From positions 1 to 34,799 of the forward strand of contig JACOTA010000042.1 in NCBI GenBank assembly GCA_016178585.1: DNA of 34,799 nucleotides. Direction: 5' to 3'. This DNA comes from Nitrospirota bacterium (lineage in GTDB: Bacteria > Nitrospirota > Nitrospiria > JACQBW01). This document shows, one piece after another, positions 1 through 34,799 of this stretch (the first letter of the stretch is position 1; every line of letters begins with the position of its first letter). Position numbers and translations under genes: made by a program. A model generated the notes under the pieces. It did not search any database. It was not told where the DNA came from and worked only from the letters and a program-made list of their open reading frames with translations.

Positions 1-2
1 TG

Positions 3-128
3 GGACAGAGGCTCAAACAGTCGGGAATGAGATGGACCGTCAAAGGCGCCAATGCGATTATCGCCCTGCGCTGCTGCCAAATCAGCGGCCGGTGGGAGGA
101 GTTTTGGGGAAATCGGGCAACCGGGTGA
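3..128 (+). mobile_element. ISKra4-type transposase, C-terminal fragment
   Basis: An open frame enters from the left edge and stops at 126-128, leaving 41 residues. The motif GMRWTVKGANAIIALRCC followed by SGRWEEFW is typical of the extreme C-terminus of ISKra4-family transposases. The rest of the gene is outside the window, so intactness cannot be judged. The right end of the IS is probably near 158, where the sequence TCACACCC gives GGGTGTGA on the other strand, a start typical of this IS group; that boundary is inference. Confidence 0.7.
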
Positions 129-174
129 GAAGTTTACCCACAAATTTGTCTCACACCCGGTCGTTTTTAATTAC

Positions 175-204
175 TTGACAGAAAATCAAGGTTATTCCTA
201 TAAT
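175..204 (+). promoter_or_regulatory. Sigma70-type promoter of the tetrapyrrole operon
   Basis: A perfect -35 box TTGACA (175-180) and a perfect -10 box TATAAT (199-204) are separated by 18 bp. Transcription would start near 211, leaving a leader of about 20 nt before the first gene at 232. No clear Shine-Dalgarno sequence lies in that leader. The promoter lies just outside the presumed IS end, so it is probably resident rather than IS-borne. Confidence 0.8.
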
Positions 205-231
205 TTATGAAATGAGCTTAATAAACATTTC

Positions 232-1047
232 ATGAATATTCTCTTTTTTAAATTAACGGTCCTGGTCTATTTCGCCGGAACCGTTGTTTATCTTTTTTAT
301 TTTTCAAGCAAAAAGGACTTTTTATCCAAGTATGCGCTTGGGATAACCGGGGCTGGATTTTTACTTCATACGATCGCGATTACGATTCGAACGATTGAAT
401 CCGGCCATTTTCCTCTTTCCAATCTTCCGGAAGCCCTTTCATTTTTTTCCTGGGGAATGATTTTGACCTATTTGGTGCTGGAATACCGGTACCGGATTCA
501 TATTCTCGGATCATTTATCCTGCCCCTGGCTTTTTTATCTTTAATTTCAGCCGCGGCATTCCCTAATGAAATCAAAACGTTGCAACCTGACCTGAACAGC
601 ACCTGGTTTGGAATTCATACGACCTTTTCGGTGCTAGGCGGCGTTGCTTTTACGATTGCTTTTGTCGCCGGGTTGATGTATTTGATCCAGGAGAAGCTTC
701 TCAAATCAAAACGATTTAACATTCTTTACTATAAATTGCCCTCGCTAGATCTGTTGGATCATTTAAACCAACAGGCGATCTCCGTCGGGTTCCCCATGTT
801 GACGGTTGGCATATTGGCCGGAGCCTTATGGGCAGGGGATGTCTGGGGGGCCTACTGGGTCTGGGATCCTCAGCGGATATTTACTTTGGTCACATGGCTG
901 TTTTATTTAGGCATGATTCATGGTAGATTAACCATCGGGTGGCGCGGCAGAAAAGCCGCTTACCTGGCGATTATCGGTTTTATGGGTGTGGTTTTTACTT
1001 TTTTTGTGGTCAATCTTCTGGTCAAAGGCCCTCACCGGTTTATTTAA
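232..1047 (+). CDS. CcsA/HemX-like cytochrome c assembly membrane protein
   Basis: Polytopic membrane protein of 271 aa with about eight hydrophobic segments. Family knowledge: CcsA/ResC proteins handle heme for cytochrome c maturation, while the related HemX sits beside hemA and affects glutamyl-tRNA reductase levels. The region around residues 202-212 (GDVWGAYWVWDPQ) is a form of the tryptophan-rich WWD heme-handling motif, followed by a conserved W-x-T/L-W segment. It is the first gene after a strong promoter and lies 29 bp before hemA, which favours a HemX-like or combined role. The start ATG has no obvious Shine-Dalgarno sequence. The family is clear; choosing between CcsA and HemX is not possible from sequence alone. 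Confidence 0.85.
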   Translation: MNILFFKLTVLVYFAGTVVYLFYFSSKKDFLSKYALGITGAGFLLHTIAITIRTIESGHFPLSNLPEALSFFSWGMILTYLVLEYRYRIHILGSFILPLAFLSLISAAAFPNEIKTLQPDLNSTWFGIHTTFSVLGGVAFTIAFVAGLMYLIQEKLLKSKRFNILYYKLPSLDLLDHLNQQAISVGFPMLTVGILAGALWAGDVWGAYWVWDPQRIFTLVTWLFYLGMIHGRLTIGWRGRKAAYLAIIGFMGVVFTFFVVNLLVKGPHRFI

Positions 1048-1076
1048 GCTAAATCATTATGTAAGACGGGAAAAAG

Positions 1077-2444
1077 ATGAACATTGTTCTTATTGGATTA
1101 AATCACAAAACCGCTCCGGTTGAGGTCAGAGAGAAATTTTCTTTTCCGGAGGCTCTTTTGGGAAACTACCTGACGCAGATGCTGGCTTCTCCTTTGGTGA
1201 CGGAGGGATTGATTTTATCGACCTGCAACAGGGTAGAGATTTGTGCAACGACCGATAATATTCCTGAATGCTTTGACTATCTGAGCCAGTTTTTATACGA
1301 AAACCAAAAACAGGGTCCATCCATTCCCTTTAAACAGTTTGTCCAGTATCTCTACTACTACTCTTCAGTGGATGCGGTCAGTCACCTCTTCAGGGTGTCG
1401 TCCAGTCTTGATTCAATGGTCGTGGGAGAGCCTCAGATTTCAGGTCAGTTAAAAGAAGCGTTTGACTACGCCATGATTAATAAGTCGACCGGGGTCATTT
1501 TAAACAAATTATTTAAGAAAGCGATTTCGGTTGCGAAACGGATCCGATCCCAAACGAAGATTTCTGAAAATGCCGTTTCAGTCAGTTATGCCGCCGTCGG
1601 GCTGGCAAAAAAAATATTTGGAGATTTAACTGGAAAAACCGTTCTGCTGGTGGGAGCGGGTGAAATGAGCGAGCTGGCAGCCCGGCATCTGATTAACAAT
1701 GGCGTCAAGAATGTCATGGTGACCAATCGGAATTTTCAGCGGGCGGTTGAACTGGCAAGAGAGTTTAATGGCACTTCAATTAAATTTGACGATTTGGAGG
1801 CCGAGTTTCCAGAGGCCGATATCGTGATCTGTTCGACGGGAGCCCCTTATTACCTGATTCATTGCGAAATGGTGGAATCCGCTATTGCCAGCAGAAAGAA
1901 CAGGCCGATTTTCTTAGTCGATATTTCAGTCCCCCGGAATATCGATCCCAAAATTAACGCTTTGGAAAATGTGTTTTTGTACAATATTGATGATCTGCAG
2001 TCGGTCATTGAAGCGAACCTGAAAGAAAGGCAAAAAGAGGCTGAAAAAGCCGAATTGATTGTTTCGGAAGAAGTCGAAACGATGGACCGCTGGCTTAAAT
2101 CTTTAAATGTGGTTCCAACGATCATTGCCATCCGGGAAAAGGTCGAAGCGATTCGTAAATTAGAAGTAGAAAAAACGATTGCCAAATGGAGGACCGAGAT
2201 TTCGGAGGAGCAAAAAGAAGCCATCGAAAACCTTTCGGTAAACATTATCAATAAGATCCTCCACTTCCCCCTGTCGGCTTTAAAAGCAGAAGCTCACCAG
2301 TCTCATGGACCCCAGGTCATTCAAACGACGCGCAAAATATTTAATCTTGAAGAAGAAAAAAAGGCCAGCTCCGACCCGGGTGCTGACCGGGAACCTTCGG
2401 ACGGCTCGCTCTCCGGTTTAAGAGATTCCACCAAAAACCAATAA
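1077..2444 (+). CDS. hemA: Glutamyl-tRNA reductase
   Basis: First committed enzyme of C5-pathway tetrapyrrole synthesis: reduces glutamyl-tRNA with NADPH to glutamate-1-semialdehyde in the cytoplasm. It has 455 aa, slightly long for the family. N-terminal catalytic domain: GLNHKTAPVEVRE (residues 7-19) and LSTCNRVEI around residue 50, whose Cys is the nucleophile. DSMVVGEPQI (about 111-120) is the conserved tRNA/substrate region. The NADP-binding Rossmann motif VGAGEMSELAARHL begins near residue 192. A helical dimerisation domain follows, and the last 30 residues are a charged, low-complexity tail. Part of ccsA-hemA-hemC-cobA/hemD-hemB. hemL is not in the window. Confidence 0.97.
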   Translation: MNIVLIGLNHKTAPVEVREKFSFPEALLGNYLTQMLASPLVTEGLILSTCNRVEICATTDNIPECFDYLSQFLYENQKQGPSIPFKQFVQYLYYYSSVDAVSHLFRVSSSLDSMVVGEPQISGQLKEAFDYAMINKSTGVILNKLFKKAISVAKRIRSQTKISENAVSVSYAAVGLAKKIFGDLTGKTVLLVGAGEMSELAARHLINNGVKNVMVTNRNFQRAVELAREFNGTSIKFDDLEAEFPEADIVICSTGAPYYLIHCEMVESAIASRKNRPIFLVDISVPRNIDPKINALENVFLYNIDDLQSVIEANLKERQKEAEKAELIVSEEVETMDRWLKSLNVVPTIIAIREKVEAIRKLEVEKTIAKWRTEISEEQKEAIENLSVNIINKILHFPLSALKAEAHQSHGPQVIQTTRKIFNLEEEKKASSDPGADREPSDGSLSGLRDSTKNQ

Positions 2445-2532
2445 CTAACCCTTTACCCGTTCACACTTTTTGATGATAATCCCTTGTATTATCTTTTAAG
2501 GAAATAAGTAAAAGAAGGAATAAAGAAATTTG

Positions 2533-3462
2533 ATGGATTCTATTTGGATTGGCACCCGCGGCAGTAAACTTGCTCTTTGGCAGGCCGATTGGATTAAATC
2601 GAACATTAAAAAACAACATCCCGGTCTGAAGGTTTATCTTAAAATCATTCATACTTCAGGAGATAAAATTCTGGATGTGCCTCTGGCGCAGGTGGGTGGA
2701 AAGGGGCTCTTTGTCAAAGAGATCGAAGAGGAGCTCCTGGAGGGCGAAATTGATTTGGCAGTCCACAGCATGAAAGATGTTCCTTCGGATCTCCCGGCCG
2801 GACTGCATCTCGGTTTTTACACCAATCAGGATGATCCCAGGGATGTTTTAATCAGCCGCGGCAAAAAAAAGTTTGTCGACCTTCCCAGAGAAGCCCGCGT
2901 TGGGACGTCGAGTTTAAGACGTCAATCCCAGTTGTTAACCGCCCGGCCGGATATTAAGGTTTTCCCGATTCGCGGAAACGTGGAAACCCGTTTAAGAAAA
3001 CTGGAGAACGAACAATTTGACGCGGTCGTGATGGCGGCGGCGGGATTGAAAAGATTAGGGCTTGAAGAAAAGATTACGGAATATCTTGACCCTGCTATTT
3101 GCCTTCCTGCCGTAGGTCAAGGGGTTTTGGGAATTGAATTAAGGGAAAAAGACTCCGAACTTCATGACCTCCTTTTGTTTTTAGAGGAGCCTGAAACCCG
3201 GACTCGCCTGGTGGCTGAACGGAGCTTTTTAAGAAAACTGGAAGGCGGATGCCAGGTCCCGATCGGCGCTTTCGCCCTGGTCCAGAATGGCAGAATCCGA
3301 CTGGAAGGGATGGTCTCCAGTTTAAACGGGGAATCGATGATTCGCGAGTCCATAGAAGGCGAAACCGAAGAGGCGGGTCAATTGGGGATCGCCCTGGCAG
3401 AAAAAATTCTCGCTTTAGGCGGAAAAGCGATTCTACAGGATATTTATCACGAAAAAACATGA
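2533..3462 (+). CDS. hemC: Porphobilinogen deaminase (hydroxymethylbilane synthase)
   Basis: Polymerises four porphobilinogens into hydroxymethylbilane. It begins IWIGTRGSKLALWQA, the family signature, and has HSMKDVP near residue 80, the ARVGTSSLRRQSQL segment with substrate-binding arginines, and the dipyrromethane attachment Cys in GGCQVPIGA around residue 240. About 309 aa, normal length. I chose ATG 2533; an in-frame TTG directly before it (2530) lies closer to the AGAAGG Shine-Dalgarno at 2513-2518 and may be used. It overlaps the next gene by ATGA, so the two are translationally coupled. Confidence 0.96.
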   Translation: MDSIWIGTRGSKLALWQADWIKSNIKKQHPGLKVYLKIIHTSGDKILDVPLAQVGGKGLFVKEIEEELLEGEIDLAVHSMKDVPSDLPAGLHLGFYTNQDDPRDVLISRGKKKFVDLPREARVGTSSLRRQSQLLTARPDIKVFPIRGNVETRLRKLENEQFDAVVMAAAGLKRLGLEEKITEYLDPAICLPAVGQGVLGIELREKDSELHDLLLFLEEPETRTRLVAERSFLRKLEGGCQVPIGAFALVQNGRIRLEGMVSSLNGESMIRESIEGETEEAGQLGIALAEKILALGGKAILQDIYHEKT

Positions 3463-4982
3463 AACAAGGAAAAGTTTATCTGGTCGGAGCGGGCCCGGGT
3501 GATCCCAAGTTGTTAACTTTGAAAGGGAAAGAATGTCTGGAGGAGGCGGATGTTATTTTATACGACTATCTTATTAACCCGGATATCCTTGATTTTTCAA
3601 AACCTTCGGCTGAAAAAATTTTTGTCGGTAAAAAAGGGAGTTCCTCCTGCCGGCAGGGAGAAATTAATTCCCTGATTATTCAAAAAGCGATGAGCGGGAA
3701 GGTCGTCGTGAGACTAAAAGGGGGGGATCCCTTCATCTTTGGCCGGGGGGGAGAGGAAGCGGCAGCCCTGGTCGAGGAGGGTCTCCCCTTTGAAGTGGTT
3801 CCCGGGATTACGTCAGCTATAGCGGTTCCGGCTTATGCGGGAATTCCCCTGACTCATCGGGACTTGAGTTCAAGCGTCGCCTTTATTACGGGACATGAAG
3901 ACCCCGCAAAAATAGAGTCGAGTGTCGATTGGTCTAAAATTTCCACGGGAATTGACACCCTTGTTTTCCTTATGGGGTTGGGGAACTTAAGCACCATTAC
4001 GAAACAGCTCGTTCGCCATGGAAGAAGTCCCGAAACGCCGATTGCTCTGGTGCATTGGGGCACCCGGTTTGATCAGAAAACCGTTGTCGGGACATTGAAA
4101 AATATCGAAAAGAAACGGGATGAGGCCGAATTGGAACCTCCTGTTCTGGTCATTGTCGGGGAGGTGATCCATCTAAGGGAGAAACTGAACTGGTTTGAAA
4201 AAAGACCTCTTTTTGGCAAAAAAATCTTAATTACCCGTTCGAAAGAACAATCCAAAGATTTTTCCGACCTCCTGTTTTACTACGGCGCCGAGCCGGTGAT
4301 CTTTCCGACTATTTTACTCGTTCCCCCGGACCGGTGGGAAGAGATGGACCAGGCGATTCGTTCGATCGGATCGTATGACTGGATGATTTTTTCAAGTGTA
4401 AACGGGGTTCATTTTTTTATGAACCGGCTTAAAACCCTGGGAAAAGATATTCGGGCGCTTCATCAAATCAAGATTTGCGCGGTCGGTTCTTCTACGGCCG
4501 AAGAGTTTTTAAAATACGGCATTAAAGTCGATCTGGTTCCCGGTTCTTTCCAGGGAGAAAGCGTGGTCGAAGAATTTAAACAAATGGCGGTTAAAGGCCA
4601 AAGGTTTTTAATTCCCCGCGCAAAAGCGGCCCGGGAAATTCTCCCTGAAGCATTAAAAAAAATGGGAGCGCGGGTGGATGTCGTGACGGCTTACCAGAAC
4701 GTAAAACCTGTTGAAAATACTGAAAAAATAAGAAAACTGTTGTCAGGGCATAAAATTTCTGTCGTGACCTTTACCAGCTCCTCCACTGTTAAAAACTTTA
4801 TGGAGCTTTTCGACTCGACTGATTTGAAATCCTATTTCACAAATGCAATAATAGCCAGTATCGGCCCGATTACTTCAAAGACGTTGCAGGAATATGGTTA
4901 TCAGGCAGACATTCAGCCGGACGAACATACCATTTTGGGCTTGACCGAAGCGATCGTGCATTATTTTAAAAAAAGAGGTTAG
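3459..4982 (+). CDS. cobA-hemD: Fused uroporphyrinogen-III methyltransferase / uroporphyrinogen-III synthase
   Basis: Bifunctional 507-aa protein. Residues 1 to about 245 are a SUMT (CobA-type) domain that adds two methyl groups from SAM to uroporphyrinogen III, giving precorrin-2 for siroheme or cobalamin: [18 protein letters not shown] at the start, [18 protein letters not shown] near residue 85, and a PGITSA motif. Residues from about 255 are a HemD domain that cyclises hydroxymethylbilane ([10 protein letters not shown], then [12 protein letters not shown] near residue 430). The true start is ATG 3459, overlapping the hemC stop; a longer upstream extension of the frame runs inside hemC and is not real. 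The fusion places the heme/siroheme branch point in one polypeptide, which fits the siroheme enzyme encoded later in the window. Confidence 0.95.
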
Positions 4983-4987
4983 AAATT

Positions 4988-5962
4988 ATGTCCTTCCCGA
5001 ACCATCGTCCCAGGCGTTTAAGAAATAGCGAAGCGTTGAGAAAATTAGTGCGGGAAACCCACCTGGAGCCCGATCACCTGATCTTTCCCATGTTTGTAAC
5101 CTTTGGAAAAAATGTCCGGACCGAAATTTTATCTATGCCCGGGAATTACCGGTTTTCAGTGGACCGGATTCTTTCGGAAATAGAGGAAGTGCAAACTTTG
5201 GGAATCTCCTCGATTATTTTATTTGGCATTCCGGAAAAAAAAGATGAACTCGGGAGCGAGGCCTATAATCCCCGTGGAATTGTTCAAACCGCGATAAAAA
5301 AGATAAAAGATAAATTCCCTCACCTGATCGTTATGACCGATGTGTGTATCGATGAATACACGTCGCACGGACACTGCGGAATCGTGAAAGATGGTCAGAT
5401 CGAAAATGATGAAACCTTAAACCTCCTTGCCAAAATGGCCTTGACCCATGCGGAATCCGGAGCCGATCTGGTTGCGCCATCCGATATGATGGATGGGAGA
5501 GTCGGGGCCATCAGGAAATTTTTGGACCAGGCCGGAAAAACGCAAATACCGATCATGGCCTATTCGGCAAAATATGCCTCCTGTTTTTACGGGCCTTTCC
5601 GTGAAGCGGCGCAATCTTCTCCGCAATTCGGCGACCGGAAAACCTATCAGATGGATCCTCCAAACAGCCGGGAGGCTCTCCGTGAAGTTGCGCTCGATAT
5701 TGAAGAAGGGGCTGATATCATCATGGTGAAACCCGCCATGCCCTATCTCGACATCGTCTCCAAAATCAGGTCAGGTTTCGACGTTCCTGTTGCCGCCTAT
5801 CAGGTCAGCGGAGAATATTCGATGATTAAAGCCGCGGCAAAGCTCGGGTGGCTGGATGAAAAATCGGCAATCATGGAGACTCTCATTTCGATTAAAAGAG
5901 CCGGAGCCGATATGATTCTCACCTATTTCGCGAAAGAGGCCGCCCGGATTCTCAATCGATGA
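4988..5962 (+). CDS. hemB: Porphobilinogen synthase (delta-aminolevulinic acid dehydratase)
   Basis: Condenses two 5-aminolevulinates to porphobilinogen. 324 aa, full length. The two Schiff-base lysines are visible in [15 protein letters not shown] (about residue 200) and [10 protein letters not shown] (about residue 252). The metal segment reads [14 protein letters not shown] (about 119-132): the first and third zinc-type cysteines are present but the middle Cys is Asp, a hybrid between the Zn-type and Mg-type signatures. It starts 5 bp after cobA-hemD, and its stop overlaps the start of ribF (ATGA). Confidence 0.96.
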
Positions 5963-6894
5963 GCGCAAAATTTCTGAAAAAAATTGATGAGGCCCGGAAT
6001 CTCCCCTATCCGGTTCTTGCGCTTGGAAATTTTGACGGCGTGCATATCGGGCATCAGGCCATTTTAAAAAAAGTGGTTGAACGGGCTGCGGCGGTGAAGG
6101 GGACGTCGATTGCCTTTACCTTTGAGCCCCATCCGATTAAAGTGCTTTTTCCCGATCGTCCCCTGGAATTGCTAAGCTCTCAGGAAGAGAAGTTGGGCTT
6201 GATTGAAAACCGCGGGATTGAGAGGATATACGTCATTGATTTTACAAAAGAATTCTCCAATCAGTCACCCCGGGAATTTGTGAAGACCTTTCTGGTCGAC
6301 GGTTTAAAAATCAGGGAGGTTTTTGTCGGTTCGAATTACGGGTTTGGAAAAGGACGCTCCGGGAACGTCGACTCTCTTCGTCAGTATGGCGAAGAATTCG
6401 GATTTACCGTTAACGTGGTGACGCCCGTCAGGCTCAACGGCCAGATTGTCAGTTCATCCCTGATTCGAAAATTACTTTTAGAAGGGAGCGTTGACGAGGT
6501 GGTCCCTTTTTTAGGGCGTCCCTACCTTCTGGAAGGGGAAGTCGTTGAAGGAGAAATGAGAGGAAGAACGCTCGGGTATCCAACGGCTAACCTCCTTCCC
6601 GGCGACAAGCTGATTCCGAAAGACGGGGTTTACGCTGTAACTGTCCAGGTGGGCCAAAACATTCTTCCCGGGATTGTTTATATTGGGACACAGCCTACCT
6701 TTCAAAAAAGTAAAAGACAAATCGAAGTTCATTTGTTTGATTATTCAAATAAATTGTATGGTGAACAGCTTAAAGTTTATTTTTACGGCAAAGTCAGGGG
6801 CGAAATAAAATTTCCGGACAAGGATTCCCTGGTTCGCCAGATTGAAAAAGACATTATGACCGCAAAGAACATTCTCAAATCAATCATGTGTTAA
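5959..6894 (+). CDS. ribF: Bifunctional riboflavin kinase / FAD synthetase
   Basis: Makes FMN and then FAD from riboflavin. 311 aa, normal length. The N-terminal adenylyltransferase domain shows [16 protein letters not shown] (residues about 20-35, nucleotide-binding HxGH) and the SSSLIRKLL motif near residue 160. The C-terminal riboflavin kinase domain has [12 protein letters not shown] (about 195-206) with the PTAN motif. It overlaps hemB by 4 bp and tilS by 7 bp, so it is translated as part of the same transcript. Its product FAD is the cofactor of AprA encoded further on. Confidence 0.95.
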
Positions 6895-8276
6895 AAAGGG
6901 TTCGGGAAAATCTAAAAAACCTGGGAGTTAACCCGGGCGACCTTCTGGTTGTTGCCGTATCGGGAGGGCCAGACTCCGTCTGCCTGCTTCACCTCCTTTC
7001 TGAAATTGGAAAGAGCTACCCTTTTAAACTTCACGCAGGCCATCTCAACCATTCTTTAAGAGGGATCGAAGCGGATGAAGATGCGGAATTTGTCAGGAAA
7101 TTTTGTGACGTTCTGAATATTCCTTCCACGATTGTGAAGAAAGATATCGCTTCACTGGCAAAATCAATGCGAAAATCCACCCAGGAAACCGCTCGAATGG
7201 CTCGATATCAGGCGCTCCGGGAAATTTCACGGCAAAACGAAGGCCGCTGGATCGTCACGGCGCATCATGCGGGTGACCAGGCCGAAACTTTTCTGATGAG
7301 ATTGATCAGGGGTTCTGGACCCCGGGGCTTATCCGCAATACCAAGAATCCGGGATTCTGTGATTCGTCCTTTTCTTAATTTTACAAAAGACGAAATTCTG
7401 GCTTATCTTCGACAGCATCAACTCGCTTTTCGTGAAGACTCTTCAAATAAGCTTCCCCACTATTTTAGAAATCAAATTCGCCAGGAACTTCTCCCTTTTC
7501 TAGAAAAATATAATCCCAATATCCTTCACGTCCTGGAGCGCGAATCAGACATTTTGATGGAGGAAGACCGTGCCCTTGAAGCCGTGGTGAATCAGGTTCT
7601 GCCCCAGATCGTCTCTTTCCCTGAAAAAGGAAACGCTGTTGTAGCGATTCAACCTTTTTTAAACCAGATTCCGGCTATTCAACGAAGAATTTTGAGGCAG
7701 GTTCTCGTTCAAATGAGAGGCGGTTTACTGAATATCCATTATCATCATGTTCAAAACCTCTGCCATTTAGCTAAAAAAATGGGAAATGGAAAGTCAATTT
7801 GTCTTCCGGGCGGGATCAAAGCCTATAAAAGTTATGATCGGCTGGTCTTTTTGGGTCAAGATTCGATCCAATCCGGCGGTCCGGTTGGTTTGTCAATTCC
7901 AATTCCGGGTCATGCTGTTTCCTCAGCATTAAAGATTAAAGTGAAGACTTCCCTTTTCGAAGCGGCGCCGCAAAACAAGCCGGAAAAAAATAAAGAATTT
8001 TTTGATTATTCAAAAATCACACTTCCCATCACTTTGAGGAACCGCCTCCCTGGCGACTTCATCTGCCCTGTTAGACTCCGGGGGAAACGAAAAAAACTGC
8101 AGGATATCTTTGTCGACCTGAAAATTCCAAGGGTGTTAAGAGACACCATTCCCCTGATTGTAACTCCGGGAAGGGTTTTGTGGATTGTCGGAATGGAACG
8201 GGACTTTCCCTCTCAAGTCTCGTCAAAAACGAACAGGGTTTTGCAAATTGAAGTCGAATCAACGGATTTGGCTTGA
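6888..8276 (+). CDS. tilS: tRNA(Ile)-lysidine synthase
   Basis: Converts C34 of the CAU-anticodon tRNA-Ile to lysidine using ATP, allowing AUA decoding. 462 aa with an N-terminal N-type ATP pyrophosphatase domain carrying the PP-loop VAVSGGPDSVCLLHLL (residues about 22-37), followed by GHLNHSLRG and TAHHAGDQAETFLMRLIRGSG. The C-terminal substrate-binding domain includes NRLPGDFICP and GKRKKLQDIFVD. The start is GTG 6888, overlapping the ribF stop; no other start fits the conserved N-terminus better. Confidence 0.94.
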   Translation: MLKRVRENLKNLGVNPGDLLVVAVSGGPDSVCLLHLLSEIGKSYPFKLHAGHLNHSLRGIEADEDAEFVRKFCDVLNIPSTIVKKDIASLAKSMRKSTQETARMARYQALREISRQNEGRWIVTAHHAGDQAETFLMRLIRGSGPRGLSAIPRIRDSVIRPFLNFTKDEILAYLRQHQLAFREDSSNKLPHYFRNQIRQELLPFLEKYNPNILHVLERESDILMEEDRALEAVVNQVLPQIVSFPEKGNAVVAIQPFLNQIPAIQRRILRQVLVQMRGGLLNIHYHHVQNLCHLAKKMGNGKSICLPGGIKAYKSYDRLVFLGQDSIQSGGPVGLSIPIPGHAVSSALKIKVKTSLFEAAPQNKPEKNKEFFDYSKITLPITLRNRLPGDFICPVRLRGKRKKLQDIFVDLKIPRVLRDTIPLIVTPGRVLWIVGMERDFPSQVSSKTNRVLQIEVESTDLA

Positions 8277-8333
8277 TTTTTCCTTTCAAGTATGAAAAAA
8301 CCAGTTTCAAAGGCATCATAATGGTATAGATCA

Positions 8334-8342
8334 TGTTATAAT
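8334..8342 (+). promoter_or_regulatory. Extended -10 promoter upstream of hpt
   Basis: The sequence TGTTATAAT contains a perfect -10 hexamer (8337-8342) with the upstream TG of an extended -10 element. No good -35 box is visible at 16-18 bp, as expected for this class. It lies about 50 bp before the hpt start. Confidence 0.55.
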
Positions 8343-8394
8343 TAAATAACGATAGAGCCCAATTTGAACAAAGTCTAAAGAAAAGGATACCCTC

Positions 8395-8931
8395 ATGGCC
8401 GAGAAAATTTTTGGGAAACCTCTGATCACTCAAGAAGCAGTTCAAAAGCGGATTAAAGAATTAGGCCAAAAAATTACCAGAGATTACGCCGGGAAGGATC
8501 TCTACCTGATTGGTGTATTAAAAGGGGCGTTTGCTTTTTATGCGGATATCGCCAGAGCGATCTCACTTCCTCTGAGAGTCGGCTTTATCAGCGTGTCGAG
8601 TTATCAGGGAGCAACCCACACCTCGGGCAAGGTTAAAATCGTTTCTGATCTGAAGGAAGAAATCGTGGGAAAAGACGTTCTTTTAGTGGAGGATATCGTC
8701 GACTCCGGGCTAACCCTCCAGTTTTTAAAGAAAAAATTTAACGCAAAAAAGCCGAATTCGTTGAAAGTCTGCTCTTTGTTGAATAAAGCGGCCGGAAGGC
8801 AGGTCGATGTTGACATTGATTATGTCGGGTTCGAGATTCCGGACAAATATATTGTGGGATACGGCCTGGATTATGACAATAAATACCGCAACCTGCCCTA
8901 TATGGCCGTTCTTGAAAACATAGAAGAGTGA
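8395..8931 (+). CDS. hpt: Hypoxanthine phosphoribosyltransferase
   Basis: Purine salvage enzyme that converts hypoxanthine (and often guanine) plus PRPP to the nucleotide. 178 aa, standard length. The PRPP-binding motif VLLVEDIVDSGLTL lies near residues 98-111; LIGVLKGAFAFYADIAR is the conserved hood/PRPP loop region, and DYVGFEIPDKYIVGYGLDYD is the C-terminal base-binding segment. A clear AAGGA Shine-Dalgarno (8382-8386) precedes the ATG. It has its own promoter and terminator, and the hpt-ftsH order is widespread in bacteria. Confidence 0.95.
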   Translation: MAEKIFGKPLITQEAVQKRIKELGQKITRDYAGKDLYLIGVLKGAFAFYADIARAISLPLRVGFISVSSYQGATHTSGKVKIVSDLKEEIVGKDVLLVEDIVDSGLTLQFLKKKFNAKKPNSLKVCSLLNKAAGRQVDVDIDYVGFEIPDKYIVGYGLDYDNKYRNLPYMAVLENIEE

Positions 8932-8965
8932 GATGATGGGTGAGATTTTTTAGTAAAGAAATAAT

Positions 8966-8986
8966 ATTGCCGTTGGCAATTTTTTT
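8966..8986 (+). terminator. Intrinsic terminator after hpt
   Basis: Inverted repeat ATTGCC / GGCAAT (8966-8971 and 8975-8980) with a 3-nt loop, followed by a run of T to 8986. It lies 35 bp after the hpt stop and separates hpt from ftsH. Confidence 0.7.
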
Positions 8987-9105
8987 ATGATAAACTTAAA
9001 ACATTTATTTGACTGGACTTTTAATCATTTTTTCATCAAACCGTTTGACCGATGGAATGAGAATGATATTTGGCGGGCAGGCTTCCAAATATCTGGGAGA
9101 AGTAA

Positions 9106-10911
9106 ATGAAACCTCGTTTTAAAAATATGGCGCTTTGGCTGGTTATCGGGTTATTCATGATTTTATTGTTTAATCTTTTTAATACCCCTCCCCGGCAGGG
9201 CGAAGAGGAGCTTATTTTCAGCGATTTTATGGCCCGTGTTGACAAGGGGGACATATCAGAAGTCGTTATTAAAGAGAACCATCTTACGGGCGTTCTAAAA
9301 GATGGCGTTAAATTTAAAACCTATGCCGCGAATTATCCTGATTTGATTAAGAACCTCCGGGAAAAGAACATCAAGATAAACGTCAAACCGCCGGATGAAA
9401 ACCCCTGGTACATCACTTTTTTAATGACGTGGGGTCCCTTTGTCTTTATTCTGGCCCTATGGATCTTTTTTATGCGTCAAATGCAAATGGGTGGAAACAA
9501 GGCCCTTTCATTTGGTAAAAGCCGGGCAAGGCTTTTGTCTGAAGACAAGAAAAAAATAACATTTGCGGATGTCGCCGGGGTGGATGAAGCAAAAGATGAG
9601 GTCATTGAGATCATAGAATTTTTAAAAGACCCTCCAAAATTTCAGAAACTGGGAGGAAGAATTCCGAAAGGCGTTTTAATCGTCGGGCCTCCGGGCACGG
9701 GAAAAACTCTTTTAGCCAAGGCGATTGCGGGAGAGGCAGGCGTCCCTTTCTTCAGTATCAGCGGGTCGGATTTTGTTGAAATGTTTGTGGGGGTGGGCGC
9801 TTCCAGGGTACGGGACCTTTTTGAACAGGGGAAAAAACATGCGCCCTGCATTATTTTCATCGATGAAATTGACGCCGTCGGCCGTCACCGGGGAGCTGGT
9901 TTGGGGGGAGGTCATGATGAAAGGGAACAGACGTTAAACCAACTTCTCGTTGAGATGGATGGTTTCGAGACCTCGGAGGGGGTTATTCTCGTTGCCGCCA
10001 CGAACAGACCCGATGTGCTTGACCCTGCTTTGCTGCGTCCCGGCCGGTTTGACCGGCAGGTCGTGGTTCAGAGACCCGATTATAAGGGAAGAACGGAAAT
10101 CTTAAAGGTGCATACCAAGAAAATTCCTCTTGATTCCAGCGTCAACCTGGAAGTTATTGCGCGGGGGACTCCTGGATTTGCCGGAGCTGACCTGGAAAAC
10201 CTGGTGAATGAAGCGGCGCTTTTGGCTGCGCGGAGAAATAAAAAAGTCGTCGAAATGATTGATTTTGAATTTGCGAAAGATAAAGTCTTAATGGGCGTGG
10301 AAAGAAAAAGTATTATGATCAACGAACAGGAGAAACGAACGACCGCTTATCATGAAGCCGGACATACGCTCGTGGCCAGAATTCTGCCGGGAACGGATCC
10401 TGTTCATAAGGTGACGATTATTCCGCGTGGAAGAGCGTTAGGATTAACAATGCAGCTTCCGACCGATGACCGGTATACCTACGGCAAAGAGTTCCTCCAT
10501 AACAACATTGCCATTTTAATGGGGGGAAGAGTCGCGGAAGAGGTGGCGTTTCAGCATATCACGACGGGCGCGGGAAATGATATTGAGCGTGCGACCGATC
10601 TTGCAAGGAAAATGGTCTGTGAGTGGGGAATGAGCGAAAGATTAGGCCCTCTGACTTTTGGAAAAAAGGAACAGGAAATTTTTCTTGGAAGGGAAATCTC
10701 CCAGCATCGGGACTACAGTGAGTCGACCGCAATTGAAATTGATAATGAAGTGAAGCGCCTTGTCATGGAAAACTATGAGCGTGCCAAAACGATCATTAAA
10801 ACGAACTTCAGCGCTTTAAAAGCGCTTGCAGAGGCCCTTCTTGAAAAAGAATCTCTCGACGCTCCCGAAATTGAAAAAATTATTCAGTCTGCGATTGCTA
10901 CCGCTGCGTAG
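9106..10911 (+). CDS. ftsH: ATP-dependent zinc metalloprotease FtsH
   Basis: Membrane-anchored AAA+ protease that degrades misfolded membrane proteins and regulators. 601 aa. Two N-terminal membrane segments (about residues 6-25 and 102-124) flank a periplasmic loop. The AAA domain has Walker A GPPGTGKT (194-201), Walker [12 protein letters not shown] and the second-region-of-homology segment [19 protein letters not shown]. The zinc protease site is HEAGH (416-420), with the third ligand expected in the downstream [11 protein letters not shown] region. GGAGAAG lies just before the ATG. folP follows, as in many bacteria. Confidence 0.97.
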
Positions 10912-11022
10912 TTTTTGTCTCCTTTCTTGAGGATCACGTTTTTCTAAAACAGCTCCTTAAAAGACCTCCCTGTCCGCCTGTCATGTTAAAGCAGACGAAC
11001 AGGAGTGTTTATTTTGTGGTAA

Positions 11023-11880
11023 ATGAACTTCTGTAAACAAACATTCGAACTCTCCTGCGGCCGATTTAAAATTCAGTTGGGCGTGAAAACTCATGTCATG
11101 GGAATCCTCAATGCGACCCCCGATTCTTTTACCGATCAGGGAAAATATTTTGGTCAATCGGATGCCATTTCCCATGCGCTGAAAATGGAGGAAGAGGGGG
11201 CTGACTTCATTGACGTCGGGGGGGAGTCTTCAAGGCCCGGAGCCCAACCTGTTTCCGTGGAGGAAGAACTCCGCCGCGTGCTTCCTGTTCTGGAAGCGGT
11301 TGTCCCACGGTTGAAAATTCCCGTTTCGATTGATACCTGTAAACCGGAAGTTGCCCGGAAGGCCATTGAATACGGGGTTTCCCTGATTAACGACATTCAG
11401 GCCTTCAATCATCCCGAAATGGCCGAAATTGCCGCAGAATATCATCTTCCGGTTGTGCTCATGCACATGCAAAAAACGCCAGAGACCATGCAGATGAGTC
11501 CACATTATCACTCGGTGGTGGAAGAAATTATTCTTTTTTTTGAGGCGAAGATAAACGCCGCCGTCTCCGCGGGTTTGTCGAAGGAGCAGATTATTCTGGA
11601 TCCGGGGATCGGATTTGGTAAAACCGTTGAACACAACCTGAAAATTCTTCATTCGGTAGAAGAGTTCTTTGTCCTTAACCGGCCCCTTTTAATCGGCGCT
11701 TCAAATAAATCCTTTATTGGAAAGATTTTAGACCTTCCCGTAGATAAACGCCTGGCCGGGTCCCTGGCTACGGTAGCGTGGGCCGTCTGGAAGGGGGTTC
11801 ATATGGTGAGAGTGCATGAAGTCGGGCCGACCGTCAATGTTATTCGGATGATTGAGGCGATCCGGGCGGGCGGGATTTGA
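11023..11880 (+). CDS. folP: Dihydropteroate synthase
   Basis: Joins p-aminobenzoate to dihydropterin pyrophosphate in folate synthesis; target of sulfonamides. 285 aa. Conserved segments: VMGILNATPDSFTDQGKYF, DVGGESSRPGA, SIDTCKPEVA, LINDIQAF, ILDPGIGFGKT and the GASNKSFIGKIL pterin-binding block. ATG 11023 follows directly after an in-frame stop and has only a distant AGGAG (11001-11005), so a slightly downstream start (for example GTG 11082) is possible. Its stop overlaps the next start (TGATG). Confidence 0.94.
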   Translation: MNFCKQTFELSCGRFKIQLGVKTHVMGILNATPDSFTDQGKYFGQSDAISHALKMEEEGADFIDVGGESSRPGAQPVSVEEELRRVLPVLEAVVPRLKIPVSIDTCKPEVARKAIEYGVSLINDIQAFNHPEMAEIAAEYHLPVVLMHMQKTPETMQMSPHYHSVVEEIILFFEAKINAAVSAGLSKEQIILDPGIGFGKTVEHNLKILHSVEEFFVLNRPLLIGASNKSFIGKILDLPVDKRLAGSLATVAWAVWKGVHMVRVHEVGPTVNVIRMIEAIRAGGI

Positions 11881-12710
11881 TGAACGATTTTACCGTTATC
11901 CTCCAGGATTTACTTTCACATTTCAGGTGGCTCGATTTATTCGATATTCTTCTCGTTTCCTATTTGATTTATCGGATTCTTGTGATTCTCAAGGGGAGCC
12001 GGGCGCTTCACATGCTGACCGGACTCTCCTTTCTTCTCCTTGTCCTTCTTTTTTCAAAATGGCTGGACCTTTATACGCTCGATTGGCTGGTGACAAATTT
12101 TTGGTCGCAAATCATTCTGGCTTTGATCATTTTGTTTCAGCCTGAGATCCGGCGAGTTTTAGTGCAGATTGGGTTAAACCCGTTTAAAGAGGGATTGTTG
12201 CCGCTCGAAGGGTCCAGGACCCTGGAGGAGATCTTAAAGGCAATCAACCATTTATCGAATCGAAAAATAGGCGCAGTGATTGTCCTGGAGCGTGAGATCG
12301 AAATTAAGGAGACCGCGGAACTTGGTCTGGCATTAGACTCGATCATTTCAAAGGAGATTTTAATTAGTATTTTTGAAACGTCTTCCCCGATTCACGATGG
12401 GGCTGTCATCATACGGGGGAACCGGATCGTTTCGGCAGGATGTTTTTTACCCCTTTCATTTAATCCCTCTGTTAACAAGAAACTTGGAACCCGCCACCGC
12501 GCCGCCATCGGAATTACCGAAGAAGGCGATGCCGTCGTGTTGGTCGTTTCCGAGGAAACCGGAAAAATTTCGGTCATTTCAGGAGGCGTCATGTCGGAAG
12601 ATTTAAAAATCTCGGAAGTGCGGGAAAGGTTAAGATTGCTCCTCTTCAAGGAGAAAAAACCTGGTTTTCTTCGTCCCGTAGAAAAAATTAAAAGACCTTT
12701 CGCCAAATGA
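11880..12710 (+). CDS. cdaA: Diadenylate cyclase (c-di-AMP synthase), CdaA type
   Basis: Membrane-bound cyclase that makes c-di-AMP from two ATP. 276 aa. Three hydrophobic helices lie within roughly the first 95 residues. The DAC catalytic domain (about 100-255) shows the active-site motifs DGAVIIRGNRI and LGTRHRAAIG, matching the DGA and RHR signatures of DisA-N domains. It is coupled to folP (1-bp overlap) and to cdaR (4-bp overlap), the standard folP-cdaA-cdaR arrangement. An in-frame TTG directly before ATG 11880 is a possible alternative start. Confidence 0.95.
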   Translation: MNDFTVILQDLLSHFRWLDLFDILLVSYLIYRILVILKGSRALHMLTGLSFLLLVLLFSKWLDLYTLDWLVTNFWSQIILALIILFQPEIRRVLVQIGLNPFKEGLLPLEGSRTLEEILKAINHLSNRKIGAVIVLEREIEIKETAELGLALDSIISKEILISIFETSSPIHDGAVIIRGNRIVSAGCFLPLSFNPSVNKKLGTRHRAAIGITEEGDAVVLVVSEETGKISVISGGVMSEDLKISEVRERLRLLLFKEKKPGFLRPVEKIKRPFAK

Positions 12711-13138
12711 AAAAAAAAGCTATCGGGCTAAAAACCCTCTTTTTTAAAAACAGCCTTATCAAAATTGTCTCCCTGTTCCTTGGCGTATTACTCTGGGGCT
12801 ACGTGAATTCACGTGGTCAGGTTGAAATGAATTTCCTGGTGCCTCTTCAGCTTAAAAACCTTCCTGAAAACTGGAAAATTGTGGGGAGAACGCCCGAAAA
12901 TATAGAGGTCAGGGTTAAAGGAAGGGAAAGTACGCTGGAGAATCTGACTACCGCGCGGTTGGCGGCTACGGTTGACCTTTCCAAGGTGTCACTTGGAGAA
13001 AATACGGTTTATCTTCATGGCGAAAATATTAATGTTCCGTTAAACGTTGAAGTGACCCATCTGCTTCCAAAAACCATTACGTTAAAAATCGAACCCAAAG
13101 AAACCCAATCCAAAGAAACCCAGCACCTTTTAAAATAG
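12707..13138 (+). CDS. cdaR: CdaR-like regulator of CdaA, single YbbR domain
   Basis: 143 aa. One N-terminal membrane segment (about residues 19-33) is followed by a single extracytoplasmic YbbR domain, with the pattern LKNLPENWKIVGRTPENIEVRVKG given here only by its key stretch LPENWKIVGRTPENIEV. Family knowledge: CdaR binds and modulates the diadenylate cyclase next to it. Many CdaR proteins carry three or four YbbR repeats; this is a minimal one-domain form. glmM, which normally follows, is absent: a minus-strand exonuclease gene converges and overlaps the last 9 bp. Confidence 0.88.
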   Translation: MKKKAIGLKTLFFKNSLIKIVSLFLGVLLWGYVNSRGQVEMNFLVPLQLKNLPENWKIVGRTPENIEVRVKGRESTLENLTTARLAATVDLSKVSLGENTVYLHGENINVPLNVEVTHLLPKTITLKIEPKETQSKETQHLLK

Positions 13139-13693
13139 CGACTGCTGTTTCTCCATCTCCCAATTCACCGAAAAGCTTAAGATCCCTTTACCTGATTTGT
13201 CGGTGTAGTAGAGTTTGCCGTGCTTCTTCCCATATTCATATAAATCTCTTGTCAGTCTGACGTCTTCCAGACAATATTCTTTTAACTTTTCAATTTCTCC
13301 GTTTCTAAAATAACGGATGGCATCAAGTCCGGCCCCGAGTTTAGATTTGTTGAGCGTCGCTTTAGCAATGGTATCGAGACTCAAGCGGTGTCCCAGCATT
13401 TTTTGAACGACTTCCATAATGTCGAGACTTCGAAAATGATCGAGCGATTTTTTATAATAGGGTTCGAGGACCAGGTAATCGAACCGTCTGGTATTAAAAC
13501 CGACAATGAGATCCGCGGACTCCAGCATCGGGAAAAGTTTGGGAAGATCTTTTTCTTCGTAGCATTCAAACGCATCCCGTTGATAAGAATAAATGCCAAC
13601 GACGGAGATCAAAAGATCTCTCATATTATGCCGGCCGTTGACTTCATCAAAAGCTTTTTGAGTTTCAAGGTCTAAGACTAAAATATCACCCAT
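13130..13693 (-). CDS. DEDDy-type 3'-5' exonuclease (RNase H-like fold)
   Basis: 187 aa. Exo I motif DLET (D8, E10), Exo II in GFNTRRFD (D72) and Exo III YCLED (Y-x3-D) near residue 145 show the four acidic residues and the tyrosine of DEDDy exonucleases; the order matches YprB-like RNase H-fold proteins. Substrate (DNA or RNA) cannot be told. A GGAGG site lies 6 nt before the ATG. It is 14 bp after the proteasome-like gene on the same strand, so the two are probably one transcript, and it converges on cdaR. Confidence 0.82.
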   Translation of the reverse strand: MGDILVLDLETQKAFDEVNGRHNMRDLLISVVGIYSYQRDAFECYEEKDLPKLFPMLESADLIVGFNTRRFDYLVLEPYYKKSLDHFRSLDIMEVVQKMLGHRLSLDTIAKATLNKSKLGAGLDAIRYFRNGEIEKLKEYCLEDVRLTRDLYEYGKKHGKLYYTDKSGKGILSFSVNWEMEKQQSLF

Positions 13694-13707
13694 GATACGC
13701 CTCCATT

Positions 13708-14457
13708 TTAAAAACTTTGCCTCCGTTCCCCGTGCAACCCTTTTCTCTGAATCCAGTGCGACCCTTCAGGAGAAAGAACCAGAACATCAATGGGGCCTCC
13801 TACATTTTTAGGGCGGGTTTGAAAACGCATCGTGTCGATTGTGGTTCTGACGGCATAAATCGAGAAATCAATCGCGTCCTGAAGCGGAAGGGTATCCCAT
13901 AGAATCGGGGGTTTAGGAATATGCGTGACCCCTTCAGAGGTCATCAGTTGTCCCGGCTGAAGGAGGTTGGCAATAATATCTCCCTGCCCCCCCCAACTGG
14001 TCCCGTAAACAATGTCCTGGGTTTCCGGATGAACATTTAGCGGTTTAATCTCATTTCGGGAAATTTGGCAATGAAAGACCTCCGCGACGCTCACTTTGGC
14101 CTTTCTTTTATAGCCGGAAACATGAAAAGCGGTATCCGAATTTGGAAAACGATTCCTGAAATATTTGACCAATTTCTGGGGAACCGTGCTGACGTCATCT
14201 TCGTCTTCAAGCGCCTCCTCGGCAAATTTTTTAATATGAGTTTCAATGGTGAGTTGTCCGAGGATGGATTCCCCAAACGTGCTGATTCCAACTTGCTGTT
14301 GTGCCAGGTAAAAGACTTTATAAACAAAATTGGATCGAATGGTCTCGATTAACGAAACGGTTCCGTTGGGCATTTTGTTTTCAATGGTAATGATCTGACG
14401 GCTGTCTGCCGCCATCACGATTCCTTCAGGCACATAAACGGTTATGACAAAAGACAC
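13708..14457 (-). CDS. Proteasome/HslV-like Ntn hydrolase with Ser at the N-terminus
   Basis: 249 aa. The start GVVMAAD-like block reads EGIVMAADSRQ (residues 11-21), the signature of proteasome beta subunits, HslV and Anbu, where Asp17 and Arg19 follow the N-terminal nucleophile. Counting back from D18 puts the nucleophile position at Ser2, which would become residue 1 after Met removal. A lysine in YKVFYLAQQQVG (K47) could be the Lys33 equivalent after an insertion. The GTG start is supported by AAGGAG with a 5-nt spacer. Known bacterial relatives use Thr (HslV) or Ser (some Anbu); assignment to one of these is not possible by eye. Protease activity is inference. Confidence 0.65.
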   Translation of the reverse strand: MSFVITVYVPEGIVMAADSRQIITIENKMPNGTVSLIETIRSNFVYKVFYLAQQQVGISTFGESILGQLTIETHIKKFAEEALEDEDDVSTVPQKLVKYFRNRFPNSDTAFHVSGYKRKAKVSVAEVFHCQISRNEIKPLNVHPETQDIVYGTSWGGQGDIIANLLQPGQLMTSEGVTHIPKPPILWDTLPLQDAIDFSIYAVRTTIDTMRFQTRPKNVGGPIDVLVLSPEGSHWIQRKGLHGERRQSF

Positions 14458-14529
14458 AAGAACTCCTTCGCGGATAATAGTTTAGCCACTTTAGTCTATT
14501 CTTTTTCTTAAGTCAATAAATCCACACAA

Positions 14530-14668
14530 CCCAAGACCAGCGATAGACTTCGCACCCACTTATTAATCATGTCATTGCGAGCACCGAAGGGTGCGTGGCA
14601 ATCTTATCGTAAAGTCTTGAGATTGCTTCGCTTCGCTCGCAATGACAACTTTCTATCCTGTTCTTAGG
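14530..14668. repeat. MITE-like inverted-repeat element, copy 1
   Basis: Non-coding element of 139 bp in the 400-bp gap between the Ntn hydrolase gene and anmK. Ends are inverted repeats: CCCAAGACCAGCGATAG at the left and the complement of CCTAAGAACAGGATAG at the right. Inside, GTCATTGCGAGC is mirrored by GCTCGCAATGAC, so the whole can fold into a long hairpin. It is flanked by the direct repeat CACAA (14525-14529 and 14669-14673). A second copy is at 28411-28551. The rest of the 14458-14860 gap shows no gene. Confidence 0.75.
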
Positions 14669-14860
14669 CACAAAATCCACATTATTCTTGAAAGGCATTC
14701 TTCTTTGGTCGATCTGATGATCGTTTTATACAGGCATTCAGATTAAGGGAATTGAGAGGCCCGTTTTTCCAATTCTCATGGAAAATAAACCAAATTCGGT
14801 GTAGTATATCTTGTTTCGCGGTTATTTTATCAATTCATTTTAAGCGGAAAAGGCGGGTGG

Positions 14861-16054
14861 ATGAAAGTTATTGGACTCATGTCGGGCACTTCAATGGACG
14901 GGATTGACGCGGCGCTGTTAGATATTAACCGGAGGAAAACAGGCCTCCGTTTCAAATTACTCGCCTTTGAAACTTTCCCGTTCCCCAAAGACTTGCCCGA
15001 AAAACTCATCGATGTCGCCGAAGGGAATGAAACGACGGCATTGATTTCCCACCTTAATTTTTATATGGGGGAATTGTTTGCCGAGGCCTCCTTTAAAATT
15101 GCGGCTAAAGCAAAGGTAGAAATTCACAAAGTCGATTTAATCGGTTCTCACGGCCAGACCATCTGGCATGCTCCCGCGCCAATTCCAGAAGGCCGTTATA
15201 AGATCCGGTCTACGTTTCAAATCGGAGAATCCTCGGTTATTGCGGTCCGGACCGGCGTGACGACGATAGCCGATTTTCGTCCTGCTGATGTGGCGGCAGG
15301 GGGAGAAGGAGCTCCTTTAGCCCCCTACTTCCATCACGCTCTGGATAAAAAGAAAGGAAAAAGCCGTTTGATGATTAACATTGGCGGGATCAGTAATGTG
15401 ACCTTCCTGCCCCGATCGTCAAAAAAGAAGATTCTGGCCTTTGATACCGGCCCCGGCAACATCCTGATCGATGGGTTGGTTCAGGCCGTCACCAAGGGGA
15501 AATCAAAGATGGACCGGAATGGCCGGATAGCGGCAAAAGGAAACATTCATTTGGTCCTTTTAAATGAATTAATGGATCACCCTTTTATGGATAAAAAACC
15601 GCCGAAAAGCACGGGCCGGGAAACTTTCGGTCTGCCGATGATCGACCATATTCTGGATAGGGGAAATCAATTCAAACTCTCTTTTGAGGATTTGATGGCA
15701 ACGGTGACTGCCTTTACCTCTATGTCTATTTTTATGAATTGTGAAACATTTATTCTCAAAAAAGAGGCTGTGGATGAGGTCATTGTCGGCGGGGGAGGGG
15801 CCAGGAACCCGATGTTGATGGCATTTTTAAAGAAAGCCTTTCATCCGGTTCCTTTTTTTCAATTTGAAGATTTGGGTTTAAACGGAAAAGCCATCGAAGC
15901 GATGGCTTTTGCATTGTTTGCTTACGATACCTTTCATGCGATTCCCGATAACGTTCCGAGCGTGACCGGCGCAAAAAAACCGGTCATCATGGGGAAAATC
16001 AGCCCGGGGAATAACTTTAAAAAATTATTTTCCAGCCGACATCGAGTCGATTAA
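14861..16054 (+). CDS. anmK: Anhydro-N-acetylmuramic acid kinase
   Basis: Phosphorylates and hydrolyses anhydro-MurNAc from cell-wall recycling to MurNAc-6-phosphate. 397 aa, slightly longer than usual. ATP-binding GLMSGTSMDGIDAALLDI at the N-terminus, GSHGQTIWHAP near residue 92, ADFRPADVAAGGEGAPLAPY near 137-156 with the catalytic Asp region, and AFDTGPGNILIDG near 196. No murQ lies nearby. Its 3' end overlaps that of sat (opposite strand) by 30 bp. Confidence 0.95.
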   Translation: MKVIGLMSGTSMDGIDAALLDINRRKTGLRFKLLAFETFPFPKDLPEKLIDVAEGNETTALISHLNFYMGELFAEASFKIAAKAKVEIHKVDLIGSHGQTIWHAPAPIPEGRYKIRSTFQIGESSVIAVRTGVTTIADFRPADVAAGGEGAPLAPYFHHALDKKKGKSRLMINIGGISNVTFLPRSSKKKILAFDTGPGNILIDGLVQAVTKGKSKMDRNGRIAAKGNIHLVLLNELMDHPFMDKKPPKSTGRETFGLPMIDHILDRGNQFKLSFEDLMATVTAFTSMSIFMNCETFILKKEAVDEVIVGGGGARNPMLMAFLKKAFHPVPFFQFEDLGLNGKAIEAMAFALFAYDTFHAIPDNVPSVTGAKKPVIMGKISPGNNFKKLFSSRHRVD

Positions 16055-17206
16055 GATTTTTGCGACTTCCGGCCGGCTGAATTCCACGGGAGGCAGAATT
16101 CCATCCTTCAGCATTTCTCTTACCCTGGTTCCGGAAAGAGAGACCTGGTCTGCCTTATCATGAGGGCAGGTTTTAATGGATCCCATGCTCTGACATTTTT
16201 TACAGTAAAACGTATTGTCGAAGAAAAGAGGCGTAATCCCCAGTTCGCCAGGTTTAAACTCGTCGAAGATATAGTGCGCATCAAAGGTTCCGTAGTAATT
16301 TCCAACCCCGGCATGATCCCGTCCGACGATAAAGTGGGTGCACCCGTAATTTTTCCGGACGATGGCATGAAAAATGGCTTCTCTCGGTCCGGCATAACGC
16401 ATATTGGCCGGGAAAACGGCGAGCATTGTTCGTTCTTTGGGATAATAATCGGCTAAAAGCGCTTCGTAGCACCGCATTCTGACTTCCGCGGGAATATCAT
16501 CCCCCTTGGTCGCTCCAACCAGGGGGTGGACCAAAAGGCCGTCCACAATTTCAAGGGCGCATTTCTGAATGTATTCATGAGCCCGATGGATCGGGTTCCG
16601 GGTCTGAAAACCAACGATTTTTTTCCACCCTTTTTGCTGGAACGCGGACCGGGTTTCTTTAGGATCGAGACGGTAAACCTGAAAATTTTCGTGACGGGGA
16701 CGATTGATCAAAGAAATTTTTCCTCCTAAAAGCATACTTTCCATCTGAAAGACCTGGCTGACTCCGGGATGTTCCCGCGAATCGGTTCGATAGACCTTGA
16801 CCGCTTCAGTCTCTTTTTCCTGGGGGAAAATCTCTTTCAGGTGAAGAATGGCGAGAACCTCTTCGTTTTCACTTAAGAGGGCAATTTCTTTTTCGTTTTT
16901 AAAAGAGGCCGCCTCCTGATCGCTGGCAGAAAGGGTCACCGGAATCGTCCATGGGAGGCCGTTGGCCAGATGCATATGGTGAATCACCGCTTCATAATCT
17001 GCTTTTCCCATAAATCCCTCTAGAGGGGAGAACGCGCCTATGGCGATCATTTCCAAATCGGAGATTTCCCGGGTGGTCAGATATTTTTTCTTGAAGCCCT
17101 TTGCTTTTGCCAGGGCGTCTTTTTTCTCCTGTTCATTAAGGATTCGATTGATCAGCTTTCCTCCGTGAGGAATCGATTCGGCGGCTTGAGTCGTTTTCGG
17201 GGTCAT
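16025..17206 (-). CDS. sat: Sulfate adenylyltransferase (ATP sulfurylase)
   Basis: Activates sulfate to adenosine-5'-phosphosulfate, or runs in reverse to make ATP. 393 aa, single-domain Sat. Active-site motifs are QTRNPIHRAHEYIQK and VGRDHAGVGNYYG, and a zinc-type cluster CKKCQSMGSIKTCPHDKA sits near the C-terminus. The start at 17206 is fixed by AGGAGA just upstream; the frame stays open further upstream without homology. Last gene of the minus-strand operon tauE-aprA-aprB-sir-trpD2-sat. Confidence 0.96.
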   Translation of the reverse strand: MTPKTTQAAESIPHGGKLINRILNEQEKKDALAKAKGFKKKYLTTREISDLEMIAIGAFSPLEGFMGKADYEAVIHHMHLANGLPWTIPVTLSASDQEAASFKNEKEIALLSENEEVLAILHLKEIFPQEKETEAVKVYRTDSREHPGVSQVFQMESMLLGGKISLINRPRHENFQVYRLDPKETRSAFQQKGWKKIVGFQTRNPIHRAHEYIQKCALEIVDGLLVHPLVGATKGDDIPAEVRMRCYEALLADYYPKERTMLAVFPANMRYAGPREAIFHAIVRKNYGCTHFIVGRDHAGVGNYYGTFDAHYIFDEFKPGELGITPLFFDNTFYCKKCQSMGSIKTCPHDKADQVSLSGTRVREMLKDGILPPVEFSRPEVAKILIDSMSAGK

Positions 17207-17228
17207 TACTTTCTCCTGATTGATTGGG

Positions 17229-18263
17229 TCAATAAAATGTTTTTTTGATTGCCTTGAGTATTTGGAGGGCTTCTCCGGATTCAAGGGATTTCTTGGACCG
17301 GACATAAGCTTCTTGAAGCGTTTTGGCTTTGCCGGAAATAAAAAGACCGATTGACGCGTTCCAGAGGGTTAATGCTGTTCTATCTTTTCCTCCTTTTCCC
17401 TCCAGAATTTCTTCCGTTATTCGGGCTTCCGCTTCCGGATCTTTCATTTCAATTTCAGACCGTCTTATTGGCGTCAAACCCAGTGGAGAGGGTTCAAGGT
17501 GCGTTTTGGAGTGGCTTCCCGGGTTGACGATAATCCCCTCGACGGGGCCTGAAAGATTTTCCTCGGATTCTCCCTCCAACCCCCTGACCACCAGAGCGTT
17601 TGAAACGCCGAGAGCCCGGACGGTCTCTGCGATCTTTTCATACGATTTCGGGTGAGAAATTCCAATAATTTGGCTGGAAGCTTCCAATGGGTTCAGGAGC
17701 CTGGCGATCGTGTGAAAAATCGAGCGAAGACCGATTTCGTTCCTTAAATCGAGAAAACGCTTAATGCCGGGATGGATTTGAGCGATGTCCAGATAGGTCC
17801 ATCCGGTCTCCGTGAAAAACTCAAGGCGTTCTTTTAAAGAAAGCGCCTGTCTCCAACCGAGATAAGCCAACACCATCGATTTACTGATTCTCAACGGGGG
17901 ATTCGGATCCCCGTGCAGGACGACATTTAATCCAGCCCCTGCCATGACCAGGGAGGCCGGAAGCCCGACATGGAAAGAGGTTCTCTTTCCCGCATAGAAA
18001 GGGAGGTCCAGCGTTTCCCCTGCCCTGACTTGAAACGATTGAATCAACGGATGAAGAGAACGTTTACAGGCCCGGGTGAAAACGGCCAGCTCCTCCGGAG
18101 TTTCCTCTTTGATCCGAAGCGAGATCAGAAAAGCCCCGACCTGGTATGGGGAGGCTTTTTCCTCAAGAAGCCCGGTGATCGCAAATTCGGCTTCCTCCGC
18201 CGTTAAATCTTTCGCCCCCTTCTGTCCTTTGCCGATTTTCGCTATTAATTCCTGAAAGGTCAT
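17229..18263 (-). CDS. TrpD2/YbiB-like glycosyltransferase-family-3 protein
   Basis: 344 aa. Fold pattern of anthranilate phosphoribosyltransferase: N-terminal helical domain (LTAEEAEFAITGLLEEKASPYQVGAFLISLRIK region) and a glycosyltransferase-3 body. The PRPP-binding GTGGD motif of true TrpD is missing; at that place the protein reads LPFYAGKRTS (about residues 87-96), resembling the P-x-Y-x-G-x-R of TrpD2/YbiB, a group whose E. coli member binds nucleic acids and lacks TrpD activity. It sits 22 bp upstream of sat inside a sulfur operon, with no trp genes near. Role unknown. Confidence 0.8.
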   Translation of the reverse strand: MTFQELIAKIGKGQKGAKDLTAEEAEFAITGLLEEKASPYQVGAFLISLRIKEETPEELAVFTRACKRSLHPLIQSFQVRAGETLDLPFYAGKRTSFHVGLPASLVMAGAGLNVVLHGDPNPPLRISKSMVLAYLGWRQALSLKERLEFFTETGWTYLDIAQIHPGIKRFLDLRNEIGLRSIFHTIARLLNPLEASSQIIGISHPKSYEKIAETVRALGVSNALVVRGLEGESEENLSGPVEGIIVNPGSHSKTHLEPSPLGLTPIRRSEIEMKDPEAEARITEEILEGKGGKDRTALTLWNASIGLFISGKAKTLQEAYVRSKKSLESGEALQILKAIKKTFY

Positions 18264-18345
18264 CGTTTTAGGGGCTTGCGTCGCCCCCTCCGCTGGCGGA
18301 GCCAGACGGAGCCTCCCCCTCTCACTCGCTTTGCTCGCTGCATAT
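18264..18345. repeat. Hairpin-rich intergenic repeat R1 inside the sulfur operon
   Basis: GC-rich spacer between the siroheme reductase and trpD2-like genes. It contains GGGGCTTGCGTCGCCCC (hairpin), CTGGCGGAGCCAG (palindrome) and CACTCGCTTTGCTCGC. Related spacers occur at 21310-21394 and 31976-32030. It would form secondary structure in the operon mRNA. Confidence 0.45.
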
Positions 18346-20868
18346 TTATGCTTTTTTAATCACCAGCTTAAAGTAATTTTCAATCGGAGATAAAGTGAGG
18401 ATTTGGTGCCCCTCATCCTTGACCGATCGGGGAACATTTTTGGCAGGTTCGCCTTCGTCCAGCAGAACTTCAAGAACCTCTCCTTGATCCATCATTTCAA
18501 GCTTGAGCTTGGTTCTGACGAAATTGATCGGACATTTTACCCCCCGCAAATCCATTTTCGCGTTGGCCGCAAACTCCTTAATCTGTTCCGCCTCCGCCAC
18601 CACTGCTGTTTTTTCGTTTTCAACCTGCCGGGTGGCCCTGGCATCTTCGCTTTCATGGCCTGTCTTTAACGTTTCCGGTTTCGAACCGGCATCGGAGAGG
18701 GCGTAGAGGATTCTAGCCTCTTCCAGAAAAATCCCGACGCGGACAATATCTTGCGCAACGTCATTTGAGGAGGGGTGGCCTCCTATTTCCAATCTTTCTT
18801 TAAAGGTTTTAAAATCGGAGAACTTTCCCGCCAACGCTCCCCTGTTAAGATAATGCTCCTCAAAAGCCTGGAACGCTTCAGTATCGGTTGCCGGTTCAAT
18901 CGCTTTTAAAATAAGCAAACCCTTAATTCCCGCCACCACAGCGCGATAGGCTTTAGAAATGGCAAAAGCCCCCTGTTTTTTTTCGTTGAGTTCCTTTGCC
19001 AGGTTCAGTTCCATATCTGCCTCGTCGAAGCTCGTTTTGATCATGGCATCGGCTCCGCCGGCACACTCACCAGGGCCCAAATCGACGACTTCAAATTCGC
19101 GGGTTCCCCCCCAATCGTAAAAGTATTGAGGGTTATCGTCAAAAGCCGGCAGGTCGGTAAGCGTTTTTAACTCGCCTGCAAATCCCTTTTTCCCGAATCG
19201 GTCTGTAAATTGGACAAAACTTTCTCCTTCTTCTTTTTTTTCACGATAAAGAGAGAGAACCTTTTGAACCGCCTGTGGGACGTTTTTTGCGGGAACTTTG
19301 ACGATTGCCTTCGCAAAGGTGGTTCCCTCTGGAGCCGTTCGGCCTCCCAGATGAAGTTCGTAGAAAGGCGCCGTATGCTCCCCGATGGTTTTACTGACGC
19401 CGTGAAGACCGATGGGCGCCATGTGGTGCTGGGCGCAGGAGTTCTGGCACCCGCTAATTTTTATCTGGATGCCTTTTAAATCGGGAGATGAACCCTGTCC
19501 GTTATTAAAAAGTCCGGATAAGGCGGTGGCCATCTGCTTGGACGAGGTGATGGCGATCCCGCAGGTATCGGCCCCCGGGCAGGAGACAATATCTGAAATC
19601 GTTTCGGCTCCTCCTTTTTCAAGTCCGGCATGTTTTAATTCTTCATAAAGCGCAGGAAGCGTTTCGTTTTTTACCCAGCGGAGGAGAAGGTTTTGATTGA
19701 CGGTAATCCGGAGATGTCCCCCCGAATAGGTGTTTGTGATCTCCGCCAGTTTTCGAAGGGCTGACGCGTGAATATCCCCCAGGACCAGACGGATATGAAC
19801 CATCGAAAACCCCGGTTGTTTTTGCGGCTGAACGTTGGTTTTTAACCAGTAGGCATAGGGAGAAAGGGCATTTTCTGTTGAAACAGCAACAGGGGAATGA
19901 CTCCCATTGCCATTGCCATTTCCGTTCCCCCCTTTGGAACGCTCAGCGGGTCTTCCATCTTCAACCGCCGGAAGCTGTAATTGCACCTCCGCTTTTTTCT
20001 TTAACTTTTCATACTCTTCCCGGTACAGTTTATTAAATTGGGTCATGCCGAGCTTGTCGATGATAAATTTCAATCGGGCCCGGTTTCTGTTCTTTCGGTT
20101 TCCAAACCGGTCGAAAACCCGCACGACCGCCTCGCAAACACGGGTCAGTTCGATGGCGGGGATAAACTCCTCTAAAAGATGGGCGACGCGGGGCATGGCG
20201 CCGAGGCCTCCCCCGACAAATACCTTAAAACCCAGCGTCTCTTTTTTCTCTTTGTCCACTTTTTTTACGGCCACCACGCCAATATCATGCATTCCGGGCA
20301 GCGCGCAATCGGTTGGGCATCCGGAAAAGCTGATCTTGAATTTTCTTGGCATGCTCTGACAAACGGGGTTTCTTAAAAAGTGTTTTGAAATGCTGCTGGC
20401 GTAGGGAGTGACGTCAAAGGCTTCGTCAGGACAAACCCCCGATTTCGGACAACCGGTGACATTCCGCACGGTATTCCCGCATGCTTCGCGGGCGGTTAAT
20501 CCGACTTCCGCAATCTTTCTCATGATTTCACCGCATTTATAAAGCGAAATCCAATGGAGCTGAATATCCTGACGGGTGGTGGTATGAAGGATTCCGTTGG
20601 TGTATTCTTCAGCCACATCGGCTAATCGGATCAATTGTTCAGCATTTAAACCGCCAAACGGAATTTTGACCCTGAACATTTGAACATTCGGCTGACGCTG
20701 ACCGTAAACGCCATGCTGAAGCCTGAAAGGGCGAAATTGGTCAAGAGAGGTTTTTCCCTGCCGAATTTTTTCAACCTGGGATTCAAACGATTCAATTTCA
20801 GTTAAAACGTCGGGGGACAACTGAACCGTCGATGATTTTTTCTCTTCAACTGTTTTGAAAGGGGCCAT
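18346..20868 (-). CDS. Siroheme nitrite/sulfite reductase fused to TusA domain
   Basis: 840 aa. Residues about 50-300 and 335-565 are two NIR/SIR ferredoxin-like plus 4Fe-4S/siroheme repeats. The second carries the usual cofactor ligands C430-x5-C436 and C474-x3-C478. The first repeat also has C140-x5-C146 and C184-x3-C188, which conventional enzymes lack. The halves are joined by a GGNGNGNGNG linker (about 313-322). A helical region (600-730, possibly HEPN-like) follows, and residues 772-840 form a TusA domain with the sulfur-carrier Cys779 in DLRGVKCP. Position between aprB and sat points to sulfite reduction to sulfide, perhaps passed to Cys779 (inference). Nitrite cannot be excluded as substrate. 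Confidence 0.88.
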   Translation of the reverse strand: MAPFKTVEEKKSSTVQLSPDVLTEIESFESQVEKIRQGKTSLDQFRPFRLQHGVYGQRQPNVQMFRVKIPFGGLNAEQLIRLADVAEEYTNGILHTTTRQDIQLHWISLYKCGEIMRKIAEVGLTAREACGNTVRNVTGCPKSGVCPDEAFDVTPYASSISKHFLRNPVCQSMPRKFKISFSGCPTDCALPGMHDIGVVAVKKVDKEKKETLGFKVFVGGGLGAMPRVAHLLEEFIPAIELTRVCEAVVRVFDRFGNRKNRNRARLKFIIDKLGMTQFNKLYREEYEKLKKKAEVQLQLPAVEDGRPAERSKGGNGNGNGNGSHSPVAVSTENALSPYAYWLKTNVQPQKQPGFSMVHIRLVLGDIHASALRKLAEITNTYSGGHLRITVNQNLLLRWVKNETLPALYEELKHAGLEKGGAETISDIVSCPGADTCGIAITSSKQMATALSGLFNNGQGSSPDLKGIQIKISGCQNSCAQHHMAPIGLHGVSKTIGEHTAPFYELHLGGRTAPEGTTFAKAIVKVPAKNVPQAVQKVLSLYREKKEEGESFVQFTDRFGKKGFAGELKTLTDLPAFDDNPQYFYDWGGTREFEVVDLGPGECAGGADAMIKTSFDEADMELNLAKELNEKKQGAFAISKAYRAVVAGIKGLLILKAIEPATDTEAFQAFEEHYLNRGALAGKFSDFKTFKERLEIGGHPSSNDVAQDIVRVGIFLEEARILYALSDAGSKPETLKTGHESEDARATRQVENEKTAVVAEAEQIKEFAANAKMDLRGVKCPINFVRTKLKLEMMDQGEVLEVLLDEGEPAKNVPRSVKDEGHQILTLSPIENYFKLVIKKA

Positions 20869-20905
20869 AGGGGTTTCTCCTTCCCGCGTTTTGCGGATAA
20901 GCTCT

Positions 20906-21289
20906 TTAAATGGAAAAGTCTACCGGAGTAGATCCTTCAACTTTTTCATCAATTTCAATGTCCAATACTTTTGTCCGGATCGTAAATGTTTCTTTCTTCC
21001 CGCGGGAATCAATGCTTTCCCAAATAATATGATCCCGGGTTGCCGGAATATGGGGTTTGAGGGACGCGTTTTTAAACCCCATTTGATAAGAGAGGTAGAA
21101 TTCAATCGCCTCAACGGGACAGGACTTGACGCAGGGGAGGCAATCCCAACAGTCTTCCGGATATTTTAAATAAGCTTTGTCAACTAAAGGATCCTTGACG
21201 ATTAAATCGCCAGGGCACATCCGGATACAGGGGGGCTGGGTTGCGCCATGACAGCCATTACAAATATTGGGATTAACGTAAACGGGCAT
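20906..21289 (-). CDS. aprB: Adenylylsulfate reductase, beta subunit
   Basis: Iron-sulfur subunit of APS reductase; carries electrons to the FAD of AprA. 127 aa. Two 4Fe-4S binding sets: NICNGC with PPCIRMC (residues about 9-25) and CWDCLPCVKSCP (about 47-58). Characterised AprB proteins of sulfate reducers are about 150-166 aa, with a long C-terminal tail that wraps AprA; here the tail after the second cluster is short. Directly upstream of the siroheme reductase, downstream of aprA. Confidence 0.95.
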   Translation of the reverse strand: MPVYVNPNICNGCHGATQPPCIRMCPGDLIVKDPLVDKAYLKYPEDCWDCLPCVKSCPVEAIEFYLSYQMGFKNASLKPHIPATRDHIIWESIDSRGKKETFTIRTKVLDIEIDEKVEGSTPVDFSI

Positions 21290-21309
21290 GAAGGACTCCT
21301 TGGCATTAT

Positions 21310-21394
21310 ATTCAGGGGCCCGTCCGACGCTTCGCTTCTCCGATGCCCCCGAACCCCTCGCTCCGCACTGGCAAAGCCAGGTGCCTCACTTATT
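21310..21394. repeat. Hairpin-rich intergenic repeat R2 between aprA and aprB
   Basis: Starts ATTCAGGGGCCCGTC and ends CTGGCAAAGCCAGGTGCC TCACTTAT (two adjoining parts). CTGGCAAAGCCAG is a perfect 5-bp stem with a 3-nt loop. The same start and end blocks recur at 31976-32030, and a diverged relative is at 18264-18345. It fills most of the 118-bp aprA-aprB gap. Confidence 0.55.
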
Positions 21395-21407
21395 TAATTT
21401 AATCGTT

Positions 21408-23153
21408 TTAACCTCTCGGTTTATACCGGTCTCCAGCGATCAACTGTTCATACGGCCGGGTGAGCATTTCAATTTTTCCGGTTTCTGGATTCATTCGTGA
21501 ATTAACAAACTTCAGCCAGTTTTCATCATCCCGGTCGGGATAGTCCATACGGGTTTGATAAGAAGGCCAACGCGTTTCTTTCCGGTAGAGCAGATGTTCC
21601 ACTAAAACGCGGGCGACATCAACCCGGTCGATAATTTCATGGGCTTTCATCAGTTGATGTAAATCGTTCGCAATCAGATATTCAAACTGGCCCGGTATTT
21701 TGGCAAGCTGTTTCCTGGCGATCAGCAAACTCTCTTCGTTCATTTCGTAATAGGTGGAAAACCCGCCTGCGTATTCATCCATGATTTTTTGTAAACGAAC
21801 TTCCATGTCGTAGGGGAGAACCCCCTGGGCCGGTTTATGACGGTAATTCAAAAGAGGCTGATAGATTCTTTTTGCTTCTTCATCTATAGTTTTAGAATCA
21901 ATCTCTTCGGATGGGGTTTGGCTCATGCTGGCAACCGCATCCCTTGCCGCAATAACCGCCTCGGCCCAGCATCCGCTGACAAATTTAAACGGGGCGCCTC
22001 CGGCGACATCGCCTGCCGCATAAAGCCCTTCAAGAGTCGTTCTCCGGTTGACATCGATCCAATACCCTCCCTGACAGTGCCCTCCGACGATGTAAGGTTC
22101 TGTGGTCTGAACCTCCACCGGTTCTTTACTCGGGTCAATATCGTTGGCGGTCCAATAAAGGACCTGCGAGGGGTACATATCGAGAAAAGCCGCTTTCAAA
22201 TCAGAAGCCTGTTTTTCATTAATATGGCGGGTATCGAGATAAACCGGGCCTCTCCCTTCCTTAATTTCCATAATCGGCCCGTAAGCGCGATAGGGAGTGG
22301 GAGCTCCGTCCCCTCCGAGATGGGCATATTTCGTCTGCATGAATTTTTCGCCTTTGGCATTGACCTGGGGAGCGTTAACGCCAAGAGCGATGGTGCCGGT
22401 GGGGGCAATAGCGTCTTTTGTCCGCAAGGCGACATATCGCATTTCAAAGCTGGTCATTTCGGCCCCCGCACGGATTCCTATGGCATATCCCGCGCCGTTG
22501 TTAAAGGGGCTGTACCAGGTCTTATGCTGGGCGTCATGCATGTTGTTCGGTTTATAAATGCCAGCAGCCCCGCCTGTGGCAATAAGGGTCGCCTTCGCTT
22601 TGACGACATACATTCTGCCGTGGCGGACACTAAAGCCAACGGCGCCATGAATCCGGTTTCCTTTCCGGAGCAAATTGGTGGCCGTCACCCAGTTTAAAAT
22701 TTTAGCGCCCGACTGTTTTGCCGCTTTGGCGATGATCGGTTTGAGCGATTCCCCGTTGATCTTAATGTTCCATCGTCCCCTTGGGAGATAATTTCCTTTT
22801 TCATCGGATAAAATCGGCAAACCCCATTTTTCGACTTTTTTAACCGAATATTCGAAAAGCTCCGCCATGCTTTGCACCAGGTCTTCGCGGATCAGGCCGC
22901 AGGAATCAAACCGGACATATTTTACAAAACTCTCGGCTGTTTCCCCGGGGTTGAGATAGGCATTGATGGCGTTCATCCCCCCGGCCAGGCAGCCGCTCCG
23001 ATCGATATGGGCTTTTTCCATGATGGTGACTGATAAAGCAGGATTTTTTTCTTTCGCTTCTACGGCAGCCAGACAGCCTGCCGTACCCCCCCCGATGATT
23101 AGAAGATCGGTTTCAATGATTTCATCGTTACGGTTATTCAGGTCCAAGATCAA
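21408..23153 (-). CDS. aprA: Adenylylsulfate reductase, alpha subunit
   Basis: FAD enzyme that interconverts APS and sulfite plus AMP. 581 aa, shorter than the 620-660 aa usual in sulfate reducers. FAD-binding DLLIIGGGTAGCLAAVEA near residue 17, DRSGCLAGGMNAINAY around 51-66, ATGGAAGIYKPNNMHD around 195. The substrate region includes the His of GGHCQGGYW and the FAD-binding AAGDVAGGAPFKFVSGCW. AprB is downstream, the permease gene upstream. QmoABC or AprM, the usual membrane partners in dissimilatory organisms, are not in the window. Confidence 0.96.
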   Translation of the reverse strand: MILDLNNRNDEIIETDLLIIGGGTAGCLAAVEAKEKNPALSVTIMEKAHIDRSGCLAGGMNAINAYLNPGETAESFVKYVRFDSCGLIREDLVQSMAELFEYSVKKVEKWGLPILSDEKGNYLPRGRWNIKINGESLKPIIAKAAKQSGAKILNWVTATNLLRKGNRIHGAVGFSVRHGRMYVVKAKATLIATGGAAGIYKPNNMHDAQHKTWYSPFNNGAGYAIGIRAGAEMTSFEMRYVALRTKDAIAPTGTIALGVNAPQVNAKGEKFMQTKYAHLGGDGAPTPYRAYGPIMEIKEGRGPVYLDTRHINEKQASDLKAAFLDMYPSQVLYWTANDIDPSKEPVEVQTTEPYIVGGHCQGGYWIDVNRRTTLEGLYAAGDVAGGAPFKFVSGCWAEAVIAARDAVASMSQTPSEEIDSKTIDEEAKRIYQPLLNYRHKPAQGVLPYDMEVRLQKIMDEYAGGFSTYYEMNEESLLIARKQLAKIPGQFEYLIANDLHQLMKAHEIIDRVDVARVLVEHLLYRKETRWPSYQTRMDYPDRDDENWLKFVNSRMNPETGKIEMLTRPYEQLIAGDRYKPRG

Positions 23154-23189
23154 CTCCTTAATTAAATAAAATTATTCGTCTACCCTTCG

Positions 23190-23987
23190 CTAAATAAGTT
23201 TTAAACCGGTTAACATTAACATAGAAGCCAGCACAGGACGAAGCACTCTTTCGGAAACCTTCATATTCATTCTACTCCCTAAATAAACTCCTGGCAATGA
23301 TCCGACCAAGAGGCTGACCACCACAGGAAGCTGCACATTTCCGTTTCCCAGGTGGGCAATCCCGGCAACGGAAACCAAAATGGCCGCATGAAAAACATCT
23401 GTTCCTACAATGTTTTTGGAAGAAAGCTTTGGAAATAAGGCCAGGAGAACGGGAACAATCAAAGAACCGCTCCCGACCGAAGTTAATCCGACTAAAAATC
23501 CGACAACACCGCCTAAAAGGATGGTGAGACCTTTTTGCCTGATGGTATAATTCGTCAGGAAATTTTCGTCGTTTCTGGCTTGAGAGGAAGGGAAGATTAC
23601 CCGCAAAACCATTGTGATGGCCACGATGATCAGGGTGATCCCGAGGGTTTTCATTACAAAGGCATCAACAAAACTGCCGTAATGTTTTTTAATCGCAGAG
23701 ATGATATAAACCCCTAATAAGCTGCAAGGGACGCTCCCAAGGGCAAGGAAAAATACGATTGATAAGTTTACCGATTTTTGACGGTAGTGAATAAAGGAGC
23801 CGAAAACTTTGGTGATTGCTCCGAAAATAAGGTCTGTCCCGACAGCAATGGTCGGGCGGATTCCAAGAAAAAGGATCATAATGGGAGTCATCAGAGACCC
23901 TCCGCCGATTCCCGTCAAACCGACCAGGAACCCGACTGAAAAGCCGATGAACACTGTTGCCATACTCATGTCTAATAAGTAATCCAT
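23190..23987 (-). CDS. TauE/SafE-family sulfite/anion permease
   Basis: 265 aa, about eight membrane helices. Two internally repeated motifs, GLTGIGGGSLMTPIMI near residue 23 and GLTSVGSGSLIVPVLL in the second half, are the paired TauE/SafE signatures. Start ATG 23987 is chosen for its AAGGAG site; the open frame continues upstream into the promoter region. As the first gene of the sulfur operon it probably moves sulfate, sulfite or an organosulfonate across the inner membrane; direction and substrate are not visible. Confidence 0.88.
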   Translation of the reverse strand: MDYLLDMSMATVFIGFSVGFLVGLTGIGGGSLMTPIMILFLGIRPTIAVGTDLIFGAITKVFGSFIHYRQKSVNLSIVFFLALGSVPCSLLGVYIISAIKKHYGSFVDAFVMKTLGITLIIVAITMVLRVIFPSSQARNDENFLTNYTIRQKGLTILLGGVVGFLVGLTSVGSGSLIVPVLLALFPKLSSKNIVGTDVFHAAILVSVAGIAHLGNGNVQLPVVVSLLVGSLPGVYLGSRMNMKVSERVLRPVLASMLMLTGLKLI

Positions 23988-24036
23988 AAGGGGACTCCTT
24001 TGTCTAATCTTTATAAATCCTATCGGGATTAAGTAC

Positions 24037-24065
24037 AATATATCCAATTCAAAAAAATAAGTCAA
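24037..24065 (-). promoter_or_regulatory. Sigma70-type promoter of the sulfur operon
   Basis: On the minus strand TTGACT (24060-24065) and TATATT (24037-24042) are separated by exactly 17 bp. The start would lie near 24030, about 40 nt before the permease ATG. No riboswitch-like structure fits in that short leader. Confidence 0.7.
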
Positions 24066-24151
24066 CTAAAAAAGTATAGTATCTTGATCGGAAAGGTAGG
24101 AATTAAACAAATGGCTAAAAAGCGAAAGCCTTAAAGGTCCTTAAGAGCTCT

Positions 24152-24220
24152 TTTTCGTCATTCCCGCGAAAGCGGTCTTACTGCGACCATTCCACAATCC
24201 GTCACGGGAATCCAGGAGAT
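24152..24220. repeat. Degenerate TCATTCCCGCGAAAGCGG-type dispersed repeat
   Basis: Contains GTCATTCCCGCGAAAGCGG at the left and CACGGGAATCCAGGAGATGC at the right. These are the two ends of a short palindromic repeat seen between genes in many bacterial genomes; here the middle is diverged. It lies in the gap between the divergent permease promoter and the GGDEF gene end. No gene is seen in 24066-24302. Confidence 0.55.
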
Positions 24221-24302
24221 GCTTCTGTCTCTGTTCTCGAGTAGGGGTTAATGTCTGGTTTTAGGCTGGGGAAAAGAATCAGGGCTGAATATTTTTAGAT
24301 CT

Positions 24303-24875
24303 CTATTTTTTATAGGTGTTACCGCCAGATTCTTTGGCGAGATAGAGGGCGTACTCAGCGCGATTTAAAAGTGTTTCACGTGAGTCAATATTATTCTCCC
24401 GACCGGCGATTCCAATACTTAATGTTTGGGGGATAATGATCTTTCCGAAGCTTAAAGATGTGCTGGAAAAACTCATAATTAAACGATTGGCTACAACGGA
24501 AGCGGAAGACAGAGTAGTATAGGGGAGTATCACAATAAACTCATCTCCGCCAAAACGGCCCAAAAAATCTTCCTGCCTTAATAATTCCTGCATTCTTCGG
24601 GCAGATTCCCTTAAAACAGAATCTCCGATCGACCCTCCGTAAATATCGTTAATTTTTCTAAAATAGTCCAGGTCGACAATCAAAATAGACAGAGGATACC
24701 GGTGCCTGAAGGCTCGCCGAATTTCAATATCGAGGTTTCCGAGAATAGCCTTTCGGTTGTAGATGCCTGTCAAGTCATCATGGGTCGCATGTGCGAGGAG
24801 AGCAGGGCGTTGACATTTTCCTTTACATTCGAGGGCTTTTAGATCGTTACCCACGCTAACTTTATTTTTTTCCAA
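24303..24875 (-). CDS. Short GGDEF diguanylate cyclase
   Basis: 190 aa. Nearly the whole protein is a GGDEF domain (from about residue 30): HDDLTGIYNRKAIL, DLDYFRKINDIYGGSIGDSVL and the active-site RFGGDEF. RQED five residues before GGDEF is the RxxD inhibitory I-site, so feedback by c-di-GMP is expected. The N-terminal 30 residues hold a Cys pair (CKGKC) and no sensor domain. A TTG start is preceded by GGGGAGG at a 5-nt spacing. It stands alone on the minus strand. Confidence 0.88.
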   Translation of the reverse strand: MEKNKVSVGNDLKALECKGKCQRPALLAHATHDDLTGIYNRKAILGNLDIEIRRAFRHRYPLSILIVDLDYFRKINDIYGGSIGDSVLRESARRMQELLRQEDFLGRFGGDEFIVILPYTTLSSASVVANRLIMSFSSTSLSFGKIIIPQTLSIGIAGRENNIDSRETLLNRAEYALYLAKESGGNTYKK

Positions 24876-24969
24876 AAAACCTCCCCGCAGGATTAAACGG
24901 CTTTTAAAAAAGTCTCCTTTTCTGAAGGGTAACTTAAGAGGCTAAATCTGTCAAGAAACCGCCTGTTCA

Positions 24970-24998
24970 TTGTCAACCCAAATCGTTTTTTATATAGA
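24970..24998 (+). promoter_or_regulatory. Possible promoter upstream of the CPBP protease gene
   Basis: TTGTCA (24970-24975), 17 bp, TATAGA (24993-24998). A second candidate -10 box, TATAAT at 25035-25040, has no good -35 box. Confidence 0.4.
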
Positions 24999-25083
24999 TG
25001 ATCATAAGGGTAGTGATTTTTACCTGATAAAAGGTATAATGAGCAAAGGAACATACACATGGCCTCTATAGAAGAGTCAGAAA

Positions 25084-26034
25084 ATGAAAAAATTCGATCT
25101 TTTGGCTTTCTTTTTATTGTTTTTGGGTTGTTTCGCGTCGGTCTATTTCCTCCCTGGCCAAAGCTTCACGTTAGGACGAAGTCTAAACTCCTATTTTTTA
25201 ATTTTAGGGAGTTATAGTCTTTTTTTGTTTTCTATTTATCTTTCCTTATCCAAAATAAACACTGAAAAAAAAGCTTTTCTGCTTAAGGGGATTTTGTTTG
25301 GAACAGCCGCCGGTCTTTATCTGATTTATGGATCACTGGACCATGCCCCGTTACTGAAAATAGCTGGAGCTGTGGGTCTGTTTTTCTTCTTGATTTATTA
25401 TGGGCAAATCGTTCCCGAGGCGCTCATGATTTGCGTTATCTTTTTTGCGGTTAAAACCCATTATTTTTCAGCTCCGCTTATCCGGTATATGGATCAAGTT
25501 CCTTTGCATCAAATTGATTTATTTTATTTAACGATCGGCGCGATTGTCATCTTTCAGTTTTTTGTTTTAAGTAAAAGCCTCAAGACTCAGCTGGATTTTT
25601 CTGTATTGCCAAAAGATTTTTTTTGGATTTCAGGGTCGGTGATTATGGCTCTTCTTGTCATCGCTCCAATCGGGATGAGTTTTAAATTGATCTACTATGA
25701 AGCACGCGTTTTTGGAATTGAACAGTGGATCCCCTTGCTGTTTTATTATTTTGGAATTGTAGCGCCCCTGGAAGAAATTTTTTTCAGAGGGATTATTTTA
25801 AACCGGTTAAGATTTATCTTTTTTGGTAAAAACCCATACGGCATTCCGCTTTTAATCAGCGTTTTTTTATTTGGTTTGGCCCATCTGCATCCTTTGCCTT
25901 ATATTTTGGTGGCAGGGTTAACGGGATATCTTTATGGGACAGGGTATCTTCTAACCAACCGGATTTCCACGCCCATCTTGATCCATGGGACAATCGATGT
26001 GCTATGGGTGACTCTTTTTTATTTGCCTCATTAG
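25084..26034 (+). CDS. CPBP-family intramembrane metalloprotease
   Basis: 316 aa, about nine hydrophobic segments. The C-terminal Abi/CAAX-protease domain shows the three motifs of the family: EEIFFRG (about residues 231-237), FLFGLAHLHP (about 260-269, catalytic His) and ILIHGTIDVLW near the C-terminus. Family members cleave membrane-embedded or prenylated substrates, and some take part in bacteriocin immunity. No partner gene is linked to it. Confidence 0.85.
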   Translation: MKKFDLLAFFLLFLGCFASVYFLPGQSFTLGRSLNSYFLILGSYSLFLFSIYLSLSKINTEKKAFLLKGILFGTAAGLYLIYGSLDHAPLLKIAGAVGLFFFLIYYGQIVPEALMICVIFFAVKTHYFSAPLIRYMDQVPLHQIDLFYLTIGAIVIFQFFVLSKSLKTQLDFSVLPKDFFWISGSVIMALLVIAPIGMSFKLIYYEARVFGIEQWIPLLFYYFGIVAPLEEIFFRGIILNRLRFIFFGKNPYGIPLLISVFLFGLAHLHPLPYILVAGLTGYLYGTGYLLTNRISTPILIHGTIDVLWVTLFYLPH

Positions 26035-26157
26035 GTTTTTCCCTTCATCTAAAATAAAATTGGGGTTGATTTTCATAGTAACGATCGTCTAACTTTATGG
26101 AAGAGGATTGGAAAGACACTCAATTGGCAAGCAACGATAGTCCCATTTGGAGAAACA

Positions 26158-28368
26158 ATGATGGTTCCTCCGCCCCTTCCCTTAGATGAAAACCAAAGAC
26201 TTGAAAGTCTTCTGACCCTTAAGATTCTTGACACCCTTCCCGAGGAGCGTTTCGACAGGGTGACTCAATGTGCTCTCCGCCTTTTTAATGTTCCTGTTTC
26301 ATTCATCTCCCTGATTGACTCCGAACGCCAATGGTTTAAATCACGTCAAGGCCTTTCAATTTCGGAAATTCCCCGATCCATTTCTTTTTGCGGCTATACC
26401 ATTAATCATCATGATCTGTTTGTCATTCCCGATGCTTTGCAGGATCCTCGTTTTTCTGATAACCCGCTGGTGATCGGAGAGCCCTTCATCCGGTTTTATG
26501 CCGGATGTCCGCTCACCGGAACGGATAAACATTTCATCGGGTCTTTAGCGATCATGGACCATATTCCCAGAGAAATGAAGCCGGATGATCTTGTCTTCCT
26601 CCGCAACCTGGCATACTGGGCCCAGAATGAATTGACGCTGGGGGAGGTTAACCGTTCTTTGGCAGAAAGTAATCATTTACTAAAAATGATTGTCGACGCG
26701 GAGCCGGAATGTATAAACCTCATATCGGCCAACGGAACAGTGCGAAAGATAAATCCTGCCGGTCTTGAAATGATTGAGGCCGATCATCCGGACCAAATAT
26801 TGGGCAAATCTATCTTTTCCATCATAACGCCTAAAGATCGGTCGGGTTTCAAAGCTCTTATAGAGGCCGTTTTTCGCGGGGAGTCGGAAAAGCTGGAGTG
26901 TGATATCATAGGATTTAAGGGGACCCGCCGGAGTTTGGAAATCCTTGCCGTTCCCTTTCGGGACTCTAAAGACGAGATCATCGCGCTCCTTGCCGTTATC
27001 CGGGATATCACCGAACGCAAACGGAATGAAGAAACGATCCGGTATCTGGCTTATTATGATTCGCTGACCCTTCTTCCAAACCGGACGCTTTTCCATGATC
27101 GGCTGAAACAGGCGGTCCTCGCGAGTCTCCGCCTTCAGAAGCCGCTTGCTCTCCTGATCATGGATTTGAACCGGTTCAAGGAGATTAATGATACCCTTGG
27201 CCACCACAAGGGCGATCTGGTTTTAAAGGAGGTCGGGGAACGTTTACGGCAAGTCGTCCGGGAATCCGATACTGTGGCCCGGCTTGGAGGGGATGAGTTT
27301 GCGATTCTACTTCCCAGTTTGGAAGACAATGAGTATGCCGCTCTTGTTGCACAAAAAATCTTAAATGTTTTACAGGCTCCTTTTATTTTGGATGGTTTGG
27401 CGTTTGAAGTGGGAACGAGCATCGGGATTGCGGTCTGTCCTGACCATGCCGAAGAGGTTAACAGATTGATACAGCGAGCCGATGTGGCCATGTACGCGGC
27501 CAAAGGGGCCAGCATGGGTTTTGTCTTTTACTCCCCTGAACAGGATAAACACACGGCCCATCGTCTGGCTCTTTTTGGGGATTTACGTTACGGAATCGAA
27601 CATGATGAATTGAAACTTCATTATCAGCCTAAAATCGACTATAAAACGAGACAGATCAACGGGCTTGAAGCCCTGGTCCGCTGGGAACACCGCTTTCGAG
27701 GTTTAGTTTTGCCGGATCAATTTATTTCTTTTGCCGAGGAGACAGGATTAATCAATCCGCTGACCGAATGGGTTCTTAACGAAGTTCTTCATCAATCCTT
27801 TATCTGGCATCACATGGGAATAGAAGTGCCTATCGCCATTAATTTGTCAGCTCGAAACTTTCAAAATGAGGCGTTTCTGGCTTTAGTCGAAGGGTTGCTC
27901 TTCAAATGGGATGTTGAGCCGCGGTTGCTGGGCCTGGAGATCACCGAAACCGCTATCATGCAAGACCCCGCGCAGGCTCTGGAGATTCTTAAAAAACTTA
28001 ATGCGATGGGGATCAAACTTTCAATCGATGATTTCGGAACGGGATACTCTTCTCTGAGTTATTTGAGAAAACTCCCGGTCAATGAAATCAAAATTGACAA
28101 AACTTTCGTGAAGGATATGACGACAAATGAGGATGATTCCGTTATCGTTCGATCGATAATCGATTTAGGCCATAATTTGAATCTTAAGGTGGTCGCCGAA
28201 GGCGTCGAGGATCATCATACCTGGGTCTGTTTAGAAACGTTTCACTGTGACATGGCACAAGGTTTTTTTATGACGGTTCCTGTTTCTGCGCAGGAAATCA
28301 CGCCAAGGTTAAGGGAACCCTCATGGAATTTCATGAAGGGGTCTCCAGAGTCCAAGACCTCTTTATAA
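26158..28368 (+). CDS. GAF-PAS-GGDEF-EAL c-di-GMP signalling protein
   Basis: 736 aa, no membrane segment. GAF domain about residues 25-160 (ISLIDSERQWFKS, ISFCGYTI), PAS about 172-290 ending in VIRDITERKRNEE, GGDEF about 295-455 and EAL about 470-725. The GGDEF site RLGGDEF is intact, with RESD as I-site. The EAL side has EALVRWEH, NLSARNF, LEITETAIM and IDDFGTGYSS, all key metal and catalytic residues. Both synthesis and breakdown of c-di-GMP are possible; which dominates cannot be told. Two adjacent ATG codons (26158, 26161) could start it. Confidence 0.93.
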   Translation: MMVPPPLPLDENQRLESLLTLKILDTLPEERFDRVTQCALRLFNVPVSFISLIDSERQWFKSRQGLSISEIPRSISFCGYTINHHDLFVIPDALQDPRFSDNPLVIGEPFIRFYAGCPLTGTDKHFIGSLAIMDHIPREMKPDDLVFLRNLAYWAQNELTLGEVNRSLAESNHLLKMIVDAEPECINLISANGTVRKINPAGLEMIEADHPDQILGKSIFSIITPKDRSGFKALIEAVFRGESEKLECDIIGFKGTRRSLEILAVPFRDSKDEIIALLAVIRDITERKRNEETIRYLAYYDSLTLLPNRTLFHDRLKQAVLASLRLQKPLALLIMDLNRFKEINDTLGHHKGDLVLKEVGERLRQVVRESDTVARLGGDEFAILLPSLEDNEYAALVAQKILNVLQAPFILDGLAFEVGTSIGIAVCPDHAEEVNRLIQRADVAMYAAKGASMGFVFYSPEQDKHTAHRLALFGDLRYGIEHDELKLHYQPKIDYKTRQINGLEALVRWEHRFRGLVLPDQFISFAEETGLINPLTEWVLNEVLHQSFIWHHMGIEVPIAINLSARNFQNEAFLALVEGLLFKWDVEPRLLGLEITETAIMQDPAQALEILKKLNAMGIKLSIDDFGTGYSSLSYLRKLPVNEIKIDKTFVKDMTTNEDDSVIVRSIIDLGHNLNLKVVAEGVEDHHTWVCLETFHCDMAQGFFMTVPVSAQEITPRLREPSWNFMKGSPESKTSL

Positions 28369-28410
28369 AGTCAGTCCCTGATCCTTCGATAAGCGCCCAA
28401 TGGTCAGTAT

Positions 28411-28551
28411 CCCAAGAACAGCGATAGGATTTGTAACTCCTTGTTTTGCCTGTCATCGCGAGCACCCGCAGGGTGCGTGGCGATCTCGGTTCACGATGGC
28501 GAGATTGCTTCGCTTCGCTCGCAATGACAACTTTCTATCGCTGTTCTTGGG
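28411..28551. repeat. MITE-like inverted-repeat element, copy 2
   Basis: Relative of the 14530-14668 element, 141 bp. Its ends form a perfect 17-bp inverted repeat (CCCAAGAACAGCGATAG and complement), and the internal AGATTGCTTCGCTTCGCTCG block is identical in both copies. CAGTA occurs at 28405-28409 and again at 28552-28556 immediately outside the element (one extra T at the left). The gap 28369-28605 holds nothing else except the tadA promoter region. Confidence 0.78.
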
Positions 28552-28564
28552 CAGTACTAATCGA

Positions 28565-28592
28565 TTGACTTTACAACGAAAAGTTTTATATC
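28565..28592 (+). promoter_or_regulatory. Possible tadA promoter with very short leader
   Basis: TTGACT (28565-28570) and TATATC (28587-28592) with 16-bp spacing. Transcription would begin about 7 nt before the tadA ATG at 28606, and no Shine-Dalgarno sequence is visible. Confidence 0.4.
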
Positions 28593-28605
28593 ATCCTTGC
28601 CAGCC

Positions 28606-29172
28606 ATGATCAAAAATAATTTTTCCTTAAAAGATGAAGTCTTTATGCAATTTGCCCTGGACGAGGCAAATTTAGCCTATTCCAGGGGCGAAGTGCCGGT
28701 CGGCGCGGTAATGGTTAAAGGGAATGAGATTGTTTCTCAAAGCCATAATCTGAGAGAAGCGATCAAAGACCCCACCGCCCACGCGGAGATTCTGGTCATC
28801 AAAGAAGCCTCCAAACGATTAGACCGCTGGCGCCTTTCAAACCTCACCCTGTATGTCACACTGGAACCGTGTGCCATGTGTGCCGGGGCATTGATCCAGG
28901 CCCGGATTTCAAGACTTGTCTTTGGCGCATTTGATCCGAAAGCAGGGGCCTGCGGATCGTTGATGAACATTCCTCAAGACCACAGGTTTAATCACCGGGT
29001 GGATATTCAATCAGGCTGTCTGGAGATGGAATGTTCCGGCCTTTTAAAACAATTTTTCTCTGAGTTGAGATTGGCAAAACCGGATCAAAATGGTTCCCAT
29101 GGCGGCCAGGACTCCTCACAAAGTTTTCTGGAAGATCCCCTCAAATTAAAAAACTTTAACAACATTGCGTAA
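28606..29172 (+). CDS. tadA: tRNA-specific adenosine deaminase
   Basis: Deaminates A34 of tRNA-Arg(ACG) to inosine. 188 aa from ATG 28606; an in-frame TTG lies 9 nt upstream. Zinc/catalytic motifs TAHAEI (His, Glu) and EPCAMCAGAL (two Cys) are intact, and the C-terminal helix region GLLKQFFSELR matches TadA. The last 25 residues are an extra polar tail compared with typical 150-170 aa members. It ends 22 bp before the tRNA-Ser gene. Confidence 0.94.
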   Translation: MIKNNFSLKDEVFMQFALDEANLAYSRGEVPVGAVMVKGNEIVSQSHNLREAIKDPTAHAEILVIKEASKRLDRWRLSNLTLYVTLEPCAMCAGALIQARISRLVFGAFDPKAGACGSLMNIPQDHRFNHRVDIQSGCLEMECSGLLKQFFSELRLAKPDQNGSHGGQDSSQSFLEDPLKLKNFNNIA

Positions 29173-29194
29173 CAGCGGCGCAAGCTAGCTTACG

Positions 29195-29283
29195 GGAGAG
29201 GTGGCCGAGTCCGGTTGAAGGCGACTGACTCGAAATCAGTTCAGGTCGTAAGGCCTGCGTGGGTTCGAATCCCACCCTCTCCG
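29195..29283 (+). tRNA. tRNA-Ser (anticodon CGA)
   Basis: Acceptor stem GGAGAGG pairs with CCTCTCC, discriminator G at 29283, CCA not encoded. The anticodon loop is CTCGAAA, with anticodon CGA reading UCG. A long variable arm (GGTCGTAAGGCC region) and the T arm GTGGGTTCGAATCCCAC confirm a class II serine tRNA. The 3' portion from the anticodon loop onward is duplicated twice downstream, so this gene is the attachment site of an accessory region. Confidence 0.97.
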
Positions 29284-29447
29284 TATCCTTCCATCGTAAA
29301 ATCAATCATTTCTGAAATGTGCCTGTTTTCATTTGACTCCTGAATTTTCGCAGGTATGGCCGAAAGTATGGCCAGATATTGTAGCAAAATAAAAATCATC
29401 TTCCCTTTCCAACGGCTATCCTTGACTGTTTGAGTGGTTACCAGGAA

Positions 29448-29852
29448 TTAAGACAGATATTCATCGAAAAATTGACGTGGTTTAATAACCTCTATTCCTT
29501 TGAAGCCAGAAACTCTTAATAAATGTTTATCTCCACTGATGATTACTTTACATTTGCCAGATAGAGCACAGGCAAGGAACTTATCATCGTCGGGGTCTTC
29601 GCTGACACGCTCAGACAACTCTTGAGCGAAAATAATCTCTGCCTTGATTGTAATAAAACTCAGAATTGAATTCAGATTTATAGAGGGAAATTGACTGGAT
29701 AAGGCTTTTCCTACTCGTTCGTATTCCTCAAAGATATCCGGAGATAACAGTAATTTAATTTTTCCATCTTGCCATGCTTTAAGAATCTGATAAGGAGGGC
29801 CAGCAAAAAAGACACCTGAGATAAAAACATTAGTGTCGAGAATTACCCTCAC
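29448..29852 (-). CDS. PIN-domain toxin (VapC-like ribonuclease)
   Basis: 134 aa. N-terminal MRVILDTNVFISG gives the first conserved Asp, SPDIFEEYERV holds the conserved acidic residue, and SEDPDDDKFLACALSGKCKVIISGDKHLL gives the Asp cluster and terminal acidic site (key part DPDDDKFLA...SGDKHL). This matches the putative-toxin PIN family (COG1569 type). It overlaps its antitoxin gene by 4 bp (ATGA). Expected to cut RNA when free of antitoxin. Confidence 0.88.
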   Translation of the reverse strand: MRVILDTNVFISGVFFAGPPYQILKAWQDGKIKLLLSPDIFEEYERVGKALSSQFPSINLNSILSFITIKAEIIFAQELSERVSEDPDDDKFLACALSGKCKVIISGDKHLLRVSGFKGIEVIKPRQFFDEYLS

Positions 29853-30112
29853 CTCTTGCCTCGCACTTTGGCAATGGCAGCAACGATATCGGACTGTTTT
29901 AAACCTGCCTGCCTGGCTTGCTTCCGTGCTTCGGCGATTAGTGTGTCAAAATCTGCCATGGATGGAGGAGAGATGGCCTTGAGAATCACGACATCTTTGT
30001 TTCCTACGACCACGAATTGAGATCCAGATTTTAGTTTGAGTTGTTTCCGGATATTCTCCGGAATGACTACTTGACCTTTCGATGACATTTTTGTTGTGGC
30101 TAAATCGGACAT
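29849..30112 (-). CDS. AbrB/MazE-type antitoxin
   Basis: 87 aa. Swapped-hairpin AbrB domain at residues 6-50: TTKMSSKGQVVIPENIRKQL, then FVVVGNKDVVILKAI. The C-terminal helical tail (residues 52-87) would bind and block the PIN toxin encoded by the overlapping downstream gene. Such antitoxins usually repress their own promoter; a 6-bp-arm palindrome lies 24 bp upstream. Confidence 0.88.
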   Translation of the reverse strand: MSDLATTKMSSKGQVVIPENIRKQLKLKSGSQFVVVGNKDVVILKAISPPSMADFDTLIAEARKQARQAGLKQSDIVAAIAKVRGKR

Positions 30113-30136
30113 GGTATTGCTCCTCTATTTAAATTG

Positions 30137-30150
30137 TCTTACTGGTAAGA
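30137..30150. promoter_or_regulatory. Candidate operator of the toxin-antitoxin operon
   Basis: TCTTACTGGTAAGA: two perfect 6-bp inverted arms around a 2-bp centre, 24 bp upstream of the antitoxin ATG and inside the region where its promoter must lie. Autoregulatory role is inferred from the family. Confidence 0.45.
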
Positions 30151-30343
30151 TTGTAATCCAATAACTAGAGTACGGCAAGAGGTTCTTGGATTAAGAATTC
30201 AATTAGTTTTCACAGGTATGGCCGAAAGCGTGGACAAATATGAGGAGAGCCGGTTTGCGGTCTCTCGCATTTTACATTTTGGAATATTCAATAATACGAA
30301 TCAGAAATGACAAGAAAATAGACCCTAAATATTGTGTTTCTCC

Positions 30344-30428
30344 CAATAAAATTAATAATTTATGGGCATCTTAAGAAACATGTGATGTTGTAGCAAGACA
30401 ACTCGAAATCAGTTCTGGTCGTAAGGCC
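30344..30428. other. Attachment-site remnant 2 (partial tRNA-Ser copy with AT-rich arm)
   Basis: 30401-30428 matches tRNA-Ser positions 29228-29255 (anticodon loop to variable arm) at 27 of 28 bases, then diverges. Exactly 37 bp before its CTCG lies a 21-bp AT-rich repeat (30344-30364) also found before remnant 3 at the same distance. The surrounding 30113-30451 interval contains no gene. Confidence 0.7.
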
Positions 30429-30451
30429 CCCAGTGTCATTTAATGGATTCC

Positions 30452-31000
30452 TTATTGTCGTAAAGCCGTACCGCTTGCAATTTCAATGAGTCCAAAGCCA
30501 GGAGCTCCGGGTTGCGAAGTTACAATAATCATTTGATTTAAATCTTTGGAAGCCTGAAGAAGATAGATTGCACCCCCGGTAATATTTATCGTTCCAGATC
30601 CGTTTGTACTTACAGAATATGTTCCAGTCACTGTCCCATTGTTAAAGGCACTCGGAGCAGTACCAGGGCAGAAAAGAAGTCCGTTTTCGGTAATAGAAAC
30701 GCTGTTGTTAGCATTCAGAATTATAGTACCGCCACCAGTTATAGAACAAACAGATACGGTGCTTCCAATCGAGCCTGACTCCAAATAATTCCACGTTCCT
30801 GTCATTAAAGCTGAAGTCGCGGAAGATCGAGTGTTAATTGCGGCGAAATTAGCGTTAACCTGAGTGGCGTCCGCTACGGTTCCATTGGAAAAAGTATTGG
30901 GAAATGTTATATCTCCCACTGCGTATTTGTAGACTCCTAAAGATAAGATCAAAACCGATAAAGTGATAAGTGTTCCTTTCCATGTGATTACCTGTCTCAT
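30452..31000 (-). CDS. Membrane-anchored or secreted Gly/Ser/Thr-rich protein
   Basis: 182 aa from ATG 31000, chosen because AAGGAG lies 8 nt upstream; two earlier in-frame ATGs sit too close to or upstream of that site. One hydrophobic segment (residues about 8-25), then the motif FPNTFSNGTVADATQVNANFAAI (key part GTVADATQVNANF). I have seen this motif in surface and phage-tail-like hypothetical proteins of environmental bacteria. The rest is beta-prone, rich in Gly, Ser, Thr and Asn, with two Cys pairs that could bridge outside the cell. Same strand and 57 bp downstream of the small lipoprotein. Function unknown. Confidence 0.7.
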   Translation of the reverse strand: MRQVITWKGTLITLSVLILSLGVYKYAVGDITFPNTFSNGTVADATQVNANFAAINTRSSATSALMTGTWNYLESGSIGSTVSVCSITGGGTIILNANNSVSITENGLLFCPGTAPSAFNNGTVTGTYSVSTNGSGTINITGGAIYLLQASKDLNQMIIVTSQPGAPGFGLIEIASGTALRQ

Positions 31001-31057
31001 TTTCATCTCTCCTTCCAAATTTAAGTTTAATAAAATTTGATACCCGTAGATATTGCT

Positions 31058-31234
31058 TTATGGCCCTCCCCACTTGCCTGTTCCCCATACCATTGCCCCC
31101 CACGAACCGCTCGGTGTGCTTGGAGTACTGCTTCCACCACCGCCGCCACCACAGCTATAGAGAAATATCGTTCCGGCAATCATACAGACCAATCCAACCC
31201 GGATTAATATCTTACGAGTTTTATTTTCTTTCAT
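31058..31234 (-). CDS. Small lipoprotein (58 aa)
   Basis: Starts ATG 31234 behind an exceptionally strong AAGGAGGTGATC Shine-Dalgarno. Lysine/arginine-rich N-terminus, hydrophobic stretch (residues 9-26), then lipobox LYSC with Cys28, followed by six glycines and a Ser/Thr/Pro stretch. The C-terminal 15 residues contain four Trp (SWGAMVWGTGKWGGP). It would be a lipid-anchored surface peptide of about 31 residues after processing. It is followed by the anchored Gly/Ser/Thr-rich protein gene, likely the same operon. No family recognised. Confidence 0.72.
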   Translation of the reverse strand: MKENKTRKILIRVGLVCMIAGTIFLYSCGGGGGGSSTPSTPSGSWGAMVWGTGKWGGP

Positions 31235-31388
31235 TTTTTGATCACCTCCTTGCGGATTCTCGGATTTCCTAAAATCAGGTTTCTTTTTTAATTATGAACA
31301 AAACCGTATTTTTGTAAAGTTTATAATCCGCCTTATAATACCTGTTATTTACCAAACTGTTTAATTAAACTCAGCTTGGAGATAACAG

Positions 31389-31724
31389 ATGAAAGACAAA
31401 AATAACATTTGTAAAAAAATACGAGAATTACGTCAGTCAATGAAACTAACCCAAAGTCAGTTTGCTGAACTTGTAAATTTAAGTGAAGATAGTATTGGTA
31501 AGATTGAGAGGGGAGTAACCATTCCCAATGTGGAGACTTTATATAAGATTGCGGAGGGAGTTAAAATTCCGATTGAAAATTTGATTACCTCTTCAAAGAA
31601 GAATCCAGCCGAAGGATTACCTAAGACCCTAACCGATTTAACGACTTACCTGAAAACTCGCCCTTCTGAAGACATAAAATTAATTCACGAGCTTGCAGTT
31701 AAAATACTTGAAAGAAAAAAATAG
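31389..31724 (+). CDS. Xre-family helix-turn-helix regulator
   Basis: 111 aa. HTH_3 domain at residues 8-64: IRELRQSMKLTQSQFAELV, SEDSIGKIERG, IPNVETLYKIAEGVKIPIENLI, the usual five-helix Cro/C1 pattern. The C-terminal 45 residues are a charged helix, possibly for dimerisation. Divergently oriented from the lipoprotein gene 154 bp away, it may control that operon or its own module; no operator is evident. Confidence 0.88.
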   Translation: MKDKNNICKKIRELRQSMKLTQSQFAELVNLSEDSIGKIERGVTIPNVETLYKIAEGVKIPIENLITSSKKNPAEGLPKTLTDLTTYLKTRPSEDIKLIHELAVKILERKK

Positions 31725-31757
31725 TCTTGTATATTCTTGCCTAAGTCTTAGGTACTG

Positions 31758-31777
31758 GTGTGCCCAAAAGTGTGCCC
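31758..31777. repeat. Direct-repeat pair GTGTGCCC-AAAA-GTGTGCCC
   Basis: Two 8-bp repeats with a 4-bp spacer. Related sites: GTATGGCC-GAAA-GTATGGCC at 29354-29373 and a degenerate GTATGGCC-GAAA-GCGTGGAC at 30216-30235. All three have the same 12-bp period and lie near a tRNA-Ser copy. A role as integrase arm-binding sites is inference. Confidence 0.55.
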
Positions 31778-31840
31778 AGTGGGAGCAGATTTGAGCGGAT
31801 TCCAGAGGATTCCAGCGGAAATGAAAAATGATATTTTCTT

Positions 31841-31953
31841 CAATAAAATTAATAATTTATGCGATTTTTCAAGAAGTTATGAAAATGTCGTTTTTTGACT
31901 CGAAATCAGTTCAGGTCGCAAGGCCTGCGTGGGTTCGAATCCCACCCTCTCCG
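31841..31953. other. Attachment-site remnant 3 (3' half of tRNA-Ser with AT-rich arm)
   Basis: 31897-31953 repeats tRNA-Ser 29227-29283 with one mismatch in 57 bp, covering the anticodon loop, variable arm, T arm and acceptor 3' strand. The 21-bp AT-rich repeat at 31841-31861 precedes it at the same 37-bp spacing as in remnant 2. The 5' half of the tRNA is absent, so this is not a functional tRNA. No gene lies in 31725-32068. Confidence 0.85.
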
Positions 31954-31975
31954 TCCTGGCTAGCCGGCTTATTAG

Positions 31976-32030
31976 ATTCAGGGGTCCATCACCCCGGCGC
32001 GCGGTCTGGCAAAGCCAGCTCCTCGCTTAT
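31976..32030. repeat. Hairpin-rich intergenic repeat R3
   Basis: Begins ATTCAGGGGTCCATC and contains CTGGCAAAGCCAG followed by CTCCTCGCTTAT, matching both ends of the aprA-aprB spacer repeat (21310-21394) with a shorter middle. Confidence 0.5.
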
Positions 32031-32068
32031 GGTTCCGCAACGGCGTTAACATTTTTCCCTGGGGTAAT

Positions 32069-32239
32069 CTAATAAAAATAATTTTCAATTGAAAAGATCA
32101 GCCCCGTTTGTTTGCGTTTGTTCTCCCGGCACTCCTCATAAGGCGTGGAAGGCCCGATTTTACTGGCCTTTGACGCGCACTCATTTTCCCCTTGATTTAC
32201 ATGGCCGGCAGAGATAGTCTTATTTCGTTGTTTAACCAT
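32069..32239 (-). CDS. Hypothetical 56-aa protein with strong ribosome site
   Basis: ATG 32239 preceded by AGGAGGTAACCCAA, a near-perfect Shine-Dalgarno at good spacing. Polar, basic protein with two Cys (residues 21 and 37) and ending in an aromatic segment (SIENYFY). No family recognised; the sequence could be the surviving N-terminus of a longer transposase-like gene. The promoter and ribosome site lie in one arm of a large inverted repeat (32237-32305). Confidence 0.5.
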   Translation of the reverse strand: MVKQRNKTISAGHVNQGENECASKASKIGPSTPYEECRENKRKQTGLIFSIENYFY

Positions 32240-32305
32240 TTGGGTTACCTCCTCTTATAATAGTTTGGTCGTTACAAATCCTATTATAATGAGGTAATCC
32301 AAATG
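32237..32305. repeat. Inverted repeat carrying two outward-facing start modules
   Basis: Left arm 32237-32263 and right arm 32281-32305 are inverted copies (one base change and a short indel) around a 17-bp centre. Read outward, each arm gives CTATTATAA, a GAGG ribosome site and an ATG. The left arm starts the 56-aa frame; the right arm starts a 16-codon frame that ends at an early stop. Confidence 0.7.
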
Positions 32306-32354
32306 TTTTTACCCCTTTTTTTCATCCCCTCGTGCAAGATTCAGGGAATATAAA

Positions 32355-32558
32355 ATGGGTGGCGATATCTTAGCGGATGATTTTATTTTACCAGATCGGG
32401 AAGAACAAAAAACGCAACAAGAAAATAAAATTGAGTATAAAAAAGAAAATTCTAGGAATGTGTCATTAAGTTTGCGGTTGGCAGTTTTGAGTAGAGATAA
32501 CTTTCGTTGCGTTTTTTGTGGTAAAAGTGATCGTGTTGTTATAAATATGGTCAAATAA
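32355..32558 (+). pseudogene. Truncated HNH endonuclease-like gene
   Basis: 67 codons. The C-terminal part LRLAVLSRDNFRCVFCGKSDR is the start of a zinc-ribbon HNH domain (key part SRDNFRCVFCG), in which a CxxC precedes the catalytic DH and the distal HNH residues. Those residues are missing: the frame ends eight residues after CGKSD. The N-terminal 45 residues are charged and not conserved to my knowledge. Interpreted as a broken nuclease gene at a rearrangement junction. Confidence 0.6.
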
Positions 32559-32560
32559 CT

Positions 32561-32980
32561 ATGGACATCAAAACGATATTACTAAGTTTAATTTCTATAA
32601 CTACAGCTGTTCTAAGTTCGTATTTAACCTACTATTTTGCTATCAAATCTAAAAAGAGTGAAGCGATATTAAAATTTAAAGAAGAAAAGTATTCAAACTT
32701 ATTGATTCTTTTGCAGGGTTTTGTTGGTAAAACTACTTCTGGTGAAACAAAGAGAAAATTTTTTGAAGAACAATACAAGTCTTGGCTTTATTCTTCTGAC
32801 GGGGTAGTAAAAGCAATAAATGAAATGGTCCAACTTGTTATTAGTTCAAGAAGCAAAGCGCCAGAACCAGAAAAAGGGAAAAGAGCGATTGGAAATATCG
32901 TCCTTGAAATGCGAAAAGATTTATCAGGGAAAACTAATCTGAAATCAGAAGATTTTAGATATACAGATGTTATTGAATAA
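32561..32980 (+). CDS. Hypothetical protein with N-terminal membrane anchor
   Basis: 139 aa. One membrane helix (about residues 7-29) followed by a charged, helical cytoplasmic part rich in Lys and Glu (KSKKSEAILKFKEEKYSNLL, then a helix to residue 110). No catalytic motif recognised. It starts 2 bp after the truncated HNH frame and has no strong ribosome site. Low GC compared with the core genes, consistent with transfer. Confidence 0.55.
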   Translation: MDIKTILLSLISITTAVLSSYLTYYFAIKSKKSEAILKFKEEKYSNLLILLQGFVGKTTSGETKRKFFEEQYKSWLYSSDGVVKAINEMVQLVISSRSKAPEPEKGKRAIGNIVLEMRKDLSGKTNLKSEDFRYTDVIE

Positions 32981-33172
32981 AAGAATTTTGGGCGAAATCT
33001 GTTCGAATATTTTCGAACGCACACCGCCAAATTGTACTTTCAGCAAACCCTCTTCCGCCTGCTTCCGTTCCCTTAGTTGGGGTTTTGCTCAAAGAATGTT
33101 TGAACTTCCCCACTATGACCCCACTATATTAGGTGACTGGTTGCGAAAGAATCCTTATCTTTAGAGTTTTTC

Positions 33173-33544
33173 ATGAAAATATTACTTCTTGCCCTGTTTA
33201 TAATCTGCTTATTCCCCATTCAGGGATGGGCGGATTCGCTAGAGGAAGAGTACAAACTAAAAGATATGTGCGAAAAAAAAGTCAAGGAGTTTTTTAAGGA
33301 AAATTACGATAAAACAGTGGCCCGTTACCAAAGTCATTATAACAAAAAGCTTAAAATGTGTTTCATTTTGGTGACGGAGACCACCATTTGGGGGTTTTAT
33401 GATGAGATTTTTGATGTTGATGGAAAAAAGCGATATGGCCAGAATCTTTTTACTAATAATATGAGACGGTGTTCTGTTTTAGAAAAATACTGTGAGTCTG
33501 ATAAAGAATTTGAAAAGCTTATCAAACCCTATATGGAAAAATAG
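33173..33544 (+). CDS. Hypothetical secreted protein
   Basis: 123 aa. Signal peptide at residues 1-20 (MKILLLALFIICLFPIQGWA, cleavage likely after GWA). The mature part is charged with four Cys, two in the segment CSVLEKYC near the C-terminus, fitting a periplasmic disulfide protein. No family recognised. It stands alone among accessory genes; 33545-33711 shows nothing. Confidence 0.6.
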   Translation: MKILLLALFIICLFPIQGWADSLEEEYKLKDMCEKKVKEFFKENYDKTVARYQSHYNKKLKMCFILVTETTIWGFYDEIFDVDGKKRYGQNLFTNNMRRCSVLEKYCESDKEFEKLIKPYMEK

Positions 33545-33711
33545 GTTAATGATAGGATCAGGCAAGCGTTATTTACTATTATGTTTGAATAACTAATGGA
33601 TGACCCGGCCCATTTGGGCTTATTGATTCAAGAACGGATTATGATCAAATAGTTTTGGCGCCAAAGCAAAGAAATTATTATAGCTATTGAGAATCAATAA
33701 AAATAAAAATC

Positions 33712-34545
33712 ATGGAAACGACAAAAATAGCGTTATTTAAAGGCAGAAAAATCCGGAAAATAATTCATCATAATGAATGGTGGTTTTCGGTTGTGGATGT
33801 GTGTGAAGCCCTTACGGACAGCGTTAATGCTGGAGCGTATTGGAGGAAACTCAAACAAAGATTAACGGAAGAAGGAAGCGAGGTCGTGACATTTTGTCAC
33901 GGACTGAAATTAGAGGCTTCTGACGGTAAAAAGTACGAAACCGACTGTTCCGACACCGAGGGTGTTTTTCGCATCATTCAATCCATTCCGTCCCCTAAAG
34001 CCGAACCATTCAAGCGTTGGCTGGCAAAAATAGGCTATGAGCGAGTGCAAGAAATTGAAGATCCGGAGCTGGCAACCCAAAGAACCAGGATGCTCTATAA
34101 ACTTAAGGGGTATTCTGAAAATTGGATAGAAAAACGAATGCGCGGAATTGCTATTCGCGAAGAATTGACAGATGAATGGCAAAAACGGGGCGTAAAAGAA
34201 CAAAAAGAATATGAAATTTTGACCGCCGAAATTTCCAAAGCTACTTTCGGCGTGACGCCGAGTGAATACAAAAAACTGAAAGGACTGAAACGGCAAAATT
34301 TGCGCGACCATATGGATGACTTGGAATTGATTTTCAATATGCTTGGCGAGCGAGTGACAACCGAAATTTCTCAACAAGAAAAGCCGGATACATTTGTAAA
34401 AAATAAAAAGGTGGCAGAGAGAGGCGGAAGCGTTGCTGGAAATGCCAGAAAACAAACAGAAAAAGAAATTGGCAGGAGCGTGGTTTCCCAAAAAAATTAT
34501 TTGCAAACGCCGGAAAACCGAAAACAGCTAAAAGCAAAAAAGTAG
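33712..34545 (+). CDS. Bro-N / DinD-like protein
   Basis: 277 aa. Residues about 1-105 are a BRO-type N-terminal domain (IHHNEWWFSVVDVCEALTDS, then GVFRIIQSIPSPKAEPFKRWL). Residues 115-225 resemble DinD (DNA-damage-inducible protein D): MLYKLKGYSENWIEKRMRGI, TFGVTPSEYKKLKGLKRQNLRDHM (key part GVTPSEYKKLKGLKRQNL). DinD inhibits RecA in E. coli; BRO domains occur in phage antirepressors. The C-terminal 40 residues are basic. Suggests a phage-derived or SOS-linked cargo gene. The truncated methylase-like start follows 2 bp after the stop. Confidence 0.8.
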   Translation: METTKIALFKGRKIRKIIHHNEWWFSVVDVCEALTDSVNAGAYWRKLKQRLTEEGSEVVTFCHGLKLEASDGKKYETDCSDTEGVFRIIQSIPSPKAEPFKRWLAKIGYERVQEIEDPELATQRTRMLYKLKGYSENWIEKRMRGIAIREELTDEWQKRGVKEQKEYEILTAEISKATFGVTPSEYKKLKGLKRQNLRDHMDDLELIFNMLGERVTTEISQQEKPDTFVKNKKVAERGGSVAGNARKQTEKEIGRSVVSQKNYLQTPENRKQLKAKK

Positions 34546-34547
34546 AT

Positions 34548-34682
34548 ATGGAAACAAGAGAAATTCTACAAAATATCATAGATAATTTTGATCTTCAAAG
34601 ATTGAAGCGGTTTTTTTCAGAAAAAAATAGCAAATTTCGTCCAAGAAACACCGTCCTGGCTAGTGTAGTGTCCGCTAAATAA
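34548..34682 (+). pseudogene. Truncated start of a restriction/methylase-like gene
   Basis: 44 codons beginning METREILQNIIDNF and RLKRFFSEKNSKFRPRN, a pattern I associate with the N-terminus of large Eco57I/type IIG-like restriction-modification or helicase proteins. After about residue 38 the reading frame enters the IS end at about 34664, so the rest of the gene has been lost or lies beyond the insertion. Confidence 0.45.
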
Positions 34683-34799
34683 CTGGACAACTACTTTTTT
34701 GTTTTTCTCCTGCGCGGGAGCGTGCAGCCTGGCTGAATCTGTTCCAGGGTTTGGCGGCAGCGTGAGAGTTTTTCAACGATAGATTCCACTGTGGCGGTC
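34664..34799 (-). mobile_element. IS terminus with transposase C-terminal fragment
   Basis: On the minus strand an open frame enters from the right edge and stops at 34691-34693, giving 35 residues (SIVEKLSRCRQTLEQIQPGC then a basic tail RRRKTKK). The stretch GTGTCCGCTAAATAACTGGACA (short form TGTCC...GGACA) just outside the stop looks like the terminal inverted repeat, placing the IS end near 34664. Family not assigned with confidence. Confidence 0.6.

Follow-up and report, generated by a model that had tools for sequence, protein, structure and literature searches.

A probable assimilatory sulfite reductase with cysteine motifs in both halves and fused HEPN and TusA domains in Nitrospirota

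The locus and the layout of its central gene

The window, the whole stretch of 34,799 nucleotides of Nitrospirota DNA analysed here, carries an operon in the order TauE-aprA-aprB-SiR-trpD2-like-sat (Table 1). The SiR gene is a minus-strand frame whose translation gives an 840-residue protein, SiR-HEPN-TusA, and the plus strand over the same positions is rich in stop codons. Pfam reports two NIR_SIR_ferr and two NIR_SIR matches together with a TusA domain above cut-off at residues 772–839, and the AlphaFold2 model of the protein has a mean pLDDT of 86.7.

The first-pass annotation had placed cysteines at C140/146/184/188, C430/436/474/478 and C779, forming CX5C and CX3C motifs in both halves, with a helical domain and a TusA domain to follow. 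The translation has each cysteine at the residue number claimed, translation and conservation both recover the paired motifs, and the helical domain can now be named as a HEPN fold, with TusA identified by Pfam. Two further conserved cysteines, C130 and C602, were absent from that list. On the substrate side of the N-half, R66, K68, R99, R135, K176 and K178 occupy invariant columns. Mean identity is highest in the N-half (59%), followed by the C-half (48%) and the HEPN domain (26%), and the HEPN-TusA tether is Ala/Pro-rich in many orthologues.

Table 1. Features of the operon and of the SiR-HEPN-TusA gene, in window positions.
Feature	Positions	Strand	Basis
TauE/SafE family membrane protein	23190..24065	-	Pfam
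AprA-like APS reductase alpha subunit	21408..23153	-	NF005331 above cut-off, TIGR02061 below cut-off
AprB-like 4Fe-4S protein	20906..21289	-	TIGR02060 match, below cut-off
Whole gene, sulfite reductase - HEPN - TusA	18346..20868	-	Translation, Pfam, AlphaFold2, orthologues
N-half sulfite reductase repeat, residues 52-290	19999..20715	-	Pfam, invariant columns
N-half C130, C140, C146 (C140-C146 = CX5C)	20431..20481	-	Conservation; DsrA alignment
N-half CX3C, C184 and C188	20305..20319	-	Conservation; DsrA alignment
C-half sulfite reductase repeat, residues 337-566, putative catalytic siroheme cluster	19171..19860	-	Pfam, fold and sequence matches
C-half CX5C, C430 and C436	19561..19581	-	Invariant in alignment
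C-half CX3C, C474 and C478	19435..19449	-	Invariant in alignment
GxGECAG motif with C602, low-confidence loop	19057..19077	-	Conservation; low pLDDT
HEPN-fold helical bundle, residues 606-729	18682..19053	-	Profile and structure matches; no conserved His
HEPN-TusA tether, residues 730-769	18562..18681	-	AlphaFold2 model, orthologue comparison
TusA domain, residues 770-840, C779 (18532-18534) in CPxN	18349..18561	-	Pfam; CPxN in 50/50
TrpD2-like glycosyltransferase-family protein	17229..18263	-	Pfam, NCBIfam, recurrence in relatives
Sat, sulfate adenylyltransferase	16025..17305	-	Pfam, NCBIfam

The gene is found class-wide and in further Nitrospirota families. All 58 sampled relatives contain a match, which in 56 genomes is a high-score match to the SiR-HEPN-TusA protein, and families f14 and f21, outside the class of the window, share the architecture, CX5C included. 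Given this class-wide conservation, we rejected chance or an assembly artefact as the source of the gene. Sampling across the phylum gave matches at E < 1e-60 in 56 of 148 genomes, a few of these matches being a longer, NADH-fused relative. Six such proteins of about 1,070–1,180 residues (L105, L110, L111, L113, L114, L133) join a NirB-like NADH oxidoreductase to the two-repeat siroheme core; they have C130, C140 and C184, lack C146 and carry a replacement at C188. Separately, a 1,234-residue frame in L131 was dismissed as a new domain; judged by eye, its open frame runs on upstream without encoding recognisable protein. The family f5 copy in G019 (L120:1788-4082) is missing the equivalents of residues ~562–607, GEC motif included, through either an assembly fault or a true deletion.

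Operon context and the role of the enzyme

The set AprA-AprB-SiR-Sat recurs in families f5 and f21 together with an Rrf2-type regulator, identified by sequence. In other families AprAB is replaced by CysH and a second protein of the PAPS-reductase fold (CysD by sequence), and a Thermus relative adjoins CysH, Sat, TauE and siroheme genes. The AprA-like protein scores above the NF005331 cut-off and below that of the dissimilatory model TIGR02061, which points to a divergent, perhaps assimilatory, AprA. The TrpD2-like gene, whose frame overlaps that of sat by ~77 bp, recurs beside the SiR gene in several families, with either CysH or Sat; we know of no role for its product in sulfur assimilation.

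In the window's own genome no CysH-like protein was found, the PAPS_reduct matches being judged TilS/TtcA-like by sequence, and no match to DsrA was obtained, for which reason we rejected a dissimilatory or reverse-Dsr role. Among 80 genomes searched for dsrA, those of the families with SiR-HEPN-TusA (the class, f14, f20 and f21) likewise gave no match at E < 1e-60, and none of the dsrA-positive genomes has SiR-HEPN-TusA. Within the sampled phylum, the SiR-HEPN-TusA protein and dsrA never occur in one genome.

No NCBIfam model reaches its cut-off on the 840-residue protein, with NirA, CysI, sir, NirB, dsrA, dsrB and PRK13504 all falling below; CysI, sir and PRK13504 are likewise below cut-off for the Thermus and Aureibacter relatives. 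The top NCBIfam match is a NirA family model and nitrite reductases are the closest PDB entries by sequence, as would be expected if the protein reduced nitrite. Against this, position 178 is Lys in 18/18 Nitrospirota rows and in CysI, but Asn in 10/10 local nitrite-reductase rows; the gene lies in a sulfur-assimilation operon; and a separate NirB-like protein, the only other siroheme protein in the genome, is available. A nitrite reductase is thus highly improbable, and we discard that identity. Position 178 corresponds to K217 of E. coli sulfite reductase and N226 of tobacco nitrite reductase, and the fold matches of the protein include an N226K mutant entry.

The protein combines two fused repeats and a C-half CX5C/CX3C pair with substrate-side Arg/Lys in the N-half, Lys at 178 and a sulfate-assimilation gene context, as an assimilatory siroheme sulfite reductase does, and it resembles assimilatory SiR/NiR enzymes in fold and sequence. 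Given K178, the operon and the lack of CysH and DsrA matches in the genome, this assignment is well supported, and we consider it very likely that the protein is an assimilatory sulfite reductase with one active site. Sat would form APS, AprAB would convert APS to sulfite, and SiR-HEPN-TusA would reduce the sulfite at a single catalytic siroheme on the C-half cluster (C430/436/474/478), with the substrate bound by R66, R99, R135, K176 and K178 of the N-half. The enzyme probably makes the sulfide for cysteine building.

The N-half cysteines and a second cofactor

In a published scheme, the fused assimilatory enzymes lost one cofactor site and the dissimilatory enzymes kept both, DsrA keeping a structural site, and the DsrAB heterodimer holds two tetrapyrroles (PMC10229431). 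When the halves are aligned, C140, C146, C184 and C188 coincide with the DsrA cluster ligands, at the same spacing to conserved Arg and Lys. Cluster ligands are present in both halves, as in DsrAB, and the AlphaFold2 secondary structure is similar around both CX3C loops. Because the N-half cysteines fall exactly on the DsrA ligands, a second [4Fe-4S] cluster is plausible, and on balance we favour its presence in the N-half. The earlier suggestion of an ancestral-like duplicated enzyme fits this full, conserved ligand set, which aligns residue for residue with DsrA.

The first-pass annotation had gone further and proposed two cofactor sites. A complete second siroheme-[4Fe-4S] unit in the N-half, giving two units per chain, would be in keeping with the DsrA-type ligand set and with the two tetrapyrroles of DsrAB (PMC10229431), but the facing residues of the C-half speak against it. 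In the alignment the DsrB residue is Arg opposite both R99 and K178, and usually His or Arg opposite K176; the C-half here has N391, Q468 and G466 at the R99, K178 and K176 positions, respectively, and S425 opposite R135. The basic residues for a second tetrapyrrole in the B-half, which DsrAB possesses, are therefore missing, and CysI, which holds one siroheme, has lost the same residues in the same way. Since the C-half has lost what is needed to hold it, a second siroheme is probably absent, and two full units per chain are improbable. Of the two-site proposal, the second cluster, with conserved ligands that align with DsrA, is plausible, and the second siroheme is the part that lacks support.

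The N-half cysteines may alternatively bind no cluster, being kept for stability, disulfides or zinc. The set C130/C140/C146/C184/C188 is complete in 52 of 57 distinct Nitrospirota sequences; the other five, all from family f5, read C-C-S-C-H, as does the Thermus protein, and the Persicobacteraceae retain C130 alone. The enzyme is kept in all of these, as expected if no cluster is bound, but the spacing is that of DsrA, and four to five cysteines persist in 52/57 sequences, whereas identity in the HEPN domain falls to 26%. We regard a cluster-free N-half as rather unlikely. The putative second cluster would be non-essential, because family f5 keeps the enzyme with C130, C140 and C184 only; C130 could serve as a ligand in place of C146.

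That the N-terminal repeat has generally lost its cysteines, a premise of the earlier annotation, proved at least partly wrong: bacterial and archaeal relatives commonly have a partial or alternative set, either C140/C184/C188 or C130/C140/C184/C188. C140, C184 and C188 are retained in local NirA proteins, and relatives in Actinomycetota, Planctomycetota, Bathyarchaeota, Archaeoglobi and others have C130/C140/C184/C188 without C146. It is C146 that distinguishes the Nitrospirota from their relatives. A phylogeny of each half, as had been proposed, separates N-halves from C-halves and fits one shared duplication; the quick tree joins the long Dsr branches, however, and does not resolve whether C146 was retained or regained.

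The putative second cluster and TusA are independent traits: in family f5 two of the N-half ligands are gone but TusA remains. A link between the two was discarded, since TusA occurs in f5 without the full ligands and N-half cysteines occur in other phyla without TusA.

The C-terminal domains, the fate of the sulfur and known systems

A GxGEC[AS]G motif lies between the reductase core and the HEPN domain, directly before the latter, and the stretch just ahead of it has low AlphaFold2 confidence. C602 is present in 56/57 Nitrospirota sequences, with a gap in the remaining row. The GxGEC motif also occurs in Bacteroidota (Persicobacteraceae), and in Thermus oshimai its cysteine is the third residue from the protein end (GRGECAV). 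Across the HEPN-region alignment the only invariant columns are G-x-G-E-C and one Leu. The HEPN fold is indicated by Pfam HEPN matches in 26/38 members and by fold matches to 2hsb, 1ufb and 4nqf. The alignment has no conserved His column for the RxxxxH ribonuclease motif, and a ribonuclease role for the domain was rejected on that ground.

The TusA domain, above its Pfam cut-off, has the active-site cysteine C779 within CPxN in 50/50 sequences with a fused TusA; the CPxP motif of TusA is absent, CPxN standing in its place. Most families carry TusA as part of the reductase chain; family f8 encodes it 28 bp downstream as a gene of its own, and a DsrE-family gene lies within the operon of some relatives. 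The genome encodes CysK, with genes for a ThiS-type carrier and a MoeB/ThiF-type activator next to it. The row on G000 contig 17 (L151, L153) comprises a ThiS-like carrier, CysK, a MoeB-type protein, a threonine synthase-like protein, a ThiS-NIL fusion and a second MoeB-type protein. Another cluster in the window's own genome (L080, G000 contig 31) reads TusA(CPIT)-DsrE-DsrE-DsrH-like-TusA(CPLP)-DsrE-Rrf2.

A hand-over of sulfur from the active site to TusA, as the first-pass annotation envisaged, is plausible. Free sulfide alone cannot load TusA as a persulfide, and a partly reduced sulfur intermediate would therefore have to be transferred. TusA need not be the acceptor, however, because CysK, which can use free sulfide, is present. 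The enzyme may instead release free sulfide as other assimilatory enzymes do, with TusA as a docking or regulatory domain or serving another pathway. CysK in the genome is consistent with such release, as are the Thermus and Persicobacteraceae relatives, which have no fused TusA and none on their plasmids; the invariance of C779 in 50/50 sequences with its CPxN signature, the adjacency of TusA where it is not fused and the DsrE-family gene in some operons count against it. We give free-sulfide release an even chance, and TusA as sulfur acceptor is held somewhat more tentatively. Free sulfide to CysK and a carrier route are each possible.

C602 is a candidate, though a rather unlikely one, for the relay to C779. 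In the explanation as a whole, C140/C146/C184/C188 of the N-half would ligate a second [4Fe-4S] cluster with no functional siroheme, at the place of the DsrA structural cofactor, and the tethered TusA would take sulfur from the active site, perhaps via a mobile C602, and pass it to sulfur-carrier proteins. That combination of assimilatory enzyme, second cluster and acceptor TusA could equally well prove right or wrong. A bolder version, in which a single-chain DsrAB-like enzyme with two [4Fe-4S] sites reduces sulfite part-way and moves a persulfide from siroheme to C602 to C779, so that sulfate ends up as carrier-bound sulfur instead of free sulfide, is improbable.

A one-chain enzyme with a complete DsrA-type N-half ligand set is the intermediate that the scheme of PMC10229431 predicts. 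The role is ordinary and the anatomy unusual: this is a variant of assimilatory sulfite reductase, spread across a branch of the phylum, that kept a DsrA-type cluster motif and added a sulfur carrier. Our literature search found no paper describing a TusA or HEPN domain in a sulfite reductase, and nothing on thiocarboxylate-dependent routes. The fused carrier and invariant C602 raise the question of whether sulfur assimilation here proceeds via protein-bound sulfur. DsrC provides protein-bound sulfur in sulfate respiration. If the persulfide reading were true, this Nitrospirota branch would make carrier-bound sulfur, not free sulfide, from sulfate.

The protein shares with E. coli CysI, plant Sir and M. 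tuberculosis NirA its two fused repeats, C-half siroheme cluster and N-half substrate Arg/Lys, and its best fold match is 1zj8; none of those enzymes has HEPN, TusA or the cluster ligands of the N-half. With DsrAB it shares the ligand set in both halves, the N-half matching DsrA in Cys and Lys spacing, but DsrAB has separate A and B chains with an inserted ferredoxin domain, whereas here there is a single chain with no Fer4 match in Pfam and a C-half without the second-site basic residues. The likeness of C602 to the DsrC arm, a mobile cysteine beside a siroheme enzyme, is one of resemblance only. The Persicobacteraceae (Bacteroidota) and Thermus nitrite/sulfite reductases share the GEC motif, and the Bacteroidota also HEPN, but they have no fused TusA and their N-half cysteines are reduced or lost. 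Finally, TusA/SirA sulfur carriers have the same fold and active cysteine position, with CPxP in place of the CPxN found here, where the carrier is fused to a sulfite reductase.
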